Positions 1 to 64,000 of a stretch of DNA of 64,000 nucleotides are shown here, in pieces. Each line of letters opens with the position of its first letter. The stretch's first letter is position 1. The stretch is from NCBI GenBank assembly GCA_944393255.1, contig CALXZP010000009.1:1-64000 (forward strand), read 5' to 3'. This stretch comes from an uncultured Clostridia bacterium (GTDB taxonomy: Bacteria > Bacillota > Clostridia > UBA1381). The notes beneath the pieces were generated by a model. It saw only the letters and a program-made list of their open reading frames with translations, had not been told where the DNA came from and ran no database searches. Made by a program: the position numbers and the translations under genes.

Positions 1-2
1 AT

Positions 3-170
3 TTAAGAAAGTGTAAGAATCGCCAGAAGATGGCGGGAGGGTTCCGAACAGAGACAGGTCATGAAATGTATTGCAGAATACTAAGTGTGATAGAAACCTG
101 CAAACGAAGAAAAGAAAATATATTTGAATACATAAAAGGAGTGTTCGCAAAGGCACCTGTTAGCGTTTAA
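3..170 (+). pseudogene. Probable C-terminal end of an IS66-type transposase, cut by the window edge
   Basis: An open frame enters from the left edge and runs for 55 codons to a TAA at 168-170. The peptide holds the segments GGFRTETGHEMYCRIL and VIETCKRRKENIFEYI. From memory this resembles the tail of IS66-family transposases, where a stretch like SxxGSRFVERMLTVxxTCRQQxRNVLxxL precedes the C-terminus. No start is visible, so it could be an intact insertion sequence ending here or a remnant. A hairpin overlaps the stop codon. The assignment is from pattern only; codon content and the absence of stops also fit another unknown coding tail. Confidence 0.4.
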
Positions 171-177
171 CAGGTGT
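153..177 (+). terminator. Hairpin overlapping the end of the left-edge frame
   Basis: A perfect 9-bp stem, CACCTGTTA paired with TAACAGGTG around a five-base loop, spans 154-176. The run that follows is T-rich but interrupted by G, so it is a weak intrinsic terminator. It lies between the transposase-like tail and the rpsF promoter. Confidence 0.5.
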
Positions 178-247
178 TGTTTGTGTGCCGTATACCTGAA
201 CTGTAACGACAGTGACGTAAAATTTTGAAATATATTAAAAATAATGC

Positions 248-276
248 TTGACAAACGGTTGGTTAAGTGATAGAAT
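248..276 (+). promoter_or_regulatory. Sigma-A promoter of rpsF-ssb-rpsR
   Basis: A -35 box TTGACA at 248-253 and a -10 box TAGAAT at 271-276 are separated by exactly 17 bases. Transcription should begin near 283, giving a leader of about 65 bases before rpsF. Confidence 0.85.
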
Positions 277-292
277 ATATAAGTCTGTTAAA

Positions 293-330
293 GACATCCT
301 TGCCCGCGGAAGGGCCGCGGGACAAATGTC
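293..330 (+). promoter_or_regulatory. Candidate S6:S18-binding autoregulatory leader of rpsF
   Basis: Two coaxial stems are visible: an outer GACAT/ATGTC (293-297 with 326-330) and an inner perfect CCCGCGG/CCGCGGG (303-309 with 315-321) with a five-base loop. Asymmetric unpaired segments lie between them, and the rpsF Shine-Dalgarno starts four bases downstream. A conserved RNA bound by the S6:S18 complex is known in front of rpsF in many bacteria. Position, size and stem-bulge-stem shape agree with it, but I cannot score the covariance model here. Confidence 0.55.
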
Positions 331-349
331 CATAAGGAGGTGTAATGAA

Positions 350-652
350 ATGGCTGAAAAGAAAATCAACAGCTATGAGACAATTTTTATCATCGATTCA
401 ACGTTGGAGCCGGACGCTGTAACGGCTGAAAAGGACAAGTTCGTTAATCTGATAACTGCCAACGGTGAGATCGGAGAGGTTGAGGAGTGGGGCAAGAGAA
501 AGCTTGCTTATCCGATAAACTTCAAGACTGAGGGTTACTATGTTCTCGTAAACTTCAAGGCTGACGTGGAGTTCCCGAAGGAGCTTGACAGAAGATACAG
601 GATCGACGAGAATATTCTCAGAACCATCATCATCCGCAAGGACGAAGCGTAA
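350..652 (+). CDS. rpsF: 30S ribosomal protein S6
   Basis: Encodes a 100-residue S6, which binds the 30S platform together with S18. The sequence is typical of the family: it opens MAEKKINSYETIFIID and contains the WGKRKLAYPI segment followed by a YRIDENILRTII strand. The start chosen is the ATG at 350, nine bases after a perfect AAGGAGG at 334-340; the frame is open back to a TTG at 248, but that codon lies inside the promoter. It is first in the classic S6-SSB-S18 operon, 18 bases before ssb. The leader may allow feedback by the S6:S18 complex. Confidence 0.97.
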   Translation: MAEKKINSYETIFIIDSTLEPDAVTAEKDKFVNLITANGEIGEVEEWGKRKLAYPINFKTEGYYVLVNFKADVEFPKELDRRYRIDENILRTIIIRKDEA

Positions 653-670
653 TTCGAAAGCGGTGAGAAA

Positions 671-1159
671 ATGAACAAGGTGATTTTGGTTGGACGTTTA
701 ACAGCTGATCCCGAGCTGCGCCAAACTCCGCAGGGTACGTCGGTAGCAAGATTTACCGTAGCGGTAGACAGGCGTTTTCGCAGAGAGGGCGGTCAGCAGG
801 CAGACTTTATAACATGCGTTGCATGGCGTCAGCAGGCGGAATTTGTATGCAGATACTTCAATAAAGGCAAACTGATCGGTATTGAGGGACAGATCCAGTC
901 GCGTTCATGGGACGGACAGGACGGAAAGCGCCAGTATGCGACCGAGGTCGTTATTGACAATGTTGAGTTTGTCGGATCCAAAAACGAGAGCGGCGGTGGC
1001 TCACAGGGAGCTTACCAGTCGAATTTCGGCGGCTATCAGAGCGCGCCGACACCGCAGTCAGCACCCGCGCCTATGGCACAGCAGCCTATGGATGATTCGG
1101 GATTTGTTGATCTGGAATTTTCGGATGATATGGGCAGCGAGGACGATCTTCCGTTCTGA
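671..1159 (+). CDS. ssb: Single-stranded DNA-binding protein
   Basis: Encodes a 162-residue SSB. An OB fold at residues 1 to about 105 begins MNKVILVGRLTADPELR. A flexible Gly/Ser/Gln/Pro-rich linker follows, and the acidic tail ends DDLPF, the standard tip that recruits repair and replication partners. SSB coats ssDNA as a tetramer during replication, recombination and repair. It sits between rpsF and rpsR as in most Firmicutes. This looks like the main chromosomal SSB rather than a phage or plasmid copy, because of its context and full-length linker. Confidence 0.97.
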   Translation: MNKVILVGRLTADPELRQTPQGTSVARFTVAVDRRFRREGGQQADFITCVAWRQQAEFVCRYFNKGKLIGIEGQIQSRSWDGQDGKRQYATEVVIDNVEFVGSKNESGGGSQGAYQSNFGGYQSAPTPQSAPAPMAQQPMDDSGFVDLEFSDDMGSEDDLPF

Positions 1160-1199
1160 TGCTGCGTAAAGATGACAAAAATTGAAGGAGGAGAATATC

Positions 1200-1445
1200 A
1201 TGGCTGAGAGAAATGACAGACCGCAGAGAGCCAGAAGACCGAAGCGTAAGGTCTGCATGTTCTGTGTAGATAAGGTCGAGCATATCGACTATAAAGACAC
1301 GGCAAAGCTTCGCCGCTATGTATCGGAGCGCGGCAAGATCGTTCCGAGAAGGATCAGCGGCAACTGCGCGAAGCACCAGAGACAGCTCACAACAGCTATC
1401 AAGCGTGCAAGAATAATCGCATTGCTGCCGTTCGTAGCAGAATAA
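1200..1445 (+). CDS. rpsR: 30S ribosomal protein S18, with four candidate zinc ligands
   Basis: Encodes 81 residues of S18, the partner of S6 on the 30S platform. The start is the ATG at 1200, preceded by AAGGAGGAG at 1186-1194. After a basic N-terminus comes CMFC, and later NCAKHQ, so three Cys and one His are available as in the zinc-binding form of S18. Many Firmicute S18 proteins keep only a subset of these residues. The gene is last in the operon and is followed by a strong terminator. Whether metal is bound is inference. Confidence 0.96.
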
Positions 1446-1457
1446 ATTTGATTTTAC

Positions 1458-1491
1458 GAGGCTGTTGCAACCATGCAGCAGCCTCTTTTTA
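1458..1491 (+). terminator. Rho-independent terminator after rpsR
   Basis: A long GC-rich stem beginning GAGGCTG pairs with CAGCCTC at 1479-1485 and is followed by six T. It closes the rpsF-ssb-rpsR operon and faces the convergent nitroreductase gene. Confidence 0.9.
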
Positions 1492-1520
1492 TGTTCCGTA
1501 AAAGAAGTTTTTACGTTTTG

Positions 1521-2090
1521 TCATAATTCGACAACTACTTCATCTATACTCCTTTTGGGCACGTGAACATCGCCGTTTTCATCAAAATAGTATTTTATGT
1601 CATCCTTTATTGCAAACGTGCAGCCGTTTTGCGCCGGTTTGCCCAGCCCGAGCAGGTATTTGACGTCGTATTTCTCATCAAGTCCAAGCGTTTCCTTGAT
1701 CTTTGCACGGTCGATCGCGCCGAGCCAGCAGCTGCCCAAGCCGAGCTCCTCGGCCTCGAGACACATGCTCATCACAGCCGCGCCGCAGTCGCATTCAGTG
1801 TTGGCGGAGGGTTTTATGGATGTGTCGTTAAGAACGGCGATGAATACGGGCGGACATTCCTCAAAGGATGGATCCCAGTCTTTGAGATAGCCCGCGTATC
1901 TGATAAGCGGGAATAGCTCTCTTCGTATCTGCTCGCCGGAAATGACCGCAAATTTAAGCGGCTGCATGTTTGCCCCGTACGGCGCGAGCCTCGCGCAGTC
2001 GATGATCTTCATTATGTCCCCGGTGTTTACAGGGTCTTGTTTAAATTTACGTATAGTGCGTCTGTGTTGTACCGCATCATAGACATTCAT
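1521..2090 (-). CDS. Nitroreductase-family FMN oxidoreductase
   Basis: Encodes 189 residues of a flavin-dependent nitroreductase-like protein. It begins with the family pattern AVQHRRTIRKFKQDPV, whose Arg residues contact the FMN phosphate, and later has the segment EELGLGSCWLGA typical of the second FMN-binding region. Such proteins reduce nitro or quinone compounds with NAD(P)H; the natural substrate cannot be read from sequence. A GAAAGGA ribosome site precedes the ATG at 2090. The gene is monocistronic and lies between the rpsR terminator and a divergent decarboxylase. Confidence 0.85.
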   Translation of the reverse strand: MNVYDAVQHRRTIRKFKQDPVNTGDIMKIIDCARLAPYGANMQPLKFAVISGEQIRRELFPLIRYAGYLKDWDPSFEECPPVFIAVLNDTSIKPSANTECDCGAAVMSMCLEAEELGLGSCWLGAIDRAKIKETLGLDEKYDVKYLLGLGKPAQNGCTFAIKDDIKYYFDENGDVHVPKRSIDEVVVEL

Positions 2091-2165
2091 GTCTTTATCA
2101 GTCCTTTCGGTTGGTCTTTTATGTACATATATTGTACCACATCATAAGAAAAATCGCAACATCTC

Positions 2166-2194
2166 TTTACAATTTCGTGTTTTTTTTGTATAAT
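2166..2194 (+). promoter_or_regulatory. Promoter of the PLP decarboxylase gene
   Basis: TTTACA at 2166-2171 and TATAAT at 2189-2194 are spaced by 17 bases. The site lies in the divergent interval between the nitroreductase and the decarboxylase genes. Confidence 0.75.
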
Positions 2195-2272
2195 AAACAG
2201 GTAAGAACAAATGGTCAAAAAAATATGAGAAACAGCGCGGGACGGGACTCCTGCGGTGCTTGCGGAGGGAAT

Positions 2273-3619
2273 ATGGAGACTCCTATATATACACGGCTGA
2301 ATGAATACCATAAAAAGAGCAGGATCCCGTTTGCCATGCCCGGACACAAAAATCTGCGCGGGCTGTCGCCGGACCTGCAAATGTGCGATGTAACGGAGCT
2401 GAGCGCAACGGTCGATCTTCACCATGAGGACGAGTATGTATGCCGTGCGAACAGGCTTTTGTCGGAGCAGTATAAAACACGGCGGAGCTTTATACTTACC
2501 GGGGGCTCGACGGCGGGGATAATGGCTATGCTGGCTTCGGTGCTTAAGCCCGGAGATACGCTTGCCGCGGCTGCGGATTGCCATATAAGCGTGATAAACG
2601 CCTGTGCGGTATGCGGGTTTAAACTAAGACTGCTTCCGGTAACGCTCGACAGCCGATTTCTTGTTCCGCGCGGACTGGCGGAGTGCGGGATCGCAGAGGA
2701 TGTGTCGGCACTTCTGGTAACGTCGCCGAATTATTACGGCATAACAGAGGATATAGGACGGCTCTCAGGTGAGTGCCGCAGGCGCGGTATTATTTTGCTG
2801 GCTGACGAGGCGCACGGCGCGCATTTTATCGGATCGGAAAGCTTTCCGCCGTCGGCTGCTGAGCTGGGCGCCGATATGGTATGTCAGAGCGCGCATAAAA
2901 CGCTCAATGCCTTGACGGGCGCGGCGTATCTGCATATATGCAGTGATAATATAGATACAGAACGGGTCAAAAGGATGCTTTGCGCGTTCCAGTCGTCAAG
3001 CCCGTCATATCCTATAGCCGCTTCGGCGGATGCGGCAAGGGCGGCGCTTGCCGAAACGAAGTATGACGAGATAATTGAGGAGTGCGAACGCTTCAAGGAG
3101 GCGTTATCGCATACGACCGGTATACGTGTTCTCTGCAACGACGATCCTACGCGTATAGTCCTTTGCTTCTCGGAATATGAGACCACCGGCTATGAAATAC
3201 TCGCCGTGCTCTCGGAGCGTTACGGGATAGACGCGGAGATGGCGGATCTTGTCAATGTCGTTCTGATAGCTTCGCCGTGGAACACTCATAATGATTTTAT
3301 GGAATTGTTCCGTGCGCTGAGGGAAATAACAGAAGGGCTTTGCGCAAGGGCAAAGAAGCTGTCGATACCGCCGTATTATCCGGAAAAGACGGCTGCTGAC
3401 CCCCATTCCGTATGGTTCGGCCGCAGCGAGCTTGTTCCGATCGGGCAGGCTGAGGGCAGGACGGCGGCAGCTGCGGCAGCGGCGTATCCTCCGGGAACGG
3501 GTATAATAATACCGGGTTCAAAAATAAGCGCGGGACAGATAGAGTATATCAATATGCTCCGGGAAGCCGGGGCTGAAATAGCCGGTATGCGGGACGGGAA
3601 GATAGAGGTTGCCGTTTGA
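2273..3619 (+). CDS. Orn/Lys/Arg decarboxylase-family PLP enzyme
   Basis: Encodes about 448 residues of a fold-type I PLP enzyme of the Orn/Lys/Arg decarboxylase group. PGHK is near residues 23-26, where this family carries its N-terminal signature. The Schiff-base lysine is K209 in SAHKT, after the cofactor-binding segment DEAHGAHF. The length fits the short Firmicute form without the wing domain. Basic-amino-acid decarboxylation feeding polyamine synthesis is the usual role; which amino acid is used is not evident. The ATG at 2273 follows GGAGG closely and matches the usual METPIY-type start; an upstream ATG at 2225 lacks a ribosome site. Confidence 0.85.
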   Translation: METPIYTRLNEYHKKSRIPFAMPGHKNLRGLSPDLQMCDVTELSATVDLHHEDEYVCRANRLLSEQYKTRRSFILTGGSTAGIMAMLASVLKPGDTLAAAADCHISVINACAVCGFKLRLLPVTLDSRFLVPRGLAECGIAEDVSALLVTSPNYYGITEDIGRLSGECRRRGIILLADEAHGAHFIGSESFPPSAAELGADMVCQSAHKTLNALTGAAYLHICSDNIDTERVKRMLCAFQSSSPSYPIAASADAARAALAETKYDEIIEECERFKEALSHTTGIRVLCNDDPTRIVLCFSEYETTGYEILAVLSERYGIDAEMADLVNVVLIASPWNTHNDFMELFRALREITEGLCARAKKLSIPPYYPEKTAADPHSVWFGRSELVPIGQAEGRTAAAAAAAYPPGTGIIIPGSKISAGQIEYINMLREAGAEIAGMRDGKIEVAV

Positions 3620-3656
3620 GCTTCGGTTTGCGGCGAAAGGCGGTTGATAGTAAACA

Positions 3657-5918
3657 ATGGATATGATAACCATAACCGGAACGGTCGAAAATATAATATT
3701 CAGCAATGACGATAACGGATATGTAATATGCGAAGTGGATTCCGCCGAGGAGGGACAGTTTTATGCCGTAGGCTATATGCCGTCGGTCTCGGAGGGCGAG
3801 AATGCGGAGCTGACGGGTTCATGGGTAACACATCCGGAATACGGTGAGCAGTTCAAGGTGGAGCTTTACCGGACGGTCATGCCGTCGGACGAGCAGTCTA
3901 TTTTAAAGTACCTTTCCTCCGGAGTAGTCAAGGGAGTGCGCGAGGCGACGGCAAAAAAGCTGGTTGAGGCGTTTGGCACCGGCGTGTTTGATATTATAAT
4001 GAAGGAACCGGAAAGACTGGCGGAGATCAAGGGAATAAGCAGGGAGAAAGCCGGCATGATATCGAGATCCTTCTGCGAGCAGAGAGTGGTGCAGAATATC
4101 ATAATGTTCCTGCAGCAATACAGCATATCTCCCAATATCGCTGTAAGGATCCACAAGATCTTCGGCGACGGAGCAGTGGAGGCTATAAAGCAAAACCCGT
4201 ATGCGCTTGCGGATTCGGTGGAGGGAATAACGTTCCGTACCTCGGATATGATCGCATACAATATGGGGTTTCCCAAAAACAGTCCGATGCGTATACGCAG
4301 CGGAATAATATATTTTCTAAAGGACGCTGCATATTCCAACGGAAACGTATATCTGCCGAGACAGCTGCTCATAGAGCATACGGTCTATGAGCTTAAGGTC
4401 AGAGAGACGGAGGCGGAGAACGAATTGACGGAGCTTATCGCCTCGCGCGTGCTGAGGCTCGATAAAATAGACGGTCTGGAAGCATGCTATCTTTCAAATA
4501 ATTATTATGACGAGCAGTATATAGCTGACAGACTGACTGCTATGGTGAGAGCCGAACAGCGGTATAATATGAGCGAGGACAGGGCGGAGGCTGAGATAGA
4601 CGAGTTCGAGGCGGAGCACGGGATCACGCTTGCAGCGGAGCAGCGCAGCGCAGTGGTCACCGCGCTTGCCGGAGGCTGTATGATCCTTACCGGCGGACCC
4701 GGAACAGGAAAAACGACAACGATAAATACAATAATAGAGCTGCTTGAAAAGCTCAAGCTAAACGTTGCGCTCGCGGCGCCCACCGGGCGTGCGGCAAAGC
4801 GCATGTCGCTGATATCGGGAAAAGAGGCGAAAACCATACATCGGCTGCTGTGCGCACAGATAGTAAACGGAGCGCATGTGTTTGCGTATGACGAGGAAAA
4901 TCCGCTCAAGGCGGACGTAGTCATACTCGACGAGGTGAGCATGGTGGACACATCTCTCATGGCGTCGTTTTTAAGAGCCGTGAAGCCGGGCGGCAAGGTG
5001 ATATTTTCGGGCGACAGCGACCAGCTGCCGTCGGTCGGCCCGGGAAACGTTCTGCATGATATGATAGATTCGGGCAGGATACCGGTGATAAAGCTCACGA
5101 GGATATTCCGTCAGTCTGAGGAAAGTCTCATCATAATGAATGCGCACAGGATAAACAAGGGCATGCCGCCGGAGCTTTCCGACCACACCAAGGATTTTTT
5201 CTTTATGCGGCGCAGAGATCCGGACAGCGCTGTGAGGACTGTTCTGGAGCTGTATAAGCAGAGGCTACCGAAAACTTACGGCATAGACCCGGTGTGCGAT
5301 ATACAGGTGCTAACGCCTATGAAAAAGGGTCCTTCGGGAACTGCCGAGCTGAACAGGCTTCTTCAGCAGCATATAAATCCGCCCGGAGGAGAAAAAAAGG
5401 AATACCGCTACGGAAAAAGCATCTTCCGCGAGCGCGACAAGGTCATGCAGATGAGAAATAATTATGATATGCCCTATACCACAGAGGACGGAGGCGACGG
5501 GACGGGGATATATAACGGGGATATGGGCACCATAGATTCTATCCATACTGAGGATAAGTATATGGTGATAACATTTGACGATGAAAAGATAGTTGAATAT
5601 CCTTTTAACGATCTCGACGAGCTTGCTCTTGCCTACGCCATAACGGTGCATAAAAGCCAGGGCAGTGAATTCCCGTTCGTTATCATGCCGGTATGCGCTT
5701 ATCTGCCGATGCTTATGAGCAGAAACCTTTTCTATACGGCTATAACGCGGGCGAAGAATATGGTGATACTTGTAGGAAGCGAAAAGACCATAATGAACAT
5801 GACGGCGAATAATTCGTATACGAAGCGGTTTACCGGGCTGAGCGAGAGGATAAACAGGGCGGCGCGGGCGGCCGAAAGGAGTTTGGCGCAGTCTGATGAA
5901 AGGACGGATGAGGAATGA
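3657..5918 (+). CDS. recD2: ATP-dependent 5'-3' DNA helicase RecD2
   Basis: Encodes 753 residues of the SF1B helicase RecD2, which works without RecBC in Firmicutes and has roles in replication and repair. An N-terminal OB-like and helix-hairpin-helix region precedes the motor. Walker A GGPGTGKT is at about residues 346-353, the DEVSM Walker B box follows, and the late motif TVHKSQGSEF marks the second RecA-like domain. The length is usual for RecD2. The ribosome site before 3657 is weak, and an ATG two codons later is also possible. The 3' end overlaps the next gene by four bases (ATGA), implying translational coupling. Confidence 0.93.
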   Translation: MDMITITGTVENIIFSNDDNGYVICEVDSAEEGQFYAVGYMPSVSEGENAELTGSWVTHPEYGEQFKVELYRTVMPSDEQSILKYLSSGVVKGVREATAKKLVEAFGTGVFDIIMKEPERLAEIKGISREKAGMISRSFCEQRVVQNIIMFLQQYSISPNIAVRIHKIFGDGAVEAIKQNPYALADSVEGITFRTSDMIAYNMGFPKNSPMRIRSGIIYFLKDAAYSNGNVYLPRQLLIEHTVYELKVRETEAENELTELIASRVLRLDKIDGLEACYLSNNYYDEQYIADRLTAMVRAEQRYNMSEDRAEAEIDEFEAEHGITLAAEQRSAVVTALAGGCMILTGGPGTGKTTTINTIIELLEKLKLNVALAAPTGRAAKRMSLISGKEAKTIHRLLCAQIVNGAHVFAYDEENPLKADVVILDEVSMVDTSLMASFLRAVKPGGKVIFSGDSDQLPSVGPGNVLHDMIDSGRIPVIKLTRIFRQSEESLIIMNAHRINKGMPPELSDHTKDFFFMRRRDPDSAVRTVLELYKQRLPKTYGIDPVCDIQVLTPMKKGPSGTAELNRLLQQHINPPGGEKKEYRYGKSIFRERDKVMQMRNNYDMPYTTEDGGDGTGIYNGDMGTIDSIHTEDKYMVITFDDEKIVEYPFNDLDELALAYAITVHKSQGSEFPFVIMPVCAYLPMLMSRNLFYTAITRAKNMVILVGSEKTIMNMTANNSYTKRFTGLSERINRAARAAERSLAQSDERTDEE

Positions 5919-7276
5919 AGAGCAAAAGATCATCCGGAGTAAAGGGTAGATTATTATTTATTATCGTGCTGGCAGCAGCGGCGTTCTGTGCGGCGGGGAT
6001 AGGATTTCCTAAACAGACTGATGAGAGCGCCGAGCCGGTGATGCCGGTGTTTGAGGATGTGACGGATGAAAACAGGACGTATATAGAGACAGTCTATACA
6101 GGCGGATATATGTCCCCGTCGGGCGGCGGTGATTTCGGAACGGCAAACGCCGTGACGGCATCTGAAACGGCGTTTATCGCCCTGCGCATTTACGAGAGCC
6201 GCAGCTCGCTGCCGTATACGTTCGATACATACTACACCATGCAGGATGCGTATATAAATAAAGCGCTCGAATACGGCATCTGGCCGGAGATAAGCGCGTC
6301 TGGCGAACAGGCGGTAACGCCCGGAGATGCTGCTGCTGTGCTCGCGCAGTTTGCGGAGGGGGAGCAGGGTGCGGGTATCGCAAGGCTGAAAAGCATTGAA
6401 GGATATGCTTATTCTGATAGTATATTAAAGCTTTACGATCTTGGCATAACCACAGGGAGGAATGCGGCGGAGGCGTTTTCGGACAGCAGGGCGCTGACAC
6501 GCGGTGAGATGGCGGAATTAGTGACAAAGCTGATAAGACCGGAAACGCGCATGAGTATAGCTGTGCCGGACTATGGCGCGCTGCGTGAGAATCTTTCCGG
6601 GATGATGTCCGGATACGACGGGGACTGGTCGCTGTTTTTTGAGGATCATGAGACCGGCACGGCTTTTTCTGTAAACAGCCATCAGGTGTTTTCGGCAAGC
6701 CTTATAAAGCTGTTCGTCATACAAACGGTATATCAGCGCATAGCCGACGGACTTATGAGCGGCAGCGCCGACCTTGAGGAGCAGCTAAGCCGTATGATAA
6801 CCTACAGTGATAATGACGCATGGTATAATGTAACGCGCCGTATAAGCGGCGGCACACATTCTGCCGGGATGGCGGCAGTTACACGGACTGCGGCGGCCGC
6901 CGGCTTCGGCGACACAGGTACCTTTTATCTGGATCATCCCGGAAACTATAATTATACCTCTGTGGACGACTGCGGAAGATATCTTGAAATGGTTCTTGAC
7001 GGAAAGCTCGTTTCGCCTGAGTATTCGGCGCGCATACTGGAGCTTCTAAAACGGCAGCAGATACTTCACAAGATACCGGCGGGAGTGCCCGAGGGCGTAC
7101 AGACCGCCAATAAGACGGGCGAGCTTGACTATATGCAGGGCGATGCGGCAATAGTTTACGCGCCGTCGGGTACGTATATACTTGTGGTGATAGCAGACGA
7201 TCTCGTCAATGCCGGAGCGGCTCAGGCTCAGATAAGGGAGCTTTCGGGATATGTATATGATTTTTTGAATAATTGA
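5915..7276 (+). CDS. Exported serine hydrolase of the beta-lactamase fold with SLH-like repeats
   Basis: Encodes 453 residues. An N-terminal hydrophobic segment (about 11-30) is a signal peptide or anchor. Residues about 75-210 contain two degenerate SLH-like repeats. The C-terminal half is a class A beta-lactamase-like domain with SLIK (Ser262, Lys265), SDN (298-300) and KTG (400-402). I could not identify the omega-loop Glu needed for beta-lactam hydrolysis, so a peptidase-like or carboxypeptidase-like role on the wall is as likely as resistance. The start overlaps the recD2 stop in an ATGA. A surface protein coupled to a DNA helicase is an unusual pairing. Confidence 0.8.
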   Translation: MKSKRSSGVKGRLLFIIVLAAAAFCAAGIGFPKQTDESAEPVMPVFEDVTDENRTYIETVYTGGYMSPSGGGDFGTANAVTASETAFIALRIYESRSSLPYTFDTYYTMQDAYINKALEYGIWPEISASGEQAVTPGDAAAVLAQFAEGEQGAGIARLKSIEGYAYSDSILKLYDLGITTGRNAAEAFSDSRALTRGEMAELVTKLIRPETRMSIAVPDYGALRENLSGMMSGYDGDWSLFFEDHETGTAFSVNSHQVFSASLIKLFVIQTVYQRIADGLMSGSADLEEQLSRMITYSDNDAWYNVTRRISGGTHSAGMAAVTRTAAAAGFGDTGTFYLDHPGNYNYTSVDDCGRYLEMVLDGKLVSPEYSARILELLKRQQILHKIPAGVPEGVQTANKTGELDYMQGDAAIVYAPSGTYILVVIADDLVNAGAAQAQIRELSGYVYDFLNN

Positions 7277-7295
7277 TGAAAAGAAAAATAAAAGG

Positions 7296-7324
7296 TTTAC
7301 AAATCGGAGGTATTGTGGTATACT
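7296..7324 (+). promoter_or_regulatory. Promoter of pyrE
   Basis: TTTACA at 7296-7301 and TATACT at 7319-7324 are separated by 17 bases. A leader of roughly 50 bases follows. I saw no attenuator hairpin or PyrR-type anti-antiterminator in it. Confidence 0.75.
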
Positions 7325-7379
7325 GAATAATAGGGGAGGAGTACTCTCTTCTGCTTATACGTATTTACGGAGGTTTATT

Positions 7380-8042
7380 ATGATTACAGATGAAAAAAGA
7401 CAGTTTATAGAGTTTATGATGGGAGCCGATGTCCTTCGTTTCGGAGATTTTGTTACCAAAAGCGGAAGAAATACGCCGTACTTTGTAAATACGGGCAATT
7501 ACCGTACGGGCAGGCAGATAGCTGTGCTCGGCAAATTCTATGCCTCGCTTGTAAAGGAGACGATAGGCAGCGGTTTTGACTGTATGTTCGGACCGGCATA
7601 CAAGGGTATACCGCTTGCTGCCGGTTGCGCGGCAGCGCTGTATAATGAGTACGGTATAGATAAGCCGTATTTCTTTAACAGAAAGGAAGAGAAGGATCAC
7701 GGAGAGGGCGGTTCGATAGTAGGCTATAAGCCTGAGGACGGCGACAGAGTGATCATCATTGAGGATGTTATAACCGCAGGAACGGCGATACGTGAAACCA
7801 TGCCGGTGCTTAGGGCGGCGGCTGACGTCAGTGTCGGGGATATGTTTATTTCCGTAAACCGCTGCGAGGTGGGAAATACTCCCGGAAAGACCGCTGTTAT
7901 GGAGGTCGGCGAGGAGTACGGTATAAATGTACATGCGATCGTGACGGTCGGAGACATATATGAATACCTGAAGGAAAAGGAAGAATACAGGGGCATGATA
8001 CCGAAGATGGAAGAATACATGGAGAGGTATTGTATCCTGTAG
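7380..8042 (+). CDS. pyrE: Orotate phosphoribosyltransferase
   Basis: Encodes 220 residues of OPRTase, which makes orotidine 5'-phosphate from orotate and PRPP in pyrimidine synthesis. The PRPP-binding loop is visible as VIIIEDVITAGTAIRET, and the catalytic flexible loop carries the basic pair in NRKEEKDHGEGG. A GGAGG stands at the usual distance before the ATG at 7380. It has its own promoter and no other pyr gene beside it, so the pathway must be encoded elsewhere. Family and specificity are clear from the loop sequences. Confidence 0.93.
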   Translation: MITDEKRQFIEFMMGADVLRFGDFVTKSGRNTPYFVNTGNYRTGRQIAVLGKFYASLVKETIGSGFDCMFGPAYKGIPLAAGCAAALYNEYGIDKPYFFNRKEEKDHGEGGSIVGYKPEDGDRVIIIEDVITAGTAIRETMPVLRAAADVSVGDMFISVNRCEVGNTPGKTAVMEVGEEYGINVHAIVTVGDIYEYLKEKEEYRGMIPKMEEYMERYCIL

Positions 8043-8174
8043 ATCGGGTATGCCCTTATCGGGAGCTGCCGTCTTTCAAAGCGTCGGACTGTATCTCAGC
8101 CGGGATACGGTCTCCGGCCGAAAATATGAAATGACCGGATGCAGCTCTGTGTCGGAGATGTTTAAGGAGGAAGT

Positions 8175-9383
8175 ATGGATTTAAGAAAATTGATCACATC
8201 CGGAGCGGCGGCGCTGGGGCTGTGCGCGGCGTTTGCGGCGGGAGCGGCCGCGGAGGAGGATGTTGTTACCGTTTTGGTGGATAATACTGCTGTCACGTTT
8301 GACCAGCAGCCCGTTATACTTGACGGACGGACGCTCGTTCCTGCACGTGCTGTGTTTGAGCAGGCAGGCGCCGAGGTGTCGTGGGATCAGGACAGTCAGA
8401 CCGCGACGATCGTAAAGGATCCGTATACCGTAACCATAAAGTACGGCGATACCGCTATCTACAGAAACGGCGAGAGAGTGGAGATCGATATACCCGCGAT
8501 AATGCTTGAGGACAGGATAATGCTGCCTGTGCGCGCTATATCCGAGGCGATGAATTTTGCAGTGACGTGGGACGGTCACCACAGCATGGTGCTTGTTTCG
8601 ACCGACGGAAAACCGTACAGGGCGTATGCGTTTTTAAAGACAGGCTTTAAAACGCTTGAGGACGCCGCGGAATTCTATTCAAACGGTACGGCGCTCGAGA
8701 CCGGAGTGGATCTTGATAACGACGGCACGCCGGAAACCATAGAATTCAACAGTGCGCAGGATATGTCAGCAATTTCGGCTCCGGTTCTGACCATAGACGG
8801 AATAGACTATACGGCGGGACTTGGAACGCTCACGAGCGCATACTCCATGGCCGTGGTCGATATAGACAGGAACGACGCATACAAGGAGATAATAATAAGC
8901 GAGAACGGCGATACGCTGAACGCTCGTTTTTACAGGTATGAAAACGGAATATTGAAAGTGATAAGCGGATCAAGCTCGCCCATGACGGTGAGCTATGCGT
9001 CAAAGCTGCTTCTGAGCGGAACGGGATACATAATATCTGATCTTACGGGAACGTGCTATGTCGATATAATGGTGACCGGCGGAGTGTATAAGCTTGAAGA
9101 TACCCAGCTGACCCTGTTCAGAATGAGATCGATAGAGAGCATATACGGGCGCAACCTTTACCGTGTCTACGATGACAATATGCTTTACCATGTGATCTAT
9201 ACCGGGAATTACAGCGCGGGAAGCTATAAGGACATAACCGATACGGGCGTCATAAGCTCAGCCGATCTGCAGCAGTTCAAGATACTCGACGGATATGTAG
9301 ATCCCGAAAATCCGAGATATATAGAGCTGTATATAGAGCTTCCGGACGGAAATACAGCGGTAATAAGACCATATCAGACGTGA
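8175..9383 (+). CDS. Secreted protein with copper-amine-oxidase-like N-terminal (stalk) domain
   Basis: Encodes 402 residues starting with a signal peptide (about 1-26, ending AAA-EED). Residues about 30-140 form the copper-amine-oxidase N-terminal-like domain: two beta-rich halves with RTLVPARAVFEQAGAEVSW and RIMLPVRAISEAM. Such stalk domains are common on Clostridia surface proteins and do not imply amine oxidase activity. The remaining 260 residues look like a beta-rich, possibly propeller-like region with aspartate-rich turns (DLDNDGTPETI, DIDRNDAY), which suggests Ca-binding loops; its role is unknown to me. A TAAGGAGG site precedes the ATG at 8175. Confidence 0.8.
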   Translation: MDLRKLITSGAAALGLCAAFAAGAAAEEDVVTVLVDNTAVTFDQQPVILDGRTLVPARAVFEQAGAEVSWDQDSQTATIVKDPYTVTIKYGDTAIYRNGERVEIDIPAIMLEDRIMLPVRAISEAMNFAVTWDGHHSMVLVSTDGKPYRAYAFLKTGFKTLEDAAEFYSNGTALETGVDLDNDGTPETIEFNSAQDMSAISAPVLTIDGIDYTAGLGTLTSAYSMAVVDIDRNDAYKEIIISENGDTLNARFYRYENGILKVISGSSSPMTVSYASKLLLSGTGYIISDLTGTCYVDIMVTGGVYKLEDTQLTLFRMRSIESIYGRNLYRVYDDNMLYHVIYTGNYSAGSYKDITDTGVISSADLQQFKILDGYVDPENPRYIELYIELPDGNTAVIRPYQT

Positions 9384-9398
9384 TGGAGCAGCGGTCCG

Positions 9399-9449
9399 GA
9401 GCCATTTGGGGCAGGCGGCGGCAGCCGCTTTGTCCCGTTCCGGCTCTTT
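9399..9449 (+). terminator. Branched hairpin after the stalk-domain gene
   Basis: GAGCC at 9399-9403 pairs with GGCTC at 9442-9446, with further G-C pairing inside, and only three T follow. It is a weak terminator candidate between two surface-protein genes. Confidence 0.4.
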
Positions 9450-9537
9450 AAGGCTGTTGATGCGTAGCCGCCGTAATTTGTTTAGACTCGGCGGCTGTCA
9501 GTGAAAATAAAAGGACAGTGAGGAGGAGATCGATATA

Positions 9538-10590
9538 ATAAAAAGGATAATAGCTGCGATATCGGCGGTAATTCTTTTCGGACTGCCGGTTTCGGCATAT
9601 AATGTTGTGGATCTTCCGAATTCCATGACCTTCGCCGACGCACTCGGAATATTCAGCGCGTCCGATATTGAATCGGCAACCATCTGCGATCTTGAAACAA
9701 ATACATACAAGGAGCTGAGCAGTGAAGAGATACGTGATTTTTACTACTCGGCGAGCGGCGTTACCGTATGGCGCAAGATAAACCCAACGCCGTTCCGCGG
9801 CACTTGTGTGAATTTTACAACTTCAAGCGGAGCTAAAATAAGCTATTATTTCAATTCGGGTATACAGATAGGGACCTACGGTACGGATAACTACATATGC
9901 TATATGCCCGCGCGCGAAGACGCTGCGGATCTGTCGTATCTTGCTACCGAGTTTTACGATTCTACCGAGGGAGTATACGGCGGAACTGTATGGAACGTAT
10001 GTACGTCAAGGGATTTTCTGAAGCTGCCGCAGGATCAGTGGGCGGTGCCGGAAATACGGAGCGCAGCCGCGAGATCGCTTGTTCCGTATGATTTTACGGA
10101 TAAATATACCGATAATATATCTCGCGAACAGCTCGCGGTGCTTTTGGAGAATACGATAGTTGTAGCCGGAAACTATGCTAATATGGACGCATGTATGAAG
10201 GAAGCCGGTATCGTTTATCTCAAAAACGTATTTGAGGATTGTGCGGGCAGGAGCGAGGCGATAGACAGGCTGTACGCGCTCGGCATAATAAGCGGCAGGA
10301 CAGAGACGAGGTTTGAGCCGGACGGAGCTGTGTCGAGGCAGGAAGCGGCGGCGCTGATAACCCGCGTAGCTGATATGTTCATGTATGTAGGAACGAATTA
10401 TACGCTCGGTTTTGCGGATAATTCTCAGATCGATCCATGGGCTGAGTTCTACGTTAAGTGGAATGCGGACAAAGGCATAATGGCAGGAGATGAAAATAAC
10501 AGATTCGATCCGCACGGCAATATGACGGTACAGCAGGCTATAACGGTAGTTAACCGTCTGTACGATCTCATAACATATTGGGAAAGCTGA
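9538..10590 (+). CDS. Exported SLH-domain protein, apparently with an ATA start codon
   Basis: The frame from 9538 encodes about 350 residues. The N-terminus reads (M)KRIIAAISAVILFGLPVSA, a complete signal peptide, then a unique region, then three SLH-like repeats (about residues 165-348) with typical FADN, DPWAE and MTVQQAI segments. SLH domains anchor proteins to pyruvylated wall polymers. The codon at the expected start is ATA, not ATG. A perfect AGGAGG lies at 9521-9526, and no ATG, GTG or TTG occurs in frame before the GTG at 9607, which falls after the signal peptide. ATA at 9535 is an alternative. Confidence 0.75.
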   Translation: MKRIIAAISAVILFGLPVSAYNVVDLPNSMTFADALGIFSASDIESATICDLETNTYKELSSEEIRDFYYSASGVTVWRKINPTPFRGTCVNFTTSSGAKISYYFNSGIQIGTYGTDNYICYMPAREDAADLSYLATEFYDSTEGVYGGTVWNVCTSRDFLKLPQDQWAVPEIRSAAARSLVPYDFTDKYTDNISREQLAVLLENTIVVAGNYANMDACMKEAGIVYLKNVFEDCAGRSEAIDRLYALGIISGRTETRFEPDGAVSRQEAAALITRVADMFMYVGTNYTLGFADNSQIDPWAEFYVKWNADKGIMAGDENNRFDPHGNMTVQQAITVVNRLYDLITYWES

Positions 10591-10634
10591 CCGGGGTACA
10601 GTGGTACATAGTATCATGATACCGCCGGCTATGA

Positions 10635-10682
10635 GCAGAGCTGACCTGCCCGGCGCGGCAGGGATACGGCTCTGCTTTTTTT
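10635..10682 (+). terminator. Rho-independent terminator before dusB
   Basis: The outer stem GCAGAGC/GCTCTGC encloses an inner CCTGCC/GGCAGG hairpin and is followed by seven T at 10676-10682. It ends the upstream SLH-protein transcript. Confidence 0.88.
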
Positions 10683-10720
10683 GGAGGATCGGACAATGTA
10701 TTGGAAGGGAATAATAATAT

Positions 10721-11677
10721 ATGAAGATAGGCAGCGTGGAACTTGAAAATAATATCTTTCTTGCGCCGATGGCGGGCATAACCGATAAGCCGTTCAGGAA
10801 AATATGCAGAAGCTGGGGTGCGGGATTGGTTTACAGTGAGATGGTCAGTGCAAAAGGACTGTATTATAATGATAAAAAGACGGCTTCGCTCATGGATATG
10901 GAGGGCGAATCTCCCTGCGCCATACAGATATTCGGCTCCGAGCCGGAGATAATGGCGGAGGCGGTCGGTAAGGTCATGGAGTATGGGCCCGATATAATAG
11001 ATATCAATATGGGCTGTCCCGCTCCCAAGATCGTAAATAACGGCGACGGCAGTGCGCTGATGAAAACGCCGGAGCTTATGGGGAGTATAATGAGAGCGGT
11101 ATCGGATGTTTCGCCGGTGCCTGTAACGGCGAAGATCCGCAAGGGCTGGGAGGAGGATAATTCGCTTATATGCGCGAGGATACTTGAGGAGAACGGCGCG
11201 GCGGCGATAGCCGTACACGGAAGGACTCGCCGGGAGTTTTACAGCGGCAAAGCGGATTGGGACGTGATAAGACGGATAAAATCTGAGCTTTCCGTGCCCG
11301 TTATAGGCAACGGTGATATTTTTACGGCGGCAGACGCCGTTGATATGTTTGAATATACGGGCTGCGACGCCGTTATGGTAGCGCGGGGCGCACAGGGCAG
11401 CCCGTGGATCTTTAAACAGATACATGAGCTTATGGACGGCGGCAGGGTATTGTCCGAGCCGGATCCGAAGGAAAGGCTGCGGCAGGCGCTTCGTCATGCG
11501 GAAATGCTGACTGAAGAAAAGGGCGAAGAGCGCGGGATAAAGGAAGCACGCAAGCACCTGGCGTGGTATATAAAGGGGCTGCGCGGTGCGTCGAGACTAA
11601 AAACAGAAATATTCAGCATTAGTGATTTTGCTGTAATGAAGTCGGTTCTGACCGAATATATTGATAAAATCATATAA
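10721..11677 (+). CDS. dusB: tRNA-dihydrouridine synthase, DusB type
   Basis: Encodes 318 residues of an FMN-dependent dihydrouridine synthase that reduces uridines in tRNA using NADPH. The TIM-barrel start has the FMN-binding segment APMAGITDKPFR. The catalytic Cys99 sits in the MGCPAPKI motif, and GNGDIFTAADAV provides the phosphate-binding strand. The C-terminal helical domain, about residues 250-318, reads RKHLAWYIKGLRG as in DusB. Sequence and length agree with the general Firmicute DusB. The gene stands alone after a strong terminator. Confidence 0.93.
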   Translation: MKIGSVELENNIFLAPMAGITDKPFRKICRSWGAGLVYSEMVSAKGLYYNDKKTASLMDMEGESPCAIQIFGSEPEIMAEAVGKVMEYGPDIIDINMGCPAPKIVNNGDGSALMKTPELMGSIMRAVSDVSPVPVTAKIRKGWEEDNSLICARILEENGAAAIAVHGRTRREFYSGKADWDVIRRIKSELSVPVIGNGDIFTAADAVDMFEYTGCDAVMVARGAQGSPWIFKQIHELMDGGRVLSEPDPKERLRQALRHAEMLTEEKGEERGIKEARKHLAWYIKGLRGASRLKTEIFSISDFAVMKSVLTEYIDKII

Positions 11678-11702
11678 ATCTGAAAAAAAAGCCATAAAGC
11701 TG

Positions 11703-11731
11703 TTGCAAAAGATTTTGTTTTTTGATAGAAT
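11703..11731 (+). promoter_or_regulatory. Promoter of guaB
   Basis: TTGCAA at 11703-11708 and TAGAAT at 11726-11731 are separated by 17 bases. The leader of about 100 bases to guaB shows no purine-riboswitch core that I recognise. Confidence 0.75.
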
Positions 11732-11811
11732 AAAATTTAAACAACAGCTGACCGCTCGTGCCGGCGGATACACAATGTCCTTCAGCCGGGCGGCGATAAA
11801 CAAAGATTTGA

Positions 11812-13302
<1,491 letters not shown>

Positions 13303-13317
13303 TACATAATTTTTAAA

Positions 13318-13346
13318 GGTCCGGTCGTTTTCGGCCGGATCTTTTT
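13318..13346 (+). terminator. Rho-independent terminator after guaB
   Basis: A 10-bp stem, GGTCCGGTCG with CGGCCGGATC (two G-T pairs) around a TTTT loop, is followed by five T. Confidence 0.92.
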
Positions 13347-13407
13347 ATATGAAAAAACGGCATAATAAAGGCAAATATACGGACAATATTACGGATGTAA
13401 AATAAAT

Positions 13408-13424
13408 CGTAATATTATCGTAAC
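13408..13424 (+). promoter_or_regulatory. WalR-like direct repeat, copy 1 (CGTAAT-N5-CGTAAC)
   Basis: Two hexamers, CGTAAT and CGTAAC, are separated by five bases, giving the 11-base period of a WalR (YycF) box. The first base of each hexamer is C, whereas the published consensus is TGTWAH. An inverted AATATTACG lies just upstream at 13385-13393. The site lies about 240 bases upstream of the -35 box. Confidence 0.45.
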
Positions 13425-13554
13425 AATTATGGGTTAATAATAATGAAAATGTCTAAAACGGGGGGTCATATTTGGGTAACTGTACTGCATGTTTTAAAAT
13501 GGAAAAGAGAAAAAAGGAAATAAGTCTCAAATGCAGTTGAAAAATAGGAGGCAA

Positions 13555-13571
13555 TGTAACAGTACTGTAAT
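13555..13571 (+). promoter_or_regulatory. WalR box, copy 2 (TGTAAC-N5-TGTAAT)
   Basis: This copy matches the WalR consensus TGTWAH-N5-TGTWAH exactly, with spacer AGTAC. It lies about 95 bases upstream of the -35 box of the NlpC/P60 gene. WalRK controls wall hydrolases in Firmicutes, which suits the downstream gene. Confidence 0.65.
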
Positions 13572-13585
13572 AAAAAAAGGCTTAT

Positions 13586-13602
13586 GTTACAATTGCATTA
13601 CA
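13586..13602 (-). promoter_or_regulatory. WalR box, copy 3, opposite strand
   Basis: Read on the minus strand the site is TGTAAT-GCAAT-TGTAAC, again an exact TGTWAH-N5-TGTWAH match. It lies 15 bases after copy 2, so the two form a converging pair. Confidence 0.6.
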
Positions 13603-13630
13603 CAAAATATTAAATAACCTTAAAAAATGT

Positions 13631-13647
13631 CGTAATATTTTCGTAAC
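13631..13647 (+). promoter_or_regulatory. WalR-like direct repeat, copy 4, next to the -35 box
   Basis: CGTAAT-ATTTT-CGTAAC repeats the copy 1 hexamers with the same 11-base period. It ends 16 bases before the -35 hexamer, a normal place for an activator. Confidence 0.55.
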
Positions 13648-13663
13648 TTTTTTTAAAAAAGGC

Positions 13664-13692
13664 TTGACAATGCGGCGATTTAATGATACAAT
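13664..13692 (+). promoter_or_regulatory. Promoter of the SLH-NlpC/P60 gene
   Basis: TTGACA at 13664-13669 and TACAAT at 13687-13692 are spaced by 17 bases. Transcription from here leaves a leader of about 230 bases before the ATG at 13930, which is unusually long for this window. Confidence 0.85.
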
Positions 13693-13835
13693 ATCACCTG
13701 TAAGGTTTTAAAGAACAGATGATACATAATACATTGGGATGAAGATTTACATCATATAAAGGTTTTAGACAGAAACATTCAGCTTATTTATATCGGGAAA
13801 AAATAGGAGTTTATAAAGTATCACAAAGAAGAACA

Positions 13836-13906
13836 AAGGTTATTCCGGGAAGGCTAGTCAGCCGTCAGATCGCCCGGAGCGAGAAACCTTCGGCATTGTC
13901 CGGAGG
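13836..13906 (+). promoter_or_regulatory. Structured leader RNA of the NlpC/P60 gene, class not recognised
   Basis: Three nested stems can be drawn: AAGGTT/AACCTT (13836-13841 with 13885-13890), CCGGG/CCCGG (13845-13849 with 13873-13877) and GGCT/AGCC (13852-13855 with 13860-13863). TCCGG at 13844-13848 could instead pair with CCGGA at 13900-13904, just before the ribosome site. It does not match the ydaO c-di-AMP or c-di-GMP riboswitch cores I know. The wider interval 13347-13929 holds no gene. Confidence 0.45.
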
Positions 13907-13929
13907 TGAAAAGGAGAGATTAATTCTTT

Positions 13930-15264
13930 ATGAAAGTCGTACAGAAAATGATTCTCAGTGCATTTTCATTAGCTGCGGTACTCGGCACATCGGCAATGGC
14001 TGCTGATCTCAGCGGCTGGGCTGTATCGGGTTACCAGGCAGCAAGTGAAGCAGGCTTGGTTTCATATTCGGTTGTATCGAATAACTTAAAGGATTCCATA
14101 ACCCGTGAGGAATTCTGTGAACTTGCAATGAATTTGTACAAAAAGCTTACCAATGAAACAGTACCGGTACCGGCGGGATCGCCGTTCACCGATACGGACA
14201 GCGTAGCGGTCGCACAGGCGTATAACTACGGTATAGTCCAGGGAACGGATGATAATACCTTCACCCCGGACAGACTGGTGACCAGAGAGGAAATGGCAAA
14301 GATGCTCGTAAGCACTCTGACTGCCAGCGAGATCGTATTCAATATTGCCGACGGCGCGGATACTTCATATGTAAGCGAATTTTCGGACGGCGGCGACGTC
14401 AGCTCGTGGGCGATGTCGTCGGTCAATACAGCGCTTAATTATGGTTTGATAACGGGTGTTACGGATACCACGCTCCAGCCGCTTGACGCTACGTCGAGAG
14501 AACAGGCTATCGTCAGCGTAAACAGATCGTATTCGCAGTTCAGCACATCATCGTATGCTGTTGCATCCATGCCGGAGATAATACTTCCGGAAAACGGAGC
14601 CAATATCGATACTGAAAGCTTCGAAGTAAAGTGGAGCGGGATCTCGGAAGCATCGTCATACCATGTGATAATCAAAGATTCTTCTGCTAAAGCAGTGCTT
14701 TTAAAGGATGTTGACACAAATTCAATAACGGTTACAAGCAGTGCTTTGTCGAAGGGGGATTATTCGATAATCGTTGGTGCAGTGCTTGCGGACGGTTCTG
14801 AGGTATACAGCCTGCCGGTGGATTTCACATATTCATATAAGGCGGCAGCTTCAGCGCTGAGTGCGCAGAGCGCTCATTATACAGTATCTGATCCGGTAAT
14901 ACAGAATGTTATAGATACGGCCGAAAGCTTTTTGGGTCTCGGCTATGTTTGGGGCGGAACAACTCCTGCGGGATTTGACTGCTCGGGATTTGTTCAGTAT
15001 GTTTACGGACAGAACGGATACAGCCTTACAAGAACTACATATACCCAGTGGGATAACGACGGTACGTTCGTTTCAAAGAGCGAGCTGAAGCCCGGCGATC
15101 TCGTATACTTTGGCTCCGGCGGTTCGCCTTCACACGTTGGTCTGTATGTCGGCGACGGTATGATGATACATTCGCCCAGAACAGGTGATGTTGTAAAGTT
15201 CTCAACTATAGAGAGCGGATATTACAACGACTCTTATATGGGTGCAAAGAGAATTGTAAACTGA
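13930..15264 (+). CDS. SLH-anchored NlpC/P60 peptidoglycan hydrolase
   Basis: Encodes 444 residues. A signal peptide (about 1-24, ending AMA-ADL) precedes three SLH repeats (about 25-200), then a fibronectin-like beta domain (about 215-300), then an NlpC/P60 domain (about 320-444). The catalytic triad appears complete: Cys351 in DCSGF, His402 in SHVGLY, and His414 in MIHSP. NlpC/P60 enzymes cut D-Glu/meso-DAP-type bonds in stem peptides. Four WalR-like boxes and a 230-base leader precede it, so control by the wall-stress regulator WalRK is likely. AAGGAG lies about 14 bases before the ATG, a long spacing. Confidence 0.9.
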   Translation: MKVVQKMILSAFSLAAVLGTSAMAADLSGWAVSGYQAASEAGLVSYSVVSNNLKDSITREEFCELAMNLYKKLTNETVPVPAGSPFTDTDSVAVAQAYNYGIVQGTDDNTFTPDRLVTREEMAKMLVSTLTASEIVFNIADGADTSYVSEFSDGGDVSSWAMSSVNTALNYGLITGVTDTTLQPLDATSREQAIVSVNRSYSQFSTSSYAVASMPEIILPENGANIDTESFEVKWSGISEASSYHVIIKDSSAKAVLLKDVDTNSITVTSSALSKGDYSIIVGAVLADGSEVYSLPVDFTYSYKAAASALSAQSAHYTVSDPVIQNVIDTAESFLGLGYVWGGTTPAGFDCSGFVQYVYGQNGYSLTRTTYTQWDNDGTFVSKSELKPGDLVYFGSGGSPSHVGLYVGDGMMIHSPRTGDVVKFSTIESGYYNDSYMGAKRIVN

Positions 15265-15281
15265 ATATAAGAAAGAACAGC

Positions 15282-15317
15282 AGTGCGCGGAAACTATAGT
15301 TTTGGCGCACTCTTTTT
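15282..15317 (+). terminator. Rho-independent terminator after the NlpC/P60 gene
   Basis: AGTGCGC at 15282-15288 pairs with GCGCACT at 15305-15311. An inner AAACTATAGTTT palindrome extends the hairpin, and five T follow. Confidence 0.88.
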
Positions 15318-15321
15318 ATTA

Positions 15322-15350
15322 TTGAAATTTTTCTTGAGATGTGGTACAAT
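15322..15350 (+). promoter_or_regulatory. Promoter of the nucleoid-associated protein gene
   Basis: TTGAAA at 15322-15327 and TACAAT at 15345-15350 are separated by 17 bases. Confidence 0.7.
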
Positions 15351-15376
15351 ATTAAAAACGGAAAGGAATAGGTTTG

Positions 15377-16387
15377 ATGATAGTAGGATTGAAAAAAGCG
15401 ATACTTCATATACTGGACGCCGGATCGGGTATAAATGTGTATTCGGACGAGATGCTGGATGTGGAGAATGCAGAGATAAATACTTTTATAACAAAGCATG
15501 TGGAGAAAATATATGAGTCCGCGTCGCTGCGCCCTGCCGAATTCAAGGATACGAGCGGCTTCAGAGCGAAAATACGCCAGTATGCGGCGGGGGATATAAC
15601 TTTTGCAGCGCTTTCGCAGAATGCCGCAGAACGCCTGTATGAGGCGTCAGCTTCGGAAGCGGAGCCGCGCTCATGCGATGTTATAGTCTGTGAGTTTGTG
15701 ACCAATGACAGGAATATAATAGGTATACTCAAATGCGACAGCGAGTCCGGCATGACGCACAAGGTCGTTCAGGAGGAAGGGCAGATATTCAATAATATAA
15801 TAAGCCATTATGCAATACTTCCTCCGGTAAGCAAAAAGATAGCCGAGTGCGCGTTTGTTGACAGGGATACCGAGGAGATCCGGTATGCGGGAAAAAATCA
15901 TAAGATAGACGGCGAGAACGTCGATATCATAGCCGAGCTTATGCTTGAATGCGAGTATGAGATATCTCCGCGCGAGAGTGCAAACACGCTGAAACGTATC
16001 GCAAAGAAGGTAGCGCTCGAAAACGGCGCGGACACGATAGAAGCCTCCGCAAGGATAAAGGAATACGTCACTAAGAGCATTGAGGAAAATAATTACGAAT
16101 ATGTGGATACGGATGCGGTAGCGGAAACCGTTTTTGAAGGACTGCCGTCCATGCGCGAGGAATTTGTTCAGAAAATAGAGAAGGCGGGAGTACCGAAAAA
16201 GGTTGAGGTAAGCAAGTACATAACGGATAAAATGACGTCAAACGTAAAGCTTTCGACAGATACGGGAGTAGAACTCTCATTCCCGCCCGAATACTATAAA
16301 GACCCGAATTATATCGAGATAATAACAAATGAGGACGGGACCTTGTCGATAAAGATAAACAATATAACAGAACTGATTAACCGCTGA
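15377..16387 (+). CDS. Nucleoid-associated protein of the NdpA/YejK family
   Basis: Encodes 336 residues. It begins MIVGLKKAILHILDAGSG and shows the family layout: an alpha/beta N-terminal half with HKVVQEEGQIFNNIISHYAILPP, and a C-terminal half rich in charged helices. The family is associated with the nucleoid in Gammaproteobacteria; its molecular role in Firmicutes is little known. The ATG at 15377 is preferred over the TTG one codon earlier because AAAGGA lies about 10 bases upstream. It has its own promoter and no obvious partner. Confidence 0.8.
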   Translation: MIVGLKKAILHILDAGSGINVYSDEMLDVENAEINTFITKHVEKIYESASLRPAEFKDTSGFRAKIRQYAAGDITFAALSQNAAERLYEASASEAEPRSCDVIVCEFVTNDRNIIGILKCDSESGMTHKVVQEEGQIFNNIISHYAILPPVSKKIAECAFVDRDTEEIRYAGKNHKIDGENVDIIAELMLECEYEISPRESANTLKRIAKKVALENGADTIEASARIKEYVTKSIEENNYEYVDTDAVAETVFEGLPSMREEFVQKIEKAGVPKKVEVSKYITDKMTSNVKLSTDTGVELSFPPEYYKDPNYIEIITNEDGTLSIKINNITELINR

Positions 16388-16402
16388 AAACGGTCAAAAC
16401 GG

Positions 16403-16431
16403 TTGACAATAAAAGAGTATTGAGTTATACT
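16403..16431 (+). promoter_or_regulatory. Promoter of the membrane protein-ricT transcript
   Basis: TTGACA at 16403-16408 and TATACT at 16426-16431 are spaced by 17 bases. Because of it, the frame's upstream TTG at 16420 cannot be the real start. Confidence 0.85.
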
Positions 16432-16470
16432 ATTATATATCGGCTCAGAATAAAGATAGGAGGGATCCTG

Positions 16471-16950
16471 TTGAAGGAGGAAATAACGGCGGGCGGCAAA
16501 GAGTTTGTTTTTGTCATGCTTTGGGCGGCGTTTCTGTATATGGTTTGCTATGTGATAATGTCGCTGTTTTACAGCTATAGATTTATAGGCGGGATCATAT
16601 CGGTGATCATATTCGTGATTTTCGGATTTTATGTTCTTACGCATTATACCGCAAGATTTACATATTCGCTCAAGGACGGGAAGCTTCGTATAAACCGTAT
16701 GATAGGCAAGCGCAATAGGGAGACGGAGCTGGACTGCGCGGATATAATAGGTCTGTATTACGGCTATAAACCCATGTCGTTCCCGAAACGAACGCTGAGT
16801 ATGCGGAAGAGTATAATAAATAAAAAACATTCGCTGTATATAGAGTATAAAAATAAAGCCGGCGAGCTTTGCGGCGTGGTCATAGAACCGTCGGAAAAGC
16901 TGCGGAAAAAGATAAATAAGCTAAAGGGCAAGGGTAAGAGAAATGACTAA
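16471..16950 (+). CDS. Small two-helix membrane protein, TTG start
   Basis: Encodes about 159 residues that I do not recognise. Two adjacent hydrophobic helices (about residues 12-33 and 39-58) are followed by a basic cytosolic domain with a PH-like pattern (TYSLKDGKLRINRMIGKR) and a Lys-rich tail. The TTG at 16471 is chosen because AGGAGGG at 16458-16464 ends six bases before it. The 3' end overlaps ricT by eight bases, so the two are co-translated. It may be a bacterial-PH-like membrane protein; no function is claimed. Confidence 0.7.
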   Translation: MKEEITAGGKEFVFVMLWAAFLYMVCYVIMSLFYSYRFIGGIISVIIFVIFGFYVLTHYTARFTYSLKDGKLRINRMIGKRNRETELDCADIIGLYYGYKPMSFPKRTLSMRKSIINKKHSLYIEYKNKAGELCGVVIEPSEKLRKKINKLKGKGKRND

Positions 16951-18010
16951 AATAGTAGGCGTTAGATTTAAACCGGTTGGGAAAATGTATTATTTCGATC
17001 CGCTGGATTTTGAGATACACATCGGAGATCATGTTATTGTTGAAACAAGCCGCGGCATCGAATTCGGCGAAGTGATCCAGGGAATAAAAGAGATAGATGA
17101 GAAGAACGTAACAAAGCCGTTCAAGGGCGTGATACGGATAGCGACGCGCGAGGATATCGAAAGGCATAAAGAAAACCGCATAAAGGAAAAAGAGGCGTAC
17201 GATATCTGTAATGAGAAGATCGAGAAGCACGGGCTGACAATGAAGCTTATAGAGGTCGAATACGCCTTTGACAGGAGCAAAATACTTTTCTATTTCACAG
17301 CCGACGGACGCGTGGATTTCAGAGAGCTTGTAAAGGATCTTGCGGCGGTGTTCCGCACAAGGATAGAGCTCAGGCAGATCGGAGTTCGCGACGAGTCGAA
17401 AACGCTGGGCTCCGTCGGTATATGCGGAAGAAACCTGTGCTGCTCGCAGTTTCTTGACGAGTTCGTTCCGGTATCTATCAAAATGGCAAAGGAACAGGGG
17501 CTGTCGCTCAACCCGTCCAAAATATCGGGAGTTTGCGGAAGACTTATGTGCTGTTTGAAGTATGAGCAGGATGTGTATGAGGAACTGATAGCCGAGTCGC
17601 CTAAGGCGGGCGCACGCGTTATGACGCCGGACGGAGCCGGCACGGTCATGAACGTGGCTTTGCTTCGCGGCAAGGTCTTGGTGAGACTGGGCAGCGATGA
17701 CGATGTGAAGCACAAGGAATTCGGGGTTTCGGAGATAGAGCCGTACCGCGAGGGCATGGAGCCGAGTCAGGCTTCAAAGAAAGAGGAGGAGCCTGTCCTG
17801 AGCGAGAGTCTTGAGGAGAATGCACAGGAGACGGAGCCGCAGCAGAAGAAGCACGATCACGGAAAGCGCGGTCAGGGCAGAAGAAGGAACAGATCCGGGT
17901 CAAAGCCGAAGAAGGATGAAGAGACAAAGCCGGCCGAAAAAAATAATGGAAAAAAATATTACCGGGGCAGGATGAGAAATAAGCCGTCTCAGACTCCGAA
18001 AGAGACCTGA
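16943..18010 (+). CDS. ricT: PSP1-domain regulatory protein RicT (YaaT)
   Basis: Encodes 355 residues. It begins KIVGVRFKPVGKMYYFDP and carries the PSP1 domain with the Cys clusters CGRNLCCSQF and CGRLMCCLKYEQD that bind an iron-sulphur cluster in the Ric complex. In Bacillus, RicT acts with RicA and RicF on RNase Y-dependent mRNA processing and Spo0A phosphorylation. The last 100 residues are a low-complexity acidic, then Lys/Arg-rich tail not needed for the fold. The start overlaps the upstream membrane protein gene. RicA and RicF genes are not in the window. Confidence 0.88.
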   Translation: MTKIVGVRFKPVGKMYYFDPLDFEIHIGDHVIVETSRGIEFGEVIQGIKEIDEKNVTKPFKGVIRIATREDIERHKENRIKEKEAYDICNEKIEKHGLTMKLIEVEYAFDRSKILFYFTADGRVDFRELVKDLAAVFRTRIELRQIGVRDESKTLGSVGICGRNLCCSQFLDEFVPVSIKMAKEQGLSLNPSKISGVCGRLMCCLKYEQDVYEELIAESPKAGARVMTPDGAGTVMNVALLRGKVLVRLGSDDDVKHKEFGVSEIEPYREGMEPSQASKKEEEPVLSESLEENAQETEPQQKKHDHGKRGQGRRRNRSGSKPKKDEETKPAEKNNGKKYYRGRMRNKPSQTPKET

Positions 18011-18057
18011 TCATTAGGAAATGGAAGAAAAAAATAAAAATTATTTTCATTTTTCTC

Positions 18058-18086
18058 TTGAAGTTCTTGCGGAACAGTGGTATAAT
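18058..18086 (+). promoter_or_regulatory. Promoter of the ferredoxin gene
   Basis: TTGAAG at 18058-18063 and TATAAT at 18081-18086 are spaced by 17 bases, giving a short leader before the AGGAGG at 18118-18123. Confidence 0.8.
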
Positions 18087-18130
18087 CAATGTAGACGAAA
18101 GTCTGTAATAATTCTTCAGGAGGTAATATT

Positions 18131-18304
18131 ATGGCTTACAAAATCGATGCGGATGCATGCATCAGCTGCGGCGCTTGTGCAGCTGAGTGTCCGGTAAGCG
18201 CAATTTCAGAGGGCGACAGCGCATATGTGATCGATGCTGATACATGCATCGAGTGCGGTGCTTGTGCAGGCGCTTGCCCGGTCGGCGCACCGGCAGCTGA
18301 ATGA
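18131..18304 (+). CDS. 2[4Fe-4S] clostridial-type ferredoxin, 57 residues
   Basis: This short frame encodes a classic clostridial ferredoxin. The two cluster motifs are CISCGACAAECP and CIECGACAGACP, each with three closely spaced Cys plus the distant Cys before Pro, so eight ligands are present. The halves are internal repeats of about 28 residues, as in the ancestral duplication. It carries low-potential electrons in anaerobic metabolism. AGGAGG stands seven bases before the ATG. It has its own promoter and terminator, so it is monocistronic and probably strongly expressed. Confidence 0.96.
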   Translation: MAYKIDADACISCGACAAECPVSAISEGDSAYVIDADTCIECGACAGACPVGAPAAE

Positions 18305-18317
18305 TTTAATATTGCGA

Positions 18318-18371
18318 AGGGGCTGCTTGGGGAGCTTCCGATATTGCGGGAGACGTCCGGGAGCCTCTTTT
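18318..18371 (+). terminator. Terminator after the ferredoxin gene
   Basis: AGGGGCT at 18318-18324 pairs with AGCCTCT at 18362-18368 (one G-T pair), enclosing a second CTTCCG/CGGGAG arm. Four T overlap the end. Confidence 0.65.
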
Positions 18372-18421
18372 ACTGTTTATACATACATTTATCCTGAAGT
18401 ATATTAGACGAAGGGGTTTTT

Positions 18422-20350
18422 ATGGCTATAAAAAATAAAAAGAGACTTGCATGGCTTTTTGCCGCAGTAATGCTGCTTTTGTCTCTGTGCGGCTGCAGCG
18501 ACAGTCTTATCGTACAGGAGGAAGTAAAGAGGCGCGCCTCAACGGGCGAAAGCTGGACGGTAATGATATATATGTGCGGTTCTACGCTTGAGGAGGATTA
18601 CGGAAGAGCGAGCGAGGTCTTGAATTCCATGTCTTATGATCTCCCGGAAAATATAAACGTTGTGATCGAGACGGGCGGAAGCAGGAAATGGAATACAGAA
18701 GATATATACAGCGATTATTTGCAGGATTTTGAGGTACAGAAGAACGGTATAAGACTGATAAATCAGCAGCCGTCTGAGAATATGGGCTCAAGCGAGACTT
18801 TGTACGGATTTTTGGATTGGGGAATGAAAAATTACCCCGCTGAAAACTATATAGGAGTTATATGGGATCACGGCGGCGGTCCGCTCGGGGGTTCCGCATA
18901 TGACGCTAACAATGAGTTTGACAGTCTGTCGCTGGACGAAATGAAAACGGCTCTCGGACGTCTTGAAAACAGACTGGATATAATCGGCTTTGACGCGAGC
19001 CTTATGTCAAATCTTGAAACCGCATCCGCATTATCGCTGTATGCTGATTATCTCGTCGCGTCAGAGGATATAATGCCTATGAGCGGCTGGGATTACCGCG
19101 GTCTGTTTGAGTATATATCAAATGATCCGTCGGTATCGGCAGAGCAGGTCGGAGCTGCGATATGCGAGGGCGTAAAGAACAGCTCGTCAGGTACTGAAAG
19201 TTCATTCGTTTCAATGGCGGTGACAGATCTGTCGAACATAACAACGCTTTCTCTGGCCTTTGACGGAATGGCGGATATCATGGTGAATGCAGCGGATGAT
19301 ATCGACAGCCTGAGGAATATTTCCTATGCTATGAACGAGCTTGAATATTTAGGCGGCAATTCGCAGTGGGAGGGATATTCAAATCTCATAGATATAGGCG
19401 AACTGACTAATGTTGTAACTGAACAGGTGGGAAGTCCGGCGGCCAATATCGCGAGTGCGATAGGAAATGTGGTAGTATATAAATGCATGAGCGACTATCA
19501 CAGCATGTCGAGCGGGCTGAGCGTCTATTATCCGCATCATCGGAATACGGAGGAGCTTTCGCGCTACAGAAATATATGCATGAGTGAAAACTATATGGAG
19601 TTTATAGAAAAAACCTGTATAGATACTGAAATAGAAGGCAGGCTGAGCCATTTTGAAGACGGCGCGGCGTGGGAAGCATACAGCGCTATGACGGCGGAGA
19701 ACGTTATGAGCGCCGTATCGGACATGGCGGGGGAGTATGTGCTCAAATCGACGCATCCTGAAATAATAACGCGGGCGGGAGTCAACTTCTATATGTACAG
19801 CGCCGAGCAGCAGGGCTACTTATATTTGTTCAGAGATTATAATACAAAGTATGACGCTGCAGCCGGAGGCTATGTTTATGAGCTGTCCGGAAGGCTGCCC
19901 ATGCTCAACAGCACGCCTGTAGCTATGTATCTTGTAAGTCAGAACACCTGTTTTGATATATATTCGATACCTGTTGTTTATGAAGGCGAGCTTACAAATA
20001 TAAGGGTGTCAAGGTCTAAGCAGGCGGAGGACTACGGCGATTATCGGATACTCGGACTGTGGAAGGGAGTAGACCCCTATTCCGGAATGGCGGACAGAAA
20101 ATATACGGAGCTTAAGAACGGGGATGTTATAATCCCGATCTATGAGGTGTACGGCAAGAACGACGGCACATACGTTGAGGGTTCAAAGATAAGGATAGGC
20201 TTCGGCGGAGCCAAGGTGACCGAAAAGCTTCTGGATGACGGCGACTATATAGTTTCTTATACTGCCGAGGATCTGTACGGTATAACGTACGAATGCGATA
20301 CTAATAACCTGACCTCGACAAAGGGGCAGATAAGGATAATGAATTACTGA
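18422..20350 (+). CDS. Clostripain-family (C11-like) lipoprotein with Ser at the catalytic Cys position
   Basis: Encodes 642 residues. A lipobox (LSLCGC, Cys near residue 22) indicates a membrane-anchored lipoprotein. The clostripain-like domain has TVMIYMCGSTLEE, the catalytic His150 in WDHGGG, and GFDASLM where the family normally reads GFDACLM. The nucleophile position is therefore Ser193 (codon AGC). Clan CD peptidases need Cys, so this may be a non-catalytic binder or a serine variant. The remaining 350 residues are beta-rich and unassigned. It lies 18 bases before murT, suggesting one operon with murT-gatD. Confidence 0.82.
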   Translation: MAIKNKKRLAWLFAAVMLLLSLCGCSDSLIVQEEVKRRASTGESWTVMIYMCGSTLEEDYGRASEVLNSMSYDLPENINVVIETGGSRKWNTEDIYSDYLQDFEVQKNGIRLINQQPSENMGSSETLYGFLDWGMKNYPAENYIGVIWDHGGGPLGGSAYDANNEFDSLSLDEMKTALGRLENRLDIIGFDASLMSNLETASALSLYADYLVASEDIMPMSGWDYRGLFEYISNDPSVSAEQVGAAICEGVKNSSSGTESSFVSMAVTDLSNITTLSLAFDGMADIMVNAADDIDSLRNISYAMNELEYLGGNSQWEGYSNLIDIGELTNVVTEQVGSPAANIASAIGNVVVYKCMSDYHSMSSGLSVYYPHHRNTEELSRYRNICMSENYMEFIEKTCIDTEIEGRLSHFEDGAAWEAYSAMTAENVMSAVSDMAGEYVLKSTHPEIITRAGVNFYMYSAEQQGYLYLFRDYNTKYDAAAGGYVYELSGRLPMLNSTPVAMYLVSQNTCFDIYSIPVVYEGELTNIRVSRSKQAEDYGDYRILGLWKGVDPYSGMADRKYTELKNGDVIIPIYEVYGKNDGTYVEGSKIRIGFGGAKVTEKLLDDGDYIVSYTAEDLYGITYECDTNNLTSTKGQIRIMNY

Positions 20351-20368
20351 TACCGAAAGGACTGACAT

Positions 20369-21703
20369 ATGAGAAGACTTATTGCGATTTGGGCGGGAAA
20401 GCTTCTTACGGCAGCGGGCAGGCTTGCCGGAAAAAAATCCACGGCCAGCCCCGGTGCGGCAGCGCTTAAGATATATCCCGGACTTGTCAAGGATGTGAAT
20501 AAAAGAGTAAAGAAAAAGGTGATAGTGACCTGCGGAACTAACGGTAAGACAACGACCAACAACCTTCTCTGCACGGCTCTTGAGGCAAAGGGATTTAAAG
20601 TCCTTTGCAATCGTCTGGGAGCAAACATGCTGAGCGGTATTGCTACTGCTTATGTACAGACTGCGGATATTTTCGGCCGTTTAAGCGTTGATTACGCCTG
20701 TCTTGAGGTGGATGAGGCGTATACGCCCATGATCTTCAGCCGGATAAGACCGGATATAATGGTAATAACAAACTTGTTCCGCGATCAGCTTGACCGCTAC
20801 GGCGAGATAGATATAACGATAAATATATTAAAGCACGCCATATCCGGTGCAAAGGGAGTCAAGGTGATCCTTAATGCCGACGATCCGCTGTGCGTTCAGT
20901 TTGGTCTGGGCTGGTGTGCGGATCCGGTATATTACGGTATATCGGAAAAGGTACTGCCGCAGACAGACGATACAAAGGAAGGGCGTTTTTGTCCTGTATG
21001 CGGCGAGGAGCTGAGCTATAAGTACTATCATTACAGTCAGCTCGGGGATTTTGCGTGTCCAAAATGCAGCTACAAACGTCCGGAGCCTGATTATGAGGTG
21101 AAGAACGTATCTATCGGGCCGCCGATGAGATTTGATATCAACGGCGAGAGTATGGAGGTAAACTACAAGGGCTTTTACAATATCTATAATCTTGCCGCAG
21201 TATATGCGGCTCTTGATACAGCGGGAGAGAGTACCGATGACTTCGGAAGCCTGCTTGAAAACTATAAGCCGCAGATAGGCAGGATGCAGGAATTCAGCTT
21301 TAATAAACCGGTGATCCTCAGCCTGTCCAAAAATCCTGCCGGGTTCAACCAGGCTATAGCCACTGTAAACAGTGATGAGCGGAAAAAGGATGTAATAATA
21401 GCGATAAACGACCTTGCAAACGACGGACGCGACGTATCATGGCTTTGGGATGTGGATTTCCATAAGATAAAGAACGATAAGCTGAACAGGCTGATGACGA
21501 CCGGTATAAGGGTCTATGATATAACGCTGCGCTTTAAATATGCTGATATAAAGGTGGATATGATGACTGACAGCATGAAGGAAGCGGTACTAAAGGCGCT
21601 GTCGGATGAAAGCGAGGTAGTGTATGTTCTTGTGAACTACACCGCTCTGTATCCGACTGAAGCAGTTTTAAAGTCGCTGGAGGGAGAAAAGTCATATGAA
21701 TGA
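20369..21703 (+). CDS. murT: Lipid II isoglutaminyl synthase subunit MurT
   Basis: Encodes 444 residues of the Mur-ligase-like subunit that, with GatD, amidates the D-Glu alpha-carboxylate of lipid II. The ATP loop CGTNGKTTTNN has its Lys at position 60. The MurT-specific zinc ribbon is present with CPVCGEEL and CPKCSY. The C-terminal DUF1727 region follows. GAAAGGA precedes the ATG. The end overlaps gatD by eight bases, as expected for subunits of one complex at the inner membrane face. Amidation affects wall cross-linking and hydrolase sensitivity. Confidence 0.94.
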   Translation: MRRLIAIWAGKLLTAAGRLAGKKSTASPGAAALKIYPGLVKDVNKRVKKKVIVTCGTNGKTTTNNLLCTALEAKGFKVLCNRLGANMLSGIATAYVQTADIFGRLSVDYACLEVDEAYTPMIFSRIRPDIMVITNLFRDQLDRYGEIDITINILKHAISGAKGVKVILNADDPLCVQFGLGWCADPVYYGISEKVLPQTDDTKEGRFCPVCGEELSYKYYHYSQLGDFACPKCSYKRPEPDYEVKNVSIGPPMRFDINGESMEVNYKGFYNIYNLAAVYAALDTAGESTDDFGSLLENYKPQIGRMQEFSFNKPVILSLSKNPAGFNQAIATVNSDERKKDVIIAINDLANDGRDVSWLWDVDFHKIKNDKLNRLMTTGIRVYDITLRFKYADIKVDMMTDSMKEAVLKALSDESEVVYVLVNYTALYPTEAVLKSLEGEKSYE

Positions 21704-22448
21704 TACATGTACCGGGAACGAAATGAAACTCAAGATAATGCACTTGTATCCGGATCTGCTCAATCTTTACGGCGACAGAGGCAATATAGAGTGCCTGCGG
21801 TACAGATTGCAGTGGCGCGGCTGCGGCTCGGAGATCGTACGCCATACGTGTGCGGACGATGGTTTTTCTCTGGAGGACGTTGATATAGTGTTTCTGGGCG
21901 GCGGCTCGGACAGAGAGCAGAAAATAGTCTGTTCAAGGCTGTTGGAGCACAAGCGGGAGCTTAAAGAATTTGCCGAAAACGGAGGCTGTATCCTCGCCGT
22001 ATGCGGCGGCTATCAGCTGCTGGGTAAATATTACAAGCTGGAGGATGAGACCATAGAGGGTCTTGATATACTTGACATTTATACGGAGCAGGGCGGAGTA
22101 AGGCTGATAGGGAATATAGTTCTGGAAACCGAGTTTGCCGGGAAGGTAGTAGGTTTTGAAAATCACGGCGGCAGGACGTATATCGGTTCGCACAAGCCGC
22201 TCGGACGCGTGATATACGGAAACGGCAATGATGAGACCTCCGGAGTTGAGGGCGTGGTATACAAGAACGTTATCGCAACGTATCTGCACGGGCCGCTGCT
22301 GCCGAAAAATCCGCAGCTGTGCGATCATATACTTACTACCGCTCTTAAGCGTAAATATCCGGACTTTCAGGGACTGCCGGATATAGACGATGATCTCGAA
22401 AATAAGGCAAATAAATATATTGTCGGCAGGTATGCGGGTGATAGATAA
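21696..22448 (+). CDS. gatD: Lipid II isoglutaminyl synthase, glutamine amidotransferase subunit GatD
   Basis: Encodes 250 residues of a class I glutamine amidotransferase that supplies ammonia to MurT. The early segment LYPDLLNLYGDRGNI is family-typical. The nucleophile is Cys103 in LAVCGGYQLLG, and the His is expected in TYLHGPLLPKNP. GGAGGGAG stands about ten bases before the ATG at 21696; a later ATG at 21723 has a poorer site. The name GatD here is the murein enzyme, not the archaeal tRNA amidotransferase. A terminator follows. Confidence 0.94.
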   Translation: MNDTCTGNEMKLKIMHLYPDLLNLYGDRGNIECLRYRLQWRGCGSEIVRHTCADDGFSLEDVDIVFLGGGSDREQKIVCSRLLEHKRELKEFAENGGCILAVCGGYQLLGKYYKLEDETIEGLDILDIYTEQGGVRLIGNIVLETEFAGKVVGFENHGGRTYIGSHKPLGRVIYGNGNDETSGVEGVVYKNVIATYLHGPLLPKNPQLCDHILTTALKRKYPDFQGLPDIDDDLENKANKYIVGRYAGDR

Positions 22449-22482
22449 ATAAAACGTAAACATTTTTTAAATTATAAAGAGA

Positions 22483-22508
22483 GGAGGTTGACAACACCTC
22501 CTTTTTTT
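22483..22508 (+). terminator. Rho-independent terminator after murT-gatD
   Basis: GGAGGT at 22483-22488 pairs with ACCTCC at 22496-22501 around a seven-base loop, then seven T follow. Confidence 0.9.
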
Positions 22509-22562
22509 ATTATAGTTTATAGGTGATCAGTTTACTTATCGGGAAACACTTTTAAGGACAGG

Positions 22563-24335
22563 ATGGATCTTTATATGTATGAGCATAAGCATATCCATGT
22601 ACCGGCGCCGCTGAAAAAACGCATAATACCGGCGTCTGCGGTATTTGCGGCGGTGCTGGTGATATTTACGTATTATTCACTTGAAACATATAACGACGGA
22701 CAGAATGCCGAGACAAAGCCTGTGAATGTAGTTACCAGATTTCCTATTGAAAAGGGTGATTTCTTTCTTGGCGGCAGTCCCAGCACGGGAATACTTCTGT
22801 CGTGGTATGACACTACTATAGAGCTTGGAAGCGACGATGCTGAAACGAAGCTGAGCGGCGTTATTTATCCGGTGACTCTCAGCGACAGGACTCTTGAATA
22901 CAGTTCTTCAAATACGGAGGTCGCAGAAATAGGCGAGGACGGAAGCATCATCGGAAAAAGCCCGGGAAGCGCTGAAATAACGGTGAAAAATGAGTTCAGC
23001 GGCGAAAATGCCAAGGCATATGTGAGAGTGGTGCAGCCGGTAGAAGGCTTTTTTCTGCAAAAGAGCACGATCAATCTGTACACTACCGATATGGGCGTAA
23101 GGCTCGCGGCTCAGGTCGTGCCGGAGAACGCTTCAAATACGGCAGTCCAGTGGTATTCAAAAGATACGGATATAGTCGAGGTAGACCAGACCGGAAGATT
23201 GAAGCCGGTGAATACCGGGATGACGGAGGTGGTTGCAAGAACTACCGACGGCGGGTATACGGGCAAATGCTTTGTGAATGTTATCAATGAAGTTATAAAG
23301 GCGGAATCGGTGACTATACAGAATAAAGAGGATGTAAGGCTGAACAAGGGTGAGACATGGATCGCGGCAGTATCGGTGCTTCCGGCAAATGCGAGGAACA
23401 AGACGGTTCAATGGTCCTCGAGCGATCCGTCTGTAGCCTCTGTGAGCCAGACAGGGCGCGTGAGGGCTATAGGAGCCGGCACCGCGGTCATAACCGCAGC
23501 AAGCGCGGACGGGCCTTCTGATACGGTCGGGATAACGGTAAGCGGCGCGTCGGCGGCGCAGGGAGATGTTCTGGATATGAACAGGACATACGCGTCCGAG
23601 GGAGGCGTAAGCTACACAACGTATAATATGACTCTTGATGAAATGGCACAGCTCCAAATGACGCTGAGTCCGCCTCCGAAAAACAATACAGGCTCTGGCG
23701 AGGTGTACGCATCGGCGGAGGAGACAAGGGAATACCTTGATCCGAACGAATTCTGCGCAGGCGCTTATAAGTACCAGTTCCTCGATCTGTCTCATTATAA
23801 CGGCGTGAGCGAGGAAGCGCTCAACGAGTATCTTCAGGATAAGGGGATACTCCGCGGGCAGGCGGCGGCGTTTATAGAGGCGGCAAAGACGTATAATATA
23901 AGCGAAATATATCTTGCAGCGCACGCGTGCCTTGAAACAGGAAACGGAACTTCGCAGCTCTCAACGGGCGTTGAGGTGGGCGGTCAGACTGTTTATAATA
24001 TGTACGGAATAGCGGCATATGACAACAGCGCTCTTTCCTCCGGCTCACAGAAGGCTTATAGGGAGGGCTGGACCAGTCCGGAGGCGGCGATAATAGGCGG
24101 CGCGGCATGGATAAGCGAATATTATATCAATGCTGCTGACGGCAGACAGAACACTCTGTATAAAATGCGCTGGAACCCTGAAAATCCGGGCGAGCATATG
24201 TATGCCACGGATATAGGCTGGGCGGTAAAGCAGGCAGTCATAATGGAAAAAATGATAGCACGGTTCCCGGAGGCGTCGCTTTCATATGAGGTACCGGTAT
24301 ACGCGGGATCAAATGCGGCGGTTATCGCTGAATAA
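22563..24335 (+). CDS. Membrane-anchored Big2-repeat endo-beta-N-acetylglucosaminidase
   Basis: Encodes 590 residues. A cytosolic stub and one transmembrane segment (about 20-40) are followed by about three bacterial Ig-like (Big_2) repeats at residues 90-335, each with VTVLPxNAxxKTVQWSSSDPSV-type strands. The C-terminal domain (about 400-590) is a GH73-like glucosaminidase with AHACLETGNG, where Glu458 is the likely catalytic acid, then NMYGIAAYD. It should cut the glycan backbone of peptidoglycan near the membrane. It is monocistronic between two terminators. No WalR-type boxes were seen upstream. Confidence 0.87.
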   Translation: MDLYMYEHKHIHVPAPLKKRIIPASAVFAAVLVIFTYYSLETYNDGQNAETKPVNVVTRFPIEKGDFFLGGSPSTGILLSWYDTTIELGSDDAETKLSGVIYPVTLSDRTLEYSSSNTEVAEIGEDGSIIGKSPGSAEITVKNEFSGENAKAYVRVVQPVEGFFLQKSTINLYTTDMGVRLAAQVVPENASNTAVQWYSKDTDIVEVDQTGRLKPVNTGMTEVVARTTDGGYTGKCFVNVINEVIKAESVTIQNKEDVRLNKGETWIAAVSVLPANARNKTVQWSSSDPSVASVSQTGRVRAIGAGTAVITAASADGPSDTVGITVSGASAAQGDVLDMNRTYASEGGVSYTTYNMTLDEMAQLQMTLSPPPKNNTGSGEVYASAEETREYLDPNEFCAGAYKYQFLDLSHYNGVSEEALNEYLQDKGILRGQAAAFIEAAKTYNISEIYLAAHACLETGNGTSQLSTGVEVGGQTVYNMYGIAAYDNSALSSGSQKAYREGWTSPEAAIIGGAAWISEYYINAADGRQNTLYKMRWNPENPGEHMYATDIGWAVKQAVIMEKMIARFPEASLSYEVPVYAGSNAAVIAE

Positions 24336-24377
24336 AAAAGAAGTAAATTGCGGGAAACGGATGCTATTAAAAACGAG

Positions 24378-24428
24378 GGTCTGCCGCAAATGAGCTATTA
24401 TAAAATGCTCATTTGCAGCAGACCTTTT
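24378..24428. terminator. Bidirectional terminator between convergent genes
   Basis: An 18-bp stem with one mismatch opens GGTCTGC and closes GCAGACC at 24418-24424. It is flanked by T on the right and A-rich sequence on the left, so it can serve both the glucosaminidase gene and the radical SAM gene. Confidence 0.88.
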
Positions 24429-24435
24429 AAATTTA

Positions 24436-25368
24436 TCATAAATGACGTAGAGTTTTCCGGTAGTGTCTCAGTTCTTCTTCGCTGAAACGGTCTGTTATGC
24501 TGCTGAGATCTGACAGGAGACGCTTTTTATCCTGCGGCAGCAGTCCTTGCAGCTGTATGGCGTTTGAAGCGCCGAGAGCCGCAAACACAACAGGAATATT
24601 CAGAGTTTTGATAAGCACCTTTAATTCCTCGTATTTTTCCTTTTCGCTTTCTTCCTGCCAATTACCGTGCTGTATTTCTTGGTACAGCTCAGAGTTTGTG
24701 TAAACCGTCAGCATGTTAGCTCCTATCAGCATTGGATGTAATATATTGCATACATCTGCTGTTGCTTTTGCTCCGATTTCTCCGCGTCCGGCTCCGGAGA
24801 TCCCTGTAAGATAGAAGAAATTATAGCTTATTCCCGCATTATCCAAACGTTTGCACTGCTTGATAATGTCTTCAGAAGAATATCCTTTATTCATAAATTT
24901 TAGAGCTGTATCATCTGCTGTTTCTATACCTATAGTCAAGCCGTCAAAGCCTTGCTGATGAAGCTGTTTTAATTCACCGTCCGTTTTGGGAGCTATATCA
25001 GTAATTCTTGAGAAGCAGCCAATAGTTTGATTGTTTGGCAGGTACTTTTTGATCAAGACGGAAACGGCGGTTAATTTTTCAAATGTGAGAGCAAATGGAT
25101 TTGCTCCGGTGAGAAATACGCGGCACCCGCCGTTTTCGCGGCGCTCCAATAATTTATTTTCTAATTTTCTCTGAGGCGAGTGAAAGAACATTTGTGCTTC
25201 TTGCAGATCGGCTTCTATATCATTTATAGGTGATGTTCTAAATTTAAAAGGCAACTCGTCGTATAGTGTACAGAATTTGCATTTATGATGTGTGCAGCCT
25301 GCGGTTACCTCTAACAATAAAGACTCTGCTTCGTAAGGCGGCCGCCAGATCGTACCGGTGTAGTGCAT
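24436..25368 (-). CDS. Radical SAM protein with CX4CX2C cluster motif
   Basis: Encodes about 310 residues. The cluster motif is CTHHKCKFC, spaced CX4CX2C rather than the standard CX3CX2C. This spacing occurs in a group of uncharacterised radical SAM proteins that share a GC(S/T)HxxCxFC pattern. GIETADDTALKFMNKG and a YNFFYLTGISGAGRGE segment support the fold. The substrate is unknown. The ATG at 25368 is preferred over the GTG at 25377 because AGGAG lies eight bases ahead. It faces a divergent HxlR regulator, and both are visibly A+T-richer than neighbouring genes, suggesting joint transfer. Confidence 0.82.
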   Translation of the reverse strand: MHYTGTIWRPPYEAESLLLEVTAGCTHHKCKFCTLYDELPFKFRTSPINDIEADLQEAQMFFHSPQRKLENKLLERRENGGCRVFLTGANPFALTFEKLTAVSVLIKKYLPNNQTIGCFSRITDIAPKTDGELKQLHQQGFDGLTIGIETADDTALKFMNKGYSSEDIIKQCKRLDNAGISYNFFYLTGISGAGRGEIGAKATADVCNILHPMLIGANMLTVYTNSELYQEIQHGNWQEESEKEKYEELKVLIKTLNIPVVFAALGASNAIQLQGLLPQDKKRLLSDLSSITDRFSEEELRHYRKTLRHL

Positions 25369-25465
25369 ATTATCCACTCCTAAATATTTTTTGCAATAGC
25401 TTATTTGCTGTATATAATAATAGCACTTACAGTAATTAAAAACAAGTACGGTCTTTTTTTAGCAA

Positions 25466-25485
25466 TAGTATTATTTTTCATACTA
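25466..25485. promoter_or_regulatory. Inverted repeat between radical SAM and HxlR genes, candidate operator
   Basis: TAGTAT at 25466-25471 and ATACTA at 25480-25485 are perfect inverted arms with an eight-base spacer. The site lies in the divergent interval upstream of both genes, a normal place for an HxlR operator. The link is by position only. Confidence 0.45.
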
Positions 25486-25505
25486 AATATAATTTATTGA
25501 AATAC

Positions 25506-25534
25506 TTGATTTTTAGATTTTTATATAATATAAT
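25506..25534 (+). promoter_or_regulatory. Promoter of the HxlR gene
   Basis: TTGATT at 25506-25511 and TATAAT at 25529-25534 are separated by 17 bases. Confidence 0.65.
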
Positions 25535-25556
25535 TGATATCGGGGTGAAACACACG

Positions 25557-25937
25557 ATGACAAAAAATAAATTTACTGATCCCGAGACAGCAGCACGGTG
25601 CGTTCCTATGAGCAAGCTGCAATCGGTTTTAGCGGGTAAATGGAAGATACTAATATTATGGTATGTGTCATTCTATAAAGTGCAAAGATTTGGAGAGCTT
25701 ATGAGAAGAATTGACGGCATCACACAGTCTACTCTTACAAAGCAGCTTAGAGAACTGGAATGCGATGGTTTTTTGCACCGTGAGATATACAAAGAAATAC
25801 CTCCGAAAGTGGAATATAGACTGACGGCATTGGGTGAAAGCTTCATGCCCGTACTCCGAACAATGCTGGAATGGAGCGAAAAGCATTTATGTTCCGATCA
25901 GGTAAGTCAGTATAGGAAGAGTGATGCAGAAAATTGA
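25557..25937 (+). CDS. HxlR-family winged-helix transcription regulator
   Basis: Encodes 126 residues with the HxlR layout: an early Cys (RCVPMSKL), GKWKILILW, a recognition helix around GITQSTLTKQLRELE, and the wing ending YRLTALGESF. HxlR proteins often sense redox or reactive carbonyl signals, sometimes through the N-terminal Cys, and act on a divergent gene. Here the divergent gene is the radical SAM protein. The ATG at 25557 follows GGGGTG. A palindrome in the shared interval is a candidate operator. Confidence 0.88.
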   Translation: MTKNKFTDPETAARCVPMSKLQSVLAGKWKILILWYVSFYKVQRFGELMRRIDGITQSTLTKQLRELECDGFLHREIYKEIPPKVEYRLTALGESFMPVLRTMLEWSEKHLCSDQVSQYRKSDAEN

Positions 25938-25987
25938 GAGATAACTGCGATATGGTTTATTTACTTGTAGTGTAAGTTTTATGACTA

Positions 25988-26030
25988 AAGGGGCAGCAGC
26001 AAGATCCATTTTGCTGCCGCCCCTTGTTTT
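25988..26030 (+). terminator. Rho-independent terminator after the HxlR gene
   Basis: A long imperfect stem starting AAGGGGC pairs with GCCCCTT at 26019-26025 and is followed by GTTTT. Confidence 0.85.
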
Positions 26031-26087
26031 GAAAACCGATATTTCCGTTTTGTAGGATATAGTTATATGCAGTGCCTTGCAGAGGGA

Positions 26088-27854
26088 TCATTTATACAGT
26101 CCGGTCTTTTGCAGCGCGGAATATATTTTTCCGCCTGCCGGCAGAAGCAGGATATCATCCTTGCTCATTGTTTTTGTAACGAGTATAAGCGCTGTATATA
26201 TGACCACAGCTGCGAGTATCGCCGAAAGTGCCGCTATAAGATTGGCCATATATCCGCTGCTGCCGAGCAGAGAATACAGAAGCTTGTATACGCCGGCCGC
26301 CGCTGCGCCCATGATAACGCCCGATACAAGCGGCTTTGCCACGTATTTAACAAATGTCAGGCGCAGAGGTATGTACCTTATGAGCACAAAGAAATTCACA
26401 AGGAACGCCACAAGCTGACACACTATCGATGATACCGCCGCGCCGTATATATTTATTGACGGAATACGTATAAGCAAAACATTCAGTATGACCTTGCACA
26501 CACATCCGGCAAGTATCCCTGCGGCGGGTATATATACCTTGCCGATGCCCTGGAGAGCGCCGGTAAGCGTTTGTGTCAGCGCGCTGAATATCAGGGCGAC
26601 TGCCATAAGAGCCAGAAGATCCGCTCCGTCCGGTGCAGCCGGATATATGATATTGTACAGCGGCTGAGCCATTACGATATAGCCTATCGCGCACGGAAGT
26701 ATCAGAAGTATTGAGATAAGGAACGAGTAGGAGGTTTTTTCGGAAGCCTCTTTTTTATCCCCTCGGGCGAGTGCACCGGCTATGGACGGAACCAGAACGG
26801 TCGCAAATGCCGTGTTCAGAGCGAGCGGCATATTGAACAGGGTGTCGCTTTTCGAAAGCATTCCCGAAAGCGTGACTGCGGCGTCGTTCAGCTGCTCTGC
26901 CGTAGGGGCAAATATCGCCGCCGCGCCGCCGCGGGCGGGTATCATCTCTGCAAACGCCGCTTCAATACCGCGTGTTATTGTTGCAAGGTCTACGACCCTG
27001 TTTACCGCCGTGATGATAGATGCGAGCGAGATGGGAATGGACAGCATAAGTATGGATCTCATCAGTCTGCCTGTTGAGGTCTTAAGATCGGACACAGCCG
27101 AACGGCGTATCTGTTCGTCTATACCCTTTTTGCGCCGCATGTAAAATACGATAAGATATGCAAACGATATCATTGTTGCGATGGAGCTTGCGGCGTTGGC
27201 CCATGCCGCCATTATCTCCGGCGGTGTGGAGTCGAAGCCCGAAATATCGTTATAGAGCATGGTTATGCGCGTGAACAGCTGCATTATCTCAGGCATAGTC
27301 CCGACTGTGAGCAGAACGAGCACGACTGTAAGCCCGCATTTGAATACCTGTTCGAGCATCTGCGAAAAGCTTGTGGCTTTCATATCGTTCAGCCCCTGGA
27401 AATATCCGCGTATAACGGAGGATACGCAGACAAAGAATATCGAAGGCGCAAGAGCGCGCATAACGTATTGGGCGCCGTCCATCTTGACTATATATACCGC
27501 TATGAGATCGGCGCCGATATATAGGATCGCGGCGCATATAAAGCCTATCGCGGCGAACAGGATGAACGCGGTCCTGAATATGCGGTGGGCTGCCCTGTAG
27601 TCGCCCAAAGTGGCGCGCTCCGCGACCATTTTGGCTATTGCATTGGGGATGCCTACGGATGATATAGCCAGAAGGACGGTATAGACCTGAAATCCGGCGT
27701 TGTAAAATCCGTTTCCGGCATCGCCGAAGCCGTCTATATTGGTTATGACCATTCGGTAAACAAGGCCAAGCACCTTGACCATTATCTGTGCAAAAAGAAT
27801 GATAGCAACATTACCCATGAACGAGTAAGTTTTATTTTCTTTGATCTTATTCAT
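26088..27854 (-). CDS. Polysaccharide flippase-like protein, SpoVB/MurJ-related MOP family
   Basis: Encodes about 588 residues with roughly 14 hydrophobic helices. It opens YSFMGNVAIILFAQIMVKVLGLVYR and contains GIPNAIAKMVAE, both usual for the SpoVB/YtgP group of lipid-linked precursor flippases. Some relatives flip lipid II and others act in spore cortex formation; no spore gene is nearby, so a general envelope role is the safer reading. The ATG at 27854 is chosen because GAAAGGAC precedes it; a further in-frame codon at 27884 has no such site. It is convergent with the HxlR gene. Confidence 0.87.
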   Translation of the reverse strand: MNKIKENKTYSFMGNVAIILFAQIMVKVLGLVYRMVITNIDGFGDAGNGFYNAGFQVYTVLLAISSVGIPNAIAKMVAERATLGDYRAAHRIFRTAFILFAAIGFICAAILYIGADLIAVYIVKMDGAQYVMRALAPSIFFVCVSSVIRGYFQGLNDMKATSFSQMLEQVFKCGLTVVLVLLTVGTMPEIMQLFTRITMLYNDISGFDSTPPEIMAAWANAASSIATMISFAYLIVFYMRRKKGIDEQIRRSAVSDLKTSTGRLMRSILMLSIPISLASIITAVNRVVDLATITRGIEAAFAEMIPARGGAAAIFAPTAEQLNDAAVTLSGMLSKSDTLFNMPLALNTAFATVLVPSIAGALARGDKKEASEKTSYSFLISILLILPCAIGYIVMAQPLYNIIYPAAPDGADLLALMAVALIFSALTQTLTGALQGIGKVYIPAAGILAGCVCKVILNVLLIRIPSINIYGAAVSSIVCQLVAFLVNFFVLIRYIPLRLTFVKYVAKPLVSGVIMGAAAAGVYKLLYSLLGSSGYMANLIAALSAILAAVVIYTALILVTKTMSKDDILLLPAGGKIYSALQKTGLYK

Positions 27855-28054
27855 AAGCTTTGTCCTTTCGGTTAAAGTATACATTTTCTATTATACGCTT
27901 AGTGCGCCCCGATTTCAAGTGTTAATTTAAACGAAATACAAAGGTTTTGTAAATTCATCCGCCGACGGGATCCGGTGATAAAGTATTTTTGACAGTTCGG
28001 CGTACGTTTTTGTTGATAGGAAAATGAATAAATGCTGAATTTTCCCGTTTTTAC

Positions 28055-28083
28055 TTGACATGAGTTAATAATAATAGTAAAAT
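28055..28083 (+). promoter_or_regulatory. Promoter of hisS-aspS
   Basis: TTGACA at 28055-28060 and TAAAAT at 28078-28083 are separated by 17 bases. The leader is only about 35 bases, so no T-box element fits here. Confidence 0.82.
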
Positions 28084-28125
28084 AACTATGACTGCAATTT
28101 TAAGAAGCGAAGGGATTGGTAAACA

Positions 28126-29367
28126 ATGATAATAACTACGTCTCCGAAGGGAACCGAGGATCTTCTCCCGCAGGAGAGCTATAAATGGCATTACCTTGAA
28201 AAAAAGTTTGCGGAGACCGCAGCGGTATATAATTATAAAGAGATACGTGTTCCCACCTTCGAGCATACGGAGCTGTTTGAACGGGGAGTGGGCGATACTA
28301 CCGATGTGGTGGAAAAGCAGATGTATACGTTTAACGACAAGGGCGGCAGAAGCGTTACTCTGCGTCCGGAAGGAACAGCGTCGGTCGTTAGAAGCTTTCT
28401 TCAGAACAGCCTTTATGCGCTCCCTATGCCGATGAAGATGTATTATAATATAGCGTGCTTCAGGTACGAGAACAAGCAGAAGGGCAGACTGCGTGAATTT
28501 CACCAGTTTGGCGTGGAGGCGTTCGGAGCGGAGGATCCCGGGCTTGACGCGGAGGTGGTCTCGCTCGCACTGACATTTCTTGATTCCGTGGGATTGAAGG
28601 AGCTTTCGGTCAATATAAACAGCATAGGCTGTCCGACATGCCGTAAAGCGTACAGCGAGGCGCTTAAAGACTATCTGCGCCCGCATTATGACGAGCTTTG
28701 CGATACCTGCAAGAGCAGATTTGAGAGAAATCCACTGAGGATAATAGACTGCAAGTCTGAGGAGTGCCAAGAGATAGTTAGCGGCGCGCCTCGGCTGCTC
28801 GACTATATATGCGATGACTGCCGTTCACACTTTGAGGCATTCAAAGCATGTCTTGACAGCATGGAGATCGGATATACGATAGATCCCGGGATAGTGCGCG
28901 GGCTTGATTATTATACAAAGACGGTGTTTGAGATAATCAGCGGTGATTTTACCGTGTGCGGCGGAGGCCGCTATGACGGGCTTGTAGAGGAGCTCGGCGG
29001 AAAGCCGTGTCCAGCTATAGGCTTCGGACTGGGCATAGAAAGACTGCTGTTAAGGCTCGAGGAAACGGGAACGGTAATACCGGCCGACGAGCCTGTAAAG
29101 GTCTATATCGCACCGCTGGGCGGGAATGCGTCCGCAAAGGCGCAGAGTATAGTTTACGAGCTCAGGAAAGCGGGGATAAGCGCGGATACAGACCATATGG
29201 GCAGGGGACTTAGGGCGAGCATGAAATATGCAGATAAGCTCGGCGCCCTTAACACGATAGTCCTTGGCGACAACGAGATAGAGACAGGTCTGGTAAATAT
29301 CAAAAATATGAGTACGGGAGAACAGACTCCCGTGAGGCTGGACGCGCTTGCGGAATATTTGAGATAA
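28126..29367 (+). CDS. hisS: Histidyl-tRNA synthetase
   Basis: Encodes 413 residues of class II HisRS, which charges tRNA(His). Motif 2 (CFRYENKQKGRLREFHQFGVEAFG) and the His-binding segment GIVRGLDYYTKTVFEI are complete. Motif 3 reads AIGFGLGIERLLL. The C-terminal anticodon-binding domain covers about residues 325-413. The length is canonical. It lies first in a transcript with aspS 25 bases downstream, a common Firmicute pairing, and shows no T-box leader. Confidence 0.96.
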   Translation: MIITTSPKGTEDLLPQESYKWHYLEKKFAETAAVYNYKEIRVPTFEHTELFERGVGDTTDVVEKQMYTFNDKGGRSVTLRPEGTASVVRSFLQNSLYALPMPMKMYYNIACFRYENKQKGRLREFHQFGVEAFGAEDPGLDAEVVSLALTFLDSVGLKELSVNINSIGCPTCRKAYSEALKDYLRPHYDELCDTCKSRFERNPLRIIDCKSEECQEIVSGAPRLLDYICDDCRSHFEAFKACLDSMEIGYTIDPGIVRGLDYYTKTVFEIISGDFTVCGGGRYDGLVEELGGKPCPAIGFGLGIERLLLRLEETGTVIPADEPVKVYIAPLGGNASAKAQSIVYELRKAGISADTDHMGRGLRASMKYADKLGALNTIVLGDNEIETGLVNIKNMSTGEQTPVRLDALAEYLR

Positions 29368-29392
29368 AGGAAACAGGAAGGGATTTGCGAAA

Positions 29393-31162
29393 ATGGATAC
29401 AATGAAGGGATTAAAGCGTACTAATTACTGCGGAGAGACACGCGGAGCAGGAAGCACGGCAGTTGTGGGCGGATATGTGCAGAAAATACGCGATATGGGA
29501 AATCTCATATTTATAGATCTGAGGGACAGGACGGGGATCGTTCAGCTCGCTTTTGACGATCATACGGACAGAGAGGTCTTTGAAAAGGCCAAGAGCTGCC
29601 GCGGAGAGTATGTGCTGATGGCAAAGGGTACGGTCAGAGCCCGCGAGAGCGTGAATAAAGAGATAAAGACAGGAGATATTGAGATATATGTTGACGATCT
29701 GCGGATACTTGCGAAAGCGCAGACGCCGCCGTTCGAGATAGTGAACGATACGAATGTAAATGAGGAGCTCAGGCTGAAATACAGGTATCTCGATCTCAGA
29801 AGAAACGTTTTGCAGAAGAATATAATGCTGCGCGGCGAGATCGCAAAGGCGGCGCGTGATTATTTCTACGATAACGGATTTATCGAGATAGAGACCCCGA
29901 TGATGATGAAATCGACTCCGGAGGGGGCAAGGGACTATATAGTTCCGTCGCGTATACATCACGGCAAGTTCTACGCGCTTCCCCAGTCGCCGCAGATATA
30001 TAAGCAGCTGCTCATGATCTCAGGCTTTGATAGGTATATACAGCTTGCGAGATGCTTCCGCGACGAGGATCTGAGAGCGGATAGGCAGCCCGAATTCACA
30101 CAGATAGACCTTGAGATGTCGTTTGTGGATGTGGACGATATATTGGAGATGGCGGAGGGATTTATAAAGTATCTTTATAAAACAGTCCTTGATATCGATA
30201 TCCCCGTTCCGCTTCCGCGCCTGACCTATAATGAGGCGATGGAGCGTTTCGGAAGCGATAAGCCTGATACGCGTTTCGGTATGGAGATCCGAAACATTTC
30301 GGAAGCGGTAAAGAACAGCGAATTTGCCGTGTTCAGGTCGGCGCTTGAAAACGGCGGCTCGGTCAGGGCTATAGTCGTTCCGGACGCCGCCGCTGTCTAT
30401 ACGCGCAAGGAGATTGACAAGCTGGTCGAATATTCAAAGGGAATAGGCGCTAAGGGACTTGCATATGTGCGGTGGGTTGACGAAGAGCCGAATGCCAGCT
30501 TCAAGAAGTTCTTTGCTCCGGAGGAGATCATGTCGCTCATGGATACTCTGGGTGCAAAAAGGGGAGACGTTGTGCTTATCGTTGCGGATAAGGACAAGAT
30601 AACGCTGCCTGTTCTCGGCGCGCTGAGACTGCAGACGGCTAAGAAGCTCGATATCATCCCGAATACATGGAATTTCCTGTGGATAACCGATTTCCCGTTC
30701 TTTGAGTATGACGAGGAAGCCGGAGAATGGGCGGCAATGCACCATCCGTTCACAATGCCGAAGGATGAATGTATACAGTATCTCGACAGTGCTCCGGAAA
30801 AGGTCATTGCCAAGGCGTTTGATCTCGTGCTAAACGGTACGGAGCTTTCGAGCGGCTCAATACGTATCAACGATTACGAGCTGCAGCAGAAAATGTTTGG
30901 TTCTCTCGGACTTACCGATGAGGAGATAGAGGCTAAGTTTGGATTTTTGGTTGATGCGTATAAATACGGCGCTGCTCCGCACGGCGGTATGGGTATCGGT
31001 CTTGACAGACTTGCAATGCTCATGGCGGACTGCGACAGCTTGAGAGACGTTACGGCGTTCCCGAAGGTGCAGAACGCGTCCGAGCTTATGTCCCAGGCTC
31101 CCGGCAGCGTGGACGAGGCTCAGCTTGAAGAGCTGGCAATAAAGCTGACGGACAGCGAATGA
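29393..31162 (+). CDS. aspS: Aspartyl-tRNA synthetase, bacterial type
   Basis: Encodes 589 residues, the full bacterial AspRS length. It has an N-terminal OB anticodon-binding domain, the class II core with FRDEDLRADRQPEFTQIDLEMSF (motif 2), the bacterial GAD insertion (about 280-420), and motif 3 GGMGIGLDRLAML. It charges tRNA(Asp). A second, archaeal-type AspRS is encoded at 52614-53924 beside gatCAB. This copy probably handles tRNA(Asp), and the second makes Asp-tRNA(Asn). It is in a row with hisS and an esterase. Confidence 0.96.
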   Translation: MDTMKGLKRTNYCGETRGAGSTAVVGGYVQKIRDMGNLIFIDLRDRTGIVQLAFDDHTDREVFEKAKSCRGEYVLMAKGTVRARESVNKEIKTGDIEIYVDDLRILAKAQTPPFEIVNDTNVNEELRLKYRYLDLRRNVLQKNIMLRGEIAKAARDYFYDNGFIEIETPMMMKSTPEGARDYIVPSRIHHGKFYALPQSPQIYKQLLMISGFDRYIQLARCFRDEDLRADRQPEFTQIDLEMSFVDVDDILEMAEGFIKYLYKTVLDIDIPVPLPRLTYNEAMERFGSDKPDTRFGMEIRNISEAVKNSEFAVFRSALENGGSVRAIVVPDAAAVYTRKEIDKLVEYSKGIGAKGLAYVRWVDEEPNASFKKFFAPEEIMSLMDTLGAKRGDVVLIVADKDKITLPVLGALRLQTAKKLDIIPNTWNFLWITDFPFFEYDEEAGEWAAMHHPFTMPKDECIQYLDSAPEKVIAKAFDLVLNGTELSSGSIRINDYELQQKMFGSLGLTDEEIEAKFGFLVDAYKYGAAPHGGMGIGLDRLAMLMADCDSLRDVTAFPKVQNASELMSQAPGSVDEAQLEELAIKLTDSE

Positions 31163-31190
31163 TCTATAAATAATACAAGGAGTATGAAAC

Positions 31191-31967
31191 ATGGCGAATT
31201 TATGGGAAAGCATGATCCCGTACAATGATAAGGAGAACTGCTTTGTTCCGTCAATAACCGCATATCCGGCAGAGTCGAAGGGTGCGGTGATCGTTTTTGC
31301 GGGCGGAGGATACGCAATGAAGGCGGCGCACGAGGGGCCTGTTATGGGAGAATGGCTTCAGTCTGTCGGTATAACTGCATTCGTGGCGGATTACAGGGTA
31401 GCGCCGTATAAACATCCGGCTGAGATATCGGACGCTATGAGAGCTATACGCTTCGTCAGGTTCTATGCAGAGAAATACGGCATAGACCGTGAAAAGATAG
31501 CAGTCATGGGATTCAGCGCCGGCGGACATCTTGCCGCATCGGTATCGGTGCACTATGATAAGGATATGTACGAGCCGACGGACAGGATAGATAAGGAGGA
31601 CTGCCGCCCGAACGCTTCTATACTATGCTATCCGGTGATCGATATGGGAACGTATCGTCACGACGGGTCGCGCCAGAACCTGCTTGGCGAAAATCCTAAG
31701 GAGAGCATGGCGGAGTTTATGTCGCTGCATAAGCATGTAAATGAAAACACTCCGGAGGCGTTTATATGGCATACTTCGACCGATCAGTCGGTCCCGGTGA
31801 TGAACTCGCTGCTGTATGCGCAGGCGCTGAGCGCTGAAAACATCCCATATGAGATGCATATATATCCTTTGGGACGGCATGGCTTAGGCGACGCTCACGA
31901 GCTCCCGTATGTTGCTAAATGGCAGAATGATCTTAAGGAATGGCTCAAGCTGAAGGGCTGGAGATGA
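31191..31967 (+). CDS. Alpha/beta hydrolase, carbohydrate-esterase-like
   Basis: Encodes 258 residues of an alpha/beta hydrolase close to the acetyl-esterase/BD-FAE group. The oxyanion segment reads VIVFAGGGYAMKAAHEG. The nucleophile is Ser in GFSAGGHLAAS. The Asp is expected in STDQSVPV and the His in LGRHGLG, so the triad looks complete. Relatives remove acetyl or feruloyl groups from plant polysaccharides, but the substrate here is unknown. No signal peptide is present, so it acts in the cytosol. AAGGAG precedes the ATG. It is 28 bases after aspS and probably read through from that operon. Confidence 0.85.
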   Translation: MANLWESMIPYNDKENCFVPSITAYPAESKGAVIVFAGGGYAMKAAHEGPVMGEWLQSVGITAFVADYRVAPYKHPAEISDAMRAIRFVRFYAEKYGIDREKIAVMGFSAGGHLAASVSVHYDKDMYEPTDRIDKEDCRPNASILCYPVIDMGTYRHDGSRQNLLGENPKESMAEFMSLHKHVNENTPEAFIWHTSTDQSVPVMNSLLYAQALSAENIPYEMHIYPLGRHGLGDAHELPYVAKWQNDLKEWLKLKGWR

Positions 31968-31978
31968 TGAAAAAAATA

Positions 31979-32018
31979 AGCGGATATCACGGCGATAAGC
32001 TTGATATCTGCTTTTTTT
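31979..32018. terminator. Bidirectional terminator between esterase and tsf
   Basis: An 11-bp stem, AGCGGATATCA with TGATATCTGCT, is followed by seven T and preceded by six A, so it can stop transcription from both sides. Confidence 0.85.
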
Positions 32019-32077
32019 AATGCAAGAAAAAAGCAGGAGCACGGCCGATCCCATGCTCCTGTGATATATCGTTATGA

Positions 32078-32980
32078 TTATTTGACCATTGAAGCAACTT
32101 CCGCTGCAAAATCGTCCTCTTTCTTCTCAAGACCTTCGCCCTTTTCAAAACGAGCATATTCTACGATCTTGATAGAACCGCCGAGCTCCTTGGCTGTCTT
32201 GTCGATATATTTTGATACCGAAAGATCGCCGTCCTTGATGTATTCCTGGTCTACCAGGCATACTTCCTTATAGAACTTATTGATCCTTCCTGCAACCATC
32301 TTTTCAACGATGTTTGCGGGCTTGCCTTCATTAAGAGCCTGTGCCGACAGTATCTCCTTTTCCTTCTCTATAACGTCTGCCGGAACAGCGCTGCGGTCGA
32401 GATACTGAGCGCCTGCCGCGGCTATCTGCATTGCGATGTTCTTTGCAAACTCACCGAAGCCGTCCTTATCAGCGCAGTCGGTGTCAAATTTAACAAGAAC
32501 GCCGATCCTGCCGCCGCCGTGTATATAGGTAGCTACTGTGCCGTCAAATCTTGCAAAGCGTCTGATGTTCATGTTCTCGCCGATCTTTGCTATCTTTTCT
32601 GTAAGCTCCTCGCCTACAGTCTGTGAACCGTCCTCGATCTGCATTGTCTTGAGCTCGTCAACATCGGCGGGATCTTGAACAGCAACTGTCTTTGCAACTG
32701 CCTTAACAAAATCTGTGAACTGCTCGTTCTTTGCAACGAAGTCTGTTTCTGCGTTGACCTCGATGATAACGCCTACGCTGCCGTCAACATAGTCAAGAAC
32801 TACGCCCTCGGAAGCGATCCTGCCCGACTTTTTGGCAGCTGTGGCAAGTCCCTTTTCTCTCAGGAGCTCAACGGCCTTTTCCTTGTCGCCGTCAGCCTCT
32901 GTAAGAGCCTTTTTGCAGTCCATCATGCCGCAGCCTGTAATCTCTCTTAATTCCTTAACATCCTTAGCTGTAAATGCCAT
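32078..32980 (-). CDS. tsf: Elongation factor Ts
   Basis: Encodes 300 residues of EF-Ts, the nucleotide exchange factor for EF-Tu. It starts [26 protein letters not shown], the conserved UBA-like domain, then has the core dimerisation region with [13 protein letters not shown] and the segment [15 protein letters not shown]. Length is canonical. GGGAGGAATTATTATC precedes the ATG at 32980. It follows rpsB by 68 bases on the minus strand in the standard rpsB-tsf order. The usual frr and pyrH genes do not follow; a terminator does. Confidence 0.97.
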
Positions 32981-33048
32981 GATAATAATTCCTCCCGTAT
33001 TAAACTTTCGCGGCGGCGAATACATGTGCCGCGCGATTATATTGTTTA

Positions 33049-33786
33049 TTATTCAGCAGCGGTTTCTTCAGCTTCGGCAGCTTCTTCAACAGCTGCGTCC
33101 TCGCCCTGTCTGCCTTCTATGATCGCATTTGAAATAGTCGATGCGATAAGCTTAACGGCACGTATAGCGTCGTCGTTTCCGGGGATAACATAGTCTACCT
33201 CATCCGGATCGCAGTTTGTATCTACGATAGCAACTACCGGGATACCGAGCTTCTTAGCTTCCGAGATAGCTATCTTCTCTTTTCTCGGGTCAACAACGAA
33301 CATTGCGCCCGGAAGATCCTTCATGTCCTTGATACCGCCGAGGTTCTTTTCAAGCTTGTCTCTCTGATTTTTGAGATGGATAACTTCCTTTTTCGGGAGC
33401 AGGTCGAATGTGCCCTCTTCCTCCATCTTGTTGATCTGAGCAAGTCTGTCTATTCTCTTTTCTATTGTCTGGAAGTTTGTGAGCATTCCGCCGAGCCATC
33501 TGTTGTTTACATAATACATGCCAACGCGCTCAGCCTCTTCCTTGATCGAATCCTGAGCCTGCTTTTTTGTACCTACGAAAAGTACGCTTTTGCCCTCAGC
33601 CGCGATATCGCGTATGAAGTAGTAAGCCTCTTCTACCTTCTTTACGGTCTTCTGAAGGTCTATGATGTAGATACCGTTTCTCTCTGTGAAGATATACGGA
33701 GCCATTTTAGGGTTCCATCTTCTTGTCTGGTGTCCGAAATGAACGCCTGCTTCCAAAAGCTGTTTCATTGAAATTACGTTTGCCAT
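33049..33786 (-). CDS. rpsB: 30S ribosomal protein S2
   Basis: Encodes 245 residues of S2, a late-binding 30S protein at the platform. It starts [28 protein letters not shown] and holds the family segments [16 protein letters not shown] and [15 protein letters not shown]. The C-terminus is an acidic Ala/Glu-rich tail. AGGAGG precedes the ATG. It is first in the rpsB-tsf operon behind a consensus promoter and a leader of about 105 bases. Confidence 0.97.
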
Positions 33787-33898
33787 TATAAAAATTCCTC
33801 CTGGTTTGATTCCTCCGCATAAATAAAGCGCTGCACCGACCGCGGCAAAACGGCAACGGGCGCAAGCTATTATGCGTGTGTATTTTTCATACCAAATT

Positions 33899-33927
33899 AT
33901 TTTATCATCTCATGAAGGATTTGTCAA
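33899..33927 (-). promoter_or_regulatory. Promoter of rpsB-tsf
   Basis: On the minus strand TTGACA (33927-33922) and TAAAAT (33904-33899) are spaced by 17 bases. The leader contains GCGC-bounded pairing potential but no element I can name. Confidence 0.82.
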
Positions 33928-34141
33928 GGGCTTTGCAGTAAAAAAATCGCATAAAACAGCAGAAATTTGTGAATTTATGATGTCCAAAATGACGATAATA
34001 TATAAAAGTCCGCATAATTCGGCGTCACAGCGGCAGAAAATAAATGTTCGGTATAAGACCGCATCCGGACGGATGGATAGGCTGCTGCAAAACATGCGGC
34101 AGCTGCTTACGGGGAACAAGACCGGCAGGGAGGTAACGGCA

Positions 34142-34849
34142 ATGCTTATAATAGTGATAAGGACGCTTCTTTTATATACGGCGGTGATATTTTCGCTCAG
34201 GATCATGGGAAAGCGCCAGATAGGCGAGCTGCAGCCTTCGGAGCTTGTAGTGGCTATAATGATCTCAGATCTTGCTACTGTTCCGATGGCTTCGGTCGAT
34301 ATACCGCTTCTTTCGGGGGTGGTGCCTGTGCTTACTCTCATCATAGCAGAGGTGATAACGTCGTATTTGAGCCTTAAAAGCCGCAGGATACGTAAGTTCA
34401 TAACCGGCGAGCCTTCCATAGTGGTATATGACGGGATCATAAACGAGAGCGAGCTGGAGCGGCTGAGGTTCAACATAAACGATCTGCTGGAGGAACTGAG
34501 GTTTGCGGGATTTTACGACGTCGCGGATGTTGAGGTAGCCGTTATAGAAACAAGCGGAAAGCTGTCCGTTATACCGCGTGATCAGGCGAGGACTGTTACG
34601 GTAGAGGATATGCGCCTTAGCGGCGTGCGTCACGACGGGCTGCCCTGCACGGTGATAACCGACGGGCAGCTTAACCGGAATGAGCTTGAAAGGAGCGGCA
34701 AGAATGAAAAATGGCTTGCGGCGGAGCTGAAAAAGCATGGTGCGGAAAGCGCCGCGGATGTTTTTATCGCCTCGATAAGCGCCGAGGGCAGTGTTTTTGT
34801 ACAGCTCAGGGAAAACAAAGGGAAAGGAAAAAGGGGGAGGAAGAGGTGA
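34142..34849 (+). CDS. DUF421 membrane protein, YetF/YdfS type
   Basis: Encodes 235 residues of a DUF421 protein. Three hydrophobic helices occupy about residues 1-75, and the SLRIMGKRQIGELQPSELVVAIMISDLA segment is the family hallmark. A cytosolic domain with LRQ-like ELRFAGFYDVADVEVAVIETSGKLSV follows. Homologues are linked to spore and membrane functions in Bacillus, but the role is not well defined. The ATG at 34142 follows GGGAGG by eight bases; a longer frame from 33872 would run across the divergent rpsB promoter and lacks a ribosome site. It overlaps the next gene. Confidence 0.87.
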   Translation: MLIIVIRTLLLYTAVIFSLRIMGKRQIGELQPSELVVAIMISDLATVPMASVDIPLLSGVVPVLTLIIAEVITSYLSLKSRRIRKFITGEPSIVVYDGIINESELERLRFNINDLLEELRFAGFYDVADVEVAVIETSGKLSVIPRDQARTVTVEDMRLSGVRHDGLPCTVITDGQLNRNELERSGKNEKWLAAELKKHGAESAADVFIASISAEGSVFVQLRENKGKGKRGRKR

Positions 34850-35226
34850 GAAGCTTTGTTACCGCCATTATAATAGCGGCGCTTTTGATAGCCGGAAGCG
34901 AAATGCATATGGTAAGGCTGGAAAAGGCGTCTTACGAGCTTTCCGAGCTTAACCGGGAGATATACGGCAGTATTCTTGACGAGAGGTATGACGACGCGCT
35001 TGAAGCAGTCGATAAGCTTAGCGAGCGGATGCACGAGACTGAAATGTTTTTCGGCGCGATGGGAAATCATGAGGAAACGGACAATATAAATATAAACATA
35101 GCGGAGCTTAAGAGCTATACGGAGGAGGGAAGGCGGTCGGAGGCGGCTGCGCGCTGCCGTGTGCTTTTTTATCTTTTCGGACATTTGCCCGAAAATTCCA
35201 GACTTAAAATAGAAAATATTCTTTGA
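34846..35226 (+). CDS. DUF4363 small membrane-anchored protein, GTG start
   Basis: Encodes about 126 residues. A single N-terminal hydrophobic helix (about 4-17) is followed by an all-helical extracytoplasmic domain with NREIYGSILDERYDDALEAVDKL, the DUF4363 pattern. The start is a GTG at 34846 that overlaps the DUF421 stop (GTGA), with GGGGGAGG just upstream. DUF421-DUF4363 pairs are frequent in Firmicutes, so a joint complex is likely. The biochemical role is unknown. Confidence 0.8.
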   Translation: MRSFVTAIIIAALLIAGSEMHMVRLEKASYELSELNREIYGSILDERYDDALEAVDKLSERMHETEMFFGAMGNHEETDNININIAELKSYTEEGRRSEAAARCRVLFYLFGHLPENSRLKIENIL

Positions 35227-35241
35227 TTTATATAAATCTTC

Positions 35242-35270
35242 TTGACAAACAGTGATTTTTAGTATATTAT
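35242..35270 (+). promoter_or_regulatory. Promoter of the lipoprotein gene
   Basis: TTGACA at 35242-35247 and TATTAT at 35265-35270 are spaced by 17 bases. Confidence 0.82.
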
Positions 35271-35308
35271 TAAGTAAACACCGTAAAAGTGTAGGAGGAA
35301 TCAATATT

Positions 35309-35896
35309 ATGAAGAAGAATGTAATATGTGCATTTGCAGCGGCGGCAGCGCTGGCGGTATCGATGTCCGGCTGCTCGCTGAGCGGCGAGCCGGAGCCGAC
35401 CCAAACGCCCGCACCGCAGGCTCAGGTCATAAACGTGCTGGGCAGCTATGCTTTGATAGACGGCTATACGCAGTATCAAAGCCCTGACGGCGGATTTTCG
35501 ATCCAGCTGCCGGAGGGGAGCGTTGTAAACGATACGAATGCAAACGATGTAACGATAACGGTAGCGTCTGCATATGCTAATGCGGATATGATAAATGTAT
35601 CAAAATCGGCCGATGTGCCGGCTGTTGAAAACTACGATCAGCTTTATGAATCGCTCGGCAGCGACAGCTCGATAAATGTTACGGGACTGTATCTGCTGGA
35701 ATTTGACGGTGAATACAAGGGCTACAAGTATACGTATACTTCGGCTGAGAATGAAGCGAGCAAGGGTATAGTGAGCACGTATTTCCATGCCGACGGTACG
35801 GTATATATCGTTAAAGCAGCGATCAACAACGGTACTGATGAAAGAAATGTGGAAAATGTGAATACGATAGTTGATACGTTTGTCAGCTATCTGTGA
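35309..35896 (+). CDS. Lipoprotein of unknown function
   Basis: Encodes 195 residues. The signal ends in a lipobox (VSMSGC, Cys near residue 21), followed by a Pro/Thr linker (GEPEPTQTPAPQ). The mature domain of about 150 residues begins with YQSPDGGFSIQLPEGS. It is the kind of beta-sheet domain found in PsbP-like or DUF-type lipoproteins of Clostridia. I do not recognise a specific family. A TAGGAGG site precedes the ATG at 35309. It is monocistronic. Confidence 0.78.
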   Translation: MKKNVICAFAAAAALAVSMSGCSLSGEPEPTQTPAPQAQVINVLGSYALIDGYTQYQSPDGGFSIQLPEGSVVNDTNANDVTITVASAYANADMINVSKSADVPAVENYDQLYESLGSDSSINVTGLYLLEFDGEYKGYKYTYTSAENEASKGIVSTYFHADGTVYIVKAAINNGTDERNVENVNTIVDTFVSYL

Positions 35897-35918
35897 TATG
35901 AAGCAGAAACAATCATTG

Positions 35919-35953
35919 AACAGCGAATGTTTTCGGACATGCGCTGTTTTTTT
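35919..35953 (+). terminator. Rho-independent terminator after the lipoprotein gene
   Basis: AACAGCG at 35919-35925 pairs with CGCTGTT at 35942-35948, with an inner ATGT/ACAT extension, and a run of seven T overlaps the end. Confidence 0.88.
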
Positions 35954-35964
35954 GTAAAAATCTC

Positions 35965-35993
35965 TTGACACATAATACTATGTGTGATATAGT
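35965..35993 (+). promoter_or_regulatory. Promoter of the PadR operon
   Basis: TTGACA at 35965-35970 and TATAGT at 35988-35993 are spaced by 17 bases. The operator palindrome covers the spacer, the -10 box and the bases after it. Confidence 0.85.
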
Positions 35994-36001
35994 ATTATGT
36001 G
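35969..36001. promoter_or_regulatory. Perfect 12-bp palindrome over the promoter, PadR operator candidate
   Basis: CACATAATACTA at 35969-35980 is the exact reverse complement of TAGTATTATGTG at 35990-36001, with a nine-base spacer. It overlaps the end of the -35 box and the whole -10 box of the padR promoter, as expected for autorepression. PadR-family operators are often inverted repeats with TACT/AGTA or ATGT/ACAT cores, which are present here. Confidence 0.75.
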
Positions 36002-36016
36002 AAAGGGGGTATCGCT

Positions 36017-36334
36017 GTGGATGCTCAGCTAAAACGCGGAATAATCGATATATGCGTTCTGTGCGCTCTTAAAAGCGGGGATTCCTACGGGTATAAGATA
36101 ATAAAGGATCTCTCACCGCATATAGAGATATCCGAATCAACTCTTTATCCTATATTGAAACGGCTTGAAGCTGCCGGGTGTGTCAAGACCTTTAAGGTGG
36201 AGCATAACGGACGGCTGAGAAAATACTACAGTATAACGGAAGCCGGAAAGGGAAGGATATCTGATTTTCTTGATGAATGGAACAGTGTTAAAAAGGCTTA
36301 TAACTATATAAAAGAGGTGTGTAAAGATGAATAA
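36017..36334 (+). CDS. PadR-family transcription regulator, GTG start
   Basis: Encodes 105 residues. The winged helix is typical: LKRGIIDICVLCALKSGDSYGYKIIKDL, then ISESTLYPILKRLEAAGCV as recognition helix, and RKYYSITEAGKGRI for the wing. The GTG at 36017 is chosen because AAGGGGG ends seven bases before it; a GTG at 35999 would sit inside the operator. The operon order PadR-DUF1700-DUF4097 is widespread in Firmicutes and probably responds to an envelope signal. The gene overlaps the next by eight bases. Confidence 0.9.
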   Translation: MDAQLKRGIIDICVLCALKSGDSYGYKIIKDLSPHIEISESTLYPILKRLEAAGCVKTFKVEHNGRLRKYYSITEAGKGRISDFLDEWNSVKKAYNYIKEVCKDE

Positions 36335-36917
36335 GAGTGAATTTCTCGAGCGGCTGAATGAGCTTTTGAACGTTCTGCCCGAGGATGAGCGCGAACGTTC
36401 GGTCGATTATTATTCTGAGATGATAGACGACAGGATAGAGGACGGTGAGGATGAAGAAACGGCTGTGGCGGGCGTAGGTAGCCCGGAGGATGCGGCGGAG
36501 GAGATAATTCAAAACATTCCGTTATCGGCGGCGGTAAAGCGCAGGGCGAAAAATCGGCGCATAAGCCCATGGACGGTAGTTTTTGCAGTCATGGCGTCGC
36601 CTATATGGCTGCCGCTGCTTATTGTGGTCTTTGCTGTGGTACTATCTGTTTACATTTCGATTTGGGCGGTGGTCATATCCTTTGCAGCGGCGGCTGCCGG
36701 TATAGCGGCGGGGGCCGCAGGCGGTGCAGGCACAGCGGTGATAATGTTTGCGGCAAACGAGTTTAAGGACGGACTGTTTATGTTTGGCTGCGCTCTTATG
36801 CTGGCCGGGATCACGGTATTTGCCTTTTTCGGGGTAAAGCAGCTTATAAGATGGGTAGTCAGGCTGACGGGATGGACAGCGCGGAAAACAAAGCTTGCAA
36901 TAGTAAGGAAATGGTGA
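36327..36917 (+). CDS. DUF1700 (HAAS-domain) membrane protein
   Basis: Encodes 196 residues. The N-terminal 70 residues are the HAAS helical domain: NKSEFLERLNELLNVLPEDERERSVDYYSEMIDDRIEDG and a GSPEDAAEEI box. Three or four Ala/Gly/Val-rich transmembrane helices follow (about 85-180). HAAS proteins pair with PadR regulators and DUF4097 proteins, and are thought to sense membrane or envelope state with the regulator. It overlaps padR by eight bases and lies 12 bases before the DUF4097 gene. Confidence 0.88.
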   Translation: MNKSEFLERLNELLNVLPEDERERSVDYYSEMIDDRIEDGEDEETAVAGVGSPEDAAEEIIQNIPLSAAVKRRAKNRRISPWTVVFAVMASPIWLPLLIVVFAVVLSVYISIWAVVISFAAAAAGIAAGAAGGAGTAVIMFAANEFKDGLFMFGCALMLAGITVFAFFGVKQLIRWVVRLTGWTARKTKLAIVRKW

Positions 36918-36929
36918 GGAGGTACGCAG

Positions 36930-37892
36930 ATGAAAAAATCATTTATTGCCGCCGGTATCATGATAATATCGGGAGCCGCCGCTGCGGCTGCTGCGTTCGC
37001 TCTCGGCGCCGGAAGGAGCGATGGTCCCGCAGAATATAAAACCGAGACGATAAACGCTGAAAAACTGCATATAATTGCGGAATACAACGATATATCCATA
37101 GTTAGGGGAAATGAGCTGGCAATAACATATCCTGCCGGAGAAGATGCGGTTTTCAGCAGCTTTTATGAGGACGGCACGTATACAGCCGAGTGCGGAAGAA
37201 GGGTATACAATGTGTTCGGTCTGGAGCTTGACCTCAGCCTCGATCTGGACACAAACGACGGGAGCCGGACTGTACGGCTGGAGGTGCCCGAAAGCTTTGA
37301 CGGCAGTATCGCTGTCGAGCTGCCGGCCGGCGATGCGGAGATATCCGGACTGAACTGCGGTCTCGATATAGAGCTGTCGGCGGGAAATATAAATATAAAG
37401 GACTGCATGGACATAAAGGCAAATGCCGGAGCGGGGAATATATACGCGGAATCGGTCTCGGGAAATATCGAGCTTGTATCCTCAGCAGGGAATATAGAGA
37501 TACGCGATTGCTCGGGAAATACTGTGCTTTATTCTAATACGGGACGCATAAAAGCGGCCGGCGGCACATTTGAAAATATTGAATGCTCTGCTGAGCTCGG
37601 CAGCATAGAAGCGGAAAACATAAGCGCATCGAATATATCCCTGGTGAATGAAAAGGGCGATATATCATGTAAAAATATTCGCGGTAATATCGCAATGAAG
37701 CTTGATATGGGCGATATAACAGCGGAAAATATCAGCGGAGACAGGATAACCGCCGATAATTCATTGGGTGATATAGATCTGAAAATAAACGGCTCAGAGC
37801 AGGAATACAAGGTCAACGGTATCGGCGAAAGCGAAAAAACGGTGGACACCTCAAACGGCGTTGGGGAGACGAATATAGAGTTTGTTCAGTAA
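36930..37892 (+). CDS. DUF4097 beta-strand repeat protein
   Basis: Encodes 320 residues. An N-terminal hydrophobic segment (about 5-28) anchors or exports it. The rest is a right-handed beta-helix-like array of short strands with a period of about 10-20 residues, such as ELSAGNINIKDC, ANAGAGNIYAES and ELVSSAGNIEIRD, the DUF4097 (putative adhesin) pattern. In PadR-HAAS operons it is the outward-facing component; its ligand is unknown. AGGAGG precedes the ATG. A very long bidirectional terminator follows. Confidence 0.88.
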   Translation: MKKSFIAAGIMIISGAAAAAAAFALGAGRSDGPAEYKTETINAEKLHIIAEYNDISIVRGNELAITYPAGEDAVFSSFYEDGTYTAECGRRVYNVFGLELDLSLDLDTNDGSRTVRLEVPESFDGSIAVELPAGDAEISGLNCGLDIELSAGNINIKDCMDIKANAGAGNIYAESVSGNIELVSSAGNIEIRDCSGNTVLYSNTGRIKAAGGTFENIECSAELGSIEAENISASNISLVNEKGDISCKNIRGNIAMKLDMGDITAENISGDRITADNSLGDIDLKINGSEQEYKVNGIGESEKTVDTSNGVGETNIEFVQ

Positions 37893-37934
37893 ATATAAAA
37901 TACGGCCGAAACGCAACGGCCGTATTTTATATTT
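37891..37934. terminator. Bidirectional terminator with an 18-bp perfect stem
   Basis: Arms at 37891-37908 and 37917-37934 are perfect reverse complements around an eight-base loop. The G-C core (TACGGCCG) is flanked by A and T runs on both sides. It serves the PadR operon and the convergent DUF3737 gene. Confidence 0.92.
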
Positions 37935-37946
37935 GTATGAAGAACG

Positions 37947-38810
37947 TTATACGCACTTTTTAAGACAGCTGTCCTTTGTGCATATCTTGCAGGACGAGCC
38001 TTTGCCGTATTCGTCTGTAATGATCTCTTCTATAAAATCTGCGCATATAATACCGGCGGCGGGATTTTTTATGCCGGTGATGCCCCCTTTTACGGCTGCT
38101 CTTACGCTGCTTTTTTCAAAGGAAAGATCGCAGTCTGTCATCTCGCAGTCCTCAAGAACGAGATCCTTTGCGTAGCATAGCGGCTGCGTGCCTATTATAT
38201 GGCAGCGTACGAATTTGAGCCCTTCGGAGTACCAGCCCAGGTATTCGCCCTTGACTACGCTGTCGTATACGGTGATATTTTTTCCGTGCCAGAATGCGTC
38301 CTTTGTATCGAGTACGGAATTGCGGATGACTGCGTTTTCAACGTACTGAAACGAGTATTTTCCGGTCATATGTACGTTTTCAAGCTCAAGCCCCGAGGTG
38401 TGCAGAAACGGATATTCCGATTTCAGCTCGCAGCCGCTGAGCTTAAGTCCGCGGCAGAACCAGCCGAATTCGGTCGAGTTTATTCTGCTGTCTGTAATAA
38501 TGGTATCATCGCATTCGCGGACGGCTTTTATGCCTCCAAGCTCTGAATTTGATACGGAGATGTTTTTGTCATACCAGAGGGCGGCGCGGCATGTGTCTGA
38601 CATATATGCTCCCGTTATCTCGGAATCCGAGGTGTGCCATAGCGGGTAACGCAGCAGAAAGCGGCAGTTTCTTATGTCAAGCCTTGAGGTCTCCTTCAGC
38701 GCCGATTCGCCGTCGGCAGGACCGTCAAAGGTACAGTTTTCAAGCAGCGCGTCTGTTATGCCGTAGAATGCGCGTTCCTCATCGTGTGTTTCGTTTTTAT
38801 ATAAAGTCAT
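37947..38810 (-). CDS. DUF3737 beta-helix protein
   Basis: Encodes 287 residues of the DUF3737 family. It is almost entirely built from short beta strands with pentapeptide-like rungs, for example ITDALLENCTFDGPADGES and SDSEITGAYMSD, giving a right-handed helix fold. No signal peptide is seen, so it is cytosolic. The C-terminus carries CKICTKDSCLKKC, a Cys-rich tip. The function of DUF3737 is unknown. GAAAGGA precedes the ATG at 38810, and the gene has its own promoter about 100 bases upstream. Confidence 0.85.
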   Translation of the reverse strand: MTLYKNETHDEERAFYGITDALLENCTFDGPADGESALKETSRLDIRNCRFLLRYPLWHTSDSEITGAYMSDTCRAALWYDKNISVSNSELGGIKAVRECDDTIITDSRINSTEFGWFCRGLKLSGCELKSEYPFLHTSGLELENVHMTGKYSFQYVENAVIRNSVLDTKDAFWHGKNITVYDSVVKGEYLGWYSEGLKFVRCHIIGTQPLCYAKDLVLEDCEMTDCDLSFEKSSVRAAVKGGITGIKNPAAGIICADFIEEIITDEYGKGSSCKICTKDSCLKKCV

Positions 38811-38912
38811 TTTATCATATCCTTTCTCTGTCCGTGTGATATTGGTACTCAGCAGCCGCCGCAGCAGTGCGGAGCTGCTTTTGCGGATATAAGCTCTCGT
38901 TTATTCAATGCT

Positions 38913-38941
38913 ATTATATCACCGGGTCACGAATATGTCAA
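38913..38941 (-). promoter_or_regulatory. Promoter of the DUF3737 gene
   Basis: On the minus strand TTGACA (38941-38936) and TATAAT (38918-38913) are spaced by 17 bases, an almost perfect sigma-A promoter. Confidence 0.88.
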
Positions 38942-39047
38942 ATACCTGTGCAGAATGATCATCTATGCTTTTTATGAATATATCAGACCGCCGCAGCGGC
39001 AATTAAATAGGCATGAACATCCCTTGCGGTAGATCCATGCCGTCTTA

Positions 39048-39725
39048 TTATTTATCATGCAGCAGAGGCGCTGCCGTTTTCATTATCTCGTCGTTTATGT
39101 CCTCAACAGAACGCAGTTTGCCGTCCTTGACGCAGGATATGCGTGTCCATCCAAGCTTTTGAGCTATAAAAACAGCGTTTTCATAGCTTTTGAGCAAATA
39201 TTCGGAATTGCGTTCATGGATATCTTTGTCTGCAGAGCGTGTGAACTTGTTTTCGCGTTCCGCCATGAGCTCCCGCGCCTTTTCGGGCGGCATATCCAGG
39301 AATATAGTGACGTCCGGCTTCGGCAGTGCGTATATGCCGTATTCAAGCTCATAGAGCCAGTCTATGAACTTTTCCTTTTCGGATGCCGGAAGCTTGGAAG
39401 CTTGGTGTATCATATTTGACTGCACATACCTGTCCGCGATCATGACGACCCCGTTTTCATAGTCCTTTTTCCAGTCGCGTCTGTAGGATGCGAAGCGGTC
39501 GGCGGCAAAAAAAGTGGAAGCGGCATAGGCGTTAACATCGCTTGGATCGCTACCGAACTCCCCGTTTAAATACATCCTCACAAGCGCGGAGGAATCGGAG
39601 CTGTAATCGGGGAAAGAAACGAGTCTTGCCTTTTTGCCCTGCTTTATGAGCTTATCAAAAACAAGCTGCGACTGCGTCTGTTTGCCGCTTGCGTCTACGC
39701 CGTCTATTGCTATCAGTATACCCAT
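39048..39725 (-). CDS. tmk: Thymidylate kinase
   Basis: Encodes 225 residues of dTMP kinase, which phosphorylates dTMP to dTDP. The P-loop reads GVDASGKQTQ (residues 9-18), with Gln after the Lys, a variant I recall in other Clostridia. DRYVQSNMIHQASK provides the DR(Y/F) signature, and FLDMPPEKARELM the substrate side. The length is slightly above the usual 205-215. It follows the glycosyltransferase gene by five bases, so the two share a transcript. Confidence 0.92.
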   Translation of the reverse strand: MGILIAIDGVDASGKQTQSQLVFDKLIKQGKKARLVSFPDYSSDSSALVRMYLNGEFGSDPSDVNAYAASTFFAADRFASYRRDWKKDYENGVVMIADRYVQSNMIHQASKLPASEKEKFIDWLYELEYGIYALPKPDVTIFLDMPPEKARELMAERENKFTRSADKDIHERNSEYLLKSYENAVFIAQKLGWTRISCVKDGKLRSVEDINDEIMKTAAPLLHDK

Positions 39726-39730
39726 GTCCT

Positions 39731-40471
39731 TCAGTCCTGTTTATATTTACGTCCCTTTAAAAGGACAGTAAATCCGAATTTGGGCAGCGCGAGCATACGT
39801 CCTGCGCGGCTCGGCTGCTTTGAAAGGCGGTATAGCCATTCTATACCGTGGTCGCAGAAAAATTTCGGTGCGCGCTCTGCCGTCCCGGCAAAGACATCAA
39901 GGCTTCCGCCTATGCCCATTGCCACGCGTGCGCTGAGCTCGTCGGCATGGCGGGATATCCATTGCTCCTGCTTCGGAGCGCCGAGGCAGACGAAAAGCAG
40001 GTCTGCGCCGGAGTCGTTGATCTGTTTAACGATAGACGGCTCATCCTCCGGTTTAAAATACCCGTTGCGGCAGCCCGCGATCTTGAGACCGGGATACCTT
40101 TTTAACAGCTCGCGCTCCGCCTGCTCCGCAACGCCGGGTCTTCCGCCGAACAGGAACAGCTTGTGTTCCGTACCCTTTATGCGGCCGAGCACTTCGCAGG
40201 CAATGTCATAGCCTGCGGCGCGTTCGGAGATAGGTTTGCCGAGTATTTTTGAAGCATATACCACTCCTATACCGTCGGCGGTCAGCAGCTCTGCGTTATT
40301 GAGCAGATTTCTGAACGCTTCGTCCTTATAGGCGGCCATTATTATCTCCGAGTTGGGAGTATAGACCTTGTGCAGTCCTTTTTCTCCGAGAAAGGAGACG
40401 ATTTTTTCCGACGCTTCCTCTATGCTTACCATATCCACATAAACGCCGAGAATATTAACTCTGTTATCCAT
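39731..40471 (-). CDS. WecG/TagA/CpsF-family glycosyltransferase
   Basis: Encodes 246 residues of the WecB/TagA/CpsF family (GT26). Visible family blocks are VYTPNSEIIMAAYKDEAFR, TADGIGVVYASK, LFLFGGRPGVAEQAE and FVCLGAPKQEQWI. Members add ManNAc or a similar sugar to undecaprenyl-PP-GlcNAc in wall teichoic acid or capsule synthesis. No other teichoic acid gene is adjacent, so the product is uncertain. GAAAGGGA precedes the ATG. It is translationally close to tmk. Confidence 0.9.
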   Translation of the reverse strand: MDNRVNILGVYVDMVSIEEASEKIVSFLGEKGLHKVYTPNSEIIMAAYKDEAFRNLLNNAELLTADGIGVVYASKILGKPISERAAGYDIACEVLGRIKGTEHKLFLFGGRPGVAEQAERELLKRYPGLKIAGCRNGYFKPEDEPSIVKQINDSGADLLFVCLGAPKQEQWISRHADELSARVAMGIGGSLDVFAGTAERAPKFFCDHGIEWLYRLSKQPSRAGRMLALPKFGFTVLLKGRKYKQD

Positions 40472-40509
40472 AATAAATCCCTTTCAAAAAGAATTGTGCC
40501 GGAAAAGCT

Positions 40510-40562
40510 CCGTGCCTTTGCCGATATACGCCTATGATACCGGCAGTATGCGGCAGGCACGG
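40510..40562 (-). terminator. Terminator-like hairpin after citrate synthase
   Basis: On the minus strand CCGTGCCT (40562-40555) pairs with AGGCACGG (40517-40510), and an inner TGCCG/CGGCA arm is possible. AGC and then four T follow. It would separate citrate synthase from the TagA-tmk pair. Confidence 0.55.
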
Positions 40563-40583
40563 GACGCAGGCGGCGTCAGCCGC

Positions 40584-41951
40584 TTATTTTCTCCGGTCGA
40601 TCGGTACATAATCCTTCTTGTCAACTATCGACTTATACGCCGGTCTTATTATACGCGAGCAGCCTATTGTCTCTTCAAGCCTGTGCGCGCACCAGCCGGT
40701 TATTCTTGCTATGGCAAACAGCGGAGTGTACATCTCCGGAGCGATACCGAGCATTTTATATACAAATCCGGAGTACATATCCACGTTTGCACACATTACC
40801 TTGTGGCTGTGCTTTACTTTTAGGAAGCATTCCGGCGTGAGCTTTTCGACCTTCTTGTAAAGCTCAAATTCCCTTTTCCATTCCGGATCGTTTGCGGCGA
40901 GCTTTTCCGCACGGTCCTTCAGCAGGATACATCTGGGATCGCTGTATGTATATACGGCGTGTCCCATACCGTATATAAGCCCTGCGCGGTCAAAGGTCTC
41001 CTTGCGCAGTATTTTTTCGATATATGCGGCTACCTCGTCCTCATCCTCCCAGTTCTTCACATTTGCCTTGATATCCTCCATCATAGCCATTACCTTAGCG
41101 TTGGCTCCGCCGTGCTTCGGTCCTTTGAGCGAACCTATAGCAGCGGCTATCGCGCTGTATGTGTCGGTGCCGGAGGACGATACGACCCTGGTGGTGAACG
41201 CGCTGTTGTTTCCGCCGCCGTGTTCCGCCTGGATCATAAGCATTGCGTCGAGCAGCGACGCCTCCTGATGCGTGTATTTGTTATCGGGGCGGAGCATATA
41301 CAGAAGGTTTTCCGCAGTGGAAAGCTGCTTCTGCGGAACGTGGAGATAAAGACTGTCGCCGTCGTGGTAGTGGCGCTTCGCCTGGTATCCGACCGCAGCC
41401 ATTACCGGCAGACGTGCTATCAGCTCGATCGACTGTCTTAATATGTTTGTTACAGAGATCTCGTCGGGGTTGCTGTCATAGGAATATGCGGCAAGCACGC
41501 TTCGCGCCATTTTGTTCATGATGTTCTTTGACGGCGCTTTCAGGATCATATCCTCCGAAAAGCCCGGGGGCAGCCTGCGCAGCTCGCCTATGAGATCGGT
41601 GAAGCGGTCGAGCTGTGTTCTGCTCGGCAGCTCGCCGAACAAAAGAAGGTAAGCCACTTCTTCAAATCCGAACCTGTCCTCTTTTTCGCAGTTTCCGACT
41701 ATATCGGTTATATCGTAGCCTCTGTACTTTAAATGTCCCTCTGCCGGGAGTTTCTCGCCGTCTTCTATATAGTAACCTATGACCTGACCTATTGAGGTAA
41801 GTCCTGCCATAACGCCGGTCTCATCCTCGTTCCTCAAGCCGCGCTTTACCCCGTAAGCCTTGAAGAGCTCCTTTGGGAACGGCTTGTACAGATCCTCGGC
41901 AGCCTTATAAAACTGCTTCTTTTTCTCATTGATCTCGTTTTCGTGTACCAA
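40584..41951 (-). CDS. gltA: Citrate synthase, TTG start
   Basis: Encodes 455 residues of a type I citrate synthase, which joins acetyl-CoA and oxaloacetate. The catalytic His residues are visible at H244 in AEHGGGNNSAF and H331 in MGHAVYTYSDPR. The N-terminal 60 residues form the extension common in Firmicute enzymes, with LKYRGYDITDI beginning the core. The start is a TTG at 41951, about nine bases after GAAAGGACG; no ATG fits. A 2-methylcitrate synthase activity cannot be excluded. It lies 43 bases downstream of the topoisomerase A gene. Confidence 0.93.
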   Translation of the reverse strand: MVHENEINEKKKQFYKAAEDLYKPFPKELFKAYGVKRGLRNEDETGVMAGLTSIGQVIGYYIEDGEKLPAEGHLKYRGYDITDIVGNCEKEDRFGFEEVAYLLLFGELPSRTQLDRFTDLIGELRRLPPGFSEDMILKAPSKNIMNKMARSVLAAYSYDSNPDEISVTNILRQSIELIARLPVMAAVGYQAKRHYHDGDSLYLHVPQKQLSTAENLLYMLRPDNKYTHQEASLLDAMLMIQAEHGGGNNSAFTTRVVSSSGTDTYSAIAAAIGSLKGPKHGGANAKVMAMMEDIKANVKNWEDEDEVAAYIEKILRKETFDRAGLIYGMGHAVYTYSDPRCILLKDRAEKLAANDPEWKREFELYKKVEKLTPECFLKVKHSHKVMCANVDMYSGFVYKMLGIAPEMYTPLFAIARITGWCAHRLEETIGCSRIIRPAYKSIVDKKDYVPIDRRK

Positions 41952-41994
41952 ATGATCACGTCCTTTCTGTATTTAGGTATTATCTGATCCATCA

Positions 41995-44205
41995 TCAAAA
42001 TAAGCTGAGCTGAAGGTTCTCTGTCTTGGGCGATTTTGCCGCGGCGGGGATGGATCTGACGCGGTATTGAAGGATATCCTCTATGCCGCAGACCGATATA
42101 TCCTTGACCGAAACAGGCTTTGCGCCGTTTTTCGGCTGTTTTACGACCTGTACTCCCTGCGTGTTTTTTGTTGATTTTAAGGGCACAAGAGCCGTGTTGA
42201 GACAAAGTATTTTATTTGTATCCGTTAAAACGGCGACGTCGATATCGTCAGTGATAAATTTGATATCACATACGGGCGACTTGTCCGAATATGCGCCGAC
42301 GAGCTTTTTCCTGTTTGTTTTTGTCTCATAATTTTTTAGGGCTACCTTGGCCATTTTCCCGTTTTCAAAGGTAAACAGCATGAAGCCTCCAAAATCCTTC
42401 GTAACTACAGTATACACTATTTTTTCGTTTTCTTCAAGTCCCAAAAGACCGGGGAGGTATTCGCCCAGCGCCGCGACCTTGCATTCGGGCATGTCGTAGG
42501 TCTTGAACTTGTACACATTGCACCGGTCGGAGAAAAACAGCAGCTCGGATATGTTTGTTGTTTCCGCGCTGACGATTATCTCGTCATCTTCCTTTAGCTT
42601 GTGCTCGGAGGTGGTGGAACGCAGCGACGCGGCGGTGACCTTTTTGAGGTATTGTCCGCGCGTAAAGAATATGGTCAGAGGATAGTCCTCTATATGCTCC
42701 TCCTCCTTGTATTCGGTGAGCATGCCGCTTTCTATAAGCTCCGTTCTTCTGTCCTGTCCGTATTTTTTTGAGATATCTTTAAGCTGCTTTGCGATACGGC
42801 TCTTGATCAGCCTGTCGCTGGCAAGAATTTTGTTTAGCTCCGCTATCTCCTGCGTGAGCTTGTCTATAGCGTCCACATTTTTAAGGATATATTCCTTGTT
42901 CAGATTGCGCAGCTTTATCTCGGATATATACTCCGCCTGTATCTCGTCTATCCCGAAGCCCTCCATGAGGTTAGGGATAACCTCCGAATCGAGCTCAGTA
43001 TGGCGTATTATGGAGATCGCCTTGTCGATATCCAGAAGTATTTTTTTCAGACCCATCAGCAAATGCAGGCGCTTGCTTTTCTGTTCGATATCGAATTTCA
43101 GACCGTTCCTTATGCAGTCCATGCGGAACGATACCCATTCCCCGAGTATCTCGCGCACGCCCATGACCCTGGGCACCGCGTCGATGAGGATATTGAAGTT
43201 GCATGCAAAGCTGTCCTCAAGCGGGGTCAGCTTATAGAGCTTAAGCATGAGCGCGTCCGGGTCTGTTCCGCGCTTGAGGTCTATCGTCAGCTTGAAGCCG
43301 TTGAGATCCGTTTCATCGCGCGCGTCGGACACCTCGCGGAGCTTATTGGTCTTTAGAAGATCCATTATCTTGCCGATTATAGCCTCGCATGTAGTCGTGT
43401 ACGGTATCTCGGTTATATCTATGCAGTTGTTTGATTTGTCGTAGGTGTATTTTGCTCTGAGCTTAAAGCTGCCCCGTCCGGTCTCGTATATTTTTTTCAT
43501 CTCGCTGCGGTCGTATATTATGCTTGCGCCCAGAGAAAAGTCCGGTGCGGGCATTATATCTATGAGCTCGGCGTTCTCGTCATTCATATACGCGATAGCC
43601 GCTTCGCACACCTCGCGGAGGTTGAAGGAGCATATATTAGAAGCCATTCCGGCGGCTATGCCCTGGTTTGGATTTACGAGTATCGACGGGTATGCCGCCG
43701 GTAGCAGGGTAGGCTCCTTGAGCTCGCCGTCGTAGTTGTCAACGAATTTGACGGTGTTTTTATTTATGTCTCCGAACAGCTCCGCGCATATCGGCTCAAG
43801 CCTGACCTCCGTATATCGCGGCGCGGCGTATGCCATGTCGCGCGAATATACCTTTCCGAAATTGCCCTGCGATTCCACGAGCGGATGCAGCAGCGCTTCG
43901 TTGCCGCGCGTGAGCCGCACCATCGTTTCGTATATAGCCGCGTCGCCGTGCGGATTGAGCTTCATCGTCGAACCGACAACGTTTGCGGATTTTGTGAATT
44001 TTCCGCCCAGCAGTCCCATTTTATACATCGTATAAAGCAGCTTTCTGTGAGCGGGCTTAAGTCCGTCGATCTCAGGTATCGCGCGCGAGATTATGATACT
44101 CATCGCATACGGCATAAAGTTGGTCTCAAGCGTTTGCGTTATTGCCTGTTCCTCGACGGGAGCCGGTATTATCTCCGGTTCTGTATTTTTCTTTTTTCGT
44201 GCCAT
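41995..44205 (-). CDS. Type IIA topoisomerase subunit A (ParC/GyrA-like), clamp-type C-terminal motif
   Basis: Encodes 736 residues of the DNA-cleaving subunit. The catalytic Tyr131 lies in AAPRYTEVR after the helix-turn-helix region KPAHRKLLYTMY. The coiled-coil gate spans about 390-470, and a shortened beta-pinwheel-like C-terminus follows. The GyrA-box (QRRGGKG-like) is not seen, so decatenation as in ParC fits better than supercoiling. The last five residues are QLSLF, matching the QL(S/D)LF motif by which proteins dock on the sliding clamp. It is translated 36 bases after the B subunit. Confidence 0.9.
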   Translation of the reverse strand: MARKKKNTEPEIIPAPVEEQAITQTLETNFMPYAMSIIISRAIPEIDGLKPAHRKLLYTMYKMGLLGGKFTKSANVVGSTMKLNPHGDAAIYETMVRLTRGNEALLHPLVESQGNFGKVYSRDMAYAAPRYTEVRLEPICAELFGDINKNTVKFVDNYDGELKEPTLLPAAYPSILVNPNQGIAAGMASNICSFNLREVCEAAIAYMNDENAELIDIMPAPDFSLGASIIYDRSEMKKIYETGRGSFKLRAKYTYDKSNNCIDITEIPYTTTCEAIIGKIMDLLKTNKLREVSDARDETDLNGFKLTIDLKRGTDPDALMLKLYKLTPLEDSFACNFNILIDAVPRVMGVREILGEWVSFRMDCIRNGLKFDIEQKSKRLHLLMGLKKILLDIDKAISIIRHTELDSEVIPNLMEGFGIDEIQAEYISEIKLRNLNKEYILKNVDAIDKLTQEIAELNKILASDRLIKSRIAKQLKDISKKYGQDRRTELIESGMLTEYKEEEHIEDYPLTIFFTRGQYLKKVTAASLRSTTSEHKLKEDDEIIVSAETTNISELLFFSDRCNVYKFKTYDMPECKVAALGEYLPGLLGLEENEKIVYTVVTKDFGGFMLFTFENGKMAKVALKNYETKTNRKKLVGAYSDKSPVCDIKFITDDIDVAVLTDTNKILCLNTALVPLKSTKNTQGVQVVKQPKNGAKPVSVKDISVCGIEDILQYRVRSIPAAAKSPKTENLQLSLF

Positions 44206-44241
44206 TAACAGGCTCCTCTCCTATAAAATCGTATAGCTTTA

Positions 44242-46257
44242 TTATGAAAGGTCGAGCAGCTCCATATACCGCGAGCCGTTTTCGGCGATATACCGCTTTC
44301 GGCTCTGCAGATCGTCGCCCAATAGAACGTCGAACATGGCCGACGTTCTTTCCGCGCTTTCCGGAGTTACACGTATAAGCCGCCGCGTTGCGGGGTGCAT
44401 GGTTGTCAAGCTCATCATATCGGGCTGGTTCTCGCCGAGACCCTTTGAGCGCTTTATATCAAAATCGTCCTTTCCCTTTGAAAGTCCGCTGCTGCTGAGC
44501 TCGGAGACTATCTCGTCCTTTTCCGCGTCGGTATATGCGAACCGCTTTTCGCCTCTGCGCTTTCCCTTGGTAACGGTTATCTCGTACAGCGGCGATTCGG
44601 CGATATATACTTTCCCGACCCGTATAAGCGTCGGCATAAGCCTGTATATCATTGTAAGAAGCAGCGTTCTTATATGGAAGCCGTCAACGTCGGCGTCGGT
44701 GCAGATGATGACCTTGTCCCAGCGCAGATTTTCAAGGCTGAAGCTGTCGAGGTTTTTGTTGTGCGAAGACCTTATCTCCACTCCGCAGCCGAGTACCTTT
44801 ATAAGATCGACTATAACGTCGCTTTTAAATATCTTCGGGTAGTCCGCCTTGAGGCAGTTCAGTATCTTTCCGCGTATCGGCATTATCGCCTGGAAGGACG
44901 CGTCGCGCGCAAGCTTGCACGAGCCGAGCGCCGAATCGCCCTCTACGATGTAGACCTCGCGTTTGGCGGGATCTTTGCTGCGGCAGTCCACGAATTTTTC
45001 AACTCTGTTGGTGACGTCCATTGAGCCGGTCAGCTTTTTCTTGATGTCTATACGCGCTTTTTCCGCGTTTTCGCGGCTGCGCTTGTTCACGAGCACCTGG
45101 TTGGCTATCTTTTCCGCGTCAGCCTTGTTCTCTATAAAATAGATCTCAAGCTGGTGCCGCAGGAATTCGGTCATTGCGTCCTGGATGAACTTGTTGTTTA
45201 TAGCCTTCTTTGTCTGGTTTTCGTAGCTCGTCTGCGTTGAAAATGAGTTTATAACGAGTGCGAGACAGTCGGCAACGTCGTTGAAGGTTATTTTCGATTC
45301 GTTTTTGTTGTATTTGCCGTTCTGCTTAAGATACTGGTCGATCGAATAGACGAACGAGTTCCGCACCGCCTTATCCGGCGAGCCGCCGTGCTCAAGGAAG
45401 CTTGAATTGTGGTAATATTCAAGGATATTGACGCGGTTTGAAAAGCAGAATGCTATCTGCATTTTCATTTTATAGTCGTCCTTGTCCTCACGGTCGCGGC
45501 CCTCACGCTCGCATTCCCATGTTTCTACCGTGGTGAGCGCATCCTCGCCGACTGCTTCGGTGAGGTAGTCCACAATACCCTTTTCGTAATAATATTCCGA
45601 TCTTTCCATGCCCTCGGGCGTTTCGTTGAACAGCACGAAACGCAGTCCGGCGTTGACCATCGCCTGTTTGTTCAGGATATCCTGATAGAACTCTATCGGT
45701 ATATTTATATCGGTAAACACCTCGGTGTCGGGCTTCCAGCGCTGGACCGTTCCGGTCTTTACGCTGCGCACCGGCTCCTTGCTGAGCCCGCCTACGTTCC
45801 TGCCCTTTTCAAAATGCAGGGTGTAGCGGGTCTTGTCGCGTATGACCTCAACGTCCATATATTCCGAGGAATACTGAGTTGCGCAAGCGCCAAGTCCGTT
45901 CAGACCGAGACTGTACTCGTACATGCCGCCCTTATTGTTCTCATATTTTCCGCCGGCATACAGCTCGCAGTATACCAGCTCCCAGTTATAGCATTTTTCG
46001 GATTCATTATAGTCAAGCGGTACGCCTCTGCCGTGATCGCGGACCTCTATGGAATTATCCGCATAGCGCGTTACTTCTATCAGATCGCCGTAGCCCTCGC
46101 GCGCCTCGTCTATCGAATTTGAAAGTATCTCAAAAAATGAATGCTCACAGCCCTCGAGTCCGTCCGAGCCGAAAATGACCGCCGGGCGTTTGCGCACCCG
46201 TTCCTCGCCTTTCAGTTTGGTGATGGATTCGTTGCTGTATTCGTCCTTTCTTGGCAT
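44242..46257 (-). CDS. Type IIA topoisomerase subunit B (ParE/GyrB-like), divergent
   Basis: Encodes about 671 residues of the ATPase and TOPRIM subunit. The GHKL ATPase has FFEILSNSIDEAREG with the catalytic Glu, DHGRGVP, and GLNGLGACATQ in place of the usual GGLHGVG. The N-terminal RKRPAVIFGS replaces RKRPGMYIGS. TOPRIM residues are present in VEGDSALG and TDADVDGFH. It is thus a divergent but apparently complete member, best read as the partner of the A subunit downstream. The ATG at 46257 fits AAAGG spacing better than the ATG at 46263. Confidence 0.9.
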   Translation of the reverse strand: MPRKDEYSNESITKLKGEERVRKRPAVIFGSDGLEGCEHSFFEILSNSIDEAREGYGDLIEVTRYADNSIEVRDHGRGVPLDYNESEKCYNWELVYCELYAGGKYENNKGGMYEYSLGLNGLGACATQYSSEYMDVEVIRDKTRYTLHFEKGRNVGGLSKEPVRSVKTGTVQRWKPDTEVFTDINIPIEFYQDILNKQAMVNAGLRFVLFNETPEGMERSEYYYEKGIVDYLTEAVGEDALTTVETWECEREGRDREDKDDYKMKMQIAFCFSNRVNILEYYHNSSFLEHGGSPDKAVRNSFVYSIDQYLKQNGKYNKNESKITFNDVADCLALVINSFSTQTSYENQTKKAINNKFIQDAMTEFLRHQLEIYFIENKADAEKIANQVLVNKRSRENAEKARIDIKKKLTGSMDVTNRVEKFVDCRSKDPAKREVYIVEGDSALGSCKLARDASFQAIMPIRGKILNCLKADYPKIFKSDVIVDLIKVLGCGVEIRSSHNKNLDSFSLENLRWDKVIICTDADVDGFHIRTLLLTMIYRLMPTLIRVGKVYIAESPLYEITVTKGKRRGEKRFAYTDAEKDEIVSELSSSGLSKGKDDFDIKRSKGLGENQPDMMSLTTMHPATRRLIRVTPESAERTSAMFDVLLGDDLQSRKRYIAENGSRYMELLDLS

Positions 46258-46299
46258 TAACATCTACCTTTCTGATCAAAAAAATAAATTCCCTATATT

Positions 46300-46328
46300 A
46301 TTTTATACTATAAATTAAGATTTGTCAA
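46300..46328 (-). promoter_or_regulatory. Promoter of the topoisomerase operon
   Basis: On the minus strand TTGACA (46328-46323) and TAAAAT (46305-46300) are spaced by 17 bases. It lies in a 358-base divergent interval (46258-46615) that holds this promoter, a plus-strand promoter and a leader RNA, with no gene. Confidence 0.82.
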
Positions 46329-46461
46329 ATAAATTTTTTGAGCATGTGCGCAAAATACGGCGCTGAGCTGCGCCGCGGGGACGGTTTTTGTGCATAATAT
46401 CAATATATCGTATGCGGTTTATACGTACGGTCTGCATTTTGGTGAAAATGAAAAATAACTC

Positions 46462-46490
46462 TTGTTTTATGCTGTGAGATGTGATATAAT
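46462..46490 (+). promoter_or_regulatory. Promoter of the cysteine-cluster protein-VanW operon
   Basis: TTGTTT at 46462-46467 and TATAAT at 46485-46490 are spaced by 17 bases. The leader to the ATG at 46616 is about 120 bases. Confidence 0.75.
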
Positions 46491-46515
46491 AGACACGATC
46501 GAAAAGGAGACGCAG

Positions 46516-46596
46516 CTCCGCAGACAGGCCTGTGCAAAGCGGAGACCGCGGAAAAGACCGGCAAACGGTACGGACTCGGCCGTGCGGAGTATTTTT
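46516..46596 (+). promoter_or_regulatory. Leader with two competing partners for one stem strand
   Basis: CTCCGC(A) at 46516-46522 can pair with GCGGAG at 46539-46544 or with TGCGGAG at 46583-46589. The second is followed by TATTTTT. The two pairings exclude each other, which is the minimal layout of a transcription attenuator. No known riboswitch class is recognised. Confidence 0.35.
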
Positions 46597-46615
46597 ATGC
46601 TATCAGAGGGATAAA

Positions 46616-47131
46616 ATGAATAGTGCATATGTTTATTTACAGTTATACAGACAGTTTGACCGCAGCACGCCTGTTCCGGTGGATTGCGGACAGCTTTGCT
46701 CCGCCGCCTGCTGCGCGGGCGACGATTCGGGGATGCTTTTGTTCCCGGGCGAAGAGGAGGTATATAAGCTCCTGACGCCCGAGGGATTCAGGATAGAGAA
46801 GTCCGACCTGGAATATGAGGATGACGGGATCGTCAGAAAAACGCCGATACTGTTCTGCGACGGCATGTGCGACAGGTTCGTGCGCCCGCTCGCATGCAGG
46901 ATCTTTCCGCTCACGCCGGTGCTGAACGAGAACGGCAGGATCGATATAATAGTAGATCCGAGGGCAAAGAGCATATGTCCGCTCGCAAAAACCATGCGCG
47001 TTGAGGAATACGAGAGCGGATTTGTGAGAGCTATAAGGCGCTCGTTCCTTCTTTTGTCGAAAAACAGGCATGTAAGGGCCTTTTTGAAAGAATATACGGA
47101 TTATATAAATGAATTCAGAAGATTTTTTTGA
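46616..47131 (+). CDS. YkgJ-type cysteine-cluster protein
   Basis: Encodes 171 residues. The Cys pattern VDCGQLCSAACCAG, then CDGMCDRFVRPLACRIFPLTP and CPLAKTM, matches the YkgJ/zinc- or iron-chelating domain family, where RPxxCRxFPL is the hallmark. These domains are thought to bind an iron or zinc cluster, but no reaction is established. The ATG at 46616 follows AGAGGG by five bases; a longer open frame begins inside the leader. It is 40 bases upstream of the VanW gene. Confidence 0.85.
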   Translation: MNSAYVYLQLYRQFDRSTPVPVDCGQLCSAACCAGDDSGMLLFPGEEEVYKLLTPEGFRIEKSDLEYEDDGIVRKTPILFCDGMCDRFVRPLACRIFPLTPVLNENGRIDIIVDPRAKSICPLAKTMRVEEYESGFVRAIRRSFLLLSKNRHVRAFLKEYTDYINEFRRFF

Positions 47132-47171
47132 GCATATATTTTATCAGAGAGCTGAAAGGAAGTAAAGATAC

Positions 47172-49163
47172 ATGGGATTTTTGAGGAAAAGGAAGAATAA
47201 GCAACAGACAGAGGAGACCGGCTCGGAAATTTTGGAGGAGACCGTTTCGGAGACGGAGGAGCCGGACGCGGAGGAGGACGATTTCACACCGGCCGCCGAG
47301 GATAGCAGACCGGGCAGGGATGAGTTCAGAGCCGCCGCTGCGGAAAACGCTGTGCTGGCGGCGGAAGAAAGAGCGGAGTCTGCGGATGACGGAGCTGAGA
47401 ACGGGGCAGAGGAGACGCAGCCGGAGTCCGAGGAAGAAGATACAGAGGATGCGGCGGACGGCGCTGACGCAGAAGCGGACGAAAACGCGGACGCAGAAAA
47501 CACGGAAACAGCCGCGGATGAGGACACAGCGGAGGACGCTGAGGAAGACCCCGGGGAACAGACTGAGGAGCAGGAAGATATAGATGATTTTTCGGACATA
47601 CCGGAGGGAACTCCGTATGAGCCGGAGGAGGATGCGGAATTCGGAGAGGATGATGCCGAAGATATGCCTGTGTCTGAAAAGAAGGACAGAAAAACGCTCA
47701 GGGAATTCGGGCGTGAGCATAAAAAGGTATTCAAGGGCATCGGGATAGGCTTCGGCGCGCTTGCCGGGCTTTGCCTGTGCGTTTACGTATACGGCTGCGT
47801 TACGATCCCGGAGGATACCATATTCAGAAATGTATATATAGAGGGCAACGATGTGAGCGGTCTTACGCGCGAGCAGGCGGTAGAAAAGCTTCAGTCTGCG
47901 TCGCTGCTCGGAAATATGAAGATAACGCTCACAAGCGGCGGACAGAGCTTTGAGATAAACGGAGCCGACGTGGGTCTTTCGGCAAGGCTTGAGGACACGG
48001 TCGATAAGGCTATGCGCTACGGCAGGACGGGGAATATATTCATAGACGGGTTTGCAAACACGCTTCAGCTTTTCGCAAAGCGGAACATCATACCGAACGC
48101 CGACGCCGATGAAGCTGTGCTGCGCGAAAAGCTGTCGGAATTCGGAAAACAGATCCACGGCGAGCTTGTGGAGCATCAGCTGAGCCTGGGCGAGGGCGTA
48201 GTTATTGCGACCCCGGGTCATACGGGCTTTGACAATAATACGGACACGGCATACGAGGAAGTAAAGACGGCGATGGATAACGAGCAGTTCGATGATATCA
48301 GCGTAACGCTCAGCGCCGGCCCGCCTCACGCCATAACCTTTGAGCAGATCGACAGCTTTACATACCTCGACCCTGTCGATGCGTATTATGACATAAACGG
48401 AAACGACATCATGGTCATAAAGGAGGTCGAGGGACGGTATCTTGACCGCGACGAGGCTTCTAATTTGATATCGCAGGTGTATGAGGGCGGACCGGAGGTA
48501 AGTATACCGTATTACGCATCATATGCGGCGGTAACGGCGGAGGAGCTGCAGTCGAAGCTGTTCAATGCGACGATAGCGTCGTATTCAACAAACTACGGTT
48601 CTTCCACAGCGAACAGATGCGCCAATATCGCAAGGGCGGCGAGCAAGATAAACGGCACAGTGCTTGCGCCGGGCGCGGTATTTTCGTTCAACGATACGGT
48701 CGGTCCGCGTTCGGTCGCGAACGGATTTTACACAGCAAAGGAATATGTGGACGGTCAGACCGTTGACGGCATAGGCGGCGGCACATGCCAGGTCAGCTCC
48801 ACTCTGTATAACGCCGTGCTGTACTCGGATCTGGCTATAGTGTCGAGAACGAACCATATGTTCCCGGTCGGCTACTGTCCGATAGGTCAGGACGCTACAG
48901 TGGCGGATTCGGGCGTTGATTTCAAGTTCATGAACAGCATGGACTATCCGATAAAAATATCGGCGGTAACGAGCGGATATACGGTAACGATAAGTATAAT
49001 CGGCACTCAGCGCGACGATCCGAGAACTGTAAAGATAAAGAATTCATCCACACCGGTAGGCGCGGATACGTCTGTACATTCGGTGAGGTACGTATATAAC
49101 TCCGCCGGAGAGCTGATACGCACGGACGATCTCGGCGGCAGCTACTACATGAGCCACAACTAA
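47172..49163 (+). CDS. VanW-family membrane protein with a very acidic cytosolic tail
   Basis: Encodes 663 residues. Residues 1 to about 175 are cytosolic and strongly acidic, made mostly of Glu, Asp and Ala. A basic stop and one transmembrane helix (about 190-215) follow. Outside are a peptidoglycan-binding-like domain (about 220-430) with VTLSAGPPHAITFEQI, and then the VanW domain with GAVFSFNDTVGPRS, GIGGGTCQVSSTLYNAVLYS and DYPIKI. VanW proteins occur in vancomycin clusters and widely as wall-associated proteins of unknown role; no resistance genes are near. AAAGGAAG precedes the ATG. Confidence 0.88.
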   Translation: MGFLRKRKNKQQTEETGSEILEETVSETEEPDAEEDDFTPAAEDSRPGRDEFRAAAAENAVLAAEERAESADDGAENGAEETQPESEEEDTEDAADGADAEADENADAENTETAADEDTAEDAEEDPGEQTEEQEDIDDFSDIPEGTPYEPEEDAEFGEDDAEDMPVSEKKDRKTLREFGREHKKVFKGIGIGFGALAGLCLCVYVYGCVTIPEDTIFRNVYIEGNDVSGLTREQAVEKLQSASLLGNMKITLTSGGQSFEINGADVGLSARLEDTVDKAMRYGRTGNIFIDGFANTLQLFAKRNIIPNADADEAVLREKLSEFGKQIHGELVEHQLSLGEGVVIATPGHTGFDNNTDTAYEEVKTAMDNEQFDDISVTLSAGPPHAITFEQIDSFTYLDPVDAYYDINGNDIMVIKEVEGRYLDRDEASNLISQVYEGGPEVSIPYYASYAAVTAEELQSKLFNATIASYSTNYGSSTANRCANIARAASKINGTVLAPGAVFSFNDTVGPRSVANGFYTAKEYVDGQTVDGIGGGTCQVSSTLYNAVLYSDLAIVSRTNHMFPVGYCPIGQDATVADSGVDFKFMNSMDYPIKISAVTSGYTVTISIIGTQRDDPRTVKIKNSSTPVGADTSVHSVRYVYNSAGELIRTDDLGGSYYMSHN

Positions 49164-49227
49164 AGACAATTTGTTAATTTAAGCTAAATTTTCGGTGAAA
49201 TCGCCGTGAATTTATGCAAGTTAGCTA

Positions 49228-49256
49228 TTGCAATCATTCGGATTATGTGGTATTAT
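49228..49256 (+). promoter_or_regulatory. Promoter upstream of gatCAB
   Basis: TTGCAA at 49228-49233 and TATTAT at 49251-49256 are spaced by 17 bases. A start near 49263 would place a strong terminator hairpin only about 15 bases into the transcript. Confidence 0.7.
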
Positions 49257-49277
49257 AATATATAACAAATGCAGCAA

Positions 49278-49332
49278 GGGCGCTGCGCATTGACGGCAAC
49301 ATAGAGTTGTTTCGGTGCGCAGCGTCCTTTTT
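49278..49332 (+). terminator. Terminator hairpin inside the gatCAB leader: attenuator or end of a short RNA
   Basis: A 12-bp stem (49278-49289 with 49316-49327, one G-T pair) encloses a small CAAC/GTTG hairpin and is followed by five T. It lies between the promoter at 49228 and gatC at 49410. Transcripts should either stop here, making an RNA of about 70 bases, or read through into gatCAB. No T-box sequence is seen. Confidence 0.7.
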
Positions 49333-49409
49333 CGGTCTTATATACGTTTTTTTCGTATATATCATAAATAAACGGCGGTTACTGCCGTAAAGGAACGGAG
49401 ACGGGATCA

Positions 49410-49688
49410 ATGGTCGATGAAAAGCTTACCGCCCATCTTGCCGAGCTTTCAAAGCTGGAGTTTACAGATGAAGAACTGGCGGATATGACTAAGGATATGA
49501 CGGATATAATAGGGCTTATGGATAAGGTCTGCGGCTTTGAGAGCGGCGCGGAGCCGTATACGCTTGAAGCGGCGGATTACAAGGCTCTGAGGGAGGACAA
49601 ATACGAAGCGTCGTACCCGAGCGAAGATATACTCAGGAATGCGGACAAAGTAAAGAACGACAGCTTTGTTGTGCCCAAGGTAGTTTGA
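49410..49688 (+). CDS. gatC: Asp/Glu-tRNA amidotransferase subunit C
   Basis: Encodes 92 residues of GatC, the small subunit that wraps and stabilises GatA and GatB. The order is typical: an N-terminal helix LAELSKLEFTDEELADM, a middle linker, and the C-terminal segment RNADKVKNDSFVVPKVV. GatCAB converts misacylated Asp-tRNA(Asn) or Glu-tRNA(Gln) to the amidated form. The start lies about 150 bases after the leader hairpin, and the stop is 17 bases before gatA. The gene is first in gatC-gatA-gatB-AspRS2. Confidence 0.93.
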   Translation: MVDEKLTAHLAELSKLEFTDEELADMTKDMTDIIGLMDKVCGFESGAEPYTLEAADYKALREDKYEASYPSEDILRNADKVKNDSFVVPKVV

Positions 49689-49705
49689 TGGAGGTCGGAC
49701 GGAAA

Positions 49706-51139
49706 ATGGATCTATGCGAATTGAGAAAAAAGCTTGACGGCGGCGATATAGGCGCGGTAGAGCTTACGAAGGAATATCTGGACAGGATAAAACGTTTTGA
49801 CGGTGAAATAAACAGCTATATAACCGTATGCGAGGCCGAGGCGATCGCTCAGGCCGAGGCGGCGCAGCAGGTAATAGACAAGGGCGGCTCGAAGCCCATG
49901 ACCGGTATCCCGCTGTCGGTAAAAGACAATATATGTACGAACGGGGTAAGGACTACCTGCGCATCGCGTATGCTGGAGGATCACATTCCGATATATGACG
50001 CTTCTGCCGTGTCGAGGCTCAAAAATGAGAATTTTGTCATGCTAGGCAAAACAAATATGGATGAATTTGCAATGGGCGGCTCGTCGCAGACCTCGTATTT
50101 CGGAGGACCTAAAAATCCGTATAATACGGGCTATGTTACCGGCGGCTCGTCGGGCGGCGCGGCGGCGTCGGTAGCGGCGGGGCTGTGCGCGGCGGCGCTC
50201 GGCTCGGACACCGGCGGCTCGGTCAGGCAGCCGAGCGCGTTCTGCGGTGTGACGGGGCTGAAGCCGACCTACGGGACTGTCTCAAGATGGGGACTGATAG
50301 CGTTCGCGTCCTCTCTCGATCAGATAGGCGTGTGCGCCTTGTCTGCGGCGGACGCAGGGTATGTGCTGAACTCTATCTGCGGCAGAGACTGCAACGACGC
50401 GACAACATCGCCCATACCGTCGGGCGGCTATACGTCCGCTGTCGGCTCGGATATATCGGGGATACGCATAGGCGTACCGAAGGAGTTTCTGGACGGGAGC
50501 ACAGACGAGGTAAAGGCGGCGGTGCTCGAAGCGGCGGAATATTACAGATCGCTCGGCTGTACGGTAAAGGAATGTTCTCTGCCGTCGCTCGAATATGCGG
50601 TGTCGGCGTATTATCTCATATCGTCGGCAGAGGCGGCGTCCAACCTTTCAAGATTTGACGGCATAAAGTACGGTCACCGTTCCGGTCTTGGCGAGGATTA
50701 TAACGAGCTTATAAAAAGCTCAAGGAGCGAGGGCTTCGGCAGAGAGGTAAAAAGGCGCATAATGCTCGGTAACTACGCGCTGTGCTCCGGCTATTACGAT
50801 GCGTATTACAATAATGCGCGGCGGATCCGAACTCAGATAAGAAAGGAATACGCCGATATATTCAGCGAATGCGACGTTATACTCACGCCTACCGCGCCCT
50901 CGCCGGCTTACAGGATAGGCGTGCAGGAGAACGATCCGGTAAAGATGTATCAGGCGGACATATGCACCGTAACGGTGAACATCGCCGGACTGCCCGCTAT
51001 ATCCACTACCTGCGGCTACAGCGCCGAGGGCATGCCGATAGGCATGAGCCTCATAGGTCGTGCGTTCGATGAAAAGACCATTATCGCCGTGTGCGACAGA
51101 TTTGAGAGAGATCACGAGAGGAGGGAGTGCGTATTATGA
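49706..51139 (+). CDS. gatA: Asp/Glu-tRNA amidotransferase subunit A (glutaminase)
   Basis: Encodes about 477 residues of the amidase-signature subunit that releases ammonia from glutamine. The Lys-Ser-Ser triad parts are visible: Lys in IPLSVKDNI, the Gly/Ser-rich VTGGSSGGAAASVAAG, and GSDTGGSVRQPSAFCG with the nucleophile Ser. The length is canonical. The ATG at 49706 is used, 11 bases after GGAGG, rather than an ATG at 49688 overlapping the gatC stop. Its stop overlaps gatB in an ATGA, so the two are coupled. Confidence 0.95.
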   Translation: MDLCELRKKLDGGDIGAVELTKEYLDRIKRFDGEINSYITVCEAEAIAQAEAAQQVIDKGGSKPMTGIPLSVKDNICTNGVRTTCASRMLEDHIPIYDASAVSRLKNENFVMLGKTNMDEFAMGGSSQTSYFGGPKNPYNTGYVTGGSSGGAAASVAAGLCAAALGSDTGGSVRQPSAFCGVTGLKPTYGTVSRWGLIAFASSLDQIGVCALSAADAGYVLNSICGRDCNDATTSPIPSGGYTSAVGSDISGIRIGVPKEFLDGSTDEVKAAVLEAAEYYRSLGCTVKECSLPSLEYAVSAYYLISSAEAASNLSRFDGIKYGHRSGLGEDYNELIKSSRSEGFGREVKRRIMLGNYALCSGYYDAYYNNARRIRTQIRKEYADIFSECDVILTPTAPSPAYRIGVQENDPVKMYQADICTVTVNIAGLPAISTTCGYSAEGMPIGMSLIGRAFDEKTIIAVCDRFERDHERRECVL

Positions 51140-52554
51140 GGTATCAGCCCGTTATAGGTCTTGAAATACACTGCGAGCTGCTGACAAATTCGAAGGTGTT
51201 CTGTACATGTCAAAACGAATTCGGCGGCAGCGAAAATACGCGGGTATGCCCGCGCTGTTCGGGTATGCCCGGAACTCTCCCCCTGCTCAATCAAGGGGCG
51301 GTAAGGCTTGCCGCAAAGGCGGGCTTTGCCACGAACTGTACCGTAAACGGCTACAGCTCATTTGACCGCAAGAACTACTTTTATCCCGACTTGCCCAAAG
51401 CGTACCAGATAACCCAGTTTGAGCATCCCATATGTACTGACGGTCATATCGACGTTGCGGGCGGGAAGCGGATAAGGATAAACAGGATCCATATAGAGGA
51501 GGACGCCGGAAAGCTCGTGCACGACGATTACGAGGGTGTTTCCCTTGCCGACTATAACCGCTGCGGAGTGCCGCTTATCGAGATAGTGACGGAGCCGGAC
51601 TTCCGCTCGGCGGAGGAGGTGCAGGATTTCGTAACGCAGATAGCGCAGCGTCTCAAATATGCGGGCGTATGCGACGCGAGGATGGAGCAGGGCTCGCTCA
51701 GGGTTGACGTTAATATATCAATAATGCCGTTCGGCTCGGAGGAATTCGGCACAAGAGCGGAGATAAAGAACCTGAACTCGGTAAAATCCATAGGCCGCGC
51801 GATAGAATATGAGATACAGCGCCAGTCCGAGATACTCGACGGCGGCGGCAAGGTCGTTCAGGAAACGCGCCGCTATAACGAGAACCGCGACGACACAAAG
51901 CCGCTGCGGTCGAAGGAGGAGGCGCACGATTACAGGTATTTCCCGGAGCCGGATATCCCTCCCGTGCTGCTTTCCGAAGAGGATATAGAGGCTATAAGAA
52001 AGGAAATGCCGGAACTGCCGCATGAGAGGTCAAAAAGGTATACGGAAGAATACGGACTGCCGGCCGACGACGCTTCGCTGCTGACAGCGCAGAAGGAGTT
52101 TTCCGATTTCTACGACGAGGCAGCGGCGTCGGAGCCGGAGTACAGAATGATATCAAACCTCATGCTTGGAGAGGTGAGCCATCTTTTGAACGAGACCGGC
52201 TCGGACATAACCGAGGTGAAGTTCAGCCCGGCGGAGCTTGCTAAGACAGCTAAGCTTGCGGCGGACGGCACCGTGTCTAAGGGCGCGGCAAAGGAGATAG
52301 TGTCCATAATGTTCAAAGACGGCGGCGATCCGCGCAGGATAGCGCAGGAGCACGGCTTTATCATGGATACCGATGCGAGCGGGCTTGACGAAGTGATCGA
52401 TAAGGTGCTTGCGGAGAATGCTGACGCGGCGGAAAAATATAAGAACGGCAACGCCAAGCTGTTCGGCTTTATAATGGGTCAGGCGATAAAGGCCTGCGGC
52501 AAAAGCGCGAACCCGGCGCTCATAAAGGAAGCGCTGAATAAAAAGCTTCAATAA
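51136..52554 (+). CDS. gatB: Asp/Glu-tRNA amidotransferase subunit B
   Basis: Encodes about 472 residues. GatB activates the misacylated tRNA with ATP and transfers ammonia. The start MRYQPVIGLEIHCELLTNSKVFC is canonical. The zinc-site Cys residues lie in CTCQNEF and CPRCSGMPG, and DYRYFPEPDIPPV is the kinase-core signature. The C-terminal YqeY-like tail binds tRNA. The ATG at 51136 lies in the gatA stop (ATGA) with GGAGGG upstream. It precedes an archaeal-type AspRS by 59 bases, pointing to Asp-tRNA(Asn) as a main substrate. Confidence 0.95.
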   Translation: MRYQPVIGLEIHCELLTNSKVFCTCQNEFGGSENTRVCPRCSGMPGTLPLLNQGAVRLAAKAGFATNCTVNGYSSFDRKNYFYPDLPKAYQITQFEHPICTDGHIDVAGGKRIRINRIHIEEDAGKLVHDDYEGVSLADYNRCGVPLIEIVTEPDFRSAEEVQDFVTQIAQRLKYAGVCDARMEQGSLRVDVNISIMPFGSEEFGTRAEIKNLNSVKSIGRAIEYEIQRQSEILDGGGKVVQETRRYNENRDDTKPLRSKEEAHDYRYFPEPDIPPVLLSEEDIEAIRKEMPELPHERSKRYTEEYGLPADDASLLTAQKEFSDFYDEAAASEPEYRMISNLMLGEVSHLLNETGSDITEVKFSPAELAKTAKLAADGTVSKGAAKEIVSIMFKDGGDPRRIAQEHGFIMDTDASGLDEVIDKVLAENADAAEKYKNGNAKLFGFIMGQAIKACGKSANPALIKEALNKKLQ

Positions 52555-52613
52555 ATATGGACTGATATACAGAAAAAAAACACGGCGCGGCGCGCCGGAA
52601 AGGAATGATAGAT

Positions 52614-53924
52614 ATGCAGCAGATAGACGGACAGTCGCTCGTAAAGGAAATAACGCTGAGCGGCCTTAAGGAAGCCGTGGGCGGGAGCGTGACATTTTCC
52701 GCCTGTGTACACAAGCTGCGCAGAATGTCGGGCTTTACATTCGTTATTTTGAGGACGGGGCGTTATTTGCTCCAGTCCGTTCATTCGGCGGAGAAATGTG
52801 CGGATACGCTTGAGAATATATGCGAGGGCTCGTATGTGGAGATCACGGGCAGCGTGAAGGAGGAACCGCGCGCGAACTACGGCTGTGAGATAGTTCTCAC
52901 GGGCATAAAGCTGCTTTCGAGACCGGCTGCGGAATACCCGCTGCACGTATCCGACAGGGAGCTTGGCTGTACGCTCGATACGAGCCTTTCGTACAGGAGC
53001 GTCGCGCTGAGGCATCCGCATGAAAGAGCGGTGTTCAGGATAGCCGAGGGTGTTGTTTCGGGATTCAGGGAGTTTATGCTGGCGCAGGGCTTCACTGAGA
53101 TACACACGCCGAAGATATGCGCGGCTTCCGCCGAGGGCGGCGCGAATATATTCAAGCTGAAATATTTCGGGCAGGATGCAGTTCTGGCTCAAAGCCCGCA
53201 GTTCTATAAGCAGACCTGCGTTGCGTTTTTCGACAGGGTGTTTGAGATAGCGCCTGTCTACAGGGCGGAAAAGCACAACAGCGCAAGGCATCTTAACGAA
53301 TATATAGGTCTTGATTTTGAAATGGCCTTCATAAAGGATATGACGGACGTTATGCAGATGGAGACAGCTATGCTCCGTCACGTTATGGGCTATATAGAGG
53401 AGCATTACCGGCCCGAGCTCGAAATGCTCGGCGCGAGACTGCCGGAGGTAAAGGAGATACCCGCGGTAACGTTCTTTGAGGCGCTTGAAATACTGGGCAA
53501 GCCGGCGAACCAGTTCGATCTGGATCCGACGGATGAGATGAAGCTCTGTAAGTACGCCGAGGAGAAATACGGCAGTGAATTTATATTTGTGACCAAATTC
53601 CCGGGCTTGAAGCGTCCTTTCTATGCAATGGACTCAAAGGACGATCCGAAGCTTGCGGAGAGCTTTGACCTTCTGTTCAGAGGTCTGGAGATAACCACGG
53701 GCGGACAGCGTATACACGATCATGACGAGCAGGTCAAAAAGCTGGCGAGATACGGCATAGAGCCGGAGGAGCTTGAAAGCTACCTTTCGATACACAAGTA
53801 CGGTATGCCGCCTCACGGCGGATTGGGGATAGGTCTGGAACGCGTAGTGATGAAGCTGCTGGAGCTGGATAATATAAGGCAGGCGTCGCTGTTCCCGCGC
53901 GATATGCACCATCTCGATCCGTGA
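52614..53924 (+). CDS. Archaeal-type aspartate-tRNA ligase, probably nondiscriminating (AspRS2)
   Basis: Encodes about 436 residues, the size of archaeal/eukaryal AspRS without the bacterial GAD insertion. An N-terminal OB fold is followed by a class II core: FEIAPVYRAEKHNSARHLNEYIGLDFEMAF is motif 2 and GGLGIGLERVVMKLLELDNIRQASLFPRD is motif 3, the latter as in archaeal AspRS rather than AsnRS. Such AspRS2 enzymes charge tRNA(Asn) with Asp for GatCAB to amidate, as known in Deinococcus and Clostridium. The gene follows gatB directly. The ATG at 52614 fits GAAAGGA spacing; the one at 52605 is too close. Confidence 0.9.
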   Translation: MQQIDGQSLVKEITLSGLKEAVGGSVTFSACVHKLRRMSGFTFVILRTGRYLLQSVHSAEKCADTLENICEGSYVEITGSVKEEPRANYGCEIVLTGIKLLSRPAAEYPLHVSDRELGCTLDTSLSYRSVALRHPHERAVFRIAEGVVSGFREFMLAQGFTEIHTPKICAASAEGGANIFKLKYFGQDAVLAQSPQFYKQTCVAFFDRVFEIAPVYRAEKHNSARHLNEYIGLDFEMAFIKDMTDVMQMETAMLRHVMGYIEEHYRPELEMLGARLPEVKEIPAVTFFEALEILGKPANQFDLDPTDEMKLCKYAEEKYGSEFIFVTKFPGLKRPFYAMDSKDDPKLAESFDLLFRGLEITTGGQRIHDHDEQVKKLARYGIEPEELESYLSIHKYGMPPHGGLGIGLERVVMKLLELDNIRQASLFPRDMHHLDP

Positions 53925-53978
53925 CGGCGCGAAAAGAGACGTGCGTCAAACGGCAAAGCCGGATAAGGAAGTGATTAA

Positions 53979-54002
53979 CGGGTGCGTGGTCTCACGCACC
54001 CG
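53979..54002. terminator. Ten-bp hairpin after the gatCAB-AspRS2 operon
   Basis: CGGGTGCGTG at 53979-53988 pairs perfectly with CACGCACCCG at 53993-54002 around a four-base loop. The T run is poor, so termination strength is uncertain. Confidence 0.6.
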
Positions 54003-54030
54003 ATTCGTTTGTATAAAAACAGTCAAATTC

Positions 54031-54150
54031 CTATTTTAATGGATTGGTGTCAATATATTCCCATATTTTTCGATAATCTTTCTCTCCGCGGATGATATGG
54101 TCGTGAAAAGAGCGCTGCCATATTTCGGAACGCATAAATGCATTCCATCG
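54031..54150 (-). pseudogene. C-terminal scrap of an IS200-like/REP-associated transposase
   Basis: On the minus strand a 39-codon frame, ending at TAG 54031-54033 and bounded by an in-frame TAA at 54151-54153, contains the segments IWQRSFHDHIIRGEKDY and IWEYIDTNP. This WQ(R/P)xFHDHxI...Y...IWEYIxxNP pattern is the conserved tail of Y1 transposases of the IS200/REP-associated type. The catalytic HUH and Tyr parts are missing, so it is a relic. It lies just past the terminator of the tRNA operon. Confidence 0.75.
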
Positions 54151-54156
54151 TTAAAA

Positions 54157-54194
54157 CAAAAAAGCGTTCTTGTGAGGGAATATCCTCTAAGAAC
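54157..54194 (-). terminator. Terminator of the tRNA operon
   Basis: On the minus strand GTTCTT (54194-54189) pairs with AAGAAC (54171-54166), with an inner GAGG/CCTC extension, followed by GC and then six T. Confidence 0.85.
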
Positions 54195-54202
54195 ACTTTG
54201 TT

Positions 54203-54287
54203 TGGTGGGAGAGGGTGGATTCGAACCACCGAAGCTATAAGCAGCAGATTTACAGTCTGTCCCCTTTGGCCACTCGGGAACTCTCCC
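54203..54287 (-). tRNA. tRNA-Tyr (anticodon GTA)
   Basis: A class II tRNA of about 82 bases plus an encoded CCA. The acceptor stem GGGAGAG pairs with CTCTCCC, there is a long variable arm, a TTCGAATC T loop, and anticodon GTA in the loop CTGTAAA. It is last in the four-tRNA operon. Confidence 0.95.
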
Positions 54288-54326
54288 ATATTTCCGGGAC
54301 AAGCTTTGCTTGTCCCTTTTTTTCAA

Positions 54327-54402
54327 TGGAGCTGGTGATGGGACTCGAACCCGCGACCTGCTGATTACAAATCAGCTGCTCTACCAATTGAGCTACACCA
54401 GC
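54327..54402 (-). tRNA. tRNA-Thr (anticodon TGT)
   Basis: A 76-base tRNA including encoded CCA. Acceptor arm GCTGGTG/CACCAGC; anticodon stem GCTGA/TCAGC with loop TTTGTAA giving TGT; T loop TTCGAGTC. It is third in the operon. Confidence 0.95.
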
Positions 54403-54406
54403 ATTA

Positions 54407-54482
54407 TGGTGGGAGTTACAGGGCTCGAACCTGTGACCCTCTGCTTGTAAGGCAGATGCTCTCCCAGCTGAGCTAAACTCCC
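54407..54482 (-). tRNA. tRNA-Val (anticodon TAC)
   Basis: A 76-base tRNA including encoded CCA. Acceptor arm GGGAGTT/AACTCCC; anticodon loop CTTACAA giving TAC; T loop TTCGAGCC. It is second in the operon, four bases upstream of tRNA-Thr. Confidence 0.95.
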
Positions 54483-54495
54483 AATAAATCGTCAA

Positions 54496-54572
54496 TGGTC
54501 GGGATGACAGGATTCGAACCTGCGGCCCTCTGGTCCCAAACCAGATGCGCTACCAAACTGCGCTACATCCCG
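54496..54572 (-). tRNA. tRNA-Pro (anticodon TGG)
   Basis: A 77-base tRNA including encoded CCA. Acceptor arm CGGGATG/CATCCCG; anticodon loop TTTGGGA giving TGG; T loop TTCGAATC. It is first in the operon. Confidence 0.95.
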
Positions 54573-54609
54573 TGGTTCTAATTTTAACCTATCGCCTGAC
54601 GACCTATTA

Positions 54610-54638
54610 ATAATACCATAATGCAAATAAAATTGCAA
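54610..54638 (-). promoter_or_regulatory. Promoter of the tRNA-Pro-Val-Thr-Tyr operon
   Basis: On the minus strand TTGCAA (54638-54633) and TATTAT (54615-54610) are spaced by 17 bases, about 38 bases before tRNA-Pro. Confidence 0.7.
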
Positions 54639-54719
54639 GCGAAAAAGGTCTTGAAAATCATATATAATATATATAAATCACAGAAAAACACAAAATATCG
54701 CTTATATTCTCTTAAAATC

Positions 54720-55742
54720 TCACTTTTTACTTTGATGATTTATCAAATTTTTTATACAGTATATCGTTATCAGGGTGACGAGCGCGGCGCCGGCAATTCC
54801 GCAGATACGGTACGCCGTATCGACAAGCCTGCTGAAGCCTATGCCGGAAAGCAGGTACGCGGCTGCGGATACGGCGGATATGACGAGGGGACGGCGCCCT
54901 ATGCCGAAGGTCTCTATAACGCTGCCTCCGGAAGAAAGCAGCGTGGTCATTATCGCGCCGCAGAGCAGCACGGCATAAATGCCGCCCAGAACGCTGTTCT
55001 GGCGGAGGGCGAGCGTCAGCATGGGCAGCTCGCCGAGGTCTATCTTGCGGGCGTATACCGAAAGTATGCCGAACATGAGTGCCGTCATCACAAACAGCGC
55101 CGACCCAGCTATGAGGCTCACGGCGGCGGGGGCGTGCTTCGTATCGAGCGAGCCGCCTATGACAGCCATTACCGGGGTCAGTGATATGAGATTATAGCCG
55201 GAATAGATATATGCGTTGGAGACGGCTCTCAGCTCCTGCGAGAACACATGGTATTCGCGGTAGCGCAGCATATACATGCAGCATGCGGCGATACCGGCGG
55301 TAAGCAGTACGCCGATAACGCCGTTAAGATCGAAAACGCCCTTAGTCCCGCGGCAGAAGAGCAGCGTGCAGCCCGCCGCGGCCATAAGCGCGCAGACAGA
55401 CGGCGGAAGAGGCGTGAAACGCGCTCCTGCGCTGCCTATCGCCGAAAGCATAACGGTGTAGACTGCAAAGGCGAAAAGACCGATAGACGGCTTTAAGATA
55501 CGTCTGACGGATCTATGCGGGATAGTGCCGAGAAAGTCTTCAAAGCTGTTTATCTCAAGTCTGCGGCATACGCTCATAACGGCGTATGAAAACACCGTAA
55601 ACACAAATGCGGACAGTATAACGCCTATGAAGCCGTAACGTTCGAAGCTGACAAAATAGCATATGATCTCCTGCCCTGAGGCGAAGCCCGCGCCGATAAA
55701 CGCGGCTATAAATGAATAGGACGCAAGTATGATCTTTTTCAA
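54720..55742 (-). CDS. YkvI-family membrane protein, TTG start
   Basis: Encodes about 340 residues with ten or so transmembrane helices. It opens LKKIILASYSFIAAFIGAGFASGQEI, the opening of the YkvI group within the APC transporter superfamily; the unwound helix 1 motif GAGFASGQE is clear. The substrate is unknown. No ATG suits the N-terminus; the TTG at 55742 follows GAGGTGG at a normal distance. It is downstream of greA on the same strand but behind greA's terminator, so it probably has weak or separate expression. Confidence 0.82.
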   Translation of the reverse strand: MKKIILASYSFIAAFIGAGFASGQEIICYFVSFERYGFIGVILSAFVFTVFSYAVMSVCRRLEINSFEDFLGTIPHRSVRRILKPSIGLFAFAVYTVMLSAIGSAGARFTPLPPSVCALMAAAGCTLLFCRGTKGVFDLNGVIGVLLTAGIAACCMYMLRYREYHVFSQELRAVSNAYIYSGYNLISLTPVMAVIGGSLDTKHAPAAVSLIAGSALFVMTALMFGILSVYARKIDLGELPMLTLALRQNSVLGGIYAVLLCGAIMTTLLSSGGSVIETFGIGRRPLVISAVSAAAYLLSGIGFSRLVDTAYRICGIAGAALVTLITIYCIKNLINHQSKK

Positions 55743-55810
55743 AGCGGTACCACCTCGGCTCAAAATGGGATATACTTCTTTTTATGAACCGGCGCGGAAT
55801 ATTATTACTG

Positions 55811-55841
55811 AAAAATAAAAACTCCCGCGTTGAAGCGGGAG
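55811..55841 (-). terminator. Rho-independent terminator after greA
   Basis: On the minus strand CTCCCGC (55841-55835) pairs with GCGGGAG (55828-55822) around a six-base loop; five T, an A and five more T follow. Confidence 0.92.
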
Positions 55842-55847
55842 AATACG

Positions 55848-56348
55848 TCACTGAGCCTTTTCAATACTTACTATCGTGAACTGCACGGAGCCGGAGGGCG
55901 TGTCCGCTGACACTTCGTCGCCTACGGAACGGTTTACGCATGCCGCGCCTATGGGCGATTCATACGAAAGCTTGTTCTGCACGGGATCAGCCTCGGATGA
56001 GCCTACTATCGTGTATGTGCGCTCCCCTGCCATGCCGAAGCTTTCCGCAACGTCTCCGTGGAAACGGACGGTAACGGTCTTTCCGACCGTAACGAGATCG
56101 TTTGATTCTATCTCAACTACCTTTGCGTGCTTGAGCATGTGCTCTATCTGGCTTATGCGCGCCTCTACCTCCGCCTGCTCGTCCTTTGCGGCGTCGTACT
56201 CGGCGTTCTCCGAAAGGTCGCCGAACGAGCGCGCCTCCTTGATCTTTTCGGAGACTTCCTTTCTTGTAACGCTTACGAGCCTGTCAAGCTCCTCCTCAAG
56301 CTTTGCCTTGCCTTCGACTGTTAAGATATATTCTTTATTTTCTGCCAT
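55848..56348 (-). CDS. greA: Transcription elongation factor GreA
   Basis: Encodes 166 residues. The N-terminal coiled coil starts MAENKEYILTVEGKAKLEEELDRL and carries the tip acidic residues in FGDLSENAEYDAAKDEQ, which stimulate RNA polymerase to cleave backtracked RNA. The C-terminal FKBP-like domain ends SPIGAACVNRSVGDEV and a short tail. The ATG at 56348 matches the family start, although AAGGAG is about 13 bases upstream. The gene is single, with its own promoter and terminator. Confidence 0.95.
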   Translation of the reverse strand: MAENKEYILTVEGKAKLEEELDRLVSVTRKEVSEKIKEARSFGDLSENAEYDAAKDEQAEVEARISQIEHMLKHAKVVEIESNDLVTVGKTVTVRFHGDVAESFGMAGERTYTIVGSSEADPVQNKLSYESPIGAACVNRSVGDEVSADTPSGSVQFTIVSIEKAQ

Positions 56349-56405
56349 TTTAGCAATATCACTCCTTCTGAACAATTAAAAAAACAAAATTCACATCATG
56401 GATTT

Positions 56406-56434
56406 ATTATACAGACTTTTTGATGAATTGTCAA
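56406..56434 (-). promoter_or_regulatory. Promoter of greA
   Basis: On the minus strand TTGACA (56434-56429) and TATAAT (56411-56406) are spaced by 17 bases, a perfect consensus. Confidence 0.9.
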
Positions 56435-56494
56435 CCGTTTTACGGGGAAAAATATCATTGTATCCAATAATTTTTGTGTTTACGGAGGAATAAA

Positions 56495-57337
56495 ATGTAT
56501 ACTGAAAGATCTGTTGAGCTGAAATCCGACTTTTACAGCCGCTACGGCTCCGCCTCGGGTACGCTCTATTTTGAGCGCGTTGGTCTGCCGTTCATGCTCA
56601 TGCGCGGCGGAAGCCGGATGCTCGCGTTCGCCGCCGACTGCGGGGTGAGGGCGTACGGGAGACGGTACGGAGACGTTCTGAGGGTGCTCGATTCCGATTC
56701 AAATGTATGCGACGTCCGCTTCTGCGGCGGAGGCGGGGGAGCGCAGATCCTTTATAAGACCGACCTCAGCGGCTTCGGCAGAGAGGAGGAAACCATTGCC
56801 TATACTGTGGATAAGCTGCTTGTGCGGATGGGAATTAAAAAGAGTATCGACGTTTCAAATAAGCGCGCGGCGGCGCTCTGCGATGAATTCGGCAGCCGCG
56901 GCTGGTGCGCGTATCTGGGCAGAGGCGGCGCAAAAAGTCTGCCGCTGCCGCTGGCGGATCATAACGTGATGATGATACGCGTCAGAAAGAACGGCGGCAG
57001 GAAGGTGAACGAGACGGATCTGGAGTGCTTCGAGGAGGGGGAGGACAGGCGGATAGAGGCAGCGGCAGCGGGACTTAAGGACTGCCGTCCCGAGGTGCTG
57101 TTCGAGATGATGAATGAATCGGAACGCGCGGCCGAAAAGCTGCTTGGGGTCTCGGCCCAGGCGCGGCGCGCAGCGGAGATAGCTATGGATACGGACGGAG
57201 TATGCGCCGCGCGGATCTGCGAATCGGGCGTTCTTTGCATAAGCGAGCGGGAAAAGACCGACAGCGCCGCGCATATGATAAGGGAGGAATTTGGGAAGCA
57301 GGTCGGATATTATACGGGGATAGCCGTCATAAAATAA
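56495..57337 (+). CDS. Galactokinase-like (GHMP-fold) protein lacking the kinase motifs
   Basis: Encodes 280 residues. The order of segments follows galactokinases: FYSRYGSASG then VGLPFMLMRGG where PGRVNLIGEHTDYNGG would be, a middle block, then RRIEAAAAGLKDCRPEVLFEMMNESERAAEKLLGVS and GVCAARICESGVLCIS, aligned with the C-terminal fEVS and GARMTGGGFGG blocks. The substrate box and the Gly-rich ATP loop are not conserved, and it is about 100 residues shorter. I read it as a divergent, perhaps non-catalytic GHMP relative; another fold is possible. ACGGAGG precedes the ATG. Confidence 0.5.
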   Translation: MYTERSVELKSDFYSRYGSASGTLYFERVGLPFMLMRGGSRMLAFAADCGVRAYGRRYGDVLRVLDSDSNVCDVRFCGGGGGAQILYKTDLSGFGREEETIAYTVDKLLVRMGIKKSIDVSNKRAAALCDEFGSRGWCAYLGRGGAKSLPLPLADHNVMMIRVRKNGGRKVNETDLECFEEGEDRRIEAAAAGLKDCRPEVLFEMMNESERAAEKLLGVSAQARRAAEIAMDTDGVCAARICESGVLCISEREKTDSAAHMIREEFGKQVGYYTGIAVIK

Positions 57338-57343
57338 AAGTAT

Positions 57344-57366
57344 ACCGGCAAAATCATCGGTTTTTT
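57344..57366 (+). terminator. Short terminator hairpin after the galactokinase-like gene
   Basis: ACCGG at 57344-57348 pairs with TCGGT at 57357-57361 (one G-T pair), and six T overlap the end. Confidence 0.6.
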
Positions 57367-57495
57367 GAATAAAGCTATGGACTTATCCGTCAAGTGCTGG
57401 TATAATAATATTACAGTCGGATACCGGGGCATGCGCCGTGCGCCTTTAAGCGCGTGTGCGGCGGCTCCGTAAAATCAGCGGAAGGACGGCCGGAT

Positions 57496-58437
57496 ATGAT
57501 CAACGATCTTAAGGATAATATAGAAACGGTAAGCACGCGCCTTTTTAAAAAGCAGGCGCGGAAAACTCCGCGCACGGCACATTTTGTCAATATGGCGGCG
57601 GAGTTCATCGGGGATATGGGAAAGGATAATGTCGGTCTGTATGCGGCGCAGTCGGCTTTTTTTACCGTGCTTTCCGCCGTGCCGTTCCTCATGCTGGTAA
57701 TACTGTGCCTGAAATACTTTGTTGATGTGAATGTTGCCTCCATAACCATGCCCATAAGGAACGCGTTTCCCGAGCCGGTCTCGGAATATATTTCAAAGAT
57801 AATCTCCGAGGTGTTTTACCGCTCCGAGTCGCTTGCACTGCTCTCGGCAACGGTCATAACGGCTATGTGGTCGTCCTCGCGCGGGACGATGGCAATATAT
57901 TCGGGGCTGAACTGTATTTTCGGCTATGTGGGTATCAGGAACTGGCTGTTTTCGAGGATAGCTTCGTTTTTCTATAATCTGCTGCTGCTGGTAGTTATAG
58001 TCGCCACTATAGTGATACTGATATTCGGGAATACGCTTGTAACGCTTATAGATAAGGAATTTGTTCTTGCGCACTATCTGCTGCTCGGAGTGTTCAAGCT
58101 GAAATTCCCTATATTCTTCGTGCTGTTCACCCTCGGGTTTGCGGCGCTGTACACCTTTTTGCCTCAGCGGAAAACGAAATACCGCTCTCAGCTTATCGGC
58201 GCGGCGGCTACTGCTCTGGGCTGGATAGCGTTTTCGTATATATTCTCGCTGTATATCATGCACTATTCGCGGTATTCGTTCCTCTACGGCAGTCTGACCG
58301 CAATAATCCTGCTCATGCTCTGGATATACTTCTGTATATATATGCTGCTGATAGGGGCTGAGATAAACAAGCATATTGAAAGCGGATATTTCCGCCGTCT
58401 GCGCCAAAAGGTGTTCAGGAGGAGAAAGAAGAGATAG
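57496..58437 (+). CDS. YihY/BrkB-family membrane protein
   Basis: Encodes 313 residues with about six transmembrane helices. DNVGLYAAQSAFFTVLSAVPFLMLV is the family opening, YSGLNCIFGY is in the middle, and a LPQRKTKYRSQLIGAAATALGWIAFSYIFSLYI block near the C-terminus is diagnostic. A basic cytosolic tail follows. The family was once called ribonuclease BN in error; the function is unknown and probably transport-related. The ATG at 57496 follows GGAAGGA. A TATAAT at 57401-57406 has only a poor -35 partner. Confidence 0.88.
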   Translation: MINDLKDNIETVSTRLFKKQARKTPRTAHFVNMAAEFIGDMGKDNVGLYAAQSAFFTVLSAVPFLMLVILCLKYFVDVNVASITMPIRNAFPEPVSEYISKIISEVFYRSESLALLSATVITAMWSSSRGTMAIYSGLNCIFGYVGIRNWLFSRIASFFYNLLLLVVIVATIVILIFGNTLVTLIDKEFVLAHYLLLGVFKLKFPIFFVLFTLGFAALYTFLPQRKTKYRSQLIGAAATALGWIAFSYIFSLYIMHYSRYSFLYGSLTAIILLMLWIYFCIYMLLIGAEINKHIESGYFRRLRQKVFRRRKKR

Positions 58438-58514
58438 CGGGAGGATCGTGACTGAGATTGCGGCAGACGATCTTCTTTTTGTGCGGCAATACGAATTTGA
58501 GCACTATACGAAAA

Positions 58515-58552
58515 ATCCCGAAAACCGGTCTGCCGGAACCGGTTTTCGGGAT
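58515..58552 (-). terminator. Terminator after the 54-residue peptide gene
   Basis: Arms at 58515-58528 and 58539-58552 form a perfect 14-bp stem with a ten-base loop. On the minus strand it is followed by five T (read as A at 58511-58515). It separates the peptide gene from the convergent YihY gene. Confidence 0.9.
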
Positions 58553-58564
58553 ATGGTAGTATCT

Positions 58565-58729
58565 TCAAAGTACTACTTTAAGATTGAATGTGCTGTTTAC
58601 GCCTTTGTTTTGAAGATCCTGTACAGCTTTATCGTACGCTGTTTGATCGGGCGATGATCCGTTGGTCGCAATATTTTCACATTCAAATGAACGTATCTCA
58701 ACTGACGGCATTTCAAATATCTTTTTCAT
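58565..58729 (-). CDS. Small 54-residue protein of unknown function
   Basis: This short frame, below the usual gene-finding cutoff, has a perfect AGGAGG site about ten bases before its ATG and a strong terminator just after it. The product begins MKKIFEMPSVEIRSFECENI and continues ATNGSSPDQT, then a charged helix-like segment and NLKVVL. The opening K(K/x)xYExPxVEIxxFExEDI with a following polar TxSG-like stretch recurs in many short Clostridia and Bacteroidia proteins, whose role is unknown. It lies 20 bases downstream of a large secreted protein, so the two are co-transcribed. It has one Cys. Confidence 0.75.
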   Translation of the reverse strand: MKKIFEMPSVEIRSFECENIATNGSSPDQTAYDKAVQDLQNKGVNSTFNLKVVL

Positions 58730-58749
58730 GTTATTATTTACCTCCTGTA

Positions 58750-60306
58750 TCAGTCTATGGTCACTGTGAGCTCTGCCGGGGTATCTGTGTAATATACACC
58801 GTTAACGATAACGCCGTATACTACCGCCGCATTAGGATCAAGCGTCACGGTCACATTTGACGGACTGCTTCCGTCTGCGGCTTCAAGAGACTGTTCGCCA
58901 AGCTTCCATGTTATTTTGCTTGTATCAAGCGTTGTTGTCGTGCCTGTGCTGCTCTTGAACGCAGCTGTCCATGCTGCGGCTTCCGAATCGTCGGAATCTC
59001 CCTTGTACGAGCCTACATAATTAATATCGGCTGTGATGGTCTCAGTCGGCTTAGGCGTAACAGTTCCGTCAGCGTTTAGCACATATGTATCTCCGGAGAT
59101 CACAGCGGTGCAGTTGGCCACAGTACCTGTTATAAGCTGATAAGATTCTCCTATTACTGTATTTACAGTTATTGTTCCTTTTAACGAGGAAGTTTCATCA
59201 AGGTCTATATTTGAACTGGGATTCTGTAAAATATATGAGTAAATAACACTGTTGCTGTTTGCGTCAACATCGCCGTTATTGCCGCGTACTCCCGGAACAC
59301 CGTTTTCCGCGCCTATCGTTGCATTGTTCAAAATGAGCATTCCGGTGGCGTCGCTGATATTTATTGTGTATTGTGTTCCGCCCACCACGGTTGCATTGTT
59401 TATGGTAAGCGTGTCGCGGCCTGTGATCTCAAATGCCATGTTTCTATTGCTCGGACCGTATATGGTATGACCGTTTCCGTTGACGGTAACTGTGTTGACT
59501 TTTAAGTTAGCAAATAAAACGCGGTCGGATAATGTGGAGTCGGCAAGAAGCTCTACAGTACCGTTGTCAACGGTCATAGCGTCAAATGCCTCTTTTACAT
59601 CGGTGAAATATCTTGTTGTACCTTTTTCCGTAAATGAAGCTACGGCGCTCTCCGGAACCTCATCAGATTCGACTTTGATATTGCTGAAAGTTACCGAACC
59701 GGTCGCATTGCGCAGATAAAGCTGTATTTCCAGCTTAGGCGCATCGCCCGTAGCTGTGAAAGAGCCTGTTATCGTACCATTCGTATCGCCCGTCATTTCA
59801 GAGCTTCCCTTTGCTACGTATATACCGGTTTTGTTGCCTGTACCCGCCGAATTATCGCTTTGTCTTGCAACAGCATAAACCACGTTTTGCTGACCGGATG
59901 TTGCATTTCCGGTAAATGCTAAGTCAGATGCTGTATAGTCAACCGAGAAATAATATGTAACGCCGGACGTTAAGTCGCCGCCCGAGTATCTCAGCTGTAT
60001 GGGCTTTGTGGATGAAGCGGTGTCTGCCGGCATAGTGAAAGTAAAGCTTGAACCGGTAATGGTGGGTTTATCTTTGCTGCTGCTTGCAACAGTCCCCCCT
60101 CCGTCTATTGAGGTCGTACCGTTTGACACGCTTCCGTAAACCTCTCCGGAGCCTTTTGTTTCATTTTCAAAAAGAGTCCATGAAGTGTTTTCATCGGGTG
60201 TGAAAACCGTCTTTTTTACTTCCTCTGCCTGTGACGACAGCGGTACTGTTACCATGCTTGCTGTCACTGCGGCTGCCGCAAGCAATGCAAATAACTTTTT
60301 TTTCAT
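58750..60306 (-). CDS. Large secreted beta-rich protein, beta-helix and carbohydrate-binding-like
   Basis: Encodes 518 residues. A signal peptide (about 1-27, ending SQA-EEV) is followed by a jelly-roll-like domain (about 30-215) with YYFSVDYTASDLAF and LEIQLYLRNATGSVTFSNIKVES, typical of carbohydrate-binding modules. A beta-helix region (about 225-400) with VTVNGNGHTIYG and LTINNATVVGG follows, then a C-terminal domain with ITADINYVGSYKGDSDDSEAAAW. There is no SLH or LPXTG anchor. Binding to glycans outside the cell is a fair guess. It shares a promoter with the small peptide gene. Confidence 0.8.
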   Translation of the reverse strand: MKKKLFALLAAAAVTASMVTVPLSSQAEEVKKTVFTPDENTSWTLFENETKGSGEVYGSVSNGTTSIDGGGTVASSSKDKPTITGSSFTFTMPADTASSTKPIQLRYSGGDLTSGVTYYFSVDYTASDLAFTGNATSGQQNVVYAVARQSDNSAGTGNKTGIYVAKGSSEMTGDTNGTITGSFTATGDAPKLEIQLYLRNATGSVTFSNIKVESDEVPESAVASFTEKGTTRYFTDVKEAFDAMTVDNGTVELLADSTLSDRVLFANLKVNTVTVNGNGHTIYGPSNRNMAFEITGRDTLTINNATVVGGTQYTINISDATGMLILNNATIGAENGVPGVRGNNGDVDANSNSVIYSYILQNPSSNIDLDETSSLKGTITVNTVIGESYQLITGTVANCTAVISGDTYVLNADGTVTPKPTETITADINYVGSYKGDSDDSEAAAWTAAFKSSTGTTTTLDTSKITWKLGEQSLEAADGSSPSNVTVTLDPNAAVVYGVIVNGVYYTDTPAELTVTID

Positions 60307-60429
60307 TTAGAAAATCATCCTTTCTTTGTTCATGCCGAAGCTCCGGCAGAAAAATCGGCGTGAATATTTTTTGTAGGACAGACTGTTGTTTGCTAATTAT
60401 GCACGTCCAAAGCCTGCCTGACTATTTAT

Positions 60430-60458
60430 ATTTTATAAAATTTGCACAGAATTGTCAA
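60430..60458 (-). promoter_or_regulatory. Promoter of the secreted protein-peptide operon
   Basis: On the minus strand TTGACA (60458-60453) and TAAAAT (60435-60430) are spaced by 17 bases. A leader of about 115 bases precedes the ATG at 60306; it holds a small GCCG/CGGC hairpin and no riboswitch I recognise. Confidence 0.85.
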
Positions 60459-60479
60459 TAAAACATAATATGTGAAAAG

Positions 60480-60510
60480 TAACTAACATCTTTGAATTTT
60501 AACTAATATC
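60480..60510. repeat. Direct repeat upstream of the secreted-protein promoter
   Basis: TAACTAACATC at 60480-60490 and TAACTAATATC at 60500-60510 agree at 10 of 11 positions with a period of exactly 20 bases. On the gene's strand they read GATRTTAGTTA twice, beginning 21 bases upstream of the -35 box. The rest of the 411-base interval 60307-60717 holds the promoter, this repeat and the manA terminator, with no gene. Confidence 0.6.
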
Positions 60511-60626
60511 AACTGTGCAATAAAAAACAAAGGGAAATCAGGACGAAAAATGTAATTATCGCGGCAATTGTAAAATAAATAACAATACCATACCTTTGAG
60601 GCAGGAGATATAATGTGTAAAATATA

Positions 60627-60664
60627 TAAAAAACAACACGCGGCTTATGTTGACCGCGTGTTGT
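60627..60664 (-). terminator. Terminator of manA
   Basis: On the minus strand an 11-bp perfect stem, ACAACACGCGG with CCGCGTGTTGT, has a ten-base loop and is followed by six T. Confidence 0.9.
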
Positions 60665-60717
60665 GATAAGATAAAATGCTTTATATTAACATGAGAAAAA
60701 GTACCGGGATTTGCCGG

Positions 60718-61656
60718 TCATACGCGCGAAAGGATACCGTGCAGGCTGCCTTTTATTGCCGCCGTACCCTCCTGGGCGGGGATGAACACGCTGTCGCCCT
60801 TTGCAAGCTCCAGTGTTTTGCCGCCGGCGGTGATGCTGCCGCTGCCGCTCAGCACAATGAGAGAACGGAAGCTGTCGGAGCTGAGCTCTATATCGGTTTC
60901 GCCCTCGCATGTGAGCTCCTCCACCGTGAAATATTTGCAGGACGCAAGAACGTTTCCCTGCCTCTGCGCCTGCTCCGGCGACGGGGAGAGCCTTGAAACG
61001 TCTATCGCCTTGTCTATATGCAGCTCGCGCGCGTTGCCTGCGGCGTCGCGGCGGTCGTAGTCGTACACCCTGTACGTAGTGTTTGAATTCTGCTGTACCT
61101 CGCATATGAGCGTTCCGGCGCAGATGGCGTGTATCGTGCCGGAGGGGATAAAGAACACGTCGCCCTTTTTGATATATACCTTGTTGAGTATCTCAAGAAG
61201 CGTGTTGTTTCTGATGCGCTCCGCAAATTCATCCTTTGTGACCTCGCGGTTCAGCCCGTAATAGAGGTATGCGCCCTCGTCGCAGTCGGCTATATACCAC
61301 ATTTCCGTCTTGCCGTATTCACCCTCAACGCGCAGGGCGTATTCGTCGTCGGGGTGTACCTGTATGGAAAGGTTATCCTTTGCGTCTATGAGCTTTATGA
61401 GCAGCGGGAAAAAGTCGAACTGCGCAGCCTTCGCTCCGAGACATTCCGCTCCCTCCGCCGCTATGTATTCCGAAAGCTTCATGCCTGCGCGCGCCCCGGT
61501 CGTAACTATGCTCTCGCCCGCCGGGTGCGTTGAGAGCTCCCAGCTCTCGGCCGCTTTTTCAGCGTCCGTTTTCTTGCCGAATTCCTCGATAAGTCTGCGT
61601 CCGCCCCAGATGTAGTCCTTTACCGGGGCTTCCAGCTTAACGGCTTCCTTGTTCAT
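60718..61656 (-). CDS. manA: Mannose-6-phosphate isomerase, class I
   Basis: Encodes 312 residues of a type I phosphomannose isomerase, a zinc enzyme interconverting Man6P and Fru6P. The zinc site residues are in SIQVHPDDEYAL and GKTEMWYI, with the later His in FIPSGTIHAIC. VYDYDRRDAAGNARELHIDKAIDV is the typical Firmicute core. The length is that of the short Bacillus-type enzyme. The ATG at 61656 follows AGGAG. It is monocistronic, with a promoter at 61724-61696, and is divided from the AraC regulator gene by that gene's terminator. Confidence 0.93.
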   Translation of the reverse strand: MNKEAVKLEAPVKDYIWGGRRLIEEFGKKTDAEKAAESWELSTHPAGESIVTTGARAGMKLSEYIAAEGAECLGAKAAQFDFFPLLIKLIDAKDNLSIQVHPDDEYALRVEGEYGKTEMWYIADCDEGAYLYYGLNREVTKDEFAERIRNNTLLEILNKVYIKKGDVFFIPSGTIHAICAGTLICEVQQNSNTTYRVYDYDRRDAAGNARELHIDKAIDVSRLSPSPEQAQRQGNVLASCKYFTVEELTCEGETDIELSSDSFRSLIVLSGSGSITAGGKTLELAKGDSVFIPAQEGTAAIKGSLHGILSRV

Positions 61657-61695
61657 ATGCGTCAACTCCTGTTTTATTTAGATTTTTATAGGTAT

Positions 61696-61724
61696 ATTCT
61701 ATCATATACGGCGCGTGTTTTCAA
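61696..61724 (-). promoter_or_regulatory. Promoter of manA
   Basis: On the minus strand TTGAAA (61724-61719) and TAGAAT (61701-61696) are spaced by 17 bases. Confidence 0.75.
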
Positions 61725-61787
61725 GCGTCAAAGCCGCTCATTTTGTGAGTAAATTAACAATGTTCACGAATTTGTTAAATATCTGAT

Positions 61788-61823
61788 AAAAAAACGCGCC
61801 GCCGGCCCGTTACGGCGGGCGCG
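61788..61823 (-). terminator. Terminator after the AraC regulator gene
   Basis: On the minus strand a GC-only stem CGCGCC/GGCGCG (61795-61800 with 61818-61823) with an inner GCCG/CGGC is followed by seven T. Confidence 0.88.
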
Positions 61824-61848
61824 GCGGCATGATCCCTTGTGTCAGTTG

Positions 61849-64000
61849 TCAGTCGTGCATATGCTTTTTTCTGTACTGCTCCAGCGTATAGCCTGTGTAT
61901 TTCTTGAACGCGGTGTAGAAATAGCTGCTTGAGCTCATTCCCGTCCGCTGGCTTATCTGCTGCGCGGTCAGATTTGTTTCGCGAAGCAGCCTGCACACCT
62001 CGTTGAAGCGCTGCTGGGATATGTATTCCGAGATGGAAACGCCCTTGTTCTGCTTGAAAATGCTCCTCGTATAGTTAGCGCTCTTGTTGACATGCGAGGC
62101 TATAACGTCGATCGAAAGGTTCGGATCGGTGTAATGCGAGTCGATATATTCCTGTATGGAATTTGCTATCATCATGTACTTGTCGTCTATCTGCGCATCG
62201 CTTGAAGTTATGAGCGCGTCGCTGCATTTTGCCATTATCATGCCCTTGATATCGTCAAGCGTTTCCGAGCTCATAAGCTCGTCTGAAATGATGTCGCGGC
62301 TTATGTGATCCTCAAGCCGGCTGTCGGCTTTCGTGTGCGCTATTATCGCCATGATAAGCACGCAGGAATGGACGGTTATGTATACATACGGCATTTTTCT
62401 GATGCACTTGATAAATTCGTCCACATGCTCGGCTACCTTCTCCTTGTTCTTGAGATTTATCTCCCTCAGTATGGCTTTTTCGAGCCGCACGGGGTATTCG
62501 TGCTCCGAGCTTACATCTTTTAAAAGACTGCTGTATTCTATCACTGCGCCGCAGCCGCGCACCAGACGGTACTGCATAGCGTATTTTGCGTTGCGGTACA
62601 GCTCCGATACGGAGTTGAGACTGCTGTCTGAGGTGCAGAACGATACGGAAACGGTGACGCCGAACGCATTTTTTGCGTATTTCTGCAGCATGTCCGTATA
62701 TTGCGTATCAAGCTTCGGAGTCTTGTGATTGATGAGGAAAACTATGTCGTATTCCTCGCCGAAGGTAGTGTAATACGCGGCCGTTTCCGAGCCTGTAAAC
62801 AGCTCTGTGCCTGCGTTTGCGATACCGTAAAGCATAGGCCCGATACCAGAGCGCTCTATCTGCTTCGTGTTGTCGAGGCGTATGAGCATAACTGTGTTGT
62901 ACGGGTTCTCAAAGCTTATACGGTACTCGTAAAGATCGGCTTCGCTGTAATTATAGGTGCCCGTTATGATATAATACACAAGCTCGCTGCGCTTCGTTTC
63001 CGTATACATCAGTTCGTTTTCGCGCATTGCATCGTATCTGTTTTTTATTGTTACCAGATTGCCGGCGATAAGCTCAAGGTCGCGGTCCGTTCCCGGGTCG
63101 GCGTCCGCGCCCGAGCCGGAAAGGTCAAGAATGTCAAAAACATCGTCGCGCAGCTGCTTAAACGGCCGGAAAACGGACATGCTTATACGTATGCTCGACA
63201 TAAGGTAAAGGAAAACGAGCAGCGCCGCAAACAGGATCAGTATTATTATCTGCCAGCTGTATGACACCAATATGGATGAAAGCGCTATCGTGCATATGTA
63301 AACGGAATTTAAGGTGTCCGATTTGCTGTAGCAGTATATGGTGCCGCCGCTGAAAAAATGTCCGCTCATTTTGTCTGAGGCGTATATCTTACGCGAAGTC
63401 CTTTCTTCGGACATATCCTCGCCGAAAAGCTCCGGGCGCGTAGAGGACACAACTGTCCCGCTGCTGCTCAGAACGATCATCTCCTGGTCGGGGTTGCCGA
63501 AGTCGGCGTTTATCATAGAATTATAGAAGCCCGAATCGATAAATACCGCCATGCAGGCCGTGTCGCTGTATTTATACAAGGAAACGAGCGTCTGTTTTTC
63601 ATGGGATTTTTCGTAATATTCATATTTCAAAACGTGGGGTACGTTGATGGTATACCGTCCCGCCGACGATATGAGCGCAAGAAGCTCCTTGTCCGGAAAG
63701 TTTTCTTTATTATATACGGGATTGTCGCCGGTGTATATGACGTTATCCTTAAGGTTGAAAAAATATGCGCGGTCAACTGCGGCAGAGCTGGTCTTCATCT
63801 CGTTTATAAGCTCTGTCGTCTCGGCCGAAAGCTTCGTTGAATACGGCTTTGTCATCGCGTTTATAGCCGTACCCTCCGTTTCAAAAACATCCGCCGCCAC
63901 GGCCGTCAGATTTCTCATCAGAAAATCGTTCGTGGTCTCCGCCTGGGACAGTATCTTGTTCTGGGCGGTGGTTATCTGAGATACGGCTGCGTTAGCAACG
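61849..64000 (-). CDS. Membrane-anchored AraC-family regulator, N-terminus beyond the window
   Basis: The frame is open to the right edge, so at least 717 residues are encoded and the start is missing. An extracytoplasmic sensor region with VYNKENFPDKELLALI-type Cache-like strands is followed by a transmembrane helix near SWQIIILILFAALLVFLYLMSS, a linker, and a C-terminal AraC DNA-binding domain with SIDVIASHVNKSANYTRSIFKQ and a second helix-turn-helix up to FKKYTGYTLEQYRK. This architecture is usual for regulators of sugar uptake operons in Clostridia; whether manA is a target is unknown. Confidence 0.88.
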   Translation of the reverse strand, partial: VANAAVSQITTAQNKILSQAETTNDFLMRNLTAVAADVFETEGTAINAMTKPYSTKLSAETTELINEMKTSSAAVDRAYFFNLKDNVIYTGDNPVYNKENFPDKELLALISSAGRYTINVPHVLKYEYYEKSHEKQTLVSLYKYSDTACMAVFIDSGFYNSMINADFGNPDQEMIVLSSSGTVVSSTRPELFGEDMSEERTSRKIYASDKMSGHFFSGGTIYCYSKSDTLNSVYICTIALSSILVSYSWQIIILILFAALLVFLYLMSSIRISMSVFRPFKQLRDDVFDILDLSGSGADADPGTDRDLELIAGNLVTIKNRYDAMRENELMYTETKRSELVYYIITGTYNYSEADLYEYRISFENPYNTVMLIRLDNTKQIERSGIGPMLYGIANAGTELFTGSETAAYYTTFGEEYDIVFLINHKTPKLDTQYTDMLQKYAKNAFGVTVSVSFCTSDSSLNSVSELYRNAKYAMQYRLVRGCGAVIEYSSLLKDVSSEHEYPVRLEKAILREINLKNKEKVAEHVDEFIKCIRKMPYVYITVHSCVLIMAIIAHTKADSRLEDHISRDIISDELMSSETLDDIKGMIMAKCSDALITSSDAQIDDKYMMIANSIQEYIDSHYTDPNLSIDVIASHVNKSANYTRSIFKQNKGVSISEYISQQRFNEVCRLLRETNLTAQQISQRTGMSSSSYFYTAFKKYTGYTLEQYRKKHMHD

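Follow-up and report, generated by a model that had tools for sequence, protein, structure and literature searches.

What protein reads the four copies of a 17-bp direct repeat that precede a single wall hydrolase gene in this uncultured Clostridia bacterium, and what does it do to the gene? The initial annotation of the window, which is the whole 64-kb stretch of DNA analysed here, had proposed WalR-like boxes at 13408, 13555, 13586 (minus strand) and 13631, and all four were recovered at exactly these coordinates. It is likely, in our judgement, that they belong to a WalR regulon whose box has a Y form particular to this lineage, and that the proximal box activates the window gene. The features of the region are as follows.

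13408-13424, plus strand: box 1 (distal), CGTAATATTATCGTAAC, CGTAAT-N5-CGTAAC; from the motif scan, with a box at the matching place in the orthologue of genome G042.
13555-13571, plus strand: box 2, TGTAACAGTACTGTAAT, TGTAAC-N5-TGTAAT; from the motif scan, with a box at the same place in the G041 and G042 orthologues.
13586-13602, minus strand: box 3, inverted, TGTAATGCAATTGTAAC, TGTAAT-N5-TGTAAC; from the motif scan, with place and strand kept in four congeners.
13609-13625, plus strand: candidate degenerate half-sites ATTAAA (13609) and TTAAAA (13620), which keep the 11-bp register of box 4; read by eye.
13631-13647, plus strand: box 4 (proximal), CGTAATATTTTCGTAAC, CGTAAT-N5-CGTAAC; from the motif scan, with its position kept in 13 of 13 congeners.
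13664-13692, plus strand: sigma-70 type promoter, TTGACA-17-TACAAT; from the sequence, kept in orthologues, with a predicted start site.
13699-13929, plus strand: expected 5' leader, with a hairpin abutting the ribosome-binding site; from the sequence and congener comparison.
13930-15264, plus strand: target gene, a 444-aa SLH-NlpC/P60 wall hydrolase; from a domain search (two SLH stretches and NlpC/P60).

The putative boxes would be tandem binding sites of WalR, the OmpR/PhoB-family response regulator of wall homeostasis. Each is a direct repeat with the 11-bp period of a WalR-type site, and two WalR DNA-binding domains would lie head to tail on one face of the DNA at YGTAAY half-sites one helical turn apart. 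The WalR (YycF) box of B. subtilis is likewise a direct repeat of GTAA-type hexamers with a 5-bp spacer, and wall hydrolases are among its targets. Boxes 2 and 3 fit the B. subtilis consensus, TGTWAH-N5-TGTWAH as quoted in PMC9210968, without a mismatch, as had been claimed, whereas boxes 1 and 4, correctly described as pairs of CGTAAY hexamers at an 11-base period, miss it at the first base of both half-sites, with C for T. With C or T allowed at this base, half of the window boxes fall outside the Bacillus consensus; the 17-bp S. aureus motif, TGTHH-N6-WGTNDD, also has T first (PMC10746227). Box 4 begins 33 bp before the -35 element (start to start), and to the eye it looks like part of a longer array with half-sites at 13609, 13620, 13631 (CGTAAT) and 13642 (CGTAAC). 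The promoter does have the consensus form that had been ascribed to it, and the gene behind it does encode a wall hydrolase.

The proposal of WalR sites had hinged on the presence of walR in this genome. Thirteen OmpR-type regulators are encoded there, and ten of them were covered by an NCBIfam scan. Among these ten, the regulator at C67:20881-21579 has the best score for YycF, 318.4 bits, which is under the 340-bit cut-off of the equivalog NF040534; the adjoining kinase has WalK as its best family and matches it over the full length, at 393 bits against an equivalog cut-off of 725. Because both proteins score below the NCBIfam equivalog cut-offs they are named homologues only, and it is in this sense that a walR-walK pair, with YycF and WalK as best families, is present. 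The WalR homologue occurs once in this genome and once in each of 65 of the 70 family genomes, and its recognition-helix region is identical to that of solved VicR/YycF at 18 of 18 positions, compared with at most 12 of 18 for the other 12 regulators (segments chosen by eye from the sequences). MtrA of Actinobacteria is another OmpR-type regulator of wall genes, with GTAAC-type direct repeats as sites. The highest MtrA score among the ten scanned regulators was 249 bits, under the 300-bit cut-off of the equivalog NF040689; for the C67 regulator the YycF score is 318 bits and the MtrA score 249 bits, and the recognition-helix region of MtrA is only 10/18 identical to the VicR/YycF reference.

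The boxes could belong to a different OmpR-family regulator that binds and activates in the same manner, most plausibly the conserved pair on contig C14, which has a D,D-carboxypeptidase-like gene as its neighbour, or the C33 regulator, but we regard this as unlikely. The C14 and C33 regulators score about 251-254 bits for YycF, and the former occurs as widely as WalR does, in 66 of 70 genomes, so that co-occurrence does not tell the two apart. Their recognition-helix regions, however, are 12/18 identical to VicR/YycF, versus 18/18 for the WalR homologue. Furthermore, a relaxed box is found in 20 of 29 walR upstream regions (1.1 in shuffles), whereas the C14 regulator's own promoter has no strict box and a relaxed one in just 1 of 30 cases, on which ground a C14-regulator regulon was rejected.

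If WalR is the binder, its effect can be predicted from position. In S. aureus, WalR sites located 5' of the -35 element go with activation, and sites between or 3' of the promoter elements with repression (PMC10746227). By this rule the window gene would be activated, walR, whose box lies just 3' of the -10 where inspected, would be negatively autoregulated, and the gene for a G5-3D protein (see below) would be under mixed control. Phosphorylated WalR would probably occupy the proximal box, whose centre is near position -60 relative to the predicted start, and recruit RNA polymerase to the consensus promoter, thereby raising hydrolase expression during wall growth, with the three upstream boxes providing added occupancy. 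The sign at the window gene is not certain, because a C. difficile NlpC/P60 gene with two predicted WalR sites is repressed on WalR overexpression (PMC9210968). The C. difficile WalRK system, also from Clostridia, is similar in having predicted sites 5' of an NlpC/P60 gene and S-layer-type wall proteins in its regulon; its sites were predicted with the Bacillus motif and the NlpC/P60 gene is repressed, unlike the Y-form box and the activation proposed here (PMC9210968). Perhaps, then, the boxes are repressor or dual sites, at which a WalR loop or array over several of them lowers hydrolase expression while the system is active. Several spaced boxes, one of them inverted, would suit such an arrangement, as would the C. 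difficile precedent, but we think it improbable in view of the location of all four boxes 5' of the -35, the position tied to activation in S. aureus (PMC10746227), and of -35 and -10 elements that are themselves free of boxes.

The third and weakest alternative is that such repeats are expected in AT-rich intergenic DNA and that their clustering is meaningless. The loose motif YGTWAH-N5-YGTWAH occurs 4 times in the window versus 1.07 expected (none of 100 shuffles reaches 4), the strict motif YGTAAY-N5-YGTAAY 4 times versus 0.13, and the published T-only motif twice versus 0.18. Boxes 1-4 are the sole matches in the 64 kb to both the loose and the strict motif, which bears out the claim that no other gene of the window is preceded by such boxes. 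Genome-wide, the loose motif is barely enriched (60 sites versus 48 for the reversed control), and little weight therefore attaches to single loose matches; for the strict motif the figures are 13 and 4. Over 16 genomes of the genus the strict count is 125 versus 82 for reversed controls, so that most single strict matches are background, and the enrichment that the initial annotation had proposed to test is weak at this scale. It is strong at orthologous wall-gene promoters: strict sites number 34 in the window-gene set (present in 24 of 28 upstream regions), 19 in that of an SH3-NlpC/P60 gene (11 of 11) and 27 in that of the G5-3D gene (26 of 29), versus 0.02-0.12 sites in shuffles across the three sets, counts that come from related genomes whose promoters partly share descent and are hence not independent, a kinship that the shuffles ignore. 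Chance may be dismissed, despite the modest loose-motif excess in the bacterium's own genome, on the strength of the strict cluster, the conservation in orthologues and the phasing of the half-sites.

The conservation upstream of orthologues that had been anticipated extends to fixed spacing. The proximal box lies 33-34 bp 5' of a consensus -35 (TTGAC) in all 13 congeners read by position, the 31-bp distance between boxes 2 and 3 recurs in the close relatives G041 and G042, and the 45-bp distance between boxes 3 and 4 recurs, on the same strand, in four congeners. When the bases of the proximal box were counted by position rather than by pattern matching in the 13 congeners, the first base was C in 10 and T in 3, the second was T instead of G in 4, and the twelfth was C in 5 and T in 8. 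Because C and T alternate at one aligned position in orthologues, C at the first base looks equivalent to T, in support of the earlier suggestion that the hexamer with C is this lineage's form of the site. This alternation at fixed positions, together with constant spacing within otherwise divergent DNA, would argue that selection, and not descent alone, maintains the boxes. It also suggests that the first-base T of the Bacillus consensus is non-essential in this lineage, in which case searches with the Bacillus motif miss sites here. Half-site lags over the target gene sets peak at 11, 22 and 31-33 bases, as tandem OmpR-type proteins along one DNA face would produce, and these peaks are absent in the control set. 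A half-site spacing of 5 bp dominates all gene sets; the other strong spacing in the G5-3D set, 14 bp, reflects a second box.

Elsewhere in the genome, the initial annotation missed two more wall-gene promoters as well as nrdD, murA and walR. Eight of the 13 strict genome sites fall in three multi-box clusters, each 5' of a wall-remodelling gene, namely the window gene (4 strict sites), the SH3-NlpC/P60 gene on contig C14 (2 strict sites and one loose) and, on contig C67, the gene for the G5-3D protein, a relative of RpfB/YabE-type wall proteins (2 strict sites). Boxes thus stand at several wall hydrolase promoters and their orthologues, as in a WalR regulon. Across the 16 genomes of the genus, six genes account for 57 of the 125 strict sites, counting those in the 600 bp before each gene: 21 at the window gene, 21 at SH3-NlpC/P60, 7 at nrdD, 5 at G5-3D, 2 at walR and 1 at murA. 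The remaining 68 are no evidence for additional targets, since reversed controls alone produce 82 matches. WalR probably also acts on the SH3-NlpC/P60 gene, the G5-3D gene, nrdD and walR itself, and perhaps on murA. As a strict-motif target murA was rejected, with a strict box in only 1 of 16 orthologues; half-sites two turns apart occur in 9 of the 16 upstream regions.

At the G5-3D promoter the boxes are at 0/11 and 31/42 around the -35, and the second fills the spacer between -35 and -10. This paired arrangement, with the boxes offset by 31 bp (L080 3129-3190, G000:C67), is seen in most family members, and a search of 391 class genomes with one exact pattern found no exact copy of this double-box promoter outside the family. 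In SH3-NlpC/P60 orthologues (L074 3600-3907, G000:C14), GTAAY-like half-sites occur directly 3' of the -10 and also upstream of the promoter, and this placement on both sides suggests mixed control of that gene.

The least expected member of the box-bearing set is nrdD, which encodes the anaerobic ribonucleotide reductase. Its orthologues carry strict boxes in 12 of 30 cases and relaxed boxes in 23 of 30; as many as four half-sites are lined up there at the 11-bp period, apart from an NrdR-like box, and in some genomes this array abuts the -35. To our knowledge, nrdD does not belong to the WalR target set of B. subtilis, and a literature search for a link between WalR and ribonucleotide reductase returned nothing relevant. 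The S. aureus WalR regulon is similar to the one predicted here in joining wall autolysins to DNA synthesis, with the sign again predicted from position relative to the -35; the replication link is through dnaA and hup in S. aureus (PMC10746227), whereas here nrdD has the boxes and dnaA, which has no conserved box, was rejected as a target. That WalR, by acting on nrdD, directly links the supply of DNA precursors with wall turnover in this uncultured Clostridia family is a tentative proposal, with somewhat more to be said against it than for it, and the nrdD boxes offer a direct way to ask whether WalR ties wall growth to DNA synthesis outside staphylococci. Overall, the sequence evidence supports a regulon of the known WalR type in a new lineage, one whose box has the Y form and whose most surprising member is nrdD, and thus a conservation-supported predicted WalR regulon with a defined box, YGTAAY-N5-YGTAAY, for an uncultured gut Clostridia group.

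Sites were also seen at two recurrent places where a target is not evident. One, with strict sites, is the interval that separates miaA from a small convergent gene (MYQSYSYSN...), in four genomes (L078 2418, G000:C40; L229; L233; L235), and the other is 3' of a small gene downstream of a yqgF-like gene in three genomes, where the sites are at L085 2386 (G000:C12), L218 and L228. One congener carries a window-gene paralogue (L237, G035:C112) that is likewise preceded, at a distance of about 160 bp, by a strict box.

A c-di-AMP riboswitch was considered for the window gene's leader and rejected, as no Rfam family reached the gathering threshold and matches at a relaxed threshold were at chance level. 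Within the leader (13699-13929), a TATCAC stretch and the ribosome-binding region GAAAAGGAGAGAT are both invariant, and the hairpin just 5' of the latter keeps its stem while its sequence varies among congeners.
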